From Bradyrhizobium sp. 139 (GTDB lineage Bacteria > Pseudomonadota > Alphaproteobacteria > Rhizobiales > Xanthobacteraceae), in the NCBI RefSeq assembly GCF_023074175.1, contig NZ_JADPKS010000024.1, positions 62,001 to 126,000 on the forward strand: DNA of 64,000 nucleotides. The letters are read 5' to 3'. Numbering within the stretch: position 1 is the first letter of the stretch; every line of letters begins with the position of its first letter. Under the pieces are notes generated by a model. The model was not told the DNA's origin and ran no database searches. It worked only from the letters and a program-made list of their open reading frames with translations. The translations under genes and the position numbers were made by a program. Positions 1 through 64,000 of this stretch are shown in pieces.

Positions 1-1848
1 GAGCGCTCCGGCGTCTCGCTCGATGCCATCACCGAAGAGCTCGTCAGGGACGGCGTCAAGCAGTTCGCCGATGCCGCCGACAAGCTCTATGGTGCGGTCG
101 CCCACAAGCGCGTGACCGTGCTCGGGCCTGCGATCGACCGCCAGCTTCTCTCGCTCGGCGACGGGCTCGGCAAGGCGGTGGCGAAGCGCAGCGAGGAATG
201 GCGCGCCTCTGCAAAGATCCGCAGGCTGTGGCAGCGCGACAAATCGATCTGGACTGGCGCCGACGAGGACAAATGGCTGGGCTGGATCGACAGCGCGGCG
301 AACGCCGACGTCGCCGACTATGAGGGCTATGCGAGCCGCGTGAAGGGCCAAAAGTTCTCCGATGCCGTCGTGCTCGGCATGGGCGGATCGAGCCTTGGCC
401 CTGAGGTACTGGCCGAGACTTTTGCGCGGAAGTCCGGCTTCCCGAAGCTGCACGTGCTGGATTCCACCGATCCCGCACAGGTCCGGGCAACGGAGGCCAG
501 GATCGACATCGCCAACACCGTGTTCATCGTGTCCAGCAAGTCCGGCGGCACCACCGAGCCGAACGCGATGAAGGATTATTTCCATGCGCGCGTCGCACAG
601 GCGGTCGGGCCGAAGGTGAAGACCGGCCATCGCTTCATCGCGGTGACCGATCCCGGCTCGTCCCTGGAGAAGTCGGCGAAGAGCCTCAACTACGCCCGCA
701 TCTTCCATGGCGACCCTTCGATCGGCGGCCGCTATTCGGTGCTCTCGCCGTTCGGCCTGGTGCCGGCGGCAACCGCGGGCATCGACATCAAGACCTTCGT
801 CAAGCATGCACTCGCAATGGTCCGCTCCTGCGGACCGGATGTGCCGCCAAGTGAGAACCCCGGCGTGCAGCTCGGCCTTGCCATGGGCCTCGCCGGCCTC
901 GAAGGCCGCGACAAGGTGACGATCCTGTCGTCGAAGAAGATCGCCGATTTCGGCGCCTGGGCCGAGCAGCTCATCGCGGAATCGACCGGCAAGGAAGGCA
1001 AGGGCCTGATCCCGATCGACGGCGAGCCGCTCGGCGAACCCTCGCTCTACGGCGACGACCGCTTCTTCATCGATATCCGCATCGAGGGCGAGGCGGACGC
1101 CGCCCATGACTCGAAGCTTGCCGCGATCGAAGCGGCCGGCCATCCCCTGGTGCGCATCGTCATGAAGTCGATCGATCATCTCGGCCAGGAGTTCTTCCGC
1201 TTCGAGATGGCGACGGCGGTGGCCGGCAGCATCCTTGGCATCAATCCGTTCGACCAGCCCGACGTGGAAGCGGCCAAGATCAAGACCCGCGAGCTCACCG
1301 CCTCGTTCGAGAAGACCGGCGCGCTGCCGGCGGAGCAGCCGGTGGTCAGCACGGATGAAGCCGATCTGTACACCGACGAGGCCAACGCCACCGCGCTCCG
1401 TGCTGCCGGAGCGAATGGCGACCTGACCTCCTGGTTGAAGGCGCACCTCTCCCGCTCGGGCCACGGCGACTATGTCGCCCTGCTCGGCTACATCGCGCGC
1501 GACAAGGCTACGATCGACGCACTCCAGACCATGCGTCTCGAAGTGCGCGAGAAGCGACACGTCGCGACCTGCGCAGAGTTTGGGCCGCGTTTCCTGCATT
1601 CGACCGGGCAGGCCTACAAGGGCGGACCCGATAGCGGCGTATTCCTCCAGATCACGGCTGACGACGCCAAGGATTTGGCGGTGCCGGGCCAGAAGGCAAG
1701 CTTTGGGGTTATCAAGGCGGCGCAGGCCCGCGGTGACTTCGACGTGCTCACCGAACGCGGCCGGCGTGCGTTGCGCGTCCACCTCAAGGGCGGGCTCAAG
1801 AAAGGTCTCGCGGCGCTCAACGCCGCGCTCACGGATGCGCTGAACTAA
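1..1848 (+). CDS. tal-pgi: Bifunctional transaldolase / glucose-6-phosphate isomerase, 3' part
   Basis: The reading frame is open from base 1, so the 5' part lies outside the window. The first ~35 codons read like a transaldolase C-terminus ([19 protein letters not shown]); from about base 100 onward the sequence is glucose-6-phosphate isomerase. PGI features seen are a [12 protein letters not shown] glycine motif near bases 380-420 and the [10 protein letters not shown] sugar-phosphate motif near bases 530-560. The fusion would interconvert sedoheptulose-7-P/GAP with E4P/F6P and F6P with G6P in the cytoplasm. It is followed 13 bp later by gnd, consistent with one operon. An internal ATG or GTG could be mistaken for the start, but the upstream in-frame transaldolase residues argue for a truncated fusion. 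Confidence 0.93.
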
Positions 1849-1861
1849 GGGAATTTTTCAA

Positions 1862-2860
1862 ATGCAACTCGGCATGATCGGCCTGGGTCGGATGGGCGGC
1901 AACATCGTTCGCCGGCTGATGCGCCACGGCCATTCGACCGTGGTCTACGACAAGGACGCCAAGGCTGTCGCTGGCCTTGCCGCCGACGGCGCGCAGGGAT
2001 CGACGACGCTGGAAGAATTCGTCGCCAAACTGGAGCGGCCGCGCACGGCCTGGGTGATGCTGCCGGCCGGCCACATCACCGAGACGACGATCGACACGAT
2101 CGCGGGCGTGATGCAGGAAGGCGACGTCATCATCGACGGCGGCAACACGTTCTGGCAGGACGACGTTCGCCGCGGCAAGGCGCTGAAGGAGCGCGGCATC
2201 CACTATGTCGACGTCGGCACGTCAGGCGGCGTCTGGGGGCTCGACCGCGGCTATTGCATGATGATCGGCGGCGAGAAGCAGGTGGTCGACCGGCTCGATC
2301 CGATCTTCGCCGCGCTCGCACCCGGCACCGGCGACATTCCGCGCACGGAGGGACGTGAGGGGCGCGATCACCGCATCGAGCAGGGCTATATCCATGCCGG
2401 TCCGGTCGGCGCCGGACATTTCGTCAAGATGATCCACAACGGCATCGAATACGGCCTGATGCAGGCCTATGCCGAAGGTTTTGATATTCTCAAGAACGCA
2501 AGCATCGAGGCTCTGCCGACGGACCATCGTTATGATTTCGACCTCGCCGACATCGCCGAGGTGTGGCGGCGCGGCAGCGTGATCCCGTCCTGGCTGCTCG
2601 ACCTCACCTCGACGGCGCTCGCGGACAGCCCTGCACTCGCAGAATATTCCGGCTTCGTCGAGGATTCCGGCGAAGGACGCTGGACCGTGAATGCCGCGAT
2701 CGACGAGGCGGTGCCGGCCGAAGTGCTGACGGCGGCGCTCTACACACGTTTCCGTTCCCGCAAGGAACACACCTTCGCCGAAAAAATTCTCTCCGCGATG
2801 CGTGCGGGCTTCGGCGGCCATAAGGAGCCGAAGCAGCCGGACGCTTCGAAGCCGAAGTAG
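1862..2860 (+). CDS. gnd: 6-phosphogluconate dehydrogenase, decarboxylating (short type)
   Basis: Oxidises 6-phosphogluconate to ribulose-5-phosphate and CO2 with reduction of NAD(P)+. The 332-residue protein starts with a Rossmann motif (GLGRMGGN, residues ~6-13). It contains the substrate motif [10 protein letters not shown] (~95-105), the GTSGGVWGL block (~120-130) and the [10 protein letters not shown] helix (~190-200) with the catalytic lysine just before it (HFVKMIHNG). The length fits the short, GndA/YqeC-like family rather than the ~470-residue E. coli type. It lies 13 bp after tal-pgi and 28 bp before zwf, so co-transcription is likely. The ATG start sits shortly after the preceding stop. 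Confidence 0.94.
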
Positions 2861-2888
2861 CATGTAACCAAGCGAAGGCCGATCATTC

Positions 2889-4400
2889 GTGACAAAAGAC
2901 CCGCAACCCAAGCGCAAGCCGGAAAATTGCGCCTTCGTCATCTTTGGCGTGACCGGAGACCTCACCCATCGGCTGGTGATGCCATCGCTCTACAATCTGG
3001 CGGCCGAGAACATGCTGCCCGACAAATTCTGCGTCGTCGGCGTGGCCCGCAGGGGCAAGTCGGATGACGAGCTGCGCGACAGCCTGATGCAGGGCCTTCG
3101 CGAATTCGCGACCCGCCCCGTGGACGATGTCGTCGCCCAACAGCTCCTGCAATGTGTCACCTTCGTCGAGGCCGATCCGAAGGATCCGCCCTCGTTCGAC
3201 CGCTTGCACGAGCATCTCGATGCGCTGGAATGCTCGCGGGGCACCGGCGGCAACCGCTTGTTCTATCTGGCGACCCCGCCGGCTGCGTTCGCGCCGACCG
3301 CGCGCGAACTCGGCCGCACCGGGCTGATGAAGGAGAACGGCGCCTGGCGGCGGCTCGTGATCGAGAAGCCTTTCGGCACCGATCTTGCCTCGGCGCGCGC
3401 GTTGAACGCCGAACTCCTGAAGATCATGGACGAGCACCAGATCTACCGGATCGATCACTATCTCGGCAAGGAGACGGTGCAGAACATCCTGGTGCTGCGC
3501 TTCGCCAACGGCATGTTCGAGCCGATCTGGAATCGCAACCACATCGACCACATCCAGATCACGGTGGAAGAGAAGCTCGGCGTCGGCCATCGCGGTGGCT
3601 TCTACGATGCGACCGGCGCGCTGCGCGACATGGTGCCGAACCATCTGTTTCAGCTGATGTCGCTGGTCGCGATGGAGCCGCCATCCCGTTTCGACGCTCA
3701 TTCCGTGCGCTCCGAAAAGGCCGAGGTTCTCACCGCGATCCAGCAGCCGAGCGAAGAAGAAGCGCTGAAGAGCTCGGTGCGCGCGCAATATCTCGCCGGC
3801 CAGATCGGCGACAACGAGATCCCGGACTACCGCAACACCGAGGACGTCAAGCCCGGCAGCACCACCGAGACCTATGTCGCGCTGAAATTGCTGATCGACA
3901 ATTGGCGCTGGGCCGGCGTGCCCTTCTACCTGCGCACCGGCAAGGCGCTCGGCCACAAGCGCACCGAAGTCGCGATCAAGTTCAAGCAGGCGCCGCTCTC
4001 GATGTTCGCCGGCACGGCGGTCGACCGCCTGTCGCAGAATTTCCTCACCATCGGCATTGCGCCGACCGAGACCATCGAACTTCAGTTCAACGCCAAGATT
4101 CCGGGACCGAGCGTCACCATCGACGGCGTCGAGATGAAGTTCCGCTACGGCGACTATTTCCGCGCCGATCCCAGCACCGGCTACGAGACGCTGATCTACG
4201 ACTGCATGATCGGCGACAACATCCTGTTCCAGCGCGCTGACGGCGTCGAAGCCGGATGGCAGGCGGTGCAGCCGTTCATCGACGCCTGGAAGAAAGCGGG
4301 CACCAACGGCATCGAGGCCTATCAAGCCGGCAGCGACGGCCCGGCCTGCGCCGATGAGCTGCTCCGGCGCGACGGGCGCAGCTGGCGGAAGTTTTCGTGA
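2889..4400 (+). CDS. zwf: Glucose-6-phosphate 1-dehydrogenase
   Basis: Catalyses G6P to 6-phosphogluconolactone with NAD(P)+. The protein is 503 residues, normal for the family. The N-terminal GVTGDLTHR dinucleotide-binding motif is near residues 20-28 and the active-site signature RIDHYLGKE is near 187-195. The start is GTG at 2889; no ATG fits better ahead of the GVTGDL motif. The stop codon overlaps the start of pgl (GTGATG), a sign of translational coupling. With gnd, pgl and tal-pgi it forms a complete oxidative pentose phosphate module. Confidence 0.96.
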   Translation: MTKDPQPKRKPENCAFVIFGVTGDLTHRLVMPSLYNLAAENMLPDKFCVVGVARRGKSDDELRDSLMQGLREFATRPVDDVVAQQLLQCVTFVEADPKDPPSFDRLHEHLDALECSRGTGGNRLFYLATPPAAFAPTARELGRTGLMKENGAWRRLVIEKPFGTDLASARALNAELLKIMDEHQIYRIDHYLGKETVQNILVLRFANGMFEPIWNRNHIDHIQITVEEKLGVGHRGGFYDATGALRDMVPNHLFQLMSLVAMEPPSRFDAHSVRSEKAEVLTAIQQPSEEEALKSSVRAQYLAGQIGDNEIPDYRNTEDVKPGSTTETYVALKLLIDNWRWAGVPFYLRTGKALGHKRTEVAIKFKQAPLSMFAGTAVDRLSQNFLTIGIAPTETIELQFNAKIPGPSVTIDGVEMKFRYGDYFRADPSTGYETLIYDCMIGDNILFQRADGVEAGWQAVQPFIDAWKKAGTNGIEAYQAGSDGPACADELLRRDGRSWRKFS

Positions 4401-5149
4401 TGGCAGCGGCCGGACAGCCGAAGCTGATTGTCAAGGCCGACGCCGAGGCGCTGGCGCAGGCCGCAGCCGAACGGGTGATGGCGCGGATCGCCGCCAATCC
4501 CGGGCGGATCGCGATCTGCCTGACCGGCGGCTCCAGCCCGAAGAAGCTCTATCAATTGCTCGGAAGCGACGCCTGGCGCGGCAAGATTCCCTGGGACCGC
4601 GTGCACTGGTTCATCGGCGACGAACGCTTCGTGGCAGAGAGCGATCCGCTCAACAACATGGCAGTCGCACGCGCGACCTTTCTCGACCGCAATGCGCCCC
4701 CCGACCATATCCACCCGATCCCGACGGGGGCTGAAAACCCCGATCAAAGCGCCGAAGCCTATGCCCGCGAGCTGCAATCTTTCTACGGCGCCGAGAGCCT
4801 CGATCCGGCACGGCCGCTGTTCGACATGGTCCTGATGGGCGCGGGACCGGACGGCCACACGGCCTCGCTCTTCCCCGGCTACCCCGCGATCGAGGAGAGT
4901 GAACGCTGGGCCGTCGGGGTGCCCCAGGCCAATGTCGCGCCTTTCGTGCCGCGGGTTTCGCTCACCCTGCCCGCTTTGGCATCCTGCCGCGAAATGCTGT
5001 TCGAGATTGCCGGGCATGACAAGCAGCCGATCTTGACGCGCCTCCTCAATGGCGAGACTCTGCCGGCCTTACGCGCGCGCTCGAATGGTGAGACCGTCTG
5101 GCTGGTCGACCAGGCCGCGCTTCCGGAGGGAATTCGTGGCGGGCGTTGA
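4397..5149 (+). CDS. pgl: 6-phosphogluconolactonase
   Basis: Hydrolyses 6-phosphogluconolactone to 6-phosphogluconate, the step between Zwf and Gnd. About 250 residues, DevB/Pgl type. Visible motifs are LTGGSSPKKLY (~41-51), the FIGDERFV block (~74-81) and GAGPDGHTASLFPG (~148-161). GTG at 4397 and ATG at 4400 are both possible starts; either overlaps the zwf stop. The 3' end overlaps the proposed gntK start by 14 bp, continuing the tightly packed operon. Confidence 0.93.
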   Translation: MMAAAGQPKLIVKADAEALAQAAAERVMARIAANPGRIAICLTGGSSPKKLYQLLGSDAWRGKIPWDRVHWFIGDERFVAESDPLNNMAVARATFLDRNAPPDHIHPIPTGAENPDQSAEAYARELQSFYGAESLDPARPLFDMVLMGAGPDGHTASLFPGYPAIEESERWAVGVPQANVAPFVPRVSLTLPALASCREMLFEIAGHDKQPILTRLLNGETLPALRARSNGETVWLVDQAALPEGIRGGR

Positions 5150-5666
5150 AGCACCTTGTGCATTGATCGTGATGGGCGTGTCGGGCTCGGGCAAGAGCAC
5201 CATTGCGGAAGCGCTGGGCCAGCGGCTCGGCTGGCGATTCGAGGACGGCGACAGCTTCCACCCCGCCAGCAATGTCGAGAAGATGCGGGCGGGCCATCCG
5301 CTCACCGACGAGGACCGCTGGCCCTGGCTCAACGCCATTGCCGACGAGATCGCCCGGGTCTGCCGACGCGGCGGGCATGTCATCATCGCCTGCTCGGCGC
5401 TGAAGCACTCCTATCGCGACGTGCTCCTGCGTGGGCGGGATGACGTCCGCTTCGTCTTCCTGAAGGGCACGAAGGAGCTGATCGCCGACCGGCTCGCGAA
5501 CCGCAAGGGCCATTTCATGCCGCCCGAACTGCTGACGAGCCAGTTCGCGACGCTGGAACCGCCCGAGGCGGGCGAGCACGTCATCACCGTCTCGATCGAC
5601 GAATCGGTCGAAGCGATCGTTGACGGCGTCGTGCGGCAGCTGAAATTGGGCGGCGCGAAACGCTGA
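5136..5666 (+). CDS. gntK: Gluconokinase (thermoresistant GntK family)
   Basis: Phosphorylates gluconate to 6-phosphogluconate, feeding Gnd. The 176-residue protein has a P-loop GVSGSGKST at residues ~13-21, followed by the EDGDSFHPASN block and the ACSALKHSYRD motif typical of GntK. The chosen start is GTG at 5136, preceded by a GGAGGG ribosome-binding site at about 5125-5130. A longer in-frame ORF reaches back to 5049, but those residues are only the reverse reading of pgl codons. It overlaps pgl by 14 bp. Confidence 0.9.
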   Translation: MAGVEAPCALIVMGVSGSGKSTIAEALGQRLGWRFEDGDSFHPASNVEKMRAGHPLTDEDRWPWLNAIADEIARVCRRGGHVIIACSALKHSYRDVLLRGRDDVRFVFLKGTKELIADRLANRKGHFMPPELLTSQFATLEPPEAGEHVITVSIDESVEAIVDGVVRQLKLGGAKR

Positions 5667-5690
5667 GGCCGAGAAACTCAAGGTCATGCC

Positions 5691-6503
5691 ATGACGAAAA
5701 TCTCACTCGTGGTTTCCGACGTCGACGGCACGCTGCTGACCAAGGACAAGACGCTGACGGAACGTGCGAGGTCCGCGGTGCAGCGGCTGCACCAGGCCGG
5801 CCTCGGCTTCACCATCACCTCCAGCCGCCCCGCGATCGGCATGCGCTTCCTGATCGAGCCGCTTGCGCTCTGGCTGCCGGTCGGCCCGTTCAACGGCTCC
5901 TCGATCGTCGATCCCGAGATGCGCCCCGTCGAGCAGCACCTGATCCCGGCGAGCGCCGCCAAACGGTCCTTGCAGATCCTCCGGGAGTTCGGTGCCGACA
6001 TCTGGCTGTTCACCTCCGACAAATGGCTGATCGATAACCCAAGCGGCCCATACGTTGCGCACGAGCAGCACACGATCCGGTCCGATCCGACCATCGTGAC
6101 GGATTTTTCGCCGTACCTTTCGAGCGCCTGCAAGATCGTCGGCGCCAGCGCTGATGCGGTCGGCCTCGAGGCTTGCGAGAAGGTGATGCAGGAGGCGCTC
6201 GGCAGCCAGGCGACCGCGGTGCGCTCGCAGACCTATTATCTCGACGTCACGCCGCCCGGTTTCGACAAGGGCACGTTCGTGCAGGCGACGGCCAAGCGCC
6301 TTGGCATTTCGACCGACGCGGTTGCCACCATCGGCGACATGCAGAACGATCTCGCGATGTTCCGCGTCAGCGGCGTCTCGATCGCCATGGGCAATGCTGC
6401 CGACAACGTCAAGGACCAGGCCACCCACGTCACCGCAACAAATGAGCAGGACGGTTTTGCCGAAGCGATGGAGATGATCTTGAAGCGAAATGGGGCCGGT
6501 TGA
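5691..6503 (+). CDS. Cof-type HAD-superfamily phosphatase
   Basis: A 270-residue HAD hydrolase of the Cof/Cap-domain (IIB) type. HAD motif I is SDVDGTLL (~8-15), motif II is the TSSRP segment (~43-47), and motif IV is GDMQNDLAMF (~220-229) with the preceding lysine in FDKGTF. Such enzymes dephosphorylate sugar phosphates or cofactors; the substrate cannot be read from sequence. Its position as the last gene of the pentose phosphate operon suggests a sugar-phosphate substrate, which is inference. It starts 24 bp after gntK. Confidence 0.88.
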   Translation: MTKISLVVSDVDGTLLTKDKTLTERARSAVQRLHQAGLGFTITSSRPAIGMRFLIEPLALWLPVGPFNGSSIVDPEMRPVEQHLIPASAAKRSLQILREFGADIWLFTSDKWLIDNPSGPYVAHEQHTIRSDPTIVTDFSPYLSSACKIVGASADAVGLEACEKVMQEALGSQATAVRSQTYYLDVTPPGFDKGTFVQATAKRLGISTDAVATIGDMQNDLAMFRVSGVSIAMGNAADNVKDQATHVTATNEQDGFAEAMEMILKRNGAG

Positions 6504-6540
6504 GGCTTGATGGTCTCAACTCTCGCCTGCCGCACCGTGT

Positions 6541-6567
6541 TCACCTCTCCCCGGCGGGGAGAGGTGA
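6541..6567. terminator. Perfect 12-bp inverted repeat between convergent genes
   Basis: Twelve-base arms (TCACCTCTCCCC / GGGGAGAGGTGA) flank a three-base loop. It lies between the 3' ends of the HAD gene (+) and the GH15 gene (-), so it could terminate both. It has no T-tract. The same palindrome type is known as a dispersed intergenic repeat in rhizobia, so it may be a repeat element used as a terminator. Confidence 0.6.
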
Positions 6568-6611
6568 AGCACCCGCCGCGCCTTGCTGTATCAGTCAATA
6601 TCCATCGAGCA

Positions 6612-8456
6612 CTATTTCGACCGCTGCACAGCCGGCTTCTCGCTCTGCTGTCTTGCCGCGGAGAGATTGTGCGCGGTGTTGATCAGCGCGATGTGGGTCA
6701 ACGCCTGGGGGAAATTCCCGGTCTGGCGCCGGGCGTCTGAATCATATTCTTCAGCCAATAGTCCCACGTCGTTCGCAACGCCCACCACGCGATCGAACAA
6801 GGCCTGCGCCTTATCGAGATCGCCCGACAGCACATGGGCATCGGCCAGCCACAGGCTGCATGCCAGGAACGCGCCTTCGAGCGGAGGTTGCCGCGCAGGC
6901 ATCTCGCGCGGATCGTGCCGCAGCACGAAACCGTCGCGCATCAGGCATTTCTCGATGGCTGCGATGGTGCCGCGGATGCGCGGATCTTCCGCGGGCAGGA
7001 ATCCGACCGCGGGCAGCAGCAGCACGCTGGCATCGAGCAGTTTCGAGCCGTAGGACTCGACGAAGGCATTCTCCCCCGCGTCAAATCCCCTGTTGCAGAC
7101 ATCGCGATGAATGGCTTCGCGCAACGTGCGCCAGTGCAGCAGCGGCGCCTTGAAGCCGAAGGTCTCGGCGCTCTTGATGCCGCGGTCGAACGCGACCCAG
7201 GTCATGACCTTGGAGAAGACGTAGTGCCTGGGTTGCCCGCGCCGCTCCCAGATGCCGTGATCGGGCTCGTCCCAAACCTCGGCGAGATGGTTGAGCACGG
7301 CGCATTCCAGCGCCCAGGTCGCCTCGTCGTCGAGCTTGAGCTTGGCCGTGCGCGACTGGTGGAAGGCGTCGATCAGTTCGCCGTAGACATCGAGCTGGAG
7401 CTGCGCATGCGCGGCATTGCCGACGCGCACCGGCTGCGCGCCCTCATAACCGCCCAGCCAGCCCGCCTCCCATTCCAGCAGACGCCGCTGGCCCCAGATG
7501 CCGTACATGATCTGCATGTTCGACGGCGAGCCTGCCGCCGCGCGCAGCAGCCAATTGTGCCAGGCCGATGCTTCCTCGGTATAACCCGAGTTCATCAGCG
7601 CCAGCAGCGTGAAGGTGGCATCGCGCAGCCAGCAGAAGCGGTAATCCCAATTCCGCATCCCGCCGAGCTTTTCCGGCAACGAGGTGGTGGGCGCCGCGAC
7701 GATGCCGCCGGTCGGGCCGAAGGTCAGCGCCTTCAGCGTAATCAGCGAGCGCACGATCAGATCGTGATAATCGCCGTCGCGGGTGCAATTGCTGCACCAG
7801 TGTTGCCAGAATTTCTCGGTCTCCTGAAGCGCAATCTCCGGGTCGATCGGCGCCGGCAGTTCGAGATGCGAGGGGCCGTAGGTCAGCACGAAGGGTACGG
7901 CCTCACCGGCCTTCACTTCGAAATCGGAGACCGTGGTCAGATCCTCGCCGCGGGTCTCCGCCGGCGTGCGCAGCACCGTCATGTCCTGGCCGGCGACCGC
8001 CAGCAGCGAATGGTCGATGCGTCGCACCCAGGGAATGTCAACGCCGAAGCCGAAGCGAATGACGAGCTCCATCCGCATCTTCACCGCGCCGCTCACACCG
8101 CGGACCAGCCGCACGACGTCGGAGGCCTTGCCGCGCGGCGGCATGAAGTCGATGAGCGCAACGGCGCCGCTCTTGGTCTCGAAGCGCGTTTCGAGGATGA
8201 GGGTGTTGCCGAGATAGCGGCGCGAGATACCGGTGACGTCCTCGCTCGGTGCGATCAGCCAGCGGCCGTTCTTGTGCGTGCCGAGGATCGCGGCGAAGCA
8301 GGCATCGGAATCGAAGGCCGGCCAGCACAGCCAGTCGATCGAGCCGTTGCGCCCGACCAGCGCCGCGGTCTCGCAATCGCCGATCAGCGCATAGTCCTCG
8401 ATCCTCTGAGACAATGTCGTTCGAACCTTGGGAAGTCGAATCCCCGGGGTGATCAA
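6612..8456 (-). CDS. Glycoside hydrolase family 15 protein (glucoamylase/trehalase-like)
   Basis: About 614 residues. The N-terminal motif RIEDYALIGDCETAALV followed by NGSIDWLCWPAFDS is typical of bacterial GH15 proteins. The (alpha/alpha)6 catalytic part contains NWDYRFCWLRDA, an acidic GYEGAQPVRVGNAA segment, and GIWERRGQPRHYVFSKVM carrying a candidate catalytic glutamate. The family hydrolyses alpha-glucans or trehalose. TTG at 8456 overlaps the malQ stop (TTGA) and is my preferred start; TTG at 8414 is the alternative. Upstream in-frame residues to 8828 are the wrong-frame reading of malQ and were excluded. It is co-directional with malQ. Confidence 0.85.
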   Translation of the reverse strand: MITPGIRLPKVRTTLSQRIEDYALIGDCETAALVGRNGSIDWLCWPAFDSDACFAAILGTHKNGRWLIAPSEDVTGISRRYLGNTLILETRFETKSGAVALIDFMPPRGKASDVVRLVRGVSGAVKMRMELVIRFGFGVDIPWVRRIDHSLLAVAGQDMTVLRTPAETRGEDLTTVSDFEVKAGEAVPFVLTYGPSHLELPAPIDPEIALQETEKFWQHWCSNCTRDGDYHDLIVRSLITLKALTFGPTGGIVAAPTTSLPEKLGGMRNWDYRFCWLRDATFTLLALMNSGYTEEASAWHNWLLRAAAGSPSNMQIMYGIWGQRRLLEWEAGWLGGYEGAQPVRVGNAAHAQLQLDVYGELIDAFHQSRTAKLKLDDEATWALECAVLNHLAEVWDEPDHGIWERRGQPRHYVFSKVMTWVAFDRGIKSAETFGFKAPLLHWRTLREAIHRDVCNRGFDAGENAFVESYGSKLLDASVLLLPAVGFLPAEDPRIRGTIAAIEKCLMRDGFVLRHDPREMPARQPPLEGAFLACSLWLADAHVLSGDLDKAQALFDRVVGVANDVGLLAEEYDSDARRQTGNFPQALTHIALINTAHNLSAARQQSEKPAVQRSK

Positions 8457-10414
8457 CTCTCGCCGGTCAACGAACGTTCCCGCGTCGCGGCCTTCAAAGC
8501 CGCGAGATCGACCCTGGCGGCGATCCTGTCGAGCGCCACCGGCAGGCGCTGGCGCCAGTTCGGATGCTCGTCGATGGTGCCGGGAATGTTGGGCTGGTCG
8601 ATCACGCCGAGCAGATCCTCCAGCGACACCGCCAGCAGCCGCGACGGCGTCCGCGACAGGAAGGCGAGCACCGAATAGAGATCGTTGGCGTTGATGCCGT
8701 TCTGGTGCAGGATCTCGTCGAGCCTGCCGAGCGCATCCCAGCGCGCCTGGTCGTCCTCGCCGGGATCGAGCCCGAGCGAGAGCTTCATCCTGAGGTCGCT
8801 GAAGGAGCGCCAGCCTGCATAGGTGCACAGATCATGCGTGTTCAGCGTGACCAGCGCATTGGGCCGGTAATGATCGGTATTGCGGAAATGGCCGGCATCG
8901 TCGCGCTCGAACATCATGACGAGATAGGACCAGATGCCGAAATCCTGCATGGTCTCGCGAAAACCTTCCGGCACGGTGCCGAGATCCTCGCCGATCACGA
9001 TGCATTTGTGCGCCGCGCTCTCGCGCACCACTGCGCCGAGCAGCGCTTCGAACGGCATCTGCACATAGGCGCCGTTGTCCGGTTTGAATCCGCGCGGCAC
9101 GAGATAGAGCCGCTTCAAGCCCAGCACATGATCAAGCCGGATGGCGCCGGCATGGCGCATCGAGGCAGCCAGCATGTCGGCGAACGGCACGAAGGATTGG
9201 GCCTCCAGGCCACCGGCATTGAAGCCGGCAAGGCCCCAGTCCTGTCCGACGGTGTTGAGCACATCAGGCGGCGCGCCGACGGCGAGATGGCGCGATATCG
9301 CCATCTGCTCGTTCCAGGCGTCGAAGCCGTTGGACTGCACACCGACGGCGACATCGAGATAGAGGCCGACGCGCATGCCAAGCTGGCCGGCAAGTTCCTT
9401 GGCCGCATGCAATTGCGAATCTGCCGTCCACTGCGCGAATTCGACGAACTCGACGTCGCGCTTGACGGAACCGTTGCGGAGCTCGGCGCATTTGGCTTCA
9501 TCCGGCTGCTGCCATTCTTGCGGCCACTCCCACCATGGTCCGGTGAAGCGATGCCGCAGCACCTCGAAGCAGGCAAAGCGGGACAATAGCGGCGCGCGCG
9601 CGGCACGGAATGCGTCAAATTCCTTGCGGCGCGCTTCGCTCGCGCTGGTCAAGAAACTGCTGAAGGCGGCGCGCAGGCCCAGCCATTTCAACGCCGCCAT
9701 GTCCGCATAAGGCACACGATCGCCTTCACGCAGCCGCGCGGCGGTCGCGGCCGCATCGGGGACGAGGTCGGGGGAAAATTCCGGGATCGCCTCGACGTCG
9801 ATGTAGAGCGGGTTGAGAAACAGCCGGCTGTTCGGCGAATAGGGGCTGCAATCGGCCGGCTGATTGTCGAACAGGACGTGCAGCGGGTTGAGCCCGACGC
9901 CGTCGGCCCCTAACTGCCTGGCGAGCCGGACGAGGCCGGCAAGATCGGTGAAATCGCCGATGCCCCAATTGCGGTCCGAGCGGACGCTGTAGAGCTGCAC
10001 GGCAAGCAGCCAGCCGCGGTCGAAATCGCCGCCGAAGGCACGTTCGGGCGCCACGATCATCGGCACTTCTTCAGTCACGCCTTTGGCATCGGTCAGTGTC
10101 AACCGGTGATAACCGAGCGGCAGGCCCGCAGGCCACGCGATCACGGGCTCGCGCGTCTCGCCTTGTGCGATCACCTTGCCTTTTCCGGTGATTTTCCATT
10201 GCAGCGGCGCAGCGCCAATGGCCGCCAGTTCGGTCCGCGGCTTTCCCAAGGCGCGCACCACGACCGGCCCGCTGACGAAGCGATAGACCCGCTTCTCCGG
10301 CAGCGCATCGAGGATGGATTTGAGGGCCACGGGATCGGTGACCCGCAGCTTTCCGAGGGCGTCTACGAATTCAGACTGGACGCCCTTGATCCGGGCTTGA
10401 GCTAAAAGATCCAT
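8453..10414 (-). CDS. malQ: 4-alpha-glucanotransferase (amylomaltase)
   Basis: A 653-residue GH77 protein that transfers alpha-1,4-glucan segments between maltodextrins. Visible motifs: LAVQLYSVRSDRNWGIGDF (~170-190), IRLDHVLGLKRLYLVPRG with the nucleophile Asp (~425-445), VIGEDLGTVPEGF with the acid/base Glu (~470-485), and TLNTHDLCTYAGW with the third acidic residue (~525-535). The N-terminal ~150 residues form the extension seen in many proteobacterial MalQ proteins. The 3' end overlaps the GH15 start by 4 bp. It is divergent from glgE, with ~200 bp of promoter space between. Confidence 0.93.
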   Translation of the reverse strand: MDLLAQARIKGVQSEFVDALGKLRVTDPVALKSILDALPEKRVYRFVSGPVVVRALGKPRTELAAIGAAPLQWKITGKGKVIAQGETREPVIAWPAGLPLGYHRLTLTDAKGVTEEVPMIVAPERAFGGDFDRGWLLAVQLYSVRSDRNWGIGDFTDLAGLVRLARQLGADGVGLNPLHVLFDNQPADCSPYSPNSRLFLNPLYIDVEAIPEFSPDLVPDAAATAARLREGDRVPYADMAALKWLGLRAAFSSFLTSASEARRKEFDAFRAARAPLLSRFACFEVLRHRFTGPWWEWPQEWQQPDEAKCAELRNGSVKRDVEFVEFAQWTADSQLHAAKELAGQLGMRVGLYLDVAVGVQSNGFDAWNEQMAISRHLAVGAPPDVLNTVGQDWGLAGFNAGGLEAQSFVPFADMLAASMRHAGAIRLDHVLGLKRLYLVPRGFKPDNGAYVQMPFEALLGAVVRESAAHKCIVIGEDLGTVPEGFRETMQDFGIWSYLVMMFERDDAGHFRNTDHYRPNALVTLNTHDLCTYAGWRSFSDLRMKLSLGLDPGEDDQARWDALGRLDEILHQNGINANDLYSVLAFLSRTPSRLLAVSLEDLLGVIDQPNIPGTIDEHPNWRQRLPVALDRIAARVDLAALKAATRERSLTGES

Positions 10415-10618
10415 TCGGCACGCGGCTTGCAGGCCACCCTGTCGTCGGGGGCATCGATTTTTACGAGGCGGTGGAAGACGTTAGTCAGACTTAACTCGCA
10501 ACCCGGGCTGGCCGTTCCCAAGGGAACTAATGCCACACAACCGGCTTTCTATATAGGTATCAAGCGTAGGTTCCCGACAAGGGAAACGGGCTCCTGCTTT
10601 CTTGTCAATGGCATCACC
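10415..10618. promoter_or_regulatory. Divergent malQ / glgE promoter region with two similar inverted repeats
   Basis: Between malQ (-) and the proposed glgE start (+) lie two inverted repeats sharing TTCCC/GGGAA arms: 10514-10527 (GTTCCC AA GGGAAC) and 10570-10587 (GTTCCC GACAA GGGAAAC). An AT-rich CTATATAGG stretch between them (about 10549-10557) could be a -10 element. Paired repeats in a divergent promoter suggest a regulator binding site, but no regulator is identified. Confidence 0.35.
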
Positions 10619-12565
10619 GTGAACAAGACAATTCAAACTGTCGAGAGTGCCGCAGCCGGCAGCGCTTTCCTGATCGAGGACGTCTATCCCTTGATCGACG
10701 GCGGCCGCTTCGCCGTGAAGCGGATCGCGGGCGAACGGATCGAGGTCTGGGCCGACATCTATCGCGACGGCGATGCAGTGATCGGAGCAGCGCTGATCTG
10801 GCGCCGCGAGCAGGACCGGGAATGGCGGAGCGAGCCGATGATCCATCAAGGCAATGACCGGTGGTCCGGCGCGTTCACAATCCTCGAGCCCGGCCAATAT
10901 GTCTACGCGATCGAAGCCTGGACCGATGAATTCGCCACCTGGTCGCACGGGGTCGCACGCAAGCAGCGCGCCGGTGCGGACATCAGCCTCGATGCGATCG
11001 AGGGCGCCGGCCTCCTGACCAAGGCGCATGGCGCGCGGCAGGACGCTGCGGCGGTCATCGTGAAGCAATGCGAGGATTATCTTCAGACCGGCGATGTCGG
11101 CTCGCTGCTTGCAGCCGAACTCGGCGCGGCCATGGCTGAAAGCCAGTCGCGGCCCGACCTGACCCGCTCGCAGAACTTCCCGTTGATCGTCGACCGCGAC
11201 AAGGCGCGCTTTGGCGCCTGGTATCAGATGATGCCGCGCAGCCAGAGCCAGATTCCCGGCCGGCACGGCACGCTCCGTGACTGCATCGCGCGCGTGCCCG
11301 ACATCGCCGCGATGGGCTTTGACGTGCTTTACTTCACGCCCATCCACCCGATCGGCCACACCCGCCGCAAGGGCCGAAACAATACGCCGGTGGCGACCGA
11401 AGGCGATCCCGGCTCGCCCTATGCGATCGGCACTGCCAAGGGCGGGCACGATGCGCTGCATCCTGAGCTCGGCACGATCGAGGATTTCCGCGCGCTGGTC
11501 GCGACCTGCCTCGAATACGGCCTCGAGCTCGCACTCGACTTCGCCGTGCAATGCTCGCCGGATCATCCCTGGCTGACGCAGCATCCGGAATGGTTCAAGT
11601 GGCGGCCGGACCGCTCGGTGCGGACGGCGGATGGCCCCTATTCGGACATCGTCATTCCCGATTTCGCCTCCGTCGACAGGGCCGGGCTGTGGAACGCGTT
11701 TCGCGATGCCATGCTGTTCTGGATCGACCATGGCGTCACCATCTTCGCCATCGACAATCACGACACCGCGCCGCTTCCGTTCTGGGACTGGCTGATCGGC
11801 GATATCCGCCGCCGCCATCCCGAGGTAATCCTGTTCTCCAAGACTTTTGCGCGGCCAAAGCTGATGAAGGGCCTCGCCAAGCTCGGCTTTGCGCAGTCCT
11901 TCACCTATTTCCCCTGGCGCACGGCGAAGTGGGAGCTGGAGCAATATCTGGACGAGCTGACCCGATATCCCGGGCGGGACTTCTATCGGGCGAACCTGTT
12001 CGTGAGCACGCCCGACCTGCTGCCGTATCATCTCCAGGGCGGCGAGCCCTGGGCGTTCAAGTCGCGAGTCGCGCTGGCCGCGATGCTGTCTGGCAGTTAC
12101 GGCATCTACAGCGGATTCGAGCTGCTGGAGCACGACGCGATCCCCGGCCGCGAAGAATATCTGGATTCCGAGAAATACCAGATCAGGCAGCGCGACTGGG
12201 ATCGGCCCGGCAACATCAAGCCCTACATCGCTGCGCTCAATCGCATCCGCAATGATAACGCCGCACTTCGGCAAACGCAGAACTTGCGCTTCCTCGGCAT
12301 CGAGGATGGCGAGACGATCGCTTTTGCCAAGGAGGCGGCTGATCCGGCCAATACCGTCGTCGCGGTCATCGCCCTCTCGCGCCGTGTGCGCGAATTCTGG
12401 CTGCCGCTCGGCGACCTCACCATCGACGCCGGCGGCGCGCGCCGCCACGTCACCGCACTCGAAAATATCCTCACAGGCGAACAGTCCCGCGTCGAATGGG
12501 GCGGGATCAGATTGCGTATCGATCCCGACCGCGATCCGGCGCTGCTGTTCCGCTGCCTGGCGTAA
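10619..12565 (+). CDS. glgE: GlgE-like GH13 protein (maltosyltransferase homologue) with altered active site
   Basis: The overall sequence matches alpha-1,4-glucan:maltose-1-P maltosyltransferase: [18 protein letters not shown] at the N-terminus, [46 protein letters not shown] and [19 protein letters not shown] near the C-terminus. GlgE extends glucan using maltose-1-phosphate made by TreS-maltokinase, encoded next. Key residues differ: where the family has FRVDNPHTKP this protein has [10 protein letters not shown] (nucleophile Asp379 kept, invariant Arg replaced by Ala377). Where the family has the acid/base Glu in AEAFTRP it has SKTFARP (Lys408). Asp466 of the third motif is kept. It may be inactive as an enzyme. 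The start is uncertain: GTG 10619 is chosen because family homology begins just after it; an in-frame ORF extends to 10427. Confidence 0.85.
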
Positions 12566-12576
12566 AGGCGCACGCC

Positions 12577-15862
<3,286 letters not shown>

Positions 15863-15870
<8 letters not shown>

Positions 15871-18010
15871 ACTGCCAGCCGAGGCCTACGCGATCATCGA
15901 GGGCCGCCACTCCGACCCCTTTCATTATCTCGGCTTGCATCCCGAGGGCGGCAAGAGCGTGGTGCGCGCGTTCCTCCCCGAGGCCGCCAATGTCGAGGTG
16001 GTGGGCGACCATGGCGAGGTGGCGAAGCTCGATCGCGTCCACGATTCAGGCCTGTTCATCGGCGCCCTGCCGAACGGCTCGAAGCACTACCAGCTGCGCG
16101 CCAAGTTCGGCGACAAAGTCGTCGAGTTCGAGGACGCCTATCGCTTCCCGCCGATCCTGACCGATTTCGATCTCTATCTGCTCGGCGAAGGCACCCACCA
16201 GCGCCTCTACGACAAGCTCGGCGCGCACCCGATGCGGCTCGAAGGCATCGAGGGCGTCGGCTTCGTCGTGCTGGCGCCGAATGCGCGGCGCGTGTCCGTG
16301 GTCGGCGATTTCAATTTCTGGGACGCGCGGCGCCATCCCATGCGGGTGCGCGGTGCCGGCTATTGGGAGCTGTTCATCCCGCACGCCAAGAGCGGCGATC
16401 ACTACAAGTTCGATATCATCGGGCCGCGCGGCCATCAATTGCCTCTGAAGTCCGATCCCATGGCATTTGCGAGCGAGGTGCGGCCGAAGACGGCTTCCAT
16501 CGTGTTCGACGAGGCGCATCTGCCGCGGCCGCGCCCGGCGCCGGACGGCATCAACGCGCTGTCCGCGCCGATGTCGATCTACGAGGTCCATCTCGGTTCG
16601 TGGCGGCGCAAGAACGGCGACGAATGGCTCACCTATCGCGAACTGGCCGAACAGCTGCCGGCCTATGCCCGCGACATGGGTTTCACCCATCTCGAATTCC
16701 TGCCCGTCAGCGAGCATCCGTTCGACGGCTCCTGGGGCTATCAGCCGACCGGCCTCTATGCACCGACCAGCCGCTTCGGCACGCCGGAGGATTTTGCCGC
16801 GCTGGTCGATGCCTGCCATCGCGAGGGCGTCGGCGTGCTGCTCGACTGGGTGCCCGGCCACTTCCCCGACGATCCGCACGGGCTCGGCAGCTTTGACGGC
16901 ACCTCGTTTTATGAGCATGCCAATCCGCTCCAGGGCCGCCACCTCGACTGGGGCACGCTGATCTACAATTACGGCCGCACTGAAGTGACGAACTTTTTGG
17001 TGTCGAACGCGCTGTTCTGGCTCGAGCGTTACGCGATCGACGGCCTGCGCGTCGATGCGGTCGCGTCCATGCTCTATCTCGACTATAGCCGCCCGCCCGG
17101 CGCTTGGATTCCGAACCAGTATGGCGGCCGGGAGAACATCGAGGCGATCGCGTTCCTGCGCCGCTTCAACACCGAACTGTTCGCGCGCTTCCCGCAGGCG
17201 ACCACGGCGGCCGAGGAATCCACGGCATGGCCGCAGGTCTCACGCCCGGTCGAATTCGGCGGGCTCGGCTTCGGCTACAAGTGGAACATGGGCTGGATGC
17301 ACGACACGCTGAACTACATCAGCAAGGATCCGATCCACCGCAAGCATCATCACGGCGAGATCCTGTTCGGCCTGCATTATGCTTTCTCGGAGAATTTCAT
17401 CCTGCCGCTGTCGCACGACGAAGTCGTGCACGGCAAGCGTTCGATCCTCGGCCGCATGCCCGGCGACGAATGGCAGCGCTTTGCGAATTTGCGCGCCTAT
17501 TACAGCTTCATGTTCGGCCATCCCGGCAAGAAGCTGCTGTTCATGGGCGCGGAGATCGCACAGAGCCGCGAATGGAATCACGACCAGTCGCTCGACTGGC
17601 ACCTGCTCGAATACAAGTATCATTCCGGCATCCAGGCACTGATCCGCGACCTCAACCGGCTCTATCGCGCGGTGCCGGCGCTGCACCAGATGGATTGCGA
17701 ACAGGCCGGCTTCGAATGGCTGATCACGGATGACGCCAACCGCAACGTGTTCGCCTGGCTGCGCAAGGGATTTGACGAGCATGCGCGGTGTCTCGTGATC
17801 ATCAACTTCTCACCCAACGTCTATCGCAACTATCGCGTCCCCGTACCTTTTGCCGGCAAGTGGAAAGAGGTGTTCAATTCCGACTCCGCCCACTATGGCG
17901 GCACCAATGTCGGGAACATCGGCGAGGTTCATGCGGTTGACGGCAAGATCCCCGAGCTTCGCCTCACCATTCCGCCGCTCGCCGCGATCTTCCTCGTTCC
18001 GGAAAGCTGA
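15863..18010 (+). CDS. glgB: 1,4-alpha-glucan branching enzyme
   Basis: A 715-residue GH13_9 branching enzyme that introduces alpha-1,6 links into glucan. An N-terminal CBM48-type domain (~110-220, containing [15 protein letters not shown]) precedes the barrel. Catalytic motifs: [25 protein letters not shown] with Asp398, AEESTAWP with Glu451, and [10 protein letters not shown]; the 53-residue spacing between Asp398 and Glu451 matches E. coli GlgB. ATG 15863 lies inside the last codons of treS-mak, so translation is probably coupled. glgX starts 3 bp after its stop. Confidence 0.96.
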
Positions 18011-18013
18011 CCG

Positions 18014-20092
18014 ATGCGCCTGACTGCCGGATCGCCCGCACGCCTCGGCGCAAGCTGGGACGGACGCGGCACCAATTTCGCGCTGTTCTCCGCCAATGCC
18101 GAGAGGATCGAACTGTGCCTGTTCGACAGCCAAGGCCGCCGCGAGCTCGAACGCATCGAATTGCCGGAGCGCACCGAGGACGTCTGGCACGGCTATCTCA
18201 ACGACGTCTCACCGGGCCAGCTCTACGGCTACCGGGTGCACGGCCCCTACGAGCCCGAGCACGGCCACCGCTTCAACGCCAACAAGCTGCTGCTCGACCC
18301 CTACGCCAAACGGCTCGCCGGACGGCTGGTCTGGAGCGATGCGCATTTCGCCTATCGCACCGGCTCGCCGCGCGAGGACCTCTCCTTCGACCGGCGCGAC
18401 AATGCCCGCGGCATGCCCAAGGCGGTCGTCGTCGACGAGACCTTCAACTGGGGCCGCCGCGAGATCCGCCCCCACATCGCCTGGGAAGACACCATCATCT
18501 ACGAGGCCCATGTAAAAGGCTTGACGCAGAAGCGAGGGGACGTGCCGCCGAACCTGCGCGGCACCTATGGCGGACTGTCGTCGCCCGCAATGATCGAGCA
18601 TTTGAAGAAGCTCGGCGTCACCACGATAGAGCTCCTGCCGATCCACAGCTTCATCGACGACCGCATTCTTGTCGAGAAGAAGCTTGTCAATTACTGGGGC
18701 TACAACACGCTGTCGTTCTTCGCGCCGGAGCAGCGCTACGCCCAGGACAATGCGCTCGATTCCTTCCGCACCACGGTCGCGCGCCTGCACGATGCCGGCA
18801 TCGAGGTGATGCTCGACGTCGTCTACAACCACACCGCCGAAGGCAATCACCTCGGTCCGAGCCTGTGCTATCGCGGCATCGACAATGCCTCCTATTACTG
18901 GTTGAACCGCGAGAACCCGCGCTATTACGACGACTTCACCGGCTGCGGCTCGTCGGTAAACCTCACCCATCCGCGCGTGCTCCAGATGGTGATGGATTCG
19001 CTGCGCTATTGGGTCGAGGTCTGCCATGTCGACGGCTTCCGCTTCGATCTCGCCACCACGCTCGCGCGCGGGCCGAACGGTTATGATCGCGGCATCTCGT
19101 TCCTGACGGCGATCCGGCAGGACCCGGTGCTGGCGACGGTCAAGCTCGTCGCCGAACCCTGGGATCTCGGGCTCGGCGGCTACCAGGTCGGCGCATTCCC
19201 TTCACAATGGTCGGAGTGGAACGATCGATATCGCAGCGCCATGCGCCGCTACTGGAGCGGCGAAGGCAGCCTGATCGGCGACATCTCCAGCCGCATGACG
19301 GCCTCATCCGACCTGTTCAACCATGATGGACGACGGCCGCGCGCCAGCATCAACCACATCACCGTGCATGACGGCTTCACACTCGCCGACCTCTTCAGCT
19401 ACAACGAAAAGCACAACGAGGCCAATGGCGAGGACAACCGCGACGGCTCCAGCGACAACCACAGCAACAATTGCGGTGTCGAGGGTCCGACCGACGATCC
19501 GAACATTCTCGGGCTGCGACGGCAGCTTCGCAGGAACGTGCTGGCCTGCCTGATGCTGGCGCAGGGCATTCCGCTGATCCTCGCCGGCGACGAGGTTGGC
19601 AATTCGCAGTCCGGCAACAACAACGCCTATTGCCAGGACAACGAGGTCGGCTGGGTCGGCTGGGACAATCTCGGCAAGGACGGCGACGACATGGTCGATT
19701 TCGTCGCCGGGCTCGCCGACATCCGCCGCAGGTTCTCGCAGCTTCGCAGCCATCGCTGGCTCGACGGCCGCCCCAAGGACGGCATCTCCTACGGCGCGCT
19801 GTGGCTGACGCCCGCCGGCGACGAGATGACGGAGAGCGACTGGAAATTCCCGGAAGGGCGGTTCCTCTCTTATGTGATGGGGCCGATGGAACCCGGCAGC
19901 GCCGCGATCTTTATCGTACTGAACGCCGCCCCCGAAGAAATCGCATTCAAATTGCCCAAAATGACCGAATACAAGAGCTGGCAGCAGATCCTGAACACCA
20001 CCGATGCCAAGCTGAACAGCGTTGATTTCCTGCCTGGAAGCGACAGCAAGGCGTCGCCGCGCTCCGTGCTCGCCTTCGCGGGGGCGCTATGA
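18014..20092 (+). CDS. glgX: Glycogen debranching enzyme
   Basis: A 692-residue GH13_11 isoamylase-type enzyme that hydrolyses alpha-1,6 branches. Motifs: N-terminal CBM48 (LGASWDGRGTNFALFSANA), DVVYNHTAEGNHLGP, GFRFDLATTLAR with the nucleophile Asp, LVAEPWDLGLGGYQVG with the acid/base Glu, and VHDGFTLADLFSYNEKHN with the third acid. It is close to the usual ~660-720 residues. Its ATG lies 3 bp after the glgB stop, and its stop overlaps the treZ start by 4 bp (ATGA). Confidence 0.95.
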   Translation: MRLTAGSPARLGASWDGRGTNFALFSANAERIELCLFDSQGRRELERIELPERTEDVWHGYLNDVSPGQLYGYRVHGPYEPEHGHRFNANKLLLDPYAKRLAGRLVWSDAHFAYRTGSPREDLSFDRRDNARGMPKAVVVDETFNWGRREIRPHIAWEDTIIYEAHVKGLTQKRGDVPPNLRGTYGGLSSPAMIEHLKKLGVTTIELLPIHSFIDDRILVEKKLVNYWGYNTLSFFAPEQRYAQDNALDSFRTTVARLHDAGIEVMLDVVYNHTAEGNHLGPSLCYRGIDNASYYWLNRENPRYYDDFTGCGSSVNLTHPRVLQMVMDSLRYWVEVCHVDGFRFDLATTLARGPNGYDRGISFLTAIRQDPVLATVKLVAEPWDLGLGGYQVGAFPSQWSEWNDRYRSAMRRYWSGEGSLIGDISSRMTASSDLFNHDGRRPRASINHITVHDGFTLADLFSYNEKHNEANGEDNRDGSSDNHSNNCGVEGPTDDPNILGLRRQLRRNVLACLMLAQGIPLILAGDEVGNSQSGNNNAYCQDNEVGWVGWDNLGKDGDDMVDFVAGLADIRRRFSQLRSHRWLDGRPKDGISYGALWLTPAGDEMTESDWKFPEGRFLSYVMGPMEPGSAAIFIVLNAAPEEIAFKLPKMTEYKSWQQILNTTDAKLNSVDFLPGSDSKASPRSVLAFAGAL

Positions 20093-21843
20093 GGCCATCC
20101 TTCGGGGCGAGGCCGACCAAGGACGGCGTGTCGTTCCGGCTGTGGGCGCCCGGTGCTCGCCGTATCGATCTCCTGCTCGACGGGAGGCACGCGATGCAGC
20201 GCCGGCAGGATGGCTGGTATGTCGCCGAGATTGCCGGCTTGAGCGTCGGCAGTCCCTACAAATTCAGGATCGACGACGAGATCGACGTGCCCGATCCTGC
20301 ATCCGCCTTCCAGCCAGAAGACGTTTCTGGCCCGAGCGAAGTGGTCGATCATGATGCCTTCGCATGGCGCGCGCGCGATTGGCGCGGACGTCCCTGGGAA
20401 GAGACGGTGCTGATCGAGACCCATGTCGGCACCTTCACGCCTGAGGGCACCTGCCGCGCCATGATCGACAAGCTCGATCATCTCGTCGCAACCGGCATCA
20501 CTGCGCTGGAATTGATGCCGCTGGCCGATTTCGCGGGCCGCCGCGGCTGGGGCTATGACGGCGTGCTGTGGTACGCGCCCGACAGCGCCTATGGCCGGCC
20601 CGAGGACCTGAAGGCGCTGATCGACGAGGCGCATCTGCGCGGGCTGATGGTGTTCCTCGACGTCGTCTACAATCATTTCGGACCGGAAGGAAATTACCTC
20701 GGCCGCTACGCGCCAACCTTCTTCACCGATGCGCACACGCCCTGGGGCAGCGCAATCGACTATCGCGTGCCGCAGGTGCGTGCGTTCGCGGTCGAGAACG
20801 CACTGTCCTGGCTCAGCGACTACCGCTTCGACGGCCTGAGACTCGATGCCGCCAATCACATCATGGCGATCCCGGGCGAGCAGTCGATGTTGCAGGACCT
20901 CAGTGTCGCCGCCGGCGAGCTCGCCAAGGCCACGGGGCGGCACATCCATCTCGTGCTGGAGAACGGCGACAACCGCGCCAGCCTGCTCGATGCCGGCCAG
21001 GATCCGCCCAACGGCAAATATCGCGGGCAGTGGAACGACGACTATCACCACGTCTGGCACGTGATGCTGACGGGCGAGCTCGCCGGCTACTACGCCGACT
21101 ACCAGACGCCGCGCATGGATCTTGCGCGCGCGCTCGCGTCGGGCTTCGTCTATCAGGGCGAGATCTCGGAATTCTGGGGCAAGAAGCCGCGCGGCGAGGC
21201 GAGCGGTGAGCTGCCGCCGGCCACCTTCGTCAACTTCCTGCAAAACCACGACCAGATCGGCAATCGCCCACTGGGTGATCGGCTCGAGAGCCTGGCATCG
21301 CCGCAGCAGATCGAAGCCGCGCTCGCGGTGACACTGCTCGCACCGATGGTGCCGATGCTGTTTCAGGGCGAGGAATGGGGCTCGACGGTGCCCTTCCCGT
21401 TCTTCTGCGATTTCCAGGGTGGCCTTGCCGACGCCGTGCGCGAGGGTCGCAAGCAGGAATATGCCTGGGCTTACGAGAAATATGGCGACGAAGTGCCCGA
21501 CCCGCTCGATCCCGCAACGCTGCAATCGGCCGTTCTGGATTGGACCGGCCACACGCCGGAGCAGGACACGCGGCTCGCCCGGGTGCGGGACCTGCTCGCA
21601 CTCCGCCACAAGGCGATCGCGCCGCGGCTGAAGAATGCGAAGTTCGGCGATGCCGCGGCGGCCGATAGCGGCCTGCTCACCGCGCATTGGCGCATGGGCG
21701 ATGGCACGACGTTACGCCTGACCGCCAATCTCTCGGACAAGGACATCGCACGTCCCGGCGATGCTACGGGCACGCCTATCTGGGGCGCTATCAACGGCGA
21801 TCGGCTCCCGCCCTGGTCAGTGATCTGGCATCTCGGAGGTTAG
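20089..21843 (+). CDS. treZ: Malto-oligosyltrehalose trehalohydrolase
   Basis: A 584-residue GH13_10 enzyme that releases trehalose from maltooligosyltrehalose made by TreY. The N-terminal beta domain (SFRLWAPGARRIDLLL) is followed by the barrel motifs DVVYNHFGPEGNYL, GLRLDAANHI, a VLENGDN segment with the catalytic Glu, and NFLQNHDQIGNR. It overlaps glgX by 4 bp and is followed 1 bp later by treY, so the TreZ-TreY pair is co-expressed in the order usual for this pathway. Confidence 0.95.
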   Translation: MRPSFGARPTKDGVSFRLWAPGARRIDLLLDGRHAMQRRQDGWYVAEIAGLSVGSPYKFRIDDEIDVPDPASAFQPEDVSGPSEVVDHDAFAWRARDWRGRPWEETVLIETHVGTFTPEGTCRAMIDKLDHLVATGITALELMPLADFAGRRGWGYDGVLWYAPDSAYGRPEDLKALIDEAHLRGLMVFLDVVYNHFGPEGNYLGRYAPTFFTDAHTPWGSAIDYRVPQVRAFAVENALSWLSDYRFDGLRLDAANHIMAIPGEQSMLQDLSVAAGELAKATGRHIHLVLENGDNRASLLDAGQDPPNGKYRGQWNDDYHHVWHVMLTGELAGYYADYQTPRMDLARALASGFVYQGEISEFWGKKPRGEASGELPPATFVNFLQNHDQIGNRPLGDRLESLASPQQIEAALAVTLLAPMVPMLFQGEEWGSTVPFPFFCDFQGGLADAVREGRKQEYAWAYEKYGDEVPDPLDPATLQSAVLDWTGHTPEQDTRLARVRDLLALRHKAIAPRLKNAKFGDAAAADSGLLTAHWRMGDGTTLRLTANLSDKDIARPGDATGTPIWGAINGDRLPPWSVIWHLGG

Positions 21844-21844
21844 C

Positions 21845-24631
21845 ATGCCTCCTGCCATTCCGCTTGCGACCTATCGGCTTCAGCTCACCGCGGATTTCGA
21901 CTTCGACAAGGCCTCAACGATTATTCCCTATCTCAAGGCGCTGGGCATCACGCATCTCTACGCCTCGCCGGTGATGAAGGCGCGCAAGGGCTCGACCCAC
22001 GGTTACGACACCGTCGATCACAGCCAGCTCAGTCCCGAGCTCGGCGGCGAGGCCGGCTTTGCCCGGCTGAGCGACGCCCTCAAGCAGCACGACCTCGGCC
22101 TCATCATCGATTTCGTTCCGAACCATGTCGGCGTGCACTTCGCCGACAATCCCTGGTGGCTGGATGTGCTGGAATGGGGGCAGGCCTCGCCGCATGCGGT
22201 TTCCTTCGACATCGACTGGGATCAACTGGCCTACCGCGCCCGCGGCGGCGTGCTGCTGCCGATCCTCGGCTCGCCCTATGGCGAGGCGCTGGAGCGCGGC
22301 GAGATCGAGCTGCACTACGATCCCGACGAAGGCAGTTTTTCCGCCTGGTATTTCGAGCATCGCCTGCCGATCGCGCCGGAGCGCTATGGCGAAATGCTGC
22401 GCATGATCGTGAAGGAAGCGGACGCCGCCGAGACGGAGGCCGGCAAGCGCCTGCTCGCGCTCGCGGCGCGCTACACCGGATTGCGCCGCCCTAACCGCAA
22501 GCAAGCGCCCGGCTTCAAAGCGGAGCTCAAGGATATCGCAGGCAGCGCCGACATCATCGTACGCGGCCTCGCCGCCTATCGTTCCGCCAAGGATCGTCCG
22601 GCGCAGACGCTGGCGCTGCATCATCTGCTGGAGCGCCAGCACTACAAGCTCGGGCACTGGCGGCTTGCCTCCAGCGACATCAATTATCGCCGCTTCTTCG
22701 ACGTCAATGGGCTTGCGGGGCTGCGCGTCGAGGATCCCGGCACGTTCGCCGCCACGCACCGGCTGGTGAAGCAGCTCATTGCGGACGGCAAGCTGCAAGG
22801 CATCCGCCTCGATCACATCGACGGCCTGCGCGATCCCGCCCAATATTGCCAGCGGCTGCGCCGGCTGGTGCGCGACGCGCAAGGCAACACAAAACCGTTC
22901 TATACCGTGGTCGAAAAAATCCTATGCGAGCACGAGCGCCTGCCGCATCTTGCCGGCGTGCAGGGCACCACGGGCTATGAGTGGATGAACGTCATCACCC
23001 AGGTTCTGGTCGACGCGAAAGGGCTGGAGGCGCTGAACGAGATCTGGCGGCAGATCAGCAACCGGCCGCCGCAGCTAGCACCTTACGTCAAGGACGCCAG
23101 GCGGCGCGTGCTCGAGACCCTGCTGACCAGCGAATTCATCGTGCTGAGCCGTCTGCTCGCGCGCATTGCCAACGGCCACTACTCGACCCGCGACTTTTCC
23201 GCCGACAGCCTGCGGCAGGCGCTCGAACTCTATGTGCTGCACTTCCCGGTCTATCGCACCTACCTGACGCATAGTGGCCCGACTGCCCTCGACCGCAAGC
23301 TGATCGACGGCACCATCGAACGCGCCCGCTCGGACTGGTTCGCCGCGGACGAAGGCATTTTCGCCTTCCTGCGCGACGCGCTGACCATGGACCTGCTCAA
23401 GCCCGGTCGTCCCCCGCACAGTGCGCCGCGGGTGCGCCGCTTCGCGTTGAAGGTGCAGCAGTTCACGGGACCGATGACGGCGAAGTCGCTGGAGGACACC
23501 GCGTTCTATCAATTCCACCGGCTGCTCGCCCTGAACGAGGTCGGCGGCGATCCCGCGAGCACCGGCCTCACGATACCTGCCTTCCACGAGGCCATGCGCG
23601 CGCGCGCCAAAGAATGGCCGCAAGGGATGACGGCAACCGCGACCCACGACACCAAGCGCGGCGAGGATGCCCGTGCGCGGATCGCGTCACTCAGCCAGAT
23701 TCCCGGCGAGTGGACCAGCGCGGTTTCGCGCTGGAAGGTGCTGAATGCGCCCCACCTCGCGCTCCAGGCCGATCTGCGCGCGCCGTCCGCAACGGTCGAA
23801 TACATGCTCTACCAGACCCTGCTCGGCGCCTGGCCGCTCCAGGGGCCGGCGGATGCCGACTTCGTCGAGCGCATCCAGGCCTATGCGCTGAAGGCTGCGC
23901 GCGAGGGCAAGGAGGAGACCAGCTGGCTCAATCCGCACGAGGCGTACGAGAACGGCATCAACAGTTTCATCGAGAAAATCCTCGACCCCGCGCAATCCGG
24001 CGAGTTCCTGGAGGCGCTGCAAACCCTGGCGCGCCGCGTCGCGCTGCTCGGCGCCTTGAATTCGCTGAGCCAGCTCACGCTCAAGGCGACACTGCCTGGC
24101 GTGCCTGATTTCTACCAAGGCACTGAATTCTGGGACATGTCGCTGGTCGATCCCGACAACCGCCGCTCCGTGGATTTTGCCGCGCGGCAGGCGGCGCTCG
24201 CCTTGCTGGAAACTCCGGACTGGCGCGGTCTGATCAAGACCTGGCCGGACGGCCAGCTCAAGCTGGCCTGGACGCGGCACCTCCTCAAGCTTCGCAACGA
24301 ACTCGCAGACGTCTTCATGCAGGGCGATTACCAGCCGCTGGAGGTGCGCGGCGCCCACGCCGACCATGTCATCGCCTTCGCCCGCCGCCGTGGCCGCAGC
24401 GCGGCAATCGTCGTGGTCGGGCGCCTGTTCGCGCCATTCACGCAAGCGGGGCGGGAATGGCCGGTGCTTGAAGAATTCGACGCGACTGTCGATATCACAG
24501 GCTATGCGGCGCCGGGACTTTCGGCCAATGAACTGCCGCTCGCGCAGGCCTTCCGCGATTTTCCCGCTGCCGTCATTGAGGCGCGCGCCGAAAGCACTGT
24601 GAAGTCCGCACGGCCACGTGTGCGCGCCTGA
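21845..24631 (+). CDS. treY: Maltooligosyl trehalose synthase
   Basis: A 928-residue GH13_26 protein that converts the reducing end of maltodextrin to a trehalose unit by intramolecular transglycosylation. Characteristic motifs: TYRLQLTADFDFDKA at the N-terminus, SPVMKARKGSTHGYD, IDFVPNHVGVH, GIRLDHIDGLRDP with the nucleophile, VVEKILCEHERLP with the acid/base Glu, and ATHDTKRGEDARARI near residues 600-615. It is the last gene of the + strand glucan operon and ends 3 bp from the convergent PHA-type gene. Confidence 0.95.
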   Translation: MPPAIPLATYRLQLTADFDFDKASTIIPYLKALGITHLYASPVMKARKGSTHGYDTVDHSQLSPELGGEAGFARLSDALKQHDLGLIIDFVPNHVGVHFADNPWWLDVLEWGQASPHAVSFDIDWDQLAYRARGGVLLPILGSPYGEALERGEIELHYDPDEGSFSAWYFEHRLPIAPERYGEMLRMIVKEADAAETEAGKRLLALAARYTGLRRPNRKQAPGFKAELKDIAGSADIIVRGLAAYRSAKDRPAQTLALHHLLERQHYKLGHWRLASSDINYRRFFDVNGLAGLRVEDPGTFAATHRLVKQLIADGKLQGIRLDHIDGLRDPAQYCQRLRRLVRDAQGNTKPFYTVVEKILCEHERLPHLAGVQGTTGYEWMNVITQVLVDAKGLEALNEIWRQISNRPPQLAPYVKDARRRVLETLLTSEFIVLSRLLARIANGHYSTRDFSADSLRQALELYVLHFPVYRTYLTHSGPTALDRKLIDGTIERARSDWFAADEGIFAFLRDALTMDLLKPGRPPHSAPRVRRFALKVQQFTGPMTAKSLEDTAFYQFHRLLALNEVGGDPASTGLTIPAFHEAMRARAKEWPQGMTATATHDTKRGEDARARIASLSQIPGEWTSAVSRWKVLNAPHLALQADLRAPSATVEYMLYQTLLGAWPLQGPADADFVERIQAYALKAAREGKEETSWLNPHEAYENGINSFIEKILDPAQSGEFLEALQTLARRVALLGALNSLSQLTLKATLPGVPDFYQGTEFWDMSLVDPDNRRSVDFAARQAALALLETPDWRGLIKTWPDGQLKLAWTRHLLKLRNELADVFMQGDYQPLEVRGAHADHVIAFARRRGRSAAIVVVGRLFAPFTQAGREWPVLEEFDATVDITGYAAPGLSANELPLAQAFRDFPAAVIEARAESTVKSARPRVRA

Positions 24632-24634
24632 CGC

Positions 24635-24952
24635 CTATTTTCCCTCGTCCTTGGTGAGCAGAACCTGCCCGCGCTTGCGGATGGTCGCCTGCGCCATCTC
24701 GGCAAAACGCTGCAACAGCCACGGCAGCACCACCTCGACCCGGACGTGGTCGTCGGCGACCTCGATCTGGCCGCTAGCGATCTGCCCAAGCGCGCGGATG
24801 CGGAAATTCATGCTGTCGCCGGTCCAGTGCGCCTCCTCGACCTGCAGCACAGGAATGCTGGTTGCGGCGCGGCCGAGCCCGGTCTTGAGCCGGCGCACCG
24901 CCTCCTCGCGGCCGAGACGATGCGGAATGGAAACGACAAGCGGTGCCGACAT
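24635..24952 (-). CDS. Polyhydroxyalkanoic acid system family protein (PHA granule-type small protein)
   Basis: A 105-residue protein resembling the PHA_gran_rgn family: SIPHRLGREEAVRRLKTGL near the N-terminus, a central NFRIRALGQIASGQIEV stretch and the VEVVLPWLLQRFAE motif. Family members are found with polyhydroxyalkanoate granules; the exact role is not settled. It converges on treY with only 3 bp between stops. Upstream lies a ~180 bp gap leading to a small DUF3309 gene on the other strand. Confidence 0.8.
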   Translation of the reverse strand: MSAPLVVSIPHRLGREEAVRRLKTGLGRAATSIPVLQVEEAHWTGDSMNFRIRALGQIASGQIEVADDHVRVEVVLPWLLQRFAEMAQATIRKRGQVLLTKDEGK

Positions 24953-25130
24953 GGCCCTGCCCCGTGATGATTGATGCTCACATAGTCATGCCGGCCGGAC
25001 AGGCAAAGGTTCCATGCAACCCGGCCTGTTCGCCGTGTTTCCGCGGGGGAACTTTAAAATCTGCGGCAAGTTGCCTTCCACATCGGGGAGGATGCAACAA
25101 CCCTTCCAACAGAGGGCGGAGGAGATTCGC

Positions 25131-25295
25131 ATGTCTATCGGTACGATCATTTTGATCATTCTGGTCATTGCCCTGCTCGGTGGCTTCAGCGGCATCGGCG
25201 GCGGTCCGTTCTACGGCACCGGCTATTACGGCGGCGGCGGCCTCGGCCTCGTCATCGTCATCCTGCTGATCCTGCTATTGCTGGGACGGATCTAG
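25131..25295 (+). CDS. DUF3309 family small membrane peptide
   Basis: A 54-residue peptide: a hydrophobic N-terminal helix (IGTIILIILVIALL), a Gly/Tyr-rich middle (GTGYYGGGGLG), and a second Leu/Ile-rich hydrophobic helix ending in LLLLGRI. This arrangement is the DUF3309 pattern, widespread in rhizobia and of unknown function. ATG 25131 is preceded by GGCGGAGGAG at about 25116-25125, a strong ribosome-binding site. The ~135 bp upstream of that site contain no other gene. Confidence 0.85.
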   Translation: MSIGTIILIILVIALLGGFSGIGGGPFYGTGYYGGGGLGLVIVILLILLLLGRI

Positions 25296-25310
25296 CCGAG
25301 GCACGAACGT

Positions 25311-25421
25311 AGGTGGGTTAGCGGTTGCGGCGGCGCCAAGCGCAGTCCGCTCGGCGTAACCCACCTCTTTCGTTCCGCAGAAACGGAACTGGTGGGTTGC
25401 GCCTTCGACTAAGAACCCACC
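25311..25421. repeat. Two GGTGGGTT-type inverted repeats between DUF3309 and ligD
   Basis: First repeat: AGGTGGGTTA (25311-25320) pairs with TAACCCACCT (25357-25366). Second: GGTGGGTT (25391-25398) pairs with AACCCACC (25414-25421), ending directly at the ligD stop. These resemble dispersed palindromic repeats of Bradyrhizobium intergenic regions and may also terminate transcription of both convergent genes. Confidence 0.7.
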
Positions 25422-28106
25422 CTATTTCATTTTCCCCGCCAGCTTTTTGATCGCCGCCTTGATTGACACGGCGGCATCGTCATAACCCTCCCACGCCTTC
25501 GATCGCGTCAGCAGGCCGGGCACAGTCCGCATCGTGTACCGCTTCGGATCGAGATCACCCTTCACCTGCGCCCAGGTCAGGGGCATCGACACGGTCGCGC
25601 CATCGCGCGCGCGAGGCGACAGCGGGGCTACCGCCGTCGACATGCGGTCGTTGCGCAGATAATCCAGGAAGATCTTTCCGTTGCGCAGCTTCTTCGACAT
25701 GTTGAGCAGATAGCGCTCGGGATCGTCGTCGGCCATCCACTGGCAAACGCCTTGCGCGAACGCCTTGGCTTCCTTCCAGCTCACCCTGTCGCGCGCGCCG
25801 TGGAGCAGCGGCACCACCACGTGCAGGCCCTTGCCGCCGGTGGTCTTGCAAAAGCTCTCCATGCCGACGCCGGTGAGGCGCTGCCGCATCTCCTTGGCTG
25901 CTTCCACGACATCGGCGAACTCAACATCCGGCGCGGGATCGAGATCGAACACCAGCCGGCCCGGCGTGTCATACGCGTCGGGCGCGCAATTCCAGGGATG
26001 CAGCTCGACGCCGCCGATTTGCGCGACCGCGGCAAGCCCCTCGATTCGATCGATCTGCAGGTAGGGCTTGCGGTCGCCTGAGACCCGCGCGAGTTCCAGA
26101 AGGTTCGACGTGCCCTGCATGGCGTGGCGCTGGAAGAAGCATTCACCCTTGATGCCGTCAGGGGCGCGGATCAGCGAGCACGGCCGGCCCTTGAGGTGCA
26201 CGATCATCCATTCGCCGACGGCTTCGAGATAGCGCGCGAGATCCAGCTTGGTAACGGGATCGCCATTGCCGTCGTCCGGCCAGAGCTCCTTGTCCGGCTT
26301 GGAGATGACGACACCCATCACTTCGGCACCGCCGCCGGCCTGGGCCGTTCGTGCGCCGGTCGTTGCTTTCGAGCGCGGCTTGGCCTGCCGCCCGGTCGAG
26401 GGCTCAGCGAGCTCGGTGTCGGCAGGTGTTTCCGCCTCGACCTCCTCGGCCGGCTTGTCCTGCCGCAGCCCTTTGAAGGCGGCCTGGCGGATATTGCCGT
26501 CGGCGGTGAAGCCGGCGAACTCGATTTCGGCGACGAGATCCGGCCTGAGCCAGTGCATGTCACGCGTCTTCTTCGGTGCATTCTTGCCGCCGAAGGGATT
26601 GTCCTTGGCCTCCCTGGCTTTCAGGGACGGCATGATGCGCTTGACCTTGTCCGCGCCGAAGCCGGTGCCGACCATGCCGACGAAGGCGAGATGATCGCCG
26701 CGGTGCACGCCGGCCATCAGCGAACGGAATTTGCCGTTGGTGGTCTTGTAGCCGCCGATCACGACCTCATGGCCGGCACGGCATTTTGCCTTGGTCCAGC
26801 TCTCGGTGCGGCCGGAGCGATAGGGCGCATCCAGCTTCTTCGACACCACGCCTTCGAGCTCGAGCTTGCAGGCCGATCGCAGCACGGCATCGCCGCCGCT
26901 CTCGAAATGCTCGACATAGCGGATCTGGCCCGATTTCTTCTTGCGTGCTTCCAGGAGTTCCTTGAGCCGTTCCTTGCGCTCGCCGAGCGACAGGCGCCGG
27001 CAATCGAGGCCCTCGGCGAACAGGAGGTCGAAGGCAAAGAAGATCAGGTCCTCGGTCCTGCCGTCCGACAGCGCGGCCTGGAGCGAGGAGAAATTCGGCG
27101 CTCCGTTGTGATCGAGCGCAACGATCTCGCCGTCAACCATGACGTCGGCAAGCTCGCGCGCCTCCTTCACGATCGCCGCGAACTTGTCGGTCCAGTCGAG
27201 GCCCTTGCGCGTCTTCAGCGTCGCCTCGCCGTCCTCGACGCGGAGCTGGACGCGATAGCCGTCAAACTTGATCTCGTGACACCAGCCATTGGCCGCCGGC
27301 GGCCGCTCGACCGAGGTGCAGAGCTGCGGCGCGACGAAGTCCGGCATCTCCGAGACTTTTTTCGCGTCTGTCGCGGTCGCTGCCTTCTTTTTTGTCCCCT
27401 TCCCCCGCTTCAACGCCGCGCCGGGCGCCGGCCTGACCGTGCGCCCTTTTGGCTCCTCGACACGATTGGACTGCCACACCGCGTCGGCCTTGGCTCCCTT
27501 CCCCAGCATGAACGGTTTTGGTGCGCGCCCCTTGCCTTCGGCGATCTGATCCATCGCGCGGCCGGAGGCCACCGACTTGTCCTCGTCGAGAATGTCGTTG
27601 TCCGCACCCTCGCGGACATATTCGTCGCGATGCTTGATCAAGAGCCAGTTGGTGCGCTTGCCGCCGGCGCGGTCGTTGCGCATGCGCACGAGCACCCAGC
27701 TTCCATTCAGCTTGTCGCCGTGCAGCGTGAACTTCAGATCGCCTTTCTTGAAGCCGCGCTCGGGATCGTCGGACTCCCAGGTGCCGCGGTCCCAGAGCAT
27801 GACCGTGCCGCCGCCATACTGCCCTTCCGGAATCGTGCCTTCGAAATCGCCATAGTCGAGCGGATGGTCCTCGACCTCGACCGCCAGCCGCTTGTCATGC
27901 GGATCGAGCGAGGGTCCCTTGGTCACCGCCCACGACTTGAACACTCCATCGAACTCGAGCCGAAGATCATAGTGCAGCCGCGTCGCATCGTGCTTCTGGA
28001 TCACGAAGCGCCGCTGCTTCGTGGGCGCCACTGCCGTCTTGCCCGACGGCTCCGGTGTCTTCTCGAAATCACGCTTCTGGCGATAGGTGGAGAGTTTTCG
28101 CAGCAC
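25422..28106 (-). CDS. ligD: Multifunctional DNA ligase D (phosphoesterase-ligase-polymerase)
   Basis: An 894-residue NHEJ enzyme. Domain order reads 3'-phosphoesterase (~1-190: [31 protein letters not shown]), a Lys-rich linker (~225-255), ATP-dependent ligase (~260-560; motif I EIKFDGYR with adenylated Lys near 280), then the primase-polymerase (~600-894: [22 protein letters not shown] metal-binding acids, [13 protein letters not shown]). This PE-Lig-Pol order is the Pseudomonas/rhizobial type, not the mycobacterial Pol-PE-Lig order. It joins double-strand breaks held by Ku, encoded divergently 117 bp away. Confidence 0.95.
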
Positions 28107-28223
28107 GACCGGTCCCGCATTTCTCTTCGGCGTTGAAGCCTATCACGGCAAACGTCCCACCCGGAACCAAAACCCGATAGGGCGGTTGGGTTCCAAAATG
28201 CCTTGAAACCGCTGGAGAACGGA

Positions 28224-29105
28224 ATGGCCCCGCGCGCCTATTGGAAGGGAACGTTAAGGCTCTCGCTGGTCAGTTGTCCGGTCGTGCTTTATCCGGCGAC
28301 CACCGCGGCCGAGAAGACGCGGTTTCACATGATCAATCGCGAGACCGGCAACCGGCTCAAGCAGCAGATGGTGGACTCCGAGACCGGTGACGTGGTCGAG
28401 AGCGACCAGAAGGGACGCGGCTACGAACTGCGCAAGGGCAAATATGTCGAGATCGAGCCGGAGGAGCTCGAGGCAGTCCAGATCGAGAGCAACCACACCA
28501 TCGACATCGAGAGCTTCGTGCCGAGCGACGAGATCGACCAACGCTACCTCAACCACCCCTATTACATGGCGCCCGAAGGAAAGGCCGCGATCGACGCCTT
28601 TGCCGTGATCCGCGACGCCATGAAGGATGAGGATCGCGTCGCGCTCGCCAAGATCGTGCTCACCAATCGCGAGCACATCATCGCGATCGAGCCCCTTGGC
28701 AAGGGTCTGCTCGGCACTACGCTGCGCTATCCCTACGAGCTGCGCGACGAGGACCAGTTCTTCGACGATATCAAGAGCCCGAAGATCACCAAGGACATGG
28801 TCGAGCTCGCTGGGCACATCCTGCACGCCAAGGCCGCGCATTTCGATCCGAGCAAGTTCAAGGATGAGTACGAGGACGCGCTGAAGTCGCTGGTGAAGCG
28901 GAAAGCGAGTGGCAAGAAGATCGAACTTCCCGAGCGCGAGGAGCAGCCGAGCAACGTCGTCAACCTGATGGATGCGCTGAAGCAGAGCCTGAAGGGACGC
29001 GGTGGGAAGACGTCGGCGAAGTCTCATCCGCGCCGCGCGACCGGGCGGCAGCGAGCCGCGAAGAAGGCTCATCGCTCGACGGCGGCGCGTCGCAAGGCGG
29101 GCTAG
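28224..29105 (+). CDS. ku: Ku-type DNA end-binding protein
   Basis: A 293-residue bacterial Ku homologue. It begins with APRAYWKGTLRLSLVSCPV, contains RYLNHPYYMAPEGKAAIDAF and ITKDMVELAGHIL, and ends in a basic Lys/Arg-rich tail (~255-293) usual for bacterial Ku. It threads on DNA ends and recruits LigD. ATG 28224 is preceded by GGAGAAC; a TTG at 28203 in frame is less likely. Divergent arrangement with ligD suggests shared control. Confidence 0.94.
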   Translation: MAPRAYWKGTLRLSLVSCPVVLYPATTAAEKTRFHMINRETGNRLKQQMVDSETGDVVESDQKGRGYELRKGKYVEIEPEELEAVQIESNHTIDIESFVPSDEIDQRYLNHPYYMAPEGKAAIDAFAVIRDAMKDEDRVALAKIVLTNREHIIAIEPLGKGLLGTTLRYPYELRDEDQFFDDIKSPKITKDMVELAGHILHAKAAHFDPSKFKDEYEDALKSLVKRKASGKKIELPEREEQPSNVVNLMDALKQSLKGRGGKTSAKSHPRRATGRQRAAKKAHRSTAARRKAG

Positions 29106-29113
29106 TTGGCCTT

Positions 29114-29219
29114 GTCATTCCGGGGCGATGCGAAGCATCGAACCCGGAATCTATCGCGGCAAGCGTGATGTGTGGAGAAATGGATTCCGGGCTCGCGCTG
29201 ACGCGCGCCCCGGAATGAC
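29114..29219. repeat. GTCATTCCGGGG palindromic intergenic repeat
   Basis: Twelve-base arms GTCATTCCGGGG (29114-29125) and CCCCGGAATGAC (29208-29219) enclose ~80 bp with secondary symmetric segments (ACCCGGAATC / GGATTCCGGG). The pattern is that of a REP-like element known in Bradyrhizobium and Rhodopseudomonas. It separates the convergent ku and kdpE genes. Confidence 0.75.
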
Positions 29220-29227
29220 GGCGCGGC

Positions 29228-29917
29228 TCAATCCCCCGCCTTCAACCGGTACCCGACCCCCGTCTCGGTCAGCACATATTGCGGCCGTTCCGGATCGGCT
29301 TCGATCTTCTGGCGGAGCTGGCGGACATAGACGCGCAGATATTGTGCGTCGGTCAGCTCGTCCCAGAGCTCCTTGAGCAGGAACCGGTGCGTCAGCACCT
29401 TGCCGGCGTGCTGCACCAGCACGCGCAAAAGATCGTACTCTTTCGGTGACAGTTTTATCTCACGCTCGCCGACCTTGACGATGCGGCGCACGAGATCAAC
29501 GGAGAGATCGCCGGTGCGGAACACCGGACGCTCGCCCTGAACCTGGAGCTGGTGGCGCAGCGCGGCGCGCAGGCGCGCCAAGAGCTCGTCCATGCCGAAC
29601 GGCTTTGTCAGATAATCGTCGGCGCCAAGATCGAGCGCTTGCACTTTGCCGGCCTCGTCGCCGCGGCTCGACAGCACCACGAGCGGCACCCCCTCGTTGC
29701 GGCCACGGATGGTGCGCAGCAACTCGTGGCCCTGGATGTCTGGCAGGCCGAGATCGAGAATGATCAGCGCGGGTTCTTCGGCGAGCTTCTCGAGCGCGGT
29801 CTTTCCGTTCGACGCCTCCAGGATCTCATATCCTTGTGTCGAGAGTCCCATTCTCAGCAATTTTCGGATCGGCGGCTCGTCGTCGATGACCAGAACCTTG
29901 ATCGGGGCAGCGCTCAT
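29228..29917 (-). CDS. kdpE: KDP operon response regulator
   Basis: A 229-residue OmpR-family regulator. The receiver domain (~1-120) has the acidic pair in VIDDEPPIRK, the phospho-acceptor Asp in LIILDLGLPD (~52-56) and the conserved Lys in LTKPFGMDEL. The C-terminal winged helix (~130-229) contains LSPKEYDLLRVLVQHAGKVLTH and YLRVYVRQLRQKIE. It activates kdpFABC when phosphorylated by KdpD. Its start overlaps the kdpD stop by 4 bp. Confidence 0.94.
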   Translation of the reverse strand: MSAAPIKVLVIDDEPPIRKLLRMGLSTQGYEILEASNGKTALEKLAEEPALIILDLGLPDIQGHELLRTIRGRNEGVPLVVLSSRGDEAGKVQALDLGADDYLTKPFGMDELLARLRAALRHQLQVQGERPVFRTGDLSVDLVRRIVKVGEREIKLSPKEYDLLRVLVQHAGKVLTHRFLLKELWDELTDAQYLRVYVRQLRQKIEADPERPQYVLTETGVGYRLKAGD

Positions 29918-32640
29918 GCGGCGGTATCCAATGCGTGGGTCTGTGCCGGAATGGGCAGACGGATGGTGAGGATCGCGCCGCTCCGGTCGCCGCGGTTGGC
30001 GGCCGAAATCGTGCCCCGCATCGCCTCGACGAAGCCGCGGGAGATGGCGAGCCCCAGCCCGGTGCCGGGACGGACATGGTCGCCCTTCTGCACGCGATAG
30101 AACTTGTCGAACACGCTCTCAAGCTCGTCAGGCGGAATGCCACCACCCTGGTCGGCGATCTCTAGCACAACATGATCCCCCTCGCGCTGGCTGCGGATCG
30201 AGATTGTTGTATCGGGCAGCGAATATTTTGCGGCATTGTCGAGCAGATTGAACAGCACTTGCTCGAACAGCACGGCATCCAACTGAAGCATCGGCAGATC
30301 GGCCGCCAGCACCAGCTCCACCTTGTGGGCCGTCAAGATCTTGCTCGCACGCCGGAGCGCGCTGCCGACGATCTCGCCGAGATCGTGCAGCGCTGCGTTG
30401 GGCACGATGGCGCCGGATTCGAGCTTGGTCATGTCGAGCAGATTGGCGATAAAGCGGTTGAGACGCTCGGACTCGTCGATCACGGTGGCGAGCAAATCGC
30501 GCTTCTCGGTGTCGGACAGCGCACCGGCGAGATCGCGCATGGTCGAGGCCGCGCCAAGCACGGAGGCGAGCGGTGTCTTGAGATCATGCGAAATCGAGGT
30601 CAAAAGCGCAGAGCGCAACCGCTCGGATTCGACGGTGCGCTTGACGCGATCCACGTCCTCGACCAGCAGCACGCGCTCGATGGCCAGTGCGCCCTGGTCG
30701 ACGAGTGCATCGAGCAGCCGGCGCTGGTCCGGGGTCAGCAGCGGACCGGTGCGGTCATCGTCGATGCCGATGACGCCGATCGGACCACGCCCGGTGCGCA
30801 TCGGCAGGAACAACCGTTTGGCACCCGGCAGCGTGTCCGAGCCGCGGCCCGCGGAACGATCGTTGCTCCAGGCCCAATTGGCGGCGGCAAGATCAGCCTG
30901 ATCGAGCTCATCCTCGGGCGGATAGCCGGACTTCACCATGAGCGGGCCTTGCTCCGGCAGCAGCAGCACCACGCGGACCTTCAGCATCAGCGCGATCTGA
31001 TAGGCGGTCGCCCACAGCACGTCGTCGAGCGTACCGGTGCCGGCGAGCTTGCGGCTGAAAGCATAGAGCTGCTCGGTCGTCCGGACGCGGCCGATCGCGG
31101 TATCCGCCTGGGTGCGCACCCGCCCAGCGACATTCGACACCACGAACGCAATCAGCATGAAGAAGAAGAACGCCGCGACATTGGTCGGATCAGTGATGGT
31201 GAACGTATAGACCGGCGGCAGGAAGAAGAAATTGTAGGCAAGTGACGCCGCCACACTCGCGAGCAGTGACGGCCACAATCCGTAGCGCACGGCGACCGTC
31301 ACCACGGCGGTCAGGAACATCAGGTCAACGTTCTCAATACCAAAATACGGCTTGATGGCTACGGCAGCAGCAAGGCCAAGCGCGGTGATCCCGAGTGCCT
31401 TGAGAAAGGGCCGGGCATCGAACGGGTCCGATCGCGCTGCGGTCTGCACCGCCGTCTTCGGCGCCGGCTGGTCGGCGAGTTCGTCGCCAGGAACGACATG
31501 TACGCTGATGTTCCCCGCACGGCGCACCAGATCGTGCACGACCGACCCGCGTGTCATCTCGAACCAGCGCGAGCGGGTCGACTTGCCGATCACGATCTGC
31601 GTGACGTTGCTGCCTTGCGCGAAATTGATGACGTCGTCGGCAATGCGCCGGCCGACAGCCGGAATGGTCAGCGCCTCGCCGCCAAGCGCCTCTGCGAGCC
31701 GCAGCGTATCGGCAACGCGATCGCGCTCCTCATCCGACAATTGCAGCGATCGCCGCGTCTCAATCGAAACTGCGGTGAACGGTGCATGCAGCCGGTCGGC
31801 CAGCCGCTTTGTATAGCGCACGAGCCCGGCCGAGCGGGGATCCTCGCTGACACAGACGAGAATGCGCTCGCCCGCGGCCCAGGGACCGGCGATGGCGTTC
31901 GCCTGCATGTGATTGAGAAGCTGCTCGTCGACCCGCTCCGCCGTTCGTCGCAGCGCAAGCTCGCGCAATGCGGTCAAATTGCCCGGCGAGAAATAGTGGT
32001 CAAGGGCCCGCTCGGCCTGCCTCGGGACATAGACCTTGCCTTCTCTCAGCCGCTGGATCAAATCGTCGGGCGTGAGGTCGATCAGTTCGATCGCATCCGC
32101 CCGGTCAAACACCGAATCCGGCACCGTCTCGCGCACCCGCACATGAGTGATCTGGGCGACGACGTCGTTCAGACTCTCGATGTGCTGGATGTTGACGGCG
32201 GTATAGACGTCGATGCCATGGGAGAGCAGCTCCTCGACGTCGAGATAACGCTTGGGATGGCGGCTGCCGGGTGCGTTGGTGTGGGCGAGCTCGTCAACCA
32301 GTGCAATTTTCGGCCGCCGCGCGATCACGGCATCGAGGTCCATCTCCTCGACGATCTGGCCGCGGTAGTCGATCCTCCTGCGCGGGACCATTTCGAGTTC
32401 ACGCACCAGCGCCTCGGTCTCAGCGCGGCCATGGGTCTCGACGAAGCCGACCACGACGTCGATGCCGGCCTTGCGTTTGGCATGGGCGCTTTGCAGCATC
32501 TCGTAGGTCTTGCCGACGCCGGGGGCGGCGCCGACAAAGATCTTCAGCCTGCCGGTCGCACTCTCCTCCCGGCGCGCTGCTTCCAGCAGCGCCTCCGGAG
32601 ACGGACGTTGTTCGGGATCGCGGCGCTCTCGGACCATCAC
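29914..32640 (-). CDS. kdpD: KDP sensor histidine kinase
   Basis: A 908-residue membrane kinase sensing potassium or turgor status. The N-terminal KdpD domain carries a P-loop (GAAPGVGKTYEML, ~38-50) and LVDELAHTNAPGSRH; a universal-stress-protein-like region follows (~250-370); then four hydrophobic membrane segments (~410-510), a GAF-like region (~530-660), an H-box (SISHDLKTPLASV, ~680) and the ATPase boxes (NLLDNAAKYS, DQGGGIP, GTGLGLAISRG). It lies downstream of kdpC on the same strand with a 37 bp gap, so kdpFABC and kdpDE may be one transcript. Confidence 0.95.
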   Translation of the reverse strand: MMVRERRDPEQRPSPEALLEAARREESATGRLKIFVGAAPGVGKTYEMLQSAHAKRKAGIDVVVGFVETHGRAETEALVRELEMVPRRRIDYRGQIVEEMDLDAVIARRPKIALVDELAHTNAPGSRHPKRYLDVEELLSHGIDVYTAVNIQHIESLNDVVAQITHVRVRETVPDSVFDRADAIELIDLTPDDLIQRLREGKVYVPRQAERALDHYFSPGNLTALRELALRRTAERVDEQLLNHMQANAIAGPWAAGERILVCVSEDPRSAGLVRYTKRLADRLHAPFTAVSIETRRSLQLSDEERDRVADTLRLAEALGGEALTIPAVGRRIADDVINFAQGSNVTQIVIGKSTRSRWFEMTRGSVVHDLVRRAGNISVHVVPGDELADQPAPKTAVQTAARSDPFDARPFLKALGITALGLAAAVAIKPYFGIENVDLMFLTAVVTVAVRYGLWPSLLASVAASLAYNFFFLPPVYTFTITDPTNVAAFFFFMLIAFVVSNVAGRVRTQADTAIGRVRTTEQLYAFSRKLAGTGTLDDVLWATAYQIALMLKVRVVLLLPEQGPLMVKSGYPPEDELDQADLAAANWAWSNDRSAGRGSDTLPGAKRLFLPMRTGRGPIGVIGIDDDRTGPLLTPDQRRLLDALVDQGALAIERVLLVEDVDRVKRTVESERLRSALLTSISHDLKTPLASVLGAASTMRDLAGALSDTEKRDLLATVIDESERLNRFIANLLDMTKLESGAIVPNAALHDLGEIVGSALRRASKILTAHKVELVLAADLPMLQLDAVLFEQVLFNLLDNAAKYSLPDTTISIRSQREGDHVVLEIADQGGGIPPDELESVFDKFYRVQKGDHVRPGTGLGLAISRGFVEAMRGTISAANRGDRSGAILTIRLPIPAQTHALDTAA

Positions 32641-32677
32641 ACCAATATAATCATCCGGGCGCCGCGAGCCTAGACCG

Positions 32678-33283
32678 CTACTTCGCGGCCACGCGATCGA
32701 GCGCGAGGTTCAGCGCCAATACGTTAACGCGGGGTTCGCCAAGCAGGCCTAACAGACGGCCTTGCGTGGCCGAGGCCACGAGCTGCTTCAACGTGTGCTC
32801 CGGCATATTCCGGGCCTTGGCGACGCGCGGCACCTGGAATTGCGCCGCTTCCGGCGAGATGTCCGGGTCGAGGCCGCTGGCCGAGGTGGTGACCAAATCG
32901 ACCGGCACTACGGCGTTCGGATTTTCCGCCTTCAGCTTGTCCACGTCCTCCTTGAGCCGGTCGGCCAGAGCCTTGCTGGTCGGGCCGAGGTTGGAGCCGC
33001 CCGAGTTGGCCGCGTTGTAGGGTGCTGGCACCATCTTGGTCGAATCATTCGGATCCGGCGCGAGCGTCGCCGAGGGGCGTCCGTGGAAGTATTTGTCGTC
33101 CTTGAACTCCTGCCCGATCAGGGCGGAGCCGACCACCTTGCCGCCGCGCTCGATCAGGCTGCCCTGCGCCTGCGCGGGAAAGATCGCGCCGGCAATAGCG
33201 GTCATCGCGAGCGGATAGGCCAGGCCGGTGATGGCGGTGAGCACCAGCAAGAGAACGATGGCGGGGCGGATTTCTCTGAGCAT
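32678..33283 (-). CDS. kdpC: Potassium-transporting ATPase C subunit
   Basis: A 201-residue accessory subunit with a single N-terminal membrane helix (~8-30, [20 protein letters not shown]). Family motifs include [30 protein letters not shown] and the [19 protein letters not shown] block. It stabilises the KdpA-KdpB complex. It lies about 60 bp after kdpB on the same strand. Confidence 0.94.
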
Positions 33284-33344
33284 GTTACGTCTCCAATGTC
33301 TTCGTCATTGCGCGAGGCGCGCGCTGCGCGCCACGCGACGACGA

Positions 33345-35459
33345 TCAAGCCAGGTGCAAGGCAACCACGACGAGGTCGATCGCCTTGATGCCGATGAAGG
33401 GAATGACGATGCCGCCGAGGCCGTAGATCAAGAGGTTGCGACGGAGCAGCGCGCCGGCACCCACCGCACGATACGCGACGCCCTTCAGCGCCAGCGGGAT
33501 CAAGGCGATGATGATCAGCGCGTTGAAGATGATCGCCGACAGGATGGCGCTTTGCGGGCTCGACAGGCTCATGACGTTGAGCACGTTGAGCTGGGGGTAG
33601 AACGCCAGGAACATCGCCGGAATGATTGCAAAATACTTTGCAACGTCGTTGGCGATCGAGAACGTCGTCAGCGCACCGCGCGTCATCAGCAGCTGCTTGC
33701 CGATCTCGACCACCTCGATCAGCTTGGTCGGATTGGAATCGAGATCGACCATGTTGCCGGCCTCGCGGGCGGCCTGAGTGCCGGTGTTCATGGCGACCCC
33801 GACGTCGGCCTGCGCGAGCGCCGGCGCGTCGTTGGTGCCGTCGCCGCACATCGCAACCAGCTTGCCCCTGGCCTGCTCGTCGCGGATCAGCTTGAGCTTG
33901 TCCTCGGGGGTCGCCTGCGCGAGGAAATCATCAACGCCCGCCTCCGCCGCAATCGCCGCAGCCGTCATCGGGTTGTCGCCGGTGATCATGATGGTGCGAA
34001 TGCCCATGCGGCGCAGCTCGGCAAAGCGCTCACGGATGCCGCCCTTGATGATGTCCTTGAGCTGGATGACTCCGAGCAGCTTGCCGTCCCTTGCTACCGC
34101 AAGCGGCGTACCGCCGGCCTTGGCGATCTCATCTGCAATGGTCTGGACCTCACGGCCGACCTCCGACAGCCCGGCGGGCTGGATGGCGCGCGCCGTGTTG
34201 CCTGAGGCTACCGCCAGCGGCGCGCCGCCGCCGACATAGTTGAGCATGGCATCGACCGCGCCCTTGCGCACCGAGGAGCCGCCGGCATCGACGCCGCTCA
34301 TGCGGGTCTGCGCGGTGAACGGGATGAACGTCGCACCAAGTTCGGCCATATCGCGGCCGCGGATGCCGTACTTCTCCTTGGCCAGCACGACGATGGAGCG
34401 CCCTTCCGGGGTCTCGTCGGCGAGCGAGGCGAGCTGGGCTGCATCGGCGAGCTCCTGCTCGGCGACGCCGCGCACGGGACGGAACGCAGTCGCCTGGCGG
34501 TTGCCGAGCGTGATCGTGCCGGTCTTGTCGAGCAGCAGCGTGTCGACGTCGCCGGCAGCCTCGACCGCGCGGCCCGACATCGCCAGCACGTTGAAGCGCA
34601 CCAGCCGATCCATGCCGGCGATGCCGATCGCCGACAACAGCGCGCCGATCGTGGTCGGGATCAGGGTCACGAACAGCGCGACCAGCACGACCACCGAGAT
34701 CGAGCCGCCGGCATAGGCCGCATAGCTCGGAATGGTGACGGTGGCGAACACGAAGATGATGGTGAGGCCGGCGAGCAGGATGTTGAGCGCGATCTCGTTT
34801 GGCGTCTTCGCCCGCTCGGCGCCCTCGACCAGCTTGATCATGCGGTCGATGAAGGTTGAGCCTTGGGCGGCCGTGATACGGACGCGGACCCAGTCGGACA
34901 GCACCTGCGTGCCGCCGGTCACCGCCGAACGGTCGCCGCCGGACTCGCGGATCACGGGCGCGGATTCACCGGTGATGGCGGCTTCGTTGACGGAAGCCAC
35001 GCCCTCGATCACCTCGCCGTCGGAGGGGATGGTATCTCCCGCCTCGACCAGCACGATGTCGCCGACCTTCAGGCTGGTGCCCGGCACGAGCCTGAAGGCC
35101 GGGCCGGCCCCGGTCAGTAGCTTGGCCTGGCTCTCGGTACGGGTCTTGCGCAGCGAGTCGGCCTGGGCCTTGCCGCGGCCTTCGGCCACCGCTTCAGCGA
35201 AATTGGCGAACAGCACCGTGAACCAGAGCCAGAGGATGATCTGGAAGGTGAAGCCCAGGCCAGCACCTCCCGTGAGAACATCGCGCAGAAAAATCACGGT
35301 GGTGAGCGCGGCCACGATCTCGACCACGAACATCACGGGGTTTTTGACCATCAGCCGCGGATCGAGCTTGGCGAAGGACGCGCGGATCGCGGGCACGACG
35401 ATCCTGGGCTCGAGCATCGCCGAGACGGACGCGCGTTTTTGCAGTTTCATGGTTTCCAT
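33345..35459 (-). CDS. kdpB: Potassium-transporting ATPase B subunit (P-type ATPase)
   Basis: A 704-residue P-type ATPase that energises K+ import. The phosphorylation motif [11 protein letters not shown] lies near residues 310-320; also visible are the TGESAPV actuator motif, the [13 protein letters not shown] hinge and the [10 protein letters not shown] motif. ATG 35459 (METMKLQ) is preferred because GGAG lies ~8 bases upstream; a TTG at 35477 is possible. The gap to kdpA is ~50 bp. Confidence 0.96.
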
Positions 35460-35508
35460 GACGGTCACTCCAAACAATCAGAGGGCTGTCGATCAGAACA
35501 CTTGCTGT

Positions 35509-37212
<1,704 letters not shown>

Positions 37213-37216
37213 GGAA

Positions 37217-37321
37217 TCAACCCTTCAGGCTTTGTGTCCGGCGCAACAGCGGCAGGAGCACCGTCAGCAGGCAGGCGACGAGCGCGGCGCCCGCCAGCAG
37301 CAATTCGACAAGCAGCAGCAC
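37217..37321 (-). CDS. Unannotated 34-residue hydrophobic peptide between kdpF and kdpA
   Basis: Reading the - strand from GTG 37321 gives a 34-residue peptide: a Leu/Ala/Val-rich hydrophobic stretch of ~25 residues (first residues [20 protein letters not shown]) followed by a basic tail RRTQSLKG. It begins 3 bp after the kdpF stop and ends 4 bp before the kdpA ATG, so it fills the gap exactly. A single membrane helix with positive tail is likely. I do not recognise it as a named Kdp subunit. It could be chance, but the fit to the gap and the hydrophobicity argue for a real gene. Confidence 0.45.
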
Positions 37322-37324
37322 GGC

Positions 37325-37414
37325 TCAAAACCGCTCGGGCCGGAGCAGCGCGTAGGTGAGGTAGAACAGGAGACCGAACGAGACGGCACCGGCGAGCGCA
37401 TAATCGAAAATCAT
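37325..37414 (-). CDS. kdpF: Potassium-transporting ATPase F subunit
   Basis: A 29-residue single-helix peptide (MIFDYALAGAVSFGLLFYLT then YALLRPERF). This matches the KdpF pattern, a small lipid-like stabiliser of the KdpABC complex, including the conserved YALL.PE.F ending. ATG 37414 is preceded by GGGAGCGG. It lies 11 bp after the upstream mini-ORF and 3 bp before the next one. Confidence 0.85.
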   Translation of the reverse strand: MIFDYALAGAVSFGLLFYLTYALLRPERF

Positions 37415-37425
37415 GATCCGCTCCC

Positions 37426-37509
37426 TCACAGCCGTTCGCAGGCGTAGGTGTAGCCGATCGCAACGGCAAAGAAGCCGAAGCCCAGCGCCAGCATCAGAAG
37501 GTCCATCAT
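37426..37509 (-). CDS. 27-residue membrane peptide upstream of kdpF
   Basis: ATG 37509 (or 37506) starts a 27-residue peptide, MMDLLMLALGFGFFAVAIGY followed by TYACERL: one hydrophobic helix with a short polar end. An AGGAG ribosome-binding site lies about 8 bases upstream. It is the first gene of the kdp transcript. Its function is unknown; position and size suggest an additional small Kdp-associated peptide, which is inference. Confidence 0.7.
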   Translation of the reverse strand: MMDLLMLALGFGFFAVAIGYTYACERL

Positions 37510-38032
37510 GGCAATACTCCTCATTACGAGACGATATCCGGCGAAGCCTGTCTCTGGATCCTGGCGGCCCGACTGCTGCGCGCGAATGCAACGCAAATCT
37601 CCCGGCGACCGGCCCGAACTTTCACCGTGCTGAAGTGCCACCGTGTACATAGGTTTTCGAGATGACGCCTATGGCGAAGTTATAGGAATCTCATAAAGAC
37701 GGGGTACGTCCGGACCGGCGGCCATACGACCCTGACAGCGCATTCCAAGCGGTCGCGCCGGACCAGCGGCGCAGCGGCAGCGATCTACCGTCACCATCAC
37801 TGCCGATTGTTACGTCGGACTGTGGCCGAGGTCTTTTCAAAAAGCCTGCTTCTATAATTGTCCGCTTTTCGCAGTCGAAAACGGACGCTGCCCAAATCCC
37901 GGACCCGGCGGCATCCGTGCGTTTATGAAATCCCTATATCTCCCGCCCCGTCCCCACCTCGTTTTCAAATGCCCTTCCAGCCATCTTGGAGAGGCCGGCC
38001 GACTGACCGACGCCAATTCCAGGAGGCCTGAC
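37510..38032. promoter_or_regulatory. 523-bp divergent intergenic region with a KdpE-like operator
   Basis: No gene is evident here. On the - strand, 37697 to 37679 reads TTTATGAGATTCCTATAAC: two AT-rich heptamers spaced by five bases, resembling the direct-repeat layout of the E. coli KdpE site. It lies ~170 bp upstream of the first kdp mini-ORF. A near-palindrome (GTCCGCTTTTCG / CGAAAACGGAC) lies at about 37859-37885, of unknown role. An AGGAGG ribosome-binding site for the following + strand gene is at about 38021-38026. Confidence 0.35.
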
Positions 38033-38500
38033 ATGACCGCCGCACTCCGACGCTACGATCCGCCCTCACTCAGCGACCGCTTGCGCAATGCGCAGGCGAC
38101 GACGCGTCCGTTGATGCTTGACATCATCGAGCACGCCTGCCGCCGCTTCCCTTCGCTCGGACAAGGCGAACGCTCCGCACGCGTCATGCGCCTGATCGAT
38201 GCCGAGGCCTGGGCCGATGCCGCGCTGGCGCTGATGGAGCTGGAGCTGCCGCTGTGGCAGGTCCGCCGCATCGCCTATGACGAGGGTGAATGGCATTGCG
38301 CGCTCTCGCGCGAACGGGAATTGCCCGATTGGCTGGATACCGCAGTCGAAGCGAGCCACGCTGATCTGGCAATCGCTTTGCTCTCGGCCTTCATCGAGGT
38401 CCAGGCCCTGGCCCTGGAGGTGTCGCGTCCAAGCGTTCCCACTGTGCGCCCCGCCCCGGACCCGCTCTATGAGCCGGTCGGCTGCGAGAATTTCAGCTAG
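38033..38500 (+). CDS. Hypothetical protein, 155 residues
   Basis: Not recognised. The product is mostly helical-looking, with an Arg-rich N-terminal third, a WADAALALMELELPLWQVRR segment and a Leu/Ala-rich helix near residues 115-135. No signal peptide or membrane helix is evident. ATG 38033 is strongly supported by AGGAGG seven bases upstream; an in-frame ORF back to 37925 lacks such a site. It is the first gene of a run of small unknown + strand genes. Confidence 0.8.
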   Translation: MTAALRRYDPPSLSDRLRNAQATTRPLMLDIIEHACRRFPSLGQGERSARVMRLIDAEAWADAALALMELELPLWQVRRIAYDEGEWHCALSRERELPDWLDTAVEASHADLAIALLSAFIEVQALALEVSRPSVPTVRPAPDPLYEPVGCENFS

Positions 38501-38520
38501 TCCGCCGGACAGGTTCTGCC

Positions 38521-38703
38521 TTGCCGCAATCTTCGGACATATCGCGGGCCCTGAGCCCGACACGGGTGATCGCACGCTTTGCCGTCCGTGTTGCCCTCCT
38601 CAGGCGCGAGCCGCTGTTCGGCGCCGTCCTCAATCATTGGGACGAGTGCGCTGCATTCGGCGCGCTGTTCGCCCTGGTCCACGTCGTCAATGAGCTGACC
38701 TGA
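38521..38703 (+). CDS. Possible small hypothetical protein, 60 residues
   Basis: A TTG-initiated ORF with codon third positions about 78% G/C, similar to real genes here. It encodes an Arg-rich N-terminus and a hydrophobic stretch (AAFGALFALVHVVNEL). No convincing ribosome-binding site is seen, and an opposite-strand ORF covers the same bases, so the call is weak. Confidence 0.35.
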   Translation: MPQSSDISRALSPTRVIARFAVRVALLRREPLFGAVLNHWDECAAFGALFALVHVVNELT

Positions 38704-38775
38704 ACGCTGGCCTTTATAGCGCGCCTATGAGATCGCCGCACAGCCTCACTCGAAATCATATCTGCTTGAAGCGAT

Positions 38776-38820
38776 ATTGATCGGACGGTTGCGGGACATG
38801 CGCCCGCCGTCCGCATCAAT
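38776..38820 (+). promoter_or_regulatory. Stem-loop directly ahead of a ribosome-binding site
   Basis: ATTGAT-CGGACGG (38776-38788) pairs with CCGTCCG-(C)-ATCAAT (38807-38820), with an inner CGGG/CCCG pairing; one base is bulged. The hairpin ends at the base before the GGAAGGAG ribosome-binding site of the gene starting at 38837. It may act as a 5' leader regulatory structure or mRNA stabiliser; this is inference. Confidence 0.45.
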
Positions 38821-38836
38821 CGGAAGGAGTACACCC

Positions 38837-39091
38837 GTGAAATTCGTCGAACCTCCCTCGTGCAGCTCGCCCTCGACCATCGTCCTCATCGGCCGCAACC
38901 ACAGGGGACAATGGGTCGCCCAGGAACAGAACGGCCTCTATGGCGGCCTGTTCGTCAGCCGCACGCAGGCGATCAAATATGCGCTGTTCGAAAACGGCCA
39001 GCATCCCGAAACCATCGTCGAGTTGCCGCGCGAGATCGAGCTCGACATGGGCAAGAGGCTAGATGCCGCAGCTCCCAAGCGCGCCGCCTGA
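38837..39091 (+). CDS. Small unknown protein with IGRN/GGLF signature (copy 1), 84 residues
   Basis: Contains LIGRNHRGQWVAQEQNGLYG followed by GLFVSRTQAIKYAL. The same pattern (IGRN..G.WVA.E.NG..GGLF..R..A) recurs in the gene at 40779, so the two are paralogues. No known function. The start is GTG 38837, preceded by GGAAGGAG and by a stem-loop. The compact two-motif layout suggests a small beta-rich domain; no membrane segment is seen. Confidence 0.75.
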   Translation: MKFVEPPSCSSPSTIVLIGRNHRGQWVAQEQNGLYGGLFVSRTQAIKYALFENGQHPETIVELPREIELDMGKRLDAAAPKRAA

Positions 39092-39113
39092 CTCACCCGC
39101 TCTGCCAACGACC

Positions 39114-40031
39114 ATGTTCATTCCACCCTCAGCCTGGTTCACGGGCTTCATTCCCGATCTGCCGACGCCGTTCGATGCGGCGGACGCGGTCGATCTTGGG
39201 GCGTTCGCCGCACTCTGCGAGCGCCAGATCGGCGCGGGCGTTCCCGCGATCGTGGTCTGCGAGACCGCCGGCGAGGCACCAACACTTTCGCCGGCCGAGC
39301 AGGAGCTGATCATTCGAACCGCGGTCGACGTCGCCCGCGGCCGCGTGCGGATCATCGCTGGCGCGGTGTCGAATGGAACAAGCCATGCCGTCGCGCTCGC
39401 ACGGCGCGCGGAAGCCGCCGGCGCCGATGCCGTCATGGCGGTGGTGCCCGCCTACAACAAGCCCATGCAGGAGGGAATGCTTGCGCATTTCCGGGCCATC
39501 GCCGGTTCGATCGGATTGCCCGTGATCCTGCACGATATCCCTTCCCGCACGCTGCGCCCGCTCGCCGACGAGACGCTTCTGCGCCTCGTCGAATCCCGCC
39601 AGTTCGTGGGCCTGCGCGATGGAAGCGGTGACATCACCCGCCCGATGCGCCTGTCCCGGCACCTGTCGGCCGGCTTTCGCTTTCTGGCCGGCGACGACAG
39701 CACTGCGTTCGGCTTCATCGCGAGCGGTGGTGACGGCGCGATCTCGGAGGTCGCCAACATCGCGCCGGATCTCTGCCGCACGATCTTCTCACAGGTCAGG
39801 CAGGGCCGCCTGCAATCCGCCCGCTATTTGCACAAACGGGTGATCCCGCTGATCGCTTGCCTCTCCCGGGAGAGCCCGGCGGCGCTCAAATATGCACTCA
39901 GCGTGCTTGGCCTGATGTCGGCAGGCACACGGTTGCCGATCGTGCCGCTGGACGCGGCCGCGCAGAGAGAGGTGGTACGAGCATTCGCCGCGATCGCCGA
40001 CGAGGAGCTGATCGACAGCATTGGCGCCTGA
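39114..40031 (+). CDS. DapA-like (dihydrodipicolinate synthase/NAL family) protein lacking catalytic Tyr and Lys
   Basis: About 305 residues with the TIM-barrel aldolase pattern: FIPDLPTPFD, a VVPAYNKPMQEGMLAHF block, ILHDIPSRTLRPL, and GDDSTAFGFIASGGDGAISE. Active members use a Schiff-base Lys in GLKDATGD and a Tyr in ILYNVPSRT. Here the corresponding residues are Arg168 (GLRDGSGD) and His140 (ILHDIPSRT), 28 residues apart exactly as Tyr133/Lys161 in E. coli DapA. Without Lys no Schiff base can form, so it is unlikely to be a DapA enzyme. ATG 39114 is used; ATG 39063 in frame has a possible AAGAGG site and overlaps the previous gene. Confidence 0.8.
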   Translation: MFIPPSAWFTGFIPDLPTPFDAADAVDLGAFAALCERQIGAGVPAIVVCETAGEAPTLSPAEQELIIRTAVDVARGRVRIIAGAVSNGTSHAVALARRAEAAGADAVMAVVPAYNKPMQEGMLAHFRAIAGSIGLPVILHDIPSRTLRPLADETLLRLVESRQFVGLRDGSGDITRPMRLSRHLSAGFRFLAGDDSTAFGFIASGGDGAISEVANIAPDLCRTIFSQVRQGRLQSARYLHKRVIPLIACLSRESPAALKYALSVLGLMSAGTRLPIVPLDAAAQREVVRAFAAIADEELIDSIGA

Positions 40032-40057
40032 GGGGTCGCGGGGCATCCGGTTATCTC

Positions 40058-40456
40058 ATGCTGCAATCAGTCAAAGAATCTCACAGGCTGCTCCGCGCCT
40101 GGCAGTTGGCGCTGTTGCGCTTTGCCGTGACGATGGATGAGTCCGACAGGCTCAATCTTGTGGCGCTCGCAGCGGAGCTCGATCGTTCCGGCGACCAGCG
40201 TGACGGCGGGGACTCTCTCCACTTCTTCCGGCGGACCAGCTCGCAACTCTGCGCGGCCATCAGCGGGCAGCGACAAGACGCGGACGCGATCCTGGATTGC
40301 TTCTGCAAGCAGATCGAGGAACCACGGCTGCGGCTGGCCTTTGCCGCGGCGATTGGGCAGGCGCATTCGGATCCTGCGCCGTCTCAGGCCGCCCGGCCGA
40401 AGCGGAACCCCGACCTCTTCAGAGGGCTTCCGGCGCGTAGGTCGGCGTCTTTATGA
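40058..40456 (+). CDS. Hypothetical protein, 132 residues
   Basis: Not recognised. The first ~100 residues look like a helical bundle (RAWQLALLRFAVTMDESDRL, LHFFRRTSSQLCAAI, LDCFCKQIEEPRLRLAF); the C-terminal ~30 residues are Pro/Arg-rich and probably disordered. No clear ribosome-binding site precedes ATG 40058, which follows the DapA-like stop by 26 bp and may be translationally coupled. Confidence 0.55.
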   Translation: MLQSVKESHRLLRAWQLALLRFAVTMDESDRLNLVALAAELDRSGDQRDGGDSLHFFRRTSSQLCAAISGQRQDADAILDCFCKQIEEPRLRLAFAAAIGQAHSDPAPSQAARPKRNPDLFRGLPARRSASL

Positions 40457-40568
40457 CTTTCCTATACGCGCGCGTCTGCGCTCATCTCGCAATCCTACGC
40501 AGCGATCGACATCATAAGCGGCAGATTGGAGCGGCCGTCTCGCCGCGCCACTGACAAGGACTTCCAGA

Positions 40569-40760
40569 ATGTCGATCCTGACACATGGCTTTGACCGGCC
40601 CTTCGATGGGGCCGAACGCCCGGCGCGACTGTCAACGGCGCGCAAGGCCCAACTCAAGCGCATCGCGCTCCGCGCTCTGGCCGTGCTCTCGATGGGCAGC
40701 GTGCTCACCGCGCTGATCGCGCTGAAGACCGCGATCTATGTCTGGCACCTCCACGCCTGA
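40569..40760 (+). CDS. Small single-pass membrane protein, 63 residues
   Basis: A polar, basic N-terminal half (ARKAQLKRIALRAL) followed by one hydrophobic helix (SMGSVLTALIALKTAIYVW). ATG 40569 is preceded by AAGGA at the right distance. Unknown function. It is followed 18 bp later by the second IGRN-type gene, suggesting one transcript. Confidence 0.7.
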   Translation: MSILTHGFDRPFDGAERPARLSTARKAQLKRIALRALAVLSMGSVLTALIALKTAIYVWHLHA

Positions 40761-40778
40761 ACGGCATGGGAGACCATC

Positions 40779-41168
40779 ATGACCTTGCAGATGTGTGAAG
40801 AGGCCGCCATGGCCGCGATCGCCCTTCAGGCTACCCGTCGCCGGCCTGAGAGCAGGCAGACGCAGGCGACCGTACTCAGGCCGCTCGATCCGGATGTCGT
40901 CAGTGCCGCCATTCCCGCGTTCTTCATCGGACGCAACGGCGCCGGGCTCTGGGTCGCGCGCGAGGCGAACGGACGCGTCGGCGGTCTGTTCCTGTTCAGG
41001 AGCTCCGCGGTCGATTTCGCCAACCGGCAGAGCCGGCCGACACGGTGCGCGCTGGTGTTTCCCGCCGAGACTTTCGAGCTCGACATCGAGAACCGCGGCA
41101 ATCCCCTGATCATGGCGGCGGCAACCAGACAGCTCCTTGCACGCGTGGCGGCAAGGCTGCGGACATGA
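40779..41168 (+). CDS. Small unknown protein with IGRN/GGLF signature (copy 2), 129 residues
   Basis: Contains FIGRNGAGLWVAREANGRVG followed by GLFLFRSSAVDFA, then ETFELDIENRGNPL. It aligns by eye with the 84-residue protein at 38837 across the IGRN...GGLF core and the following E.ELD segment, with an N-terminal extension of ~40 residues. No known function. Its stop overlaps the next mini-gene (ATGA), a sign of translational coupling. Confidence 0.78.
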   Translation: MTLQMCEEAAMAAIALQATRRRPESRQTQATVLRPLDPDVVSAAIPAFFIGRNGAGLWVAREANGRVGGLFLFRSSAVDFANRQSRPTRCALVFPAETFELDIENRGNPLIMAAATRQLLARVAARLRT

Positions 41169-41257
41169 TCGAGCTCAAGGTCGCCATCCTGGTTGCGTTG
41201 ATGGCTGCATTGCTGCTCGGCATGTGCGTGGGCGCCACGCCCACCCCGGACAAGTAG
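41165..41257 (+). CDS. 30-residue membrane peptide
   Basis: Starts with ATGA overlapping the previous stop. The product is a hydrophobic helix (MIELKVAILVALMAALLLGM, then CVGATPTPDK). It could be a small membrane peptide or a lipoprotein-like signal; the Cys at position 21 follows LLLGM, not a good lipobox. Unknown function. Confidence 0.55.
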   Translation: MIELKVAILVALMAALLLGMCVGATPTPDK

Positions 41258-41258
41258 C

Positions 41259-41387
41259 ATGCAACTCCTCAAGGGAAATCTGGAGCAGGCGGTCGCCACG
41301 ACCATCCTGACGATGACACTAAGCCTGATCTGGGGCGCCATCCTGACGCTCGTGATCACACTCCTTGCGCGCGGGCTCGGGGTCTAA
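41259..41387 (+). CDS. 42-residue membrane peptide
   Basis: ATG 41259 lies one base after the preceding stop. The peptide has a short polar start (MQLLKGNLEQA) and one long hydrophobic helix (TLSLIWGAILTLVITLLARG). It is the third gene of a coupled chain with the IGRN copy 2 gene. Unknown function; the tandem arrangement of mini membrane proteins supports a real gene. Confidence 0.55.
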   Translation: MQLLKGNLEQAVATTILTMTLSLIWGAILTLVITLLARGLGV

Positions 41388-41521
41388 AGCTTCCGCACCG
41401 CGATCGACCGTGAATTGACCATGGCTGCCCACGAGGCGAGGAGCCGGACGCGCAGCGCGGTTGCGATGCCCGAGGCCGCGTATCCCGCGGAAAAAACCCG
41501 GTCGATCTGGCGCAATTTCAC
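41384..41521 (-). CDS. Possible 45-residue peptide, divergent from upp
   Basis: A GTG-initiated ORF on the - strand with gene-like codon use, product rich in Ala/Arg/Leu (FSAGYAASGIATALRVRLLA). It ends four bases inside the convergent 42-residue gene. There is no clear ribosome-binding site. It may be a gene remnant or chance. Confidence 0.22.
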   Translation of the reverse strand: MKLRQIDRVFSAGYAASGIATALRVRLLASWAAMVNSRSIAVRKL

Positions 41522-41542
41522 GGAACCGTGTAGAGCGGTTTC

Positions 41543-42178
41543 ATGAGCACCAGCAACGTCAACGTCGTCGCCCATCCCCTGGTCCAGCACAAGCTCTCGC
41601 TGATGCGGGAGAAGGACCGCTCGACCAAGAGTTTTCGCGAGATCCTGAACGAGATCGGGATGCTGCTCTGTTACGAGGTGACGCGCGATCTGCCGCTGGA
41701 GCTGGTGGACATCGAGACGCCGATCTCGCCGATGCGGGCGCCGAAAATCGCCGGCAAGAAGCTCACGCTGGCGCCGATCCTGCGCGCGGGCGTCGGCTTT
41801 CTCGACGGCATGCTGGCGCTGATGCCCTCGGCGCGCATCGCCCATATCGGGCTCTACCGCGACCCCGAGACATTGCAGGCCGTGGAATATTACTTCAAGG
41901 CGCCGCAGGACCTGTCGGACCGCACCGTGATTCTGATGGACCCGATGCTGGCGACCGGCAACTCGGCCTGCGCCGGCGCCTCCCTGCTCAAGGCGCGCGG
42001 CGCCCGCGACATCCGCTTCGTCTGCCTTCTGGCCGCGCCCGAGGGCATCGCGCAGTTCCAGAGCGAGCATCCCGATGTGCCGGTCTGGACCGCCGCGATC
42101 GACGAGCGGCTCAACGACCACGGCTACATCGTGCCGGGCCTGGGCGACGCTGGCGACCGGATGTTCGGCACCAAGTAG
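41543..42178 (+). CDS. upp: Uracil phosphoribosyltransferase
   Basis: Makes UMP from uracil and PRPP for pyrimidine salvage. 211 residues, typical. It contains the flexible arm [14 protein letters not shown], the PRPP-binding motif [12 protein letters not shown] (~130-141), and the C-terminal uracil-binding region [17 protein letters not shown]. The ATG follows a short gap without strong promoter features that I can name. Confidence 0.95.
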
Positions 42179-42211
42179 ACAGGTTTGCCCGATCGGGTTA
42201 GTCCGGTTGCC

Positions 42212-43582
42212 ATGAGCGCCAGCCAATTTTCGCTGCAATCGCTAATCGGCACCGAGCCCGCCGCGAATCCCCCTTTCGTATTCGACGGCATGCCGGTCTC
42301 GCACGCGGCATTCTCAGCCAAGGTCGAGCAGACCGCCGCCTGGCTCGCTGCCCAAGGCGTCGGCAAGGGCGACGTGGTCGCAGTCTGGCTGGTCAACCGA
42401 ATTGAATGGATCGCGCTGCTGTTCGCCGCCGCCCGCTGTGGTGCAATCGTCGCTGCCGTCAACACGCGCTACCGCAGCGCGGAAGTCGCGCACCTGCTCA
42501 AGGTGGCCGGCGCGAAGCTGATGGTGGTCGAGGCCGCGTTCCGCTCGATCGACTTTGCAGCCATCCTCGCCGATGTCACCAAGGACGAAGTGCCTGCGCT
42601 GCAAAGGCTCGCGGTGGTCGGCGGGGATGCGATCCCCGCGCACTGGCCCTGTGTGCGCTTCGATGCCTTCGACCGGTCTTATCCACCGGCTCCGCCGCTT
42701 CAGGACGATGTCGATCTGCCGGTGCTGCTCTACACGACATCAGGCACGACCAAGGGGCCGAAGCTCGTCGCGCATTCACAGCGGACGTTAGCAACCCATG
42801 CCGTTTGCGTCGCCACGGCGCTCCAGCTCTCGCCCGAGCGCCATTCATTGTTGGCCATGCTGCCGTTCTGCGGCACCTTCGGCATGACAAGTCTGCTCGG
42901 GTTCATCGCCGCAGGCGCGACCATACATGTGCTCGATGCTTTCGAGGCGGGCCCGGCGTTGCAGCTCCTCGGCGGACACAAGATCACGCACGCCTTCGGC
43001 TCCGACGAGATGTTCCGCCGCATCCTCGCGCTCGCCGATACGCCACGGCCATTCCCGCATCTCGACGTCTGCGGCTTCGCCGCGTTCCAGCAGGGCGTCT
43101 CCGGCGAGCTCGAGATCAGCGCGCCCTCGCGCTTCCTCGGCTATTTCAACAACCCCGAAGCGACGCGCGATGCGATCACCGCGGACGGCTTCTTCCGCAC
43201 CGGCGATATCGGCCGGCTGCACGGCGACGGCGCCTTCGTCTACGAGACCCGTGCGGGCGATGCGATGCGGCTCGGCGGCTTCCTGGTTGCGCCCGGCGAG
43301 ATCGAGGATGAGCTCAAATCCTGCGCTGGCGTTGCCGATGCCCAAGTCGTCGCGGTCGATATGAAAGGGAACGCGCGCTGCGTCGCTTTCGTGATCCCGG
43401 CCGAAGCGCCGCCTCGGCCGGAGGCGCTGGTCGCGCGCCTGCGCGAGCGCTTGGCCGGCTACAAGATCCCGGCTCGGATCTATATCGTCGACGCGTTCCC
43501 CGTCACCGACAGCGCCAATGGCGTCAAAATCCAGCGCGCCAGGCTCCGCGCCATGGCGATGGAGCAGATTGCCGCCGAATAG
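42212..43582 (+). CDS. Acyl-CoA synthetase-like (AMP-binding) protein with internal deletion
   Basis: The 456-residue protein has the ANL adenylation start (GDVVAVWLVNRIEWI), the P-loop-like motif LLYTTSGTTKGPKLV (~173-187) and the C-terminal motifs GYFNNPEATRDAITADGFFR and TGDIGRLHGD. At residues ~290-297 the sequence jumps from the HLDVCGFAAF segment straight to GVSGELEIS. In complete homologues about 70-90 residues lie between, including the YGSSE-type A5 motif that binds AMP and acyl group. Family length is ~520-550, so this looks like an in-frame internal deletion and probable loss of activity. The C-terminal Lys in GVKIQRARLR could correspond to the A10 lysine. It starts at ATG 42212. 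Confidence 0.75.
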   Translation: MSASQFSLQSLIGTEPAANPPFVFDGMPVSHAAFSAKVEQTAAWLAAQGVGKGDVVAVWLVNRIEWIALLFAAARCGAIVAAVNTRYRSAEVAHLLKVAGAKLMVVEAAFRSIDFAAILADVTKDEVPALQRLAVVGGDAIPAHWPCVRFDAFDRSYPPAPPLQDDVDLPVLLYTTSGTTKGPKLVAHSQRTLATHAVCVATALQLSPERHSLLAMLPFCGTFGMTSLLGFIAAGATIHVLDAFEAGPALQLLGGHKITHAFGSDEMFRRILALADTPRPFPHLDVCGFAAFQQGVSGELEISAPSRFLGYFNNPEATRDAITADGFFRTGDIGRLHGDGAFVYETRAGDAMRLGGFLVAPGEIEDELKSCAGVADAQVVAVDMKGNARCVAFVIPAEAPPRPEALVARLRERLAGYKIPARIYIVDAFPVTDSANGVKIQRARLRAMAMEQIAAE

Positions 43583-43588
43583 GCCGGC

Positions 43589-44500
43589 CTATTTCAGATA
43601 GCTCGCGAGATTGAGGCTCAGGATCTTGCCGAGCGCCGAATAAGATGCGGTGAGCTGCGCCTGGTAGGTCGAGAGCTGCGCCGTGATCGCGGCGACGTCG
43701 ACGCTGGTGAGGTCGTTCGAGAGCGTCTCGGCATAGCTCTTGTAATCGGTCTGGCGGGCGCTCGCCGTCTCGATCGACGACGCCGCATTCGACAGCTTGG
43801 CCTGCACCGCCGCAGTGTCGTCGAGCGCCGTGCTGGCGAGATCGAGCGCGCTGGAGATGTCGGAGGACGACAGCGAAGTGCTGTTGGCCACGAACTTCAG
43901 GACGCGCATCACCTCCTCGAACGCCGAATTGTCGGCTGTGACGCCGTAGGACACGGTCTCGTCGGCAGCGACGCGCACCGAGGCGATCTCGTCGTCGCCA
44001 TTATAGTAGCTGGTGTCTGCTGTCGTGGTGGAGCCGGTGCCGGACGAAAAGTTCGCGAGATCGATCGGCGCCGTGTCCGTCTTGCCGCCGGCAAAGACAT
44101 ACTGCCCGTCATATTGCGTGTTCATGAGCGAACCCATCTCCTCCAGCAACTGCTGGGCCGAACCGATCACCGAGTTCGTCTCGGTCGAGCTCCCGGTCGA
44201 GGCGGCGCTGAGCTGGGAACGGAGCTGGGTGAGGATGTCGGTCATCGAGCCGACGGCCGAATACATCACCTGGACCTTGCTGTCGGCGAGCGTGGCGGCA
44301 TCGATATAGGATTGCGCGCGCGTCACCGAAACCTGGAGATTGACGACATGCTGCGCGTCCGCGCCATAGCCTCCGAAATCGGTCGAGATGACGCCCGAGG
44401 ATTCCTGGATCTGCTTGTTGGCCATGACCGACTCCACCCGCATGGCGTCGGCGATCATCTTGTTCGACTGGGCGAATGTGGCCACACGCATCGCGACCAT
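43589..44500 (-). CDS. flgL: Flagellar hook-filament junction protein FlgL
   Basis: A 303-residue flagellin-like protein with helical N- and C-termini (ATFAQSNKMIADAMRVESVM; LSTYQAQLTASYSALGKIL) and an internal YDGQYVFAGGKTDTAPI segment characteristic of FlgL. It sits at the filament base beside FlgK. ATG 44500 is preceded by AAGAGGGG. It starts 13 bp after flgK, as in most flgKL pairs, and converges with the acyl-CoA synthetase-like gene. Confidence 0.88.
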   Translation of the reverse strand: MVAMRVATFAQSNKMIADAMRVESVMANKQIQESSGVISTDFGGYGADAQHVVNLQVSVTRAQSYIDAATLADSKVQVMYSAVGSMTDILTQLRSQLSAASTGSSTETNSVIGSAQQLLEEMGSLMNTQYDGQYVFAGGKTDTAPIDLANFSSGTGSTTTADTSYYNGDDEIASVRVAADETVSYGVTADNSAFEEVMRVLKFVANSTSLSSSDISSALDLASTALDDTAAVQAKLSNAASSIETASARQTDYKSYAETLSNDLTSVDVAAITAQLSTYQAQLTASYSALGKILSLNLASYLK

Positions 44501-44513
44501 GGCGCATCCCCTC

Positions 44514-46289
44514 TTACGTCGACTGCACGGCGGTGAGCAGCGCCGAGTACATGGAGTTGATGGCCTGGATCAGCGCGGAAGCCGCCGAATATTTATTCTG
44601 GAGCGTACTGAGCTTGGCGGATTCCTCGTCGAGGTTGACGCCCGATTGCGACGACAGCGAGCTCGCATAGGTCGACTGCGCGGTCTCCTTGGCGGTGTAG
44701 TTGGCGGACGCCTGCGAGGATTTGCTCGCGACGTCGGACACGATGCTCGATGCATAATCGGCAAAGGAGCCGGTGGTAGCGGCGAGCCCGCCGGTGGAGG
44801 AAAATGTCCGGGAGTCCGTCAAAGCGTCGTAGAAGGCATTGACGAGGGTGGCAGACCCCGACGACAGCACCGAGCTACCAAGCGTCAGGCTCGGCGAGGA
44901 GTCCAGCGTCGCGAGCTGAAGCTCGTTCGTTCCGGACAGGATCTTGCTGTTGACGGCGATATCCGCCGCACTCGTTCCGGTCACGAGATCGTTGAGGCCA
45001 AAATAATCCGAAAATCCTTCACTCGAACTCCCCATCGAGCTCGTCATCTCGTTGATGGCAACGCCATTGCCCGAGCCGGTCGCCGCAATTGAGAGATGGC
45101 CGGCCGAATCGACTGAGGCCGACAGTCCGGAGATGCCGTTGATCGCGGTGACGAGATCGCCGACCGTCGAATAGGACGACAGATCGAGATCGCCATAAGA
45201 GACCAGATTGCCGCTCTGGTCGGTGACCGCAAGGCGCACCGTTCCGGTGGCGGAGAGCGCCGTGCTGCTGGTGATGCTGGTCGTGCCGGTGAGGCTCGTC
45301 GGTGCCGGCACCGCGGAAGCGCTGTTCGAGACGCTGTTCATCGCCGACGCAAGCTGCTGCGCGAGCTGGTCGAGTTGCGACTGCGCCGCCGGCAGGGTCT
45401 TGTCACGGAGCGCAATTAGCGCGCCGATATCGCCGCCGGTGATCTGCGAGGTGATGTCGACGCCATTCACCGTGACCGCGCTGAAGCCACTCGACGAAGA
45501 ACCTGCGGTGTAAGTCGTCGATGAGGTCACATTCGACGCGGCAGTGTAGCTGATCGTATGCGCGCTGCTGTCGAGCAGCGCCTGACCAGATGTGGTGTAG
45601 ATCTGGAGATCGCCGTTCGACGCCGTGAAATAGCTGATGTTCATCTGGGAAGCGACGTCCTGGAGCGCCGTGTTGCGCTGGTCTTCCAGGTCCGCGGTCG
45701 ACTGGCCGGTCGCTGCCGTCTGCTTGATCTGGGCGTTCAGATCCGCGATCTGCCGCAAGTCCGTGTTGACGTCGTCGATCGAAGACGCGATATGCTGATC
45801 GGCGTCGGCGCGGAGCTTCTGGATGCCGCTCGACGTCTCCCGCAACTGACTGGCGACGTCGTCGAGCGCGCTGATGACGTTGGATTGCAGCGAGGCGCTG
45901 CTCGGCGTACTCGCCAGCGACGACAGCGCCGATTCCAGCGAGGCAATGCTGTTGGCGAGCGAGGTTCCGATCGACGCATCGTCCGTGCTGCTGGTCGATC
46001 CGTAGAGCTTTTCGAGCGACGTCAGATAGGTATTCGTGGTGTCGGCCGAGCCGAGATCGGAGGTCGCCGAGATCAGCGACTTCAACAGCAGCTTGTCGAC
46101 CGTCGAGGTGATGCCCGTCACCGTGACGCCGGTGCCGGCGCCATTGGTAACGCTGCTCGACTGGTTCGCAGTCTTCGTCGTATAGCCCGTCGTGTCGGCG
46201 TTCGAGATGTTCGACGAGGTCACGCTGATCTGCACCGACGTGGCCGACAGACCGCTGAAGGCGATTGATCGTGCGATATCGAGTGACAC
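44514..46289 (-). CDS. flgK: Flagellar hook-associated protein FlgK
   Basis: A 591-residue hook-associated protein 1. The N-terminus SLDIARSIAFSGLSATSVQI with SSNISNADTTGYTTK is the flagellar rod/hook ND0 motif, and the C-terminus (LSTLQNKYSAASALIQAINSMY) is the matching coiled-coil end. The middle is Ser/Thr-rich. The start is GTG 46289 with AAGGAA upstream; a longer frame to 46907 is the wrong-frame reading of the gene before it. Confidence 0.9.
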   Translation of the reverse strand: MSLDIARSIAFSGLSATSVQISVTSSNISNADTTGYTTKTANQSSSVTNGAGTGVTVTGITSTVDKLLLKSLISATSDLGSADTTNTYLTSLEKLYGSTSSTDDASIGTSLANSIASLESALSSLASTPSSASLQSNVISALDDVASQLRETSSGIQKLRADADQHIASSIDDVNTDLRQIADLNAQIKQTAATGQSTADLEDQRNTALQDVASQMNISYFTASNGDLQIYTTSGQALLDSSAHTISYTAASNVTSSTTYTAGSSSSGFSAVTVNGVDITSQITGGDIGALIALRDKTLPAAQSQLDQLAQQLASAMNSVSNSASAVPAPTSLTGTTSITSSTALSATGTVRLAVTDQSGNLVSYGDLDLSSYSTVGDLVTAINGISGLSASVDSAGHLSIAATGSGNGVAINEMTSSMGSSSEGFSDYFGLNDLVTGTSAADIAVNSKILSGTNELQLATLDSSPSLTLGSSVLSSGSATLVNAFYDALTDSRTFSSTGGLAATTGSFADYASSIVSDVASKSSQASANYTAKETAQSTYASSLSSQSGVNLDEESAKLSTLQNKYSAASALIQAINSMYSALLTAVQST

Positions 46290-46306
46290 GGCGGGTTCCT
46301 TGCGGG

Positions 46307-46792
46307 TCAGGCGCTGCGGCTGGTGCCGCTGGAGACCGCGCGAGCGGCAACGCGGCCGGAGGCGCCATAGGGCGACACCGCCGCGATCTGTTCGCGGATC
46401 GCCTGCATGACGGCATCGATCCGGCGGTTGCTGGCCTCGATCGCTGCGCGCAGCCGCGCCAGATTCTCGTCCATCGCCCCGCGCAGCTTCAGGATCCGTT
46501 CCATGAGCTGCTCGCGCAGGATCCTGTCCCCTACGTTCAGGCTGGTCGTCCCCGCCGCGCATTCGGCAACGGTCCGTTCGAAAACCTCCGCCAGCCGGTT
46601 CTTCTCGTCGACCTGCTTCAGGCGCGACGCCGGCAGGCCCTTGGCGAGCTCCGCATTCTCCTCCGCGACCAGCGCGGTCAGCGTCTCGATCAGCACGATC
46701 AGCGACCTGATCCGGGCATCGCCATTTGCGGCGTTCACCCTGGTGGCTTGGCTCGCCGCTTGGCTCTTGGCTTGGGCTACAGTCATGGTCAT
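46307..46792 (-). CDS. FlgN-like flagellar export chaperone
   Basis: A 161-residue, almost wholly helical protein with conserved LIETLTALVAEENAELAKGL and a long coiled-coil C-terminal half ending in a variable Ser/Ala tail. FlgN-type chaperones keep FlgK and FlgL export-competent, and this gene sits directly before flgK. Sequence similarity to FlgN is weak, so the call leans on context and helical layout. Confidence 0.7.
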   Translation of the reverse strand: MTMTVAQAKSQAASQATRVNAANGDARIRSLIVLIETLTALVAEENAELAKGLPASRLKQVDEKNRLAEVFERTVAECAAGTTSLNVGDRILREQLMERILKLRGAMDENLARLRAAIEASNRRIDAVMQAIREQIAAVSPYGASGRVAARAVSSGTSRSA

Positions 46793-46801
46793 CGCCTTTT
46801 T

Positions 46802-47062
46802 CTAATTGTGCCGTTTGCCGCGGCCGGCCTGCGAGTTGCGCAAATATGCGCCGATCGCGGTCGCCCTGACGGTTGCCTGCCTCATCTGGCCCTCGACCTC
46901 CGCGCATTCCTTCAACAAGCCGCGGCGGGTCGTCTGAACGTCGTCGATCAGTGCAAGCAACTGCCTGCGCTCGCCGCCCTTGACGGTCGCGGCCCGCGCC
47001 ACCAGCCGACGTAGTCTGCGCAGCAGCGCCTCTCCGGCAGCGCTCGCCTTTTCGCTATGCAT
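46802..47062 (-). CDS. Small helical unknown protein in the flagellar cluster, 86 residues
   Basis: A very basic, helical protein (about 17 Arg) with LLRRLRRLVARAATVKGGER and a second helix around LIDDVQTTRRGLLKECAEVE. It lies between flgE and the FlgN-like gene, 3 bp after flgE and 9 bp before the next start, so it is clearly in the operon. No named family was recognised. Two-helix layout and position suggest a small export or assembly partner. Confidence 0.7.
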   Translation of the reverse strand: MHSEKASAAGEALLRRLRRLVARAATVKGGERRQLLALIDDVQTTRRGLLKECAEVEGQMRQATVRATAIGAYLRNSQAGRGKRHN

Positions 47063-47065
47063 CGC

Positions 47066-48331
47066 TCACCTCATCGCCGAGATCAGCGTGTCGTACATCT
47101 TGTTGACGGTCGAGATGACCTGCGAGGCCGCGGAATAAGCCTGCTGCGCCGAGATCATGTTGGAGAACTGGCTGCTGGTGTCGGTGGTCGAGGATTCCAG
47201 CTCGCTGCCGTAGATCGTGCCTGCGCCATTCTCGCCGGAGCCCTGCAACGAGGCGTTGCCCGACGTCACGGTCGCCGAGTAGATCCCGTCGCTAGAGACA
47301 GACAGGCCGTCGGGAGCGGCGAAGGTCGCCACCGCGATCTTGTAGATCGCGATCGTCTGACCGTTGGAGTAGGTGGCGTCGACCACGCCGTTCTTGCCGA
47401 TCGAGATGCTGGACAGCTTGCCGTAGGACAGGCCATCCGAATCGATGCTGGTGACGTTGACGGACGGCGTCGTCTCGCCGGAGGCGTATTGCGTCAGCCC
47501 GTCGGTCTTGCCGGCGGTGCCGAGATCCATGGTGATGGTGCCGTCGGCCGCGCCGTCGGTCCAGCCCGTGATCGAGACGGTCGCCGGATCCGGGCTGGTG
47601 CTCGCCAGCGAGCCGTCGCTGTTGAAGGTGATGTCGATCGTGCCCGAAGCGGTGCCCGTCGCGGTCGTCGTGTCCGAAGCCGACGTCGGATTTGCAAAAC
47701 TCGCACTCCAGGTGTTGGTGCCGGTCTTGCTCCAGGTGATCTGCATCGAATTCGCGGCGCCAAGCGAATCGTAGACGGTCATCGAACTGGTATAGGTGTC
47801 GCCGGTCGCCGCATCCGACGGCAAGTTGGCCGCGATCGTCGTCTTGGTGGTGGCACTTCCGCTGGTCGAGGCGACCTGGGTGTTGATCGCCTCGAGATTG
47901 CTCGCCGACTCGCTGCCGACGACATTGCCGTCGGCGTCGGTGCGCCACCCCTCCAGGTAATAGCCGTTGTTCTCGAGATAGCCGGCATTGTCGGTCGTGA
48001 AGGCACCGTTGCGGGTATAGGAGACAGTGCCGCCCGAGGTTGCGTTGGTCACCGCGAAGAAGCCAGACCCCTGGATCGCGACGTCGGTGGCGTTGGAGGT
48101 CGCGGCCAGCAGGCCCTGCTGGGTGATGTTGGCCCGGCCGGAGACGGTGACGCCGCCCGAGGCATAGGAGGTTGCATTGCTCGACGCCGTGACGAGCGCG
48201 TCGAACATCCCGCTTGTCGTCTTGTAGGCGGTCGTGTCGGAGTTGGCGATGTTATCGCTGATCATCGACAGGGACTGGCTCTGCGCGCTGAGCGCGGAGA
48301 TCGCCGAGGACAATGCACCGCTGAGACTCAT
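47066..48331 (-). CDS. flgE: Flagellar hook protein FlgE
   Basis: A 421-residue hook protein. The N-terminus (SLSGALSSAISALSAQSQSL followed by MISDNIANSDTTAYKTTS) is the rod/hook motif; the GSGFFAV segment (~80) and C-terminal SQFSNMISAQQAYSAASQVI are the FlgE family ends. The central part is a Ser/Thr/Asp-rich variable domain. It begins 19 bp after flgD. Confidence 0.92.
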   Translation of the reverse strand: MSLSGALSSAISALSAQSQSLSMISDNIANSDTTAYKTTSGMFDALVTASSNATSYASGGVTVSGRANITQQGLLAATSNATDVAIQGSGFFAVTNATSGGTVSYTRNGAFTTDNAGYLENNGYYLEGWRTDADGNVVGSESASNLEAINTQVASTSGSATTKTTIAANLPSDAATGDTYTSSMTVYDSLGAANSMQITWSKTGTNTWSASFANPTSASDTTTATGTASGTIDITFNSDGSLASTSPDPATVSITGWTDGAADGTITMDLGTAGKTDGLTQYASGETTPSVNVTSIDSDGLSYGKLSSISIGKNGVVDATYSNGQTIAIYKIAVATFAAPDGLSVSSDGIYSATVTSGNASLQGSGENGAGTIYGSELESSTTDTSSQFSNMISAQQAYSAASQVISTVNKMYDTLISAMR

Positions 48332-48350
48332 GATAGAACTCCGGAAGTGA

Positions 48351-49016
48351 TCAGGACGTGACGCCGATGATGTTGGCGGCGCTGACGGAAACGCCGTTGA
48401 CGGTGAGCGACGGTGTGGAGGTCGAGGTGTCGATGCCGGTCACCGTGCCGGTAACGGTCGTGTAGTTGAGGACCGAATTGCCGGTGGAATCCGTCGCGGT
48501 CACCGAGATCGTGTACTGGCCGCCATCGGTGAGCTGATTGGCGCTGGAGTCCTTGCCGTCCCAGGTAAAGCTGTTCGATCCGGCATTGCCGCTCCCGGTG
48601 CCGGTCCACACCGTTGAGCCCGAGGAGTCTTTGACGCTGATCGAGACGTTCGAGGCGGCCGAGGAGAGCGAGTAGCCGAACGTCGCCGAGCCGTTGCTCA
48701 GCGTCGAGGTGTCGGTCTTCGCCTCGACGGTGTGGCCGATATAGTTGACCGAGTTGAGCGTCACGAGGCTCGAAAACGAGCCCGCGAGCGAATTGAGGTT
48801 GGAATTGATCGACTGCTGGGAGGTGAAATTGGCGTAGGAGGTAAGCTGATTGACCAGGTCGGTGGTCGAGGTCGCATCCAGCGGATTCTGGTTCTGGAGC
48901 TCGCTGACGAGCAGGCTCAGGAAATCGCTGGACGTCAGCGTCGAATTGGACGACGTGCTCGACGACGACGACGTCGTCGTCGCAGTCGAAGCAGAACTCG
49001 TGGCGGAAACGGTCAT
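48351..49016 (-). CDS. flgD: Flagellar hook-cap protein FlgD
   Basis: A 221-residue hook assembly scaffold. After a low-complexity Ser/Thr N-terminus (~1-27) comes the FlgD signature LTSSDFLSLLVSELQNQNPL (~28-47), then ANFTSQQSINSNL, and a C-terminal FlgD Ig-like/Tudor part with FTWDGKDSSANQLTDGGQYT. The Ser/Thr N-terminus is encoded partly by a GAC/GTC triplet palindrome (48964-48981). The region upstream to 49282 (~265 bp) holds no other gene I can support. Confidence 0.93.
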   Translation of the reverse strand: MTVSATSSASTATTTSSSSSTSSNSTLTSSDFLSLLVSELQNQNPLDATSTTDLVNQLTSYANFTSQQSINSNLNSLAGSFSSLVTLNSVNYIGHTVEAKTDTSTLSNGSATFGYSLSSAASNVSISVKDSSGSTVWTGTGSGNAGSNSFTWDGKDSSANQLTDGGQYTISVTATDSTGNSVLNYTTVTGTVTGIDTSTSTPSLTVNGVSVSAANIIGVTS

Positions 49017-49282
49017 CAGAAACTCCGACTTTCTTGCGCGGCCGGCGACCAGATGTCTGGTCTGCGCGCTTGAAATCTGTGTGCTGATGAAACGGGTGGG
49101 CGCGCGGATTCAGGCGGGGATTCACGCGCGCGAAAATGGCTTTCAACACGGCAAAATCTGCCGCGTACATGCGTTAGAAGAGCGTGATGTCAGCTTGATT
49201 TGTTGCGGCGCGAGTGCGCTCCCTATCCCCGCAAGCGAGGCGAGGTGGAGACGCGAACCTCAGAAGTCGGAGAAAGACCCGT

Positions 49283-49555
49283 TCAGCTCCCCGCCGTCTC
49301 GCCTTCCGTGCGCGGCTCGGCGGTATCGCTTTTCGTTTTCGCAGCGACGGCGACGATGCGGTCGGCCAGGCCTGCGGGCGCTCGGACCGGAGGCGCTGCA
49401 AGCGCACGACGCAAGGCGCGCGCCTCGTCCAGCAGGGCTTGCGCAGCGGACGAGCGCGCCAGCAGCTCTTCAGCGGGCAAACGCCGATCGTCGGGCCAGA
49501 GGGAGAGATCCTCGCCCAGTCGATCGATCAGTTCCTCAAACTCGGTGACGTCCAT
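49283..49555 (-). CDS. Small conserved-looking hypothetical, 90 residues
   Basis: The product starts with FEELIDRLGEDLSLWPDDRR and continues with AEELLARSSAAQALLDEARA, then a Pro/Ala linker. This LWP..RR..AE.LLA.S..A...L pattern occurs in short alphaproteobacterial proteins often found near ECF sigma-factor genes, a recollection I could not check. It has no membrane helix. Here it lies between fliS and flgD in the same direction. Function unknown. Confidence 0.65.
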   Translation of the reverse strand: MDVTEFEELIDRLGEDLSLWPDDRRLPAEELLARSSAAQALLDEARALRRALAAPPVRAPAGLADRIVAVAAKTKSDTAEPRTEGETAGS

Positions 49556-49725
49556 CGCCCGCCGGTCCCGCCTCGGTCAGGGCACGTCATAAAGCATTGC
49601 TGGCGCGGCGGAAACTGGATTTCGGCACGTTTGGGCGCCAAAACCGCCCGCAGCACTACGGAAAGCGTCCGCAACGACCGGCCGCAGAATCGCCGGCGCG
49701 CTCCGGAATCAGGCAGCCCACGCTT

Positions 49726-50157
49726 TCAGCCCCTGCGGGCCGAATCGGCCGGCACGGCCTTGCCGCTGCGCAACGTCGCGTCGACGTGCTCCCAAGCCTC
49801 CCGCAGCTCGGTCAGCCCGGCGACGATGCGCCCAAAGCTTTCGCGCGCATGTGGGCGGCCGAAAGCCTTGAGGCTCGCCAGGATCATCGCGTTGTAGGTC
49901 TGGAACAGCCGCTCGGCCACCGCGCCGCCGTTGGTGAAATCGAGATTGTGGCTGAGCCCGCGCAGGATTGCGGTCGCCTTCATCAGGTATACGTGCCCCT
50001 CCTCGAAGCGCCGCGCTTCCTGCGCCGCCTGCGACTTCTGGAGGAAGGTGATCGCACCGCCAAGCAGCATCGAGATCGCCTTGAGCGGCGGCACGCTGGT
50101 CGCGGCTCCCCGATAGGCCTGGTTGGCCATGTACGCCATCGGATTATGCATCATCAA
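49726..50157 (-). CDS. fliS: Flagellin export chaperone FliS
   Basis: A 143-residue helical protein with the FliS N-terminus (MAYMANQAYRGAATSV, an A..Y......T pattern), a central LLGGAITFLQKSQAAQEARR helix and the later FTNGGAVAERLFQTYNAMIL segment. FliS binds the flagellin C-terminus before export. It overlaps the end of fliD by 4 bp. Its context between fliD and other flagellar genes fits. Confidence 0.88.
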   Translation of the reverse strand: MMMHNPMAYMANQAYRGAATSVPPLKAISMLLGGAITFLQKSQAAQEARRFEEGHVYLMKATAILRGLSHNLDFTNGGAVAERLFQTYNAMILASLKAFGRPHARESFGRIVAGLTELREAWEHVDATLRSGKAVPADSARRG

Positions 50158-51839
50158 TCACTCGAGCTGGAATTGAGCAGGGCCTTGAGGTAAGTGAGCG
50201 TGCTGTTGGCGCTCTCGATCGCGGCCTGGTATTTCGCGTATTGCGTCTCAAGCCGCGACTGCAGCGTCGACGCCGCGCTGTTGATGTCGTCGACCTTCTG
50301 CTGGAGCTCGTCATCGCGCGTCGTCAGACTGGTGATCTGCGTTTGCAGCGCGCCGGACGACGACGCGTAGTTCTTTGCGATCTGATAGAGCTGCGTTGCA
50401 ATGCCCGAGGTCGACGTCACCGTGATCGACTGCGAGGTCGAGCCGCTATAGGTGAAGGCCATGCCGGCATAGATCGAACCAGAGGCACCGATGATGGTGG
50501 TGCCGCTGACGGTGAAGAGCGATGAATCGCCGTCGATCGAGGCCGAGCTGAGATTGCCGGAGGAATCGACCGTCAGATCCAGAGTGAAGGACTGCGGCGA
50601 GGTTCCGGTATTGACGACGCTGAGCTGGCTCGACGACGTCGTCGTCTGAGCCGACAACAGGGTGGTCACACCGCTCAGATTGGTGCTCAGGATATCCGAC
50701 AGCGTAGAGGTGTCGAGCTCGAGCTCATTGCTCTCATTGAAGGACAATCCAAGGTCAGCCATCGTCAGACCGCTCACGGTGCTGTTGAGTGCACCCTGAA
50801 GCTGATCCATGATGTCGCGCATGGTTCCGTCGCCGAACAGCACCGCACTCGAGGACGCCGTACCGTCCGTGCCGGTCGCCTGCTGGGCAATGACCTCGTC
50901 GCGAAAAGCGTTGTAGTTGGTGACGAACGTCTCCAGCGCCGATTCGATCTGGCTGGTGTCAGTCTCGATGCTGATGTTCAGCGTCGCTCCGTCCGGCGTC
51001 TCCTGCAGCAGGCTGAAGGTGACCCCACTCAAAACGTCCGCGATGTCGTTGGTGTTGCGGGTCATCGCGATGCCGTCGAGCGTGAATTCGGCAGCCTGCG
51101 CCTGTTGGAGCACGTCGGCGAAACTCCCCGAACTGTCGGTCACACCGAGCTCGTTCAGAATGTCGTCGCCGGACGTGCTCGAATAGGTGATATCGGCGGC
51201 GTCCTCCATACCCGTCAACACCATCTCGTACGAACCGCTGGAGACCTGCACGATCGACGCCTGGACGTTGGTTGTCGAGGTCTGGGCGTTGATGGTGTCG
51301 ACGACGTCCTGAAGCGACATCGTGCCGGTGACACTGATGTCGGCGGTGCTGCCGCCCTCAAGACCGATGGAAAACGTGCCGGAGTAGCCGAGCTCGTCGG
51401 TTTGGCTCGACTGCGACGCACCGACCACCTTCTGCGCGGTCGCGAGCTGGCTTATCGTCAGCGTGTGGTCGCCGATCGCAGCCCCGCTCTTGATGGTCAT
51501 GGAGAGCGCCGACGAGGCGCTCACGTCGCCGGTGGAACTGATGCTCGCCGTGCGCGTCGCAAATGCGCTGGTGGACAGCGAGTTGACCACCGCGGTCGAA
51601 AGTGACGCCAGCCCCGAATATAGCGTCTTCAGATCGCTCTGGAGCGTTTGATAGGCCGAGATCTTGGCCTCATTGTTCGTAATCGTGGTCGATATCGTCG
51701 TCGCCTGCGCGGTCTTCGCGTCGACGGCGGATTGGATCAGCGCCGACCAATCGATGCTGCTCGAATTGGTGGTCCCACTCGTCGTGACCGACGCGCCCGA
51801 GGAACTTGTGCTGCTGGTGCTCGAACTGACGCTGGTCAC
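50154..51839 (-). CDS. fliD: Flagellar filament cap protein FliD
   Basis: A 561-residue hook-associated protein 2. After a Ser/Thr-rich leader (~1-27), the FliD_N part has IDWSALIQSAVDAKTAQATT and KISAYQTLQSDLKTLYSGLA; FliD_C ends in LTTRDDELQQKVDDINSAAS and a final coiled coil. FliD caps the growing filament. The start is GTG 51839, without a perfect ribosome-binding site. It is separated from fliC by a strong hairpin. Confidence 0.92.
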   Translation of the reverse strand: MTSVSSSTSSTSSSGASVTTSGTTNSSSIDWSALIQSAVDAKTAQATTISTTITNNEAKISAYQTLQSDLKTLYSGLASLSTAVVNSLSTSAFATRTASISSTGDVSASSALSMTIKSGAAIGDHTLTISQLATAQKVVGASQSSQTDELGYSGTFSIGLEGGSTADISVTGTMSLQDVVDTINAQTSTTNVQASIVQVSSGSYEMVLTGMEDAADITYSSTSGDDILNELGVTDSSGSFADVLQQAQAAEFTLDGIAMTRNTNDIADVLSGVTFSLLQETPDGATLNISIETDTSQIESALETFVTNYNAFRDEVIAQQATGTDGTASSSAVLFGDGTMRDIMDQLQGALNSTVSGLTMADLGLSFNESNELELDTSTLSDILSTNLSGVTTLLSAQTTTSSSQLSVVNTGTSPQSFTLDLTVDSSGNLSSASIDGDSSLFTVSGTTIIGASGSIYAGMAFTYSGSTSQSITVTSTSGIATQLYQIAKNYASSSGALQTQITSLTTRDDELQQKVDDINSAASTLQSRLETQYAKYQAAIESANSTLTYLKALLNSSSSD

Positions 51840-51867
51840 TTTGCTTGGCCGCCCCTGGCAGAGAGGG

Positions 51868-51892
51868 CCGGGCCGGCATCATGCCGGCCCGG
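51868..51892 (-). terminator. Strong hairpin after the flagellin gene
   Basis: Arms of 11 GC-rich bases (CCGGGCCGGCA / TGCCGGCCCGG) around a 3-base loop, placed between the fliC stop (51904) and the fliD start (51839). It lacks a T-run. It could terminate or attenuate flagellin transcripts or protect their 3' ends, giving higher fliC than fliD expression. Confidence 0.7.
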
Positions 51893-51903
51893 TCAGTTGA
51901 TCA

Positions 51904-52728
51904 TCAGCCCAAGAGCTTGAGGAGGTACTGCGGCATCTGATTGGCGGCAGCCAGCGCCGACACGGCAGCCTGGGTCTTCACCTCGGCCGAAGACAGCTTG
52001 GACTGCTCGGCCGCGATATCGACGTCCTTGATCGCGGAGTTTGCCGACTGGAGATTCTGCGTCTGGGTCGAGATCGAATCCGACGAGAAGTTGAATCGCG
52101 ATTCCTGAGCACCGATCGAGGCGCGTGCGGCCGAGACCGTGTCGATCGCGGTATCGAGGGCGTCGAGCGCCGAAGTCGCGCCGGACTGGGTGCTGACGTC
52201 TAGCGAGGTGACGGCGAGCGACGACGCCGTCAGGCTGGTCAGCGTGATGGTGATCGTGTCGGAGCCGTCCGAGCCGACCAGCACGGACACGCCGGACGAG
52301 AATACGCTGGTGCCATCGAGCAGGCTCTGGCTGGAATAACGAGTGCCGGTCGCGATCGAGTCGATTTCGTCGTTGAGCTGCGAGAATTCCGATTGGATAT
52401 AGGCGCGGCTGGAGTCGGTCGTGGTGCCCGAGGCCGATTCGGAGGCCAGCGACTTCATGCGCGCGAGAATGTCGGAGATGTTCGAGGCGCCGCCGTCGGC
52501 TGTCTGCAGGATCGCGTTGGCCTGCGAGGCGTTGGTCGCGGCCTGCTGCAGCGTGGTGACGTCCGAGGAGATGCGCGTGGAGATCGCAAGGCCCGCGGCG
52601 TCGTCGGATGCCGAGGTGATGCGCGAACCGCTCGACAGCTTCGAGAGCGAGCTGCTCTCCTGAGCGGAGTTGATGTTGAGATAGCGGACCGCGGCGTTGG
52701 CGGCGGTATTGGTACTGATTGCGGGCAT
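51904..52728 (-). CDS. fliC: Flagellin
   Basis: A 274-residue flagellin. The D0/D1 N-terminus (AVRYLNINSAQESSSLSKLS, then ITSASDDAAGLAISTRI) and C-terminus (SANSAIKDVDIAAEQSKLSS, then QAAVSALAAANQMPQYLLKL) are well conserved; the variable middle is short (~130-180). The protein is small compared with most flagellins (350-500). ATG 52728 is preceded by AGGAGC. It is the filament subunit of this cluster; a second flagellar system may exist elsewhere in the genome. Confidence 0.95.
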   Translation of the reverse strand: MPAISTNTAANAAVRYLNINSAQESSSLSKLSSGSRITSASDDAAGLAISTRISSDVTTLQQAATNASQANAILQTADGGASNISDILARMKSLASESASGTTTDSSRAYIQSEFSQLNDEIDSIATGTRYSSQSLLDGTSVFSSGVSVLVGSDGSDTITITLTSLTASSLAVTSLDVSTQSGATSALDALDTAIDTVSAARASIGAQESRFNFSSDSISTQTQNLQSANSAIKDVDIAAEQSKLSSAEVKTQAAVSALAAANQMPQYLLKLLG

Positions 52729-52869
52729 GTGAAGCTCCTGTGCTGATGGGCATGGCGTGCCGCATCGTTGAAGACGATTGACGACGCAGACCGCAGCCCC
52801 GTCCGTTCGCTCAAACGACGGAGCGCAAGCAGATCAGGCGCGAAACTTTTCGCGAGCCGAATTTTATGG

Positions 52870-53568
52870 TTAGCAATCGGTAAACGCGGTGCGGATGTCG
52901 CGCTCGTGCTTGCGCAGCAGCTGGCGAAGCTGCTGACGGCCGCGCTTGAGCAGCGACTCCACGGCAGCCACCGTGGTGTCCATCACCTGGGCGATCTCGC
53001 CGTTGCTCATATTCTCGTGGTAGGACAGGATCACGGCGATGCGCTGCTGCTCGGGCAGGCGCTGCATCGCGAGCTCCAGCATGCCGTTCAGCTCGTTGCG
53101 CTGGATGATCTCGACGGCACCGGGCTGACTGTCGGCGACTTCCGGCACGGTCTCGACATTCTCGTTGCGCGGCTTGCGGCGCAGATCGATGCAGCGGTTG
53201 GAGATGACGCGGTAGAGCCAGGTCGAGAATTTGGCGCGGCCGTGCTGCCAGCGACCGCGATGGCTCCATATCTTGAGCATGGTGTCCTGCACCACGTCTT
53301 CGGCGTCCGCCGCGTTGCCGACAATGCGCAGCGCGATCGCATAGGCGCGGTCGATGTGACGCTCGACCAGCAGGCGGAACGCGGCTTCGTCGCCGGTGGC
53401 GAGCTTGTCCAGAAGCTCGCTGTCCTCGTCGTAGACGACATCGGTGGTGACAGGAGCGCTGTCCGGCGCGAGCGGCACCGACGGCATCACCGGTACGATC
53501 GCATCGACCGGCGCCGTCGTCGTGATCCCGGTCCCGGCGGGAGCCCAGACATCAGCAGCGTAACTCAT
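52870..53568 (-). CDS. ECF-type RNA polymerase sigma factor
   Basis: A 232-residue sigma-70 family protein. After a Pro/Ala/Val-rich N-terminal extension (~1-50), region 2 reads RHIDRAYAIALRIVGNAADA then EDVVQDTMLKIW and FSTWLYRVISNRCIDLRRK; region 4 has LPEQQRIAVILSYHENMSNG and VESLLKRGRQQLR. ATG 53568 has GGAGG seven bases upstream. It lies first in the - strand flagellar run, so it may direct flagellar genes; no adjacent membrane anti-sigma is present. Inference from context only. Confidence 0.88.
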   Translation of the reverse strand: MSYAADVWAPAGTGITTTAPVDAIVPVMPSVPLAPDSAPVTTDVVYDEDSELLDKLATGDEAAFRLLVERHIDRAYAIALRIVGNAADAEDVVQDTMLKIWSHRGRWQHGRAKFSTWLYRVISNRCIDLRRKPRNENVETVPEVADSQPGAVEIIQRNELNGMLELAMQRLPEQQRIAVILSYHENMSNGEIAQVMDTTVAAVESLLKRGRQQLRQLLRKHERDIRTAFTDC

Positions 53569-54082
53569 CCCGCAACCTCCAACCCGCAATGCCGGCAGCG
53601 CACGTGCCACACGGCTTCCAGGCGTTGAACGCGGCACCAAAACGATCCAGGCGGAGATTTTTTGTTATTTTTCAAGACGTTATCCGGACTCTTTTGCCGA
53701 GTATCGGGCAATAATTGCCGACTGCGCGCGCCTCTCGCCCATCACACCTTGCAATCATCACATCGTCTCGCACCATGGCGGATCATTCATCCTGAACAGA
53801 TGCACTCGGAAGAAAATGCTGACATTACGCGGCACTAGGTGATCGAACGCGACACGCGCCTGGCGCGTGAAGAAGCGATTGTTTCGGAGTGTGAACGAAC
53901 GCGAGACGATTTCTGCACTCGGCAATTTTTTCCGAATCACCTTTTTCGAACCTAGCGATTTTTTTGAATCTGTCAGTCGCGACGAATGCGATTTCGAATC
54001 GTGCGCGCAGTTTTTTCGCTGTTGTGGCGCCTGACTCCCCGCATGCGCACGTTAATCCTCCCGGTGGACGGGGAATTGTCGC
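53569..54082. other. 514-bp divergent intergenic region
   Basis: No gene was found. The region is AT-richer than its neighbours, with several T-runs (TTTTTTGTTATTTTTC near 53658; TTTTTTGAATC near 53958). A 17-base palindrome CACGCGCC-T-GGCGCGTG lies at 53853-53869, a possible operator. Promoters for the sigma-factor gene (-) and the HAD-type gene (+) should lie here, but no specific -35/-10 is defended. Confidence 0.5.
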
Positions 54083-56497
54083 ATGAAGATCGCAATGGCC
54101 GGGCTCGAGCCCCGCGCGCAAATTGTTTCTGCTTGGTCGTTCGATGTTTTCGATACATTTCTGCTTCGCGCCTGCACGACGGCAGATGGTGTATTTGAAA
54201 GGACTTACGAGCTTTCGGGTATTTCAAGAACTTGTCCGAATGTTTCCGTGAGTTTCGTTCAGCATCGAATTCAGGCCGAAGCACGTGCACGCAGAACCGC
54301 GAACGAGAAGCGCGGCGCGAGCGAAGTCCACATCGCAGAGATCTATTCCTATTTTCCGTTCAGGCTGTTCGGCCTCACACGCCCTGATCTGAACGGTCTG
54401 GTCGAATCGGAGTTCGCAGCCGAGATCGAGCTTTGTCGCGCCAATCCAGACATGCTTCGGCAATATCTGGACACGAAGCGCGCCGGTCACCGCGTCGGAT
54501 TCATCTCCGACACTTATTGGGATTCCGACCGGCTGGCACGGCTGCTGCGAGCCTGCCGTCCCGGGCTGACATGGGATTTCCTCTACGCGTCCTGCGACCA
54601 CGGCAGCAGCAAGAGCGAGACGATGTTTGCCAGATATCTGTCTGAGCAGGGCATCGACGCGGCGACCTCCTTTCACGTCGGCGACAACGAGAAGGCCGAC
54701 ATCAGGGGCGCAAAGCGCCACGGCATCCAACCCCGCTATTATCCGCAGGCGACCGCGCAACTGGCCTCCAGGTTTCAGCGCGAAACGGCGCTGTTCGAAC
54801 TGTTGTGTGCCGGCGCGCCGTCGCGGCTTGATCATGGTGCGCGAACGCTACGGCGCATGGTCGTCTCCCGCAGCGCCGAGAAATCTCCAGCCTTCCATCT
54901 GGGGCTGACCGTCCTCGGCCCGGTCATGGCCGCATTCGATGGCTTCATCGCCAGGCGTTGCGAAGAGGTGTCCGGTCCCGACCGAAAGGTCGCGCTCGGC
55001 TTCCTGGGCCGCGATGGCTTTCTGCCGCACCGGATCTGGAAGAATCTGCACGGCATGACGTCGGCCTATATCGAGGTCAATCGCCGCGTAAGCCTGATCG
55101 CCTCAGCGGATACGATGCGGCCGTTGCTCGATCTCCTCAGCAAGATCTTCAAGATCGACGCGCCGACCTTCCGCGACATCGTGAAAATCATGCCGCCGAA
55201 GGTCGCAGCCTTCTTCGCGAGCTTCCCTAACGGGATCGCCCCCGGCGAGGATCTTGCCAAAGCACTTCCCGAACTGATGGACGCCGGCGAGATCGTCGAG
55301 CTGGCGGCGTCCTTGCGCGCGCGGCTGCTCGCCTATCTACGGCACATGATTCCCGGCTTTGACAACTGCACCGACCTCGTGCTCGCCGATCTCGGCTATT
55401 CCGGCAGCGCACAGAAGGCGCTGCGCCGCATCTTCGACATGGAAGGCCTCAATATCCGCCTCCACGGTGCTTATTTACTCTCTCTCGACGACGCCTTCGA
55501 CGACATCGCCGAAGAGGACAGCGCGGAAGGATTCATCTCCGACCTCGTGGTCACGCCCCATGTCAAGCGCATGCTGATCCGCAACATTGCGCTGCTGGAA
55601 CAAATCTGCTGCTCGGCCGACGGCTCGGTGCGCGATTATGACGGCGACCAGGTGCTGCGTGAGGTCAATCCGCGCCCAGCGAGCCAGATCGCGCTCGCCG
55701 CGGAGATCCAGGCTGGCGCCCTCGCCTTTGCAGCGAGCGCGGAGGATGTCGCGCTCGACTTTTGTCTAGACCCCTATGCCGCGCCCGACGTCGCCGCGCG
55801 CTGGTGCATGGCGACGCTGGTGCGGCTGTTGCTTCTGCCTGATGACGGCGAACTGGCACTGCTCGGCGAATTGAAGCACGACGTCAATCTCGGCACGCAT
55901 GCGCTGGCGCCGATGATCGACGCCGACTTCGTCCGCAATCAGATCACCGCCCGCGGCCTTTCCGCAGCCTGCACGTCGGCCGCGCCGCCGATGTGGCTCG
56001 CAGGCAGCTTTGCGCGCCTGTCGCCATCCCACGCCTATCTCTACACGCTGTTCGGCGCCAACCGCTTGCCGGCCGACGTCTTCGAGGAACGCCCCTGTGG
56101 CCCGATACAGGTCGGGCTGTTCCACGCCAATGGCGAAGCGACACTGGAGAGGGTGACCGTCCACCGCACCGGGCTCGGCGAGTTGCGCGTGCGCATTCCG
56201 GTCTCGCGCGCGATGAGCATCGCCATGATCGCACTGCCGCTGCCGAAGTTTGCCGCTGAAGGCCTGCTGCATGGTGTAACCATCCAGACTGCCGACGACG
56301 TCCGCGACGCCGCCGAGAGCCAGGAGGTGCTCGGGATCGCGGCTGAAAGTCTGGTTTGTGCCGGGATTCAGAGGAACGGCGACCACTATCGCGCCGAGAC
56401 CGAGGACGGTTGTCTGCTGATCCCGGTCGCGCCAATGACGCAGAACATTGCGATCTATTCCGTGGCAATCGCACCACTCGGTTCCAATCCCAAATAG
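54083..56497 (+). CDS. Two-domain HAD-superfamily protein (COG5610-like), 804 residues
   Basis: Residues ~15-235 form a HAD domain: WSFDVFDTFLLR (Asp21), GFISDTYWDSDRL (~135), then SKSETMFARYL and HVGDNEKADIRGAKRHGI (motif IV). Residues ~270-520 contain ALGFLGRDGFLPHRIW and DLVLADLGYSGSAQKALRRI, segments seen in large HAD proteins of polysaccharide and surface-glycan clusters. The C-terminal ~200 residues are beta-rich and not recognised. It is followed 48 bp later by a glycosyltransferase-like gene. The likely role is in surface or flagellin glycan modification, which is inference from neighbours. Confidence 0.75.
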   Translation: MKIAMAGLEPRAQIVSAWSFDVFDTFLLRACTTADGVFERTYELSGISRTCPNVSVSFVQHRIQAEARARRTANEKRGASEVHIAEIYSYFPFRLFGLTRPDLNGLVESEFAAEIELCRANPDMLRQYLDTKRAGHRVGFISDTYWDSDRLARLLRACRPGLTWDFLYASCDHGSSKSETMFARYLSEQGIDAATSFHVGDNEKADIRGAKRHGIQPRYYPQATAQLASRFQRETALFELLCAGAPSRLDHGARTLRRMVVSRSAEKSPAFHLGLTVLGPVMAAFDGFIARRCEEVSGPDRKVALGFLGRDGFLPHRIWKNLHGMTSAYIEVNRRVSLIASADTMRPLLDLLSKIFKIDAPTFRDIVKIMPPKVAAFFASFPNGIAPGEDLAKALPELMDAGEIVELAASLRARLLAYLRHMIPGFDNCTDLVLADLGYSGSAQKALRRIFDMEGLNIRLHGAYLLSLDDAFDDIAEEDSAEGFISDLVVTPHVKRMLIRNIALLEQICCSADGSVRDYDGDQVLREVNPRPASQIALAAEIQAGALAFAASAEDVALDFCLDPYAAPDVAARWCMATLVRLLLLPDDGELALLGELKHDVNLGTHALAPMIDADFVRNQITARGLSAACTSAAPPMWLAGSFARLSPSHAYLYTLFGANRLPADVFEERPCGPIQVGLFHANGEATLERVTVHRTGLGELRVRIPVSRAMSIAMIALPLPKFAAEGLLHGVTIQTADDVRDAAESQEVLGIAAESLVCAGIQRNGDHYRAETEDGCLLIPVAPMTQNIAIYSVAIAPLGSNPK

Positions 56498-56545
56498 TTC
56501 GCCTGATCGCACCACTCGAGTCGTTGAAGTCCTAGGGCTGGTGAC

Positions 56546-57880
56546 GTGAGGGGCACGGAATTGACAGACGGGACACACGAAAAGCTTGATCGGCTGCTGC
56601 AATCCGGCGGTATCCGGCTCGGCCGGTCCCAGCGCGATCGCTTGGACTGGCTGGTCGGCGAGTACGGCGCGCCGACGCTCGACGATCTGCCGGACAGCCG
56701 GCGAAACGGCGTCATCATCCTCAAGGAGCCGCTGAGTGGCGCGGCGGCCGAGCTGTTTTACCGCTCGCTCACGCCCGGCTCCGCCGTCGTCATTCCCAGA
56801 AGCGAGAATCCCGGCTTCGACTTCCTCAAATCGAAGCTGACCGAATTCGGCACCGTCAGCCCCTGCGGCGCGGACGGCCCGCACGAGATGTGGTGGGGCG
56901 GCATCGGCTGGTCGAAATTCCTCACCGCGGCGGATGCCTCCACCCTCCGACCGCGGATTGTGTCCTGCTATCCGCGCGGCGGCGACGCAACCGCCGCCTT
57001 CGCGCTCCGGCACTCGCTCGAGCGATTTGATCTCGCCTGCCATATCGAACCGATCGAGACGGAGTTCAGCGACCGCCTCCTCTGCTTCGAAAAGGCCGAG
57101 TTCATGATGCGGATGTGGAACAAATATCGCGAACCGCTGCTGTTCGTCGAAGCCGGCGCCGCGCTACGGGAGCAGCCTTTGCTACCGTCCTTCCTCGGCT
57201 GCGACGTCGCGCTCCACAAGTGGAATCGCTGGGAGATGTCGGCACGCACGCTCTATCTCGGCCGCACCGAGCGCGCCGAAATGCTGTTGCGCGCGTGGCA
57301 GCAGCTCGCCGCGTCGTATCCTGCGATCTGGGAAGGTTATCTGCTCGACCAGGTCTGGAGCCTGACCTCCTCGCAGGTGCCGCTCGACACGGTGTGGCTG
57401 CCGCGGTCCTATCACGCGCTGAAGGGCGATCTCGGCGCGATGCGCGCCACAATCCTGCATGACCAACAGACGACGACGATGGAGCTCGGGCCCGATCCGG
57501 CCTTTGCAAACATCGTGCGCTCCGCCCGCCGCGCCGGCCGCACCGGCGCCCGCGATGCCTTCATGGTCATGACCGCGAAGCCCGAGACCGCCAACGGCAT
57601 CGCCGTGGTCCTGCGCGACGTTTCGGCCAGCGACGCGGGCGCGGTCGCCGCAACGGTGGAAGCCGTGACCGGCGCCTACGCCGCCGATTGCGGCGGATAC
57701 GGCCGGCTCGAGCTGTCGCTCTGCGCCTGGCAGGAGGATGTCGGCATCGCGCGCGATGCCGCAGCACTGGCGCGCCACCGCATCCTGGAGATCGCGCCGG
57801 GGCAGCGCATCGCCAACGACTTCTTCGCTCACCACGCGGCCGACGATGCGGCCCTGACCGCCCGCCACCTCTTCCCCTGA
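56546..57880 (+). CDS. Glycosyltransferase (GT-A-like) protein with degenerate metal motif, 444 residues
   Basis: The central part (~130-290) reads like nucleotide-sugar transferases: RIVSCYPRGG, FEKAEFMMRMWNKYREPLLF, a short W-rich strand, LLRAWQQLAASYPAIWEGYL and LDQVWSL. Where such enzymes have a D-x-D after the hydrophobic strand, this protein has Glu202-Ala-Gly (LFVEAGAALREQP), so metal binding may be altered. The C-terminal ~130 residues are a separate unrecognised domain. The start is GTG 56546; no strong ribosome-binding site was seen. Confidence 0.5.
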   Translation: MRGTELTDGTHEKLDRLLQSGGIRLGRSQRDRLDWLVGEYGAPTLDDLPDSRRNGVIILKEPLSGAAAELFYRSLTPGSAVVIPRSENPGFDFLKSKLTEFGTVSPCGADGPHEMWWGGIGWSKFLTAADASTLRPRIVSCYPRGGDATAAFALRHSLERFDLACHIEPIETEFSDRLLCFEKAEFMMRMWNKYREPLLFVEAGAALREQPLLPSFLGCDVALHKWNRWEMSARTLYLGRTERAEMLLRAWQQLAASYPAIWEGYLLDQVWSLTSSQVPLDTVWLPRSYHALKGDLGAMRATILHDQQTTTMELGPDPAFANIVRSARRAGRTGARDAFMVMTAKPETANGIAVVLRDVSASDAGAVAATVEAVTGAYAADCGGYGRLELSLCAWQEDVGIARDAAALARHRILEIAPGQRIANDFFAHHAADDAALTARHLFP

Positions 57881-57893
57881 CGGACATTACGCG

Positions 57894-58430
57894 ATGCTCA
57901 AGACCATCATCCTGCTCACCGATACCGTCCCACAGCAGCAACCGCTGGCCAATCTGCTCCGCGAGCACAATCGCGAGCTCGCCTTCTGTTCGGCACTGCG
58001 CGCAAACGACCTCGGCGCAATCGATCCGGACGTGCTGAGCGAAGCGCGCCTGGTGTCCTTTGCCAACGAGGTCGCCATCTCCGAAAAATTCCTGCTCCAG
58101 CTCGGCTATGGCGCCTACAAGTTCTACGCGGCGCCGGTGCAATATCCAGGCTTGCCGCCCGCGCCCGACGAGAGCGATGACGATCCGCGGTGCTACTCCG
58201 TGATCGCGCAGTCGATGACGATCTGGCCGGATTTCAAGAAAGTGGTCGGCCTCGAAACCGTGACAGTCCCGGACAGCACCGTTCCTGCCGAACGCGAGCG
58301 GCTGGTGTTCTCCCGCCTCGCCCATCTGTTCTGGCGAATGTCGGGCATGATCGCCGGCGAGGCGGCGGATCTCCCCGGCATCATCGAATCCAGCGAGAGC
58401 CAGCGTCCGACGCTCGCAATGATGAACTGA
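57894..58430 (+). CDS. Formyltransferase-like protein with non-canonical active site, 178 residues
   Basis: The layout (TIILLTDTVPQQQPLANLLR; ARLVSFANEVAISEKFLLQL; GYGAYKFYAAPVQYPGLPPA) resembles the formyltransferase fold, where the motif is N-x-H-P-G-x-x-P-x-Y-x-G. Here the equivalent YKFYAAPVQYPG keeps the P..YPG end but has Lys and Tyr in place of the catalytic Asn and His. Canonical one-carbon transfer is doubtful. It follows the GT-like gene by 13 bp and precedes the convergent CoA-transferase gene by 1 bp. Confidence 0.5.
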   Translation: MLKTIILLTDTVPQQQPLANLLREHNRELAFCSALRANDLGAIDPDVLSEARLVSFANEVAISEKFLLQLGYGAYKFYAAPVQYPGLPPAPDESDDDPRCYSVIAQSMTIWPDFKKVVGLETVTVPDSTVPAERERLVFSRLAHLFWRMSGMIAGEAADLPGIIESSESQRPTLAMMN

Positions 58431-58431
58431 G

Positions 58432-59679
58432 CTAGCGCAGGGACCCGCGGAGCTGTGCCGACAGCGCGTCGCGGTGCCCCGGCGCCGCGATCGCGATCAT
58501 GCGCCGCGCACGCTCGGCAAGGCCGCAGCCGCGCAGCTCCGCGATACCCCATTCGGTAACGATGGCATCGACGTCGGCGCGCGGTGTCGTCACCGTCTCG
58601 ACGTCAGTGACGATCCGGCTGGTCCCGTCGGATGCCGTCGCCGGCAGCGCGATGATCGCCCTGCCCCCGGGCGAGGCATTGGCTCCGCGCACGAAATCAA
58701 GCTGCCCGCCGATTGCTCCGACCGCAATGCCATTCAGCGTTTCGGAGTTCACGCTGCCATCGAGCCCAACCTGAAGCGCCGAGTTGATCGCGACGAGCCG
58801 GTTGATCCGCGCCAGCACGCCCTGGCCATGCGTGTATGACGCTGGCCGCACCGCGACGGCCTTGTTCTCGTGCACGAAGCGATAGAGCCGCTGCGTCCCG
58901 ATCACCTGGTTGGTGACGGTGATACCGGGATCGATCCCCTTCTCCGCATTCGTTACCGCGCCCCGCGCGATGAGGTCGACGGCGGCATCGTTGATCAGGC
59001 CGGAATGGATGCCGAGATTGCGCGCATGGGACAGTGAGGACAGGATCGCATCCGGAATCCGCCCCACGCCGAATTGGAGCGTGCTGCCGTCGGCGATCAG
59101 GCTCGCCGCATTGGCGGCGATACGACGCGACACCTCATCAAGCGGCGGCAAAGCGAATTCGACGGGTGGACGGCGGGCCGGCACGCGGACATGGATCGTC
59201 AGGCCCTCGGGCCATTCCGCTCCGAACGTAAAGGGTGCATCCGGGTTGATCTCGGCAATGACGAGGCGTGCGCCGCGCGCAGCATCGATGACATAGTCGT
59301 TGGAGAGGCTCGCGCTCAGCCGCCCCTCGGACTCCGCGAGCTGCACCAGAACGACATCGGCCTGATGGCGGCGCGCGGCGAAATCGGAACAGAAGGCGCT
59401 ATAGTTGCTCGGGATCACGTCGAGCCGTCCGGCTTTTGCCAGACGCCGCGCATTACCGATCACGCCATAGCTCTGGAACGAGACGTTGGGCGCGCAGGCT
59501 GCGAAAAATGTGTCGGAGAACACCGGGCCGATCATCATGCGAAAGCATGGCAAGTCCCCCGCCCGTGCCATCAGCGCTTCGGTCAAGGTGACCGGCTCCG
59601 CCGTCGCCTGCCCGCACACGACGAGATCGCCCTCGCGGATCAGGCTGGAGAAGTCGACCGGTGCCGTGCGCTCGGGCAT
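58432..59679 (-). CDS. Acetyl-CoA hydrolase/transferase family (CoA-transferase)
   Basis: A 415-residue family-I CoA transferase or hydrolase. Segments include IREGDLVVCGQATAEPVTLT, IPSNYSAFCSDF, ADGSTLQFGVGRIPDAIL, LGIHSGLINDAAVDLI, and AINSALQVGLDGSVNSETLN with GAIGGQLDFVRGA near the catalytic region. It moves CoA between carboxylic acids. ATG 59679 follows the stop of the upstream ligase gene; an ATG at 59703 overlaps it. Confidence 0.85.
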   Translation of the reverse strand: MPERTAPVDFSSLIREGDLVVCGQATAEPVTLTEALMARAGDLPCFRMMIGPVFSDTFFAACAPNVSFQSYGVIGNARRLAKAGRLDVIPSNYSAFCSDFAARRHQADVVLVQLAESEGRLSASLSNDYVIDAARGARLVIAEINPDAPFTFGAEWPEGLTIHVRVPARRPPVEFALPPLDEVSRRIAANAASLIADGSTLQFGVGRIPDAILSSLSHARNLGIHSGLINDAAVDLIARGAVTNAEKGIDPGITVTNQVIGTQRLYRFVHENKAVAVRPASYTHGQGVLARINRLVAINSALQVGLDGSVNSETLNGIAVGAIGGQLDFVRGANASPGGRAIIALPATASDGTSRIVTDVETVTTPRADVDAIVTEWGIAELRGCGLAERARRMIAIAAPGHRDALSAQLRGSLR

Positions 59680-59686
59680 TGCCGCG

Positions 59687-61240
59687 TCAGTCCATCGGCG
59701 CAAGGCGAACGGAGGACTCGCCGAGCAGCGTCCGCAGCTCCGTCTTCACGATCTTCCCGTAGCTGTTCTTCGGCAGCTCGCCGGTGATGTAATAATGCTT
59801 CGGCCGCTTGAAGCGGGCGATCCAGGCATTGCACATCTGGTCCAGCTCAGCGCGCGTGACCGTCCGTCCCGCGACGGGAACGACGACCGCCACCACCTCC
59901 TCGCCCCATTCCGGATGCGGCCGGCCGATCACTGAAACCTCGGCGACGGCCTCATGCCGCAGCAGCACCTCCTCGACCTCGCGCGGATAGATGTTGGTGC
60001 CGCCGGAGATAATGACGTCCTTGGAGCGGTCCTTCAGCGTGAGGAAGCCGTCCGTGTCGAAGGCGCCCATGTCACCGGTGTAGAGCCAGCCGTCGCGCAG
60101 CGTGCTCGCAGTCGCCTCAGGATTTTTCCAGTAGCCGGACATCACGGTGTCGCCCCGCACGATGATCTCGCCGACCTCACCTGGCGCGACGTCTCGTCCG
60201 GCGTCATCCACGGTGCGGACTTGCACAACGCTTTGCGCGATGCCGACCGAGGCCAGACGCTCCTCCTGGCGCGGATGCCCGGCATCGATATGCATGGCTT
60301 TCGGCAAGTAAGTAATGCTCATCGGCGTCTCGCCCTGACCGTAGATCTGCGCGAGTTTTGGTCCGAACACGGCAAGCGCCGCCTTGCAATCGGCGACATA
60401 CATCGGGCCGCCACCATAGATGATGGACTTCAGCCCTGGCGCAGTCGCACCTGCCGCTTCTGCCGCGACCGTCAGGCGACGCACCATGGTGGGCGCGGCG
60501 AAGAAGGAGACGCCGTCGCGCTTTGCCGTCAGCTCCAAAATCTCATCCGGCTCGAAGCGGCCGCTCTCCGGAACGATCTGCGCGCCCATGCCGAGCACGT
60601 GCGGCACCATGTAGAGGCCTGAGCCGTGCGACATCGGCGCGGCATGCAGCAGCGCTTCGCCTGGGACGACCGGATTGACCTCGGCGAGATAGTTCAGCGA
60701 CATCGCCAGCAGATTGCGATGGCTCAGCACCGCGCCCTTCGGCCGACCGGTGGTGCCGCTGGTGTAGAAGATCCAGGCGGGATCGGTGATCGCGATATCG
60801 GCGATGGCGATGCCTTCGGCCTTCTCGAGGCTGCGATGTTCGGCCGAGCCGATTTCGACGATGCGCGGCTTTGCCGTGCCGAGCTCCAGCGCTTCCGACG
60901 CGACACCAGCCATATCCTCTGTCACGAACACGACCGCAGCACCCGAATTGTCGAGAATGAACGCGATCTCACGCGGATGCAGCTTTGCATTGATGGGGAC
61001 GGCGATCAGCCCGGCATGCCAGCAGGCATAGAGGCAGGCGACGTAGTCGGGCACGTTCTTCATCAGCAGCGCGACACGCTCGCCCTTGGCTAGGTCAAAG
61101 CGTTGCTGCAACGATGCGGCTATCGACGCGACCGTTGTGGCGAGCCGGCCGTAGTCAGCCACCGGCGTCAGCCCCTTGAATAACGCCGGTGCGGACGCAT
61201 CAGCCTTGGCGGCACGCAGGAGATGATGAGCGAGGTTCAT
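59687..61240 (-). CDS. Acyl-CoA ligase (long/medium-chain fatty-acid or other carboxylate CoA ligase)
   Basis: A 517-residue ANL enzyme that adenylates a carboxylic acid and transfers it to CoA. Motifs: IFYTSGTTGRPKGAVLSHRN (A3), IYGQGETPMSITYLP (A5, with Glu), YTGDMGAFDTDGF (A7), the ISGGTNIYPREVEE block (A8) and PKNSYGKIVK with the A10 Lys near the C-terminus. All catalytic motifs are intact, unlike the gene at 42212. Substrate not predictable. It is in line with the CoA-transferase, acyl-CoA dehydrogenase and TRAP genes. Confidence 0.92.
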   Translation of the reverse strand: MNLAHHLLRAAKADASAPALFKGLTPVADYGRLATTVASIAASLQQRFDLAKGERVALLMKNVPDYVACLYACWHAGLIAVPINAKLHPREIAFILDNSGAAVVFVTEDMAGVASEALELGTAKPRIVEIGSAEHRSLEKAEGIAIADIAITDPAWIFYTSGTTGRPKGAVLSHRNLLAMSLNYLAEVNPVVPGEALLHAAPMSHGSGLYMVPHVLGMGAQIVPESGRFEPDEILELTAKRDGVSFFAAPTMVRRLTVAAEAAGATAPGLKSIIYGGGPMYVADCKAALAVFGPKLAQIYGQGETPMSITYLPKAMHIDAGHPRQEERLASVGIAQSVVQVRTVDDAGRDVAPGEVGEIIVRGDTVMSGYWKNPEATASTLRDGWLYTGDMGAFDTDGFLTLKDRSKDVIISGGTNIYPREVEEVLLRHEAVAEVSVIGRPHPEWGEEVVAVVVPVAGRTVTRAELDQMCNAWIARFKRPKHYYITGELPKNSYGKIVKTELRTLLGESSVRLAPMD

Positions 61241-61269
61241 GGCAATCCTGCCGAACTATCCGCGCGACC

Positions 61270-62436
61270 TTAGTAGGACTTCGCTAGCCCCAGCACCTTT
61301 TCCGCGATGAAGCTGAGCGCGAGCTGCGGACTGACCGGCGCGATGCGCGGGATCAGGACCTCGCGCAGATAACGCTCGACGTGGAACTCCTTGGCGTAGC
61401 CGAAGCCACCATGGGTCATCACCGCCTGCTCGCAAGCCGAGAAGCCGGCCTCACCCGCCAGATATTTCGCGGCGTTGGCCGCGGCGCCGCAGGGCATGCC
61501 CTTGTCGTACTGCCAGGCCGCCGACATCACCATCAGCCAAGCCGCCTCGAGCTCGACCCAGTTCACCGCGAGCGGATGCTGGATACCCTGGTTCTTGCCG
61601 ATCGGGCGGTTGAAGACGACACGCGTCTTGGCATATTCGGTCGCGCGCGACAGCGCGAGCTTGCCGAGGCCGACCGCTTCCGCCGCGATCAGGATGCGCT
61701 CGGGGTTCATGCCTTCGAGGATGTACTGGAAGCCCTTGCCTTCTTCGCCGATGCGGTCCTCCATCGGGATCTCGAAATCCTCAAAGAACAGCTCGTTGGA
61801 ATCGACGACCTTGCGGCCCATCTTCTCGATCTCGTGGACCTTGATCTTGTTGCGGTCGAAATCGGTATAGAACAGGCTGAGGCCATGGGTCGGCGAGCGC
61901 ACCTCCTCCAGCGGCGTAGTGCGCGCCAGCAGCAGAATCTTGTGCGCGACCTGCGCGGTCGAGATCCACACCTTCTGGCCGTTGACGATGTAGCGGTCGT
62001 TCTTGGCGACGGCGCGGGTCTTGAGCTGGGTGGTATTGAGGCCGGTGTTGGGCTCGGTGACGGCAAAGCACGCCTTCTCGCGGCCCTCGACCATCGGCGG
62101 CAACATGCGCTTGCGCTGGTCTTCAGTGCCGAACACGACGACGGGATTGAGACCGAACACGTTGATGTGCACCGCGGATGCGCCGGACATGCCGGCGCCG
62201 GATTCCGCGATGGTGCGCATCATGATCGCGGCTTCAGTGATGCCGAGCCCCGAGCCGCCATAGGCTTCCGGGACACAGATGCCGAGCCAGCCGGCATCGG
62301 CCAACGCCTTGTGGAAGTCGTGCGGGAAGCCGCCGTCATGGTCCTTCTTCAGCCAGTAGGCGTCGGGAAAGCCTTCGCAGATCTTTGCGATCGCGTCGCG
62401 AATGGCTTCCTGCTGATCGGTAAGCGCGAAATCCAT
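61270..62436 (-). CDS. Acyl-CoA dehydrogenase
   Basis: A 388-residue FAD flavoprotein of fatty-acid or amino-acid type beta-oxidation. It shows FALTDQQEAIRDAI at the N-terminus, the CFAVTEPNTGLNTTQLKTRA substrate motif, INGQ-like VNGQKVWISTAQVA, and a C-terminal THGGFGYAKEFHVERYLREV that ends in LGLAKSY. ATG 62436 is preceded by AAGGAG; ATG 62466 is less likely. The gap to the ligase is 29 bp, so they are probably co-transcribed. Confidence 0.92.
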   Translation of the reverse strand: MDFALTDQQEAIRDAIAKICEGFPDAYWLKKDHDGGFPHDFHKALADAGWLGICVPEAYGGSGLGITEAAIMMRTIAESGAGMSGASAVHINVFGLNPVVVFGTEDQRKRMLPPMVEGREKACFAVTEPNTGLNTTQLKTRAVAKNDRYIVNGQKVWISTAQVAHKILLLARTTPLEEVRSPTHGLSLFYTDFDRNKIKVHEIEKMGRKVVDSNELFFEDFEIPMEDRIGEEGKGFQYILEGMNPERILIAAEAVGLGKLALSRATEYAKTRVVFNRPIGKNQGIQHPLAVNWVELEAAWLMVMSAAWQYDKGMPCGAAANAAKYLAGEAGFSACEQAVMTHGGFGYAKEFHVERYLREVLIPRIAPVSPQLALSFIAEKVLGLAKSY

Positions 62437-62478
62437 GTTGTTGATCTCCTTGATTGGAGCCGCCACGGTCCGGGCGTG

Positions 62479-63768
62479 CTAGCGTCCCATCTGCGAGGGC
62501 AGCCAGAGAATGATGGACGGAAACGCCACCAGGATCGCGATGGCGATCAGGTGCGCGATGAAGTGCGGGAAGGTGCCGTGGAACACCTCCGCGACCGGCC
62601 GCTTGGCATAACGGGCGACGATGAAGCAGTTCAGACCGACCGGCGGCGTGATCATGCCGACCTCGGCGGTGACGATCTTGATGACGCCGAACCAGATCGG
62701 ATCGAATCCGAGCGTCTTGATCAGCGGCAGCACGATCGGCACCGTCAACACCAGGATCGCGATCTGGTCCATGAACGAGCCGAGCACGATGTAGCCGCAC
62801 AGGATCAGCGTGATGATGACCCAGCGCGAGGTCTCCAACGAACCGATCCAGGCGACCAGGTCCTGCGTGACATGGGTCAGCGTGAAGAAGTAACCGAAGA
62901 TCGAGGCGCCGACCAGGATCGTCACGATCATGCAGGTGCCATGGCATGCGCTGAGCAGCGCCTTGTAGAGCGAGCCGGGGGTCACCCTGCCCTTGGCGAC
63001 GGCCAGCCCCAGCGCTCCTGCGGCGCCGAGCGCCGAAGCTTCCGTCGGCGTCGCCACGCCGAGATAGATGGTGCCGGTGACGAGCGAGAACAGCAGCGCC
63101 ATCGGGCCGACCTGCCACAGCAATGCGAACCGCTCCCGCCACGGCACCGGCTCGACACGCGGGGCCCGCGACGGGTCCTGCCAGACCAGGAAAAGGATCG
63201 TTGCCATGATCGTGGCGGTCACGAGCGCCGCTGGAATGATGCCGCCGATCAGGAGCTGCCCGATGTTGACCTCCGCGAGCAGACCGAAGATCACTAGCGC
63301 CACGCTGGGCGGAATCAGCATGGCCAGCGTTCCCGAGATCGCGACGACACCGGCCGCCATCTTTGGCTCATAGCCCTGGCGGATCATCGCCGGGAGGCTG
63401 GTTGACGACAGCGTCGCGGCGGACGCCGTCGAGGTGCCGCAGATCGCACCGAAGCCGGCGCCGGCCAGCGCCGTCGCCATGCCGAGGCCGCCGGGAATCC
63501 GGCCGACCCAGGCAGACGCCGTCTTGAACATGTCGTCGGCGACGCCGGACAGCAGCACGAGGTCCGCCATCAGCAGGAACATCGGAATGGTGATCAGTTC
63601 ATAGGACGAGACCGTTGAGAGCGGCGCCGTCTGGAGAATGCCGAACAGCGTGCCGGTGCCGCCGACCATCAGCAGGCCGACCGAACCCGCGAAGCCCATG
63701 GCGAAACCGACCGGCGTGCCGATCGCCAGCAGGAAAAAAAGCAGCCCGAGCACAAGAATGACTGACAT
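62479..63768 (-). CDS. TRAP transporter large permease (DctM-type)
   Basis: A 429-residue inner-membrane protein of the tripartite ATP-independent periplasmic family with about 12 hydrophobic segments. DctM features are GFAMGFAGSVGLLM, the LITIPMFLLMADLVLLSGVA block, GAICGTSTASAATLSSTSLP and GYIVLGSFMDQIAILVLTVP. It drives Na+/H+-coupled solute import with a DctQ partner and a DctP binding protein. It is followed 42 bp later by acyl-CoA dehydrogenase. Confidence 0.93.
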   Translation of the reverse strand: MSVILVLGLLFFLLAIGTPVGFAMGFAGSVGLLMVGGTGTLFGILQTAPLSTVSSYELITIPMFLLMADLVLLSGVADDMFKTASAWVGRIPGGLGMATALAGAGFGAICGTSTASAATLSSTSLPAMIRQGYEPKMAAGVVAISGTLAMLIPPSVALVIFGLLAEVNIGQLLIGGIIPAALVTATIMATILFLVWQDPSRAPRVEPVPWRERFALLWQVGPMALLFSLVTGTIYLGVATPTEASALGAAGALGLAVAKGRVTPGSLYKALLSACHGTCMIVTILVGASIFGYFFTLTHVTQDLVAWIGSLETSRWVIITLILCGYIVLGSFMDQIAILVLTVPIVLPLIKTLGFDPIWFGVIKIVTAEVGMITPPVGLNCFIVARYAKRPVAEVFHGTFPHFIAHLIAIAILVAFPSIILWLPSQMGR

Positions 63769-63779
63769 CGATACCGCCG

Positions 63780-64000
63780 TTATTCGAAGGTGTGGGCTTC
63801 GCCGGTCTCGTTCACAGGCGGCAAAGGAAAGAGATCACGTCCGGTGAGGAGGCTGAGCACGTTACCGAGGAGTTGCAACGCCAGCCGCAGCACGAGCACG
63901 CCGCAGCCGAACGGCACCAGGGCGGCCGAAATCCCGGTCGGCCACGCAATGGCGCCGGCGAGCACATCGTGCTGCTCGTAATTGTCGAGCGCGCGCTCGA
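63780..64000 (-). CDS. TRAP transporter small permease (DctQ-type), C-terminal part
   Basis: The reading frame is open to the window edge, so the N-terminus is missing. The visible 73 residues include LDNYEQHDVLAGAIAWPTGI then SAALVPFGCGVLVLRLALQL with a C-terminal membrane helix and a polar tail. Position directly upstream of the DctM gene (11 bp) supports the call. A substrate-binding DctP gene would be expected further upstream, outside the window. Confidence 0.75.
   Translation of the reverse strand, partial: ERALDNYEQHDVLAGAIAWPTGISAALVPFGCGVLVLRLALQLLGNVLSLLTGRDLFPLPPVNETGEAHTFE

Follow-up and report, generated by a model that had tools for sequence, protein, structure and literature searches.

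The window analysed here, a stretch of 64,000 nucleotides from Bradyrhizobium sp. 139, contains a gene row in the order malQ (divergent), glgE, treS-mak, glgB, glgX, treZ and treY. The forward strand carries the glgE homologue (10,619–12,565), a TreS–maltokinase (Mak) fusion of 1097 amino acids (12,577–15,870), the branching enzyme gene glgB (15,809–18,010), the debranching enzyme gene glgX (18,014–20,092), treZ (20,089–21,843) and treY (21,845–24,631). The divergent neighbour malQ (8453–10,414, reverse strand) is separated from glgE by an intergenic region at 10,415–10,618 (read on the forward strand). Near the row lies a Cof-type HAD-IIB sugar-phosphatase-like gene (5691–6503, forward strand), a candidate for hydrolysing whatever sugar phosphate may still be produced. 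Adjoining malQ, a trehalase-like protein, which we take to be GH15, is encoded at 6612–8828 (reverse strand) and matched NCBIfam TreH1/TreH2 under their cut-offs. A 655-codon open frame runs antisense to glgE (10,481–12,448, reverse strand); it showed no sign of being a gene, and long antisense open frames are common in high-GC DNA.

The GlgE homologue comprises 648 amino acids with a GTG start and combines a PF11896 N/S domain (181 bits against a cut-off of 25 in the profile search) with an alpha-amylase-type barrel. Its residues 18–643 matched solved GlgE proteins in phmmer searches (best 5vsj, E = 3e-146; 3zss, E = 2.3e-145). Sites are given below in S. coelicolor numbering unless identified as window residues. 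The initial annotation had described a GlgE homologue lacking some of its catalytic residues, and our reading of the open reading frame (ORF) and the phmmer alignment bore out its coordinates, its 648-codon length and the residues Ala377, Asp379, Lys408 and Asp466. In the alignment, in which the nucleophile stretch lies opposite FRVDNPHTKP, Ala377 (11,747–11,749) occupies the position of the conserved Arg392, and Asp379 (11,753–11,755) corresponds to the former nucleophile Asp394. Likewise, FSKTFARP lies opposite LAEAFTRP, which places Lys408 (11,840–11,842) at the acid/base Glu423, and the third acid, Asp480, is kept as Asp466. The loss of catalytic residues claimed earlier was thus confirmed against the S. 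coelicolor enzyme. The alignment also revealed changes absent from that annotation. His381-Asp382-Thr383-Ala384 (11,759–11,770) replaces Pro396-His397-Thr398-Lys399 (Pro396 to His381, His397 to Asp382 and Lys399 to Ala384), and the loop that forms the site for the phosphate of maltose 1-phosphate is reduced to a remnant at 11,630–11,638, where ENPPKKY has become DGP followed directly by Y, with Asn352 gone and three residues deleted. The counterparts of the other phosphate contacts, Tyr357 and Asn395, are kept. These three contacts were carried over by us from N371, Y376 and N414 of the M. thermoresistibile enzyme as given in the accessible part of PMC4663749, and the residue roles in general were drawn from the accessible parts of PMC5076824 and PMC4663749. 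An AlphaFold model built from 22 rows had a mean pLDDT of 50 and was set aside as evidence.

A GlgE relative was found in 115 of the 146 Bradyrhizobium genomes sampled and was absent from the other 31. The catalytically dead type occurred in 77 genomes, with the catalytic sites read in all 77, and the dead clade includes records under the names B. japonicum and B. diazoefficiens; USDA 110 and the strain meant in the accessible part of PMC8084333 lie outside the sequences read. Canonical proteins formed group A (19 genomes, all read, G126 included) and group B (14 genomes, including G048), the latter having a phosphate loop with H-x-PQ(R/H)W. Four genomes carried canonical copies of approximately 60% identity, and in one (G082) the triad was kept with other contacts lost. 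The 80 named loci that we examined overlap with the sampled genomes. No mixed form was found among 250 rows, 160 of which lacked both the Arg and the Glu while 90 had both. Across the class, 31 of 289 genomes gave a match, the window's own genome included, and of the 29 loci read in its other families, 28 had the full R/D/E/D set. The exception (L312, genome G337) is a distant GlgE relative, at 30%–34% identity, whose residues at the Arg, nucleophile and Glu sites are likewise altered in the alignment; it possibly represents another non-canonical GlgE family.

Several of the remaining forms deserve mention in their own right. In group B (L206–L210, L218 and L327), the triad is kept with Asn352 changed to His and Tyr357 to Trp. 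This group has the look of an intermediate stage, with loss of the phosphate site preceding that of catalysis. The G082 protein (L221, 5495–7516) has changes at His397, Tyr445, Trp448, Arg449 and Tyr535, an insert of approximately 25 residues and a degenerate Mak, and is apparently a decaying copy. Two of the four copies of approximately 60% identity lie on a second island, glgE-mak-glgX (reverse), in G102 and G053 (L198 and L200); the other two were found in G051 and G109 (L150 and L151). The native locus of G102 (L199) has no glgE, and the GlgE step may have been regained by transfer.

The initial annotation had offered an active GlgE elsewhere in the genome as one explanation of the altered protein. 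The search of the window's genome assembly argued against this, as PF11896 and the protein itself each gave a single match, with no second GlgE. In addition, the 208 plasmid records that matched contained no GlgE at ≥ 80% identity to that of the window.

To describe conservation across the dead clade, 107 distinct dead-type sequences were compared with 50 canonical ones (group A, the island copies and other genera of the family), with group B and G082 set aside. Arg392, Glu423 and His397 were each present in 0 of the 107, whereas Lys408, His381 and Asp382 were invariant. Chance, sequencing error or decay in a single strain can be ruled out, since 107 distinct sequences carry the same changes. 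The nucleophile was kept in a fraction of 0.981, being replaced by Val or Ala in two distinct members (L026, and L077 with its repeat L265). Sixteen positions were fixed differently in the dead and live sets, and 13 of these lie between residues 361 and 467, the stretch that holds the catalytic residues. Nonetheless, 164 of the 218 positions invariant in canonical proteins were kept at ≥ 98% in the dead type.

The sugar subsites were among the features retained. Of the donor-sugar contacts, Lys264 (window Lys251, 11,369–11,371), Asp359, Asp480, Lys534 and Tyr535 (window Lys519 and Tyr520, 12,173–12,178) were present in all 107 sequences, and Gln324, Ser279 and Asn268 in fractions of 0.991, 0.953 and 0.916, respectively. 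The window protein itself carries the counterparts of Lys264, Asn268, Gln324, Asp359, Lys534 and Tyr535. Among the acceptor contacts, retention was 1.0 for Trp448, 0.991 for Pro428, 0.963 for both Tyr445 and Arg427, and 0.953 for Arg449; Tyr445, Trp448 and Arg449 correspond to window Tyr430, Trp433 and Arg434 (11,906–11,920).

The reading frame and substitution rates indicated that the dead form is maintained. An unbroken match over residues 1–648 was obtained in 76 of the 77 dead-type genomes, and the frame was split in the remaining one (G077). A further set of 159 full-length, stop-free dead loci repeats some genomes, was picked for one alignment over ≥ 88% of the length and is blind to frameshifts. 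The dN/dS values, which are simple estimates (pairwise Nei–Gojobori medians), were 0.156–0.159 for dead GlgE (88–94 sequences, 600 random pairs). In a matched set, dead GlgE (26 loci) gave 0.180, compared with 0.129 for group A, 0.206 for group B and 0.186 for other genera; larger sets gave 0.130 for group A and 0.165 for group B. The claim that retention of a full-length ORF speaks against simple decay therefore held across the clade, given the unbroken frames, the dN/dS of ca. 0.16–0.18 and the 107 distinct sequences. However, relative to TreS, dead GlgE was about twice as free (GlgE/TreS 0.180/0.053) as the group A protein (0.129/0.095). This higher ratio suggests somewhat relaxed constraint and counts against the pseudoenzyme reading. 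Lost catalytic residues, an intact frame and purifying selection across the clade, the marks of a pseudoenzyme, thus occur together in this protein.

The TreS–Mak fusion was altered in one of its halves. In the TreS half (amino acids 22–557) the motifs are intact, and three motif stretches were identical in all 119 rows compared. The Mak half (amino acids 571–1088) was mapped on the 4u94 chain, in which HGD at 303–305 agrees with the M. vanbaalenii numbering in the accessible part of PMC4306142. Catalytic Asp305 is kept as Asp946, and Arg948 replaces His307 (both within 15,412–15,420), a residue assigned to the likely substrate pocket in the same part of that paper. In the maltose site, Lys413 and Tyr416 have given way to Gln1061 and Asp1064 (15,757–15,768), and Asp also stands at Glu324 and Glu326. 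The M. vanbaalenii enzyme lost practically all activity when Lys413, Tyr416 or Tyr420 was mutated, according to the text available (PMC4306142). Among 123 rows with dead GlgE, a count in which the window and some genomes appear twice, His307 and Tyr416 were never found, Lys413 was found in 7 and Tyr420 in 117, and positions 413 and 416 now vary (6 and 7 residue types) while Arg948 is fixed. Given these replacements, the fusion of the window probably makes little or no maltose 1-phosphate, and the kinase half is, with good confidence, no longer a maltokinase. The initial annotation had taken the neighbouring TreS–maltokinase to be intact and still able to make maltose 1-phosphate; its view of TreS stands, whereas its view of the kinase, and the production of maltose 1-phosphate inferred from it, would not. 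Lys149, Asp305 and the Mg-binding Asp322 are kept in 123 of 123 rows, and Mak may therefore remain a kinase of some substrate. It weakly matched the glucosamine kinase 6hwj (E = 7.7e-11).

A textbook Mak was found in all 22 rows with a textbook GlgE, the GlgE being canonical in all 22 (L220 included), and one 13-residue Mak string was common to 11 of 11 group A rows and 11 of 11 other-genus rows of the tree set. In contrast, all nine tested Mak sites together were kept in none of the 53 rows with dead or absent GlgE, although four GlgE-absent rows still keep the four pocket sites. Group B Mak showed Ser136 changed to Pro, Glu324 to Asp and Glu326 to Gly in 6 of 6 rows. The Mak/TreS dN/dS values were 0.235/0.053 in the dead set, 0.254/0.073 where GlgE is absent, 0.175/0.095 in group A, 0.147/0.064 in group B and 0.276/0.126 in other genera. 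The Mak/TreS ratio was thus highest in the dead and absent sets, whereas the absolute Mak value was highest in other genera (0.276 vs. 0.235 in the dead set).

A tree of TreS (residues 1–560), GlgB and GlgX from 83 rows, built by a quick method with LG+G4, recovered the dead type as a single clade (SH-aLRT 99), whose sister, L109, has a live GlgE and a textbook Mak. The glgE-less state needs at least four changes on this tree, all at the same place and with malQ next to treS-mak; since at least four lineages do without it, glgE is dispensable in the genus. In 26 loci without glgE, of which 25 come from the 31 genomes lacking GlgE and one is the native locus of G102, a gap of 277–355 bases separates the facing malQ and treS-mak genes, and malQ stands beside the locus whether glgE is live, dead or absent. 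The malQ of B. barranii subsp. apii 1S5 (L032, 5839–7796) was matched in two pieces (residues 1–354 and 356–653) and likely carries a frameshift. Upstream of glgE, a putative GGAAC(C/T)...GGCTTT.TATAT-like block, identified by eye in a 14-locus alignment, is common to dead- and live-GlgE loci. An EcfG-type promoter at this place was rejected: the strict form of GGAA(C/T)-N15–18-(C/G)GTT, which we take to be the general-stress (EcfG-type) pattern, occurred on the strand of glgE at 8 of the 84 canonical loci and 1 of the 26 loci without glgE, and at none of the 120 dead ones.

The tree offered five independent contrasts that set live GlgE against its dead or absent state; Mak changed in the same direction in three to five of them and in the opposite direction in none, and five pairs cannot reach 0.05. 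GlgC, counted as present at E ≤ 1e-60, was found in 77 of 77 dead-type genomes (partial and below the cut-off in G054), 14 of 14 group B genomes, 3 of 19 group A genomes, 7 of 31 GlgE-less genomes, one of the four genomes with the 60% copy, and G082. These counts are suggestive of GlgC as a cause of GlgE loss, but independent contrasts on the tree lent this no support, and the association with dead GlgE rests on the single origin of the clade. The Mak family was present in 145, glgA-type genes in 144 and phosphorylase in 144 of the 146 genomes. In the window's genome, glgC and glgA lie side by side on contig C100, with a second glgA-type match and one phosphorylase match; two further TreS-like proteins fell below the family cut-off (C104: 34,868–36,478 and C77: 80,058–81,659).

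Comparison with known systems helps to place the protein. It shares whole-length homology, the N/S domain, the donor and acceptor contacts and the place ahead of treS-mak and glgB with GlgE, the alpha-1,4-glucan:maltose-1-phosphate maltosyltransferase (GH13_3; S. coelicolor 3zss and relatives). In contrast to these enzymes, it is without Arg392, Glu423, His397, Lys399 and the phosphate loop and should not be a maltosyltransferase, a conclusion that we regard as very probable from its residues. The fusion likewise shares the TreS motifs and the Mak HGD and DF(E/D) with TreS–Mak and maltokinase proteins (4u94, 5jy7 and 4o7o), whereas Lys413, Tyr416 and His307 of the maltose pocket are replaced in the dead clade. 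Plant ISA2 is similar in being an alpha-amylase-superfamily protein that has lost catalytic residues and is kept by selection in a glucan-making setting, as described in the part of PMC12510319 available to us. ISA2 is a noncatalytic GH13 protein of starch synthesis, a paralogue beside active ISA1 that binds it, while in the window's genome no active GlgE copy was found, and ISA2 lost the nucleophile that dead GlgE has mostly kept. According to the portion of PMC5076824 consulted, mutation of Glu423 in S. coelicolor GlgE cost activity, the E423A form bound malto-octaose over subsites −2 to +6, and binding of maltose and a maltopentaose was seen with D394A; a GlgE that has lost catalysis can thus still hold maltodextrin.

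We favour, with moderate confidence, the reading that this is a fixed GlgE pseudoenzyme in a maltose-1-phosphate branch broken at two steps, and most likely a non-catalytic maltodextrin/alpha-glucan-binding protein. In a single ancestor within the genus, GlgE would have lost the phosphate site, the conserved Arg and the acid/base Glu, and the TreS–Mak fusion of the dead clade would have lost the kinase maltose pocket. The steps from maltose to maltose 1-phosphate and on to alpha-glucan were most likely broken together, judging from residues of known role. Loss of GlgE in M. tuberculosis leads to toxic build-up of maltose 1-phosphate, as stated in the consulted portion of PMC5076824; with both steps dead, such build-up need not arise. 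TreS would be left for trehalose–maltose exchange, and glycogen could come from GlgC–GlgA. In B. diazoefficiens, treS is controlled by sigma-EcfG, and earlier work reported more trehalose and less maltose in treS mutants, as cited in the accessible part of PMC8092242. GlgE, kept by purifying selection with its maltose and maltodextrin subsites, would hold maltodextrin or alpha-glucan beside TreS, GlgB and GlgX, by analogy with ISA2 beside ISA1. Of the ligands that the initial annotation had proposed for a possible new role as regulator, sensor or scaffold, a glucan agrees better with the residues still present than does maltose 1-phosphate, for which the phosphate loop is gone. That the protein is kept for a binding role has, in our estimate, about an even chance. 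The nucleophile and third Asp kept in nearly all dead-type sequences count against the pseudoenzyme reading, and the GlgC–GlgM route, an alternative source of maltose 1-phosphate in the part of PMC11046441 available, counts against a broken branch, given the two glgA-type matches in the window's genome. Tentatively, and as a rather unlikely idea, roughly half of the Bradyrhizobium species sampled could have turned GlgE, holding maltodextrin without using it, and the TreS-fused kinase with its rebuilt pocket into a binding or regulatory pair that gates the trehalose–maltose exchange of TreS by glucan state.

The losses could also reflect slow decay, in which GlgC–GlgA made the branch useless, glgE and mak are eroding, and glgE persists owing to its position at the head of the row, with its translation immediately preceding that of treS. 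The repeated glgE-less states with malQ next to treS-mak, the greater freedom of Mak relative to TreS, the split frame in G077 and the G082 protein, with its triad kept but Tyr445, Trp448 and Arg449 lost and an insert present, are all consistent with erosion. However, the glgE-less loci themselves show that treS needs no glgE ahead of it, and the nearly universal unbroken frame (76 of 77), a dN/dS of 0.16–0.18 like that of live groups, the invariance of His381, Asp382 and Lys408 and the 164 of 218 canonical positions still kept are difficult to reconcile with it, so that we consider slow decay rather unlikely.

A new catalytic activity appears improbable to us, although the kept nucleophile and third Asp, with His381, Asp382 and Lys408 fixed for another reaction on maltose or maltodextrin, would provide a plausible basis for it, and the clustering of 13 of the 16 differently fixed positions between 361 and 467 agrees with such a change. 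GH13 enzymes with an aberrant triad can indeed be active: BmaN1, as described in the accessible part of PMC5347038, shares a changed catalytic set and is active with only its third Asp changed to His. In the dead clade, by contrast, the Arg and the acid/base residue are both gone, and two distinct members have also lost the nucleophile. Mak and GlgE might instead have been re-purposed jointly, with Mak phosphorylating another sugar and the GlgE relative binding or processing the product. The intact ATP and Mg residues in 123 of 123 rows, the changed maltose pocket with its fixed Arg948 and the weak similarity to glucosamine kinase would fit this, but the variability at 413 and 416 looks like loss and the phosphate loop of GlgE has gone, which makes joint re-purposing very improbable.

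The residue evidence sits badly with the complete glgE operon that the accessible part of PMC8084333 (2021) credits to B. japonicum. Our literature search, with most subscription papers outside its coverage, found no published inactive GlgE in rhizobia. Judging from its residues, the GlgE route credited to B. japonicum probably fails at the kinase step as well as at the transferase step in the clade that contains records so named. A single locus presents a natural series, from live GlgE with textbook Mak, through a live triad in which the phosphate site and Mak are altered, to dead GlgE and finally no GlgE, so that the order in which a pathway with an intermediate toxic elsewhere was lost can be tested directly. 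It would also provide a GH13 pseudoenzyme of bacterial origin in a genus whose laboratory strains are well used, and the old GlgE may now serve another job in this large group of bacteria from soil and root nodules.
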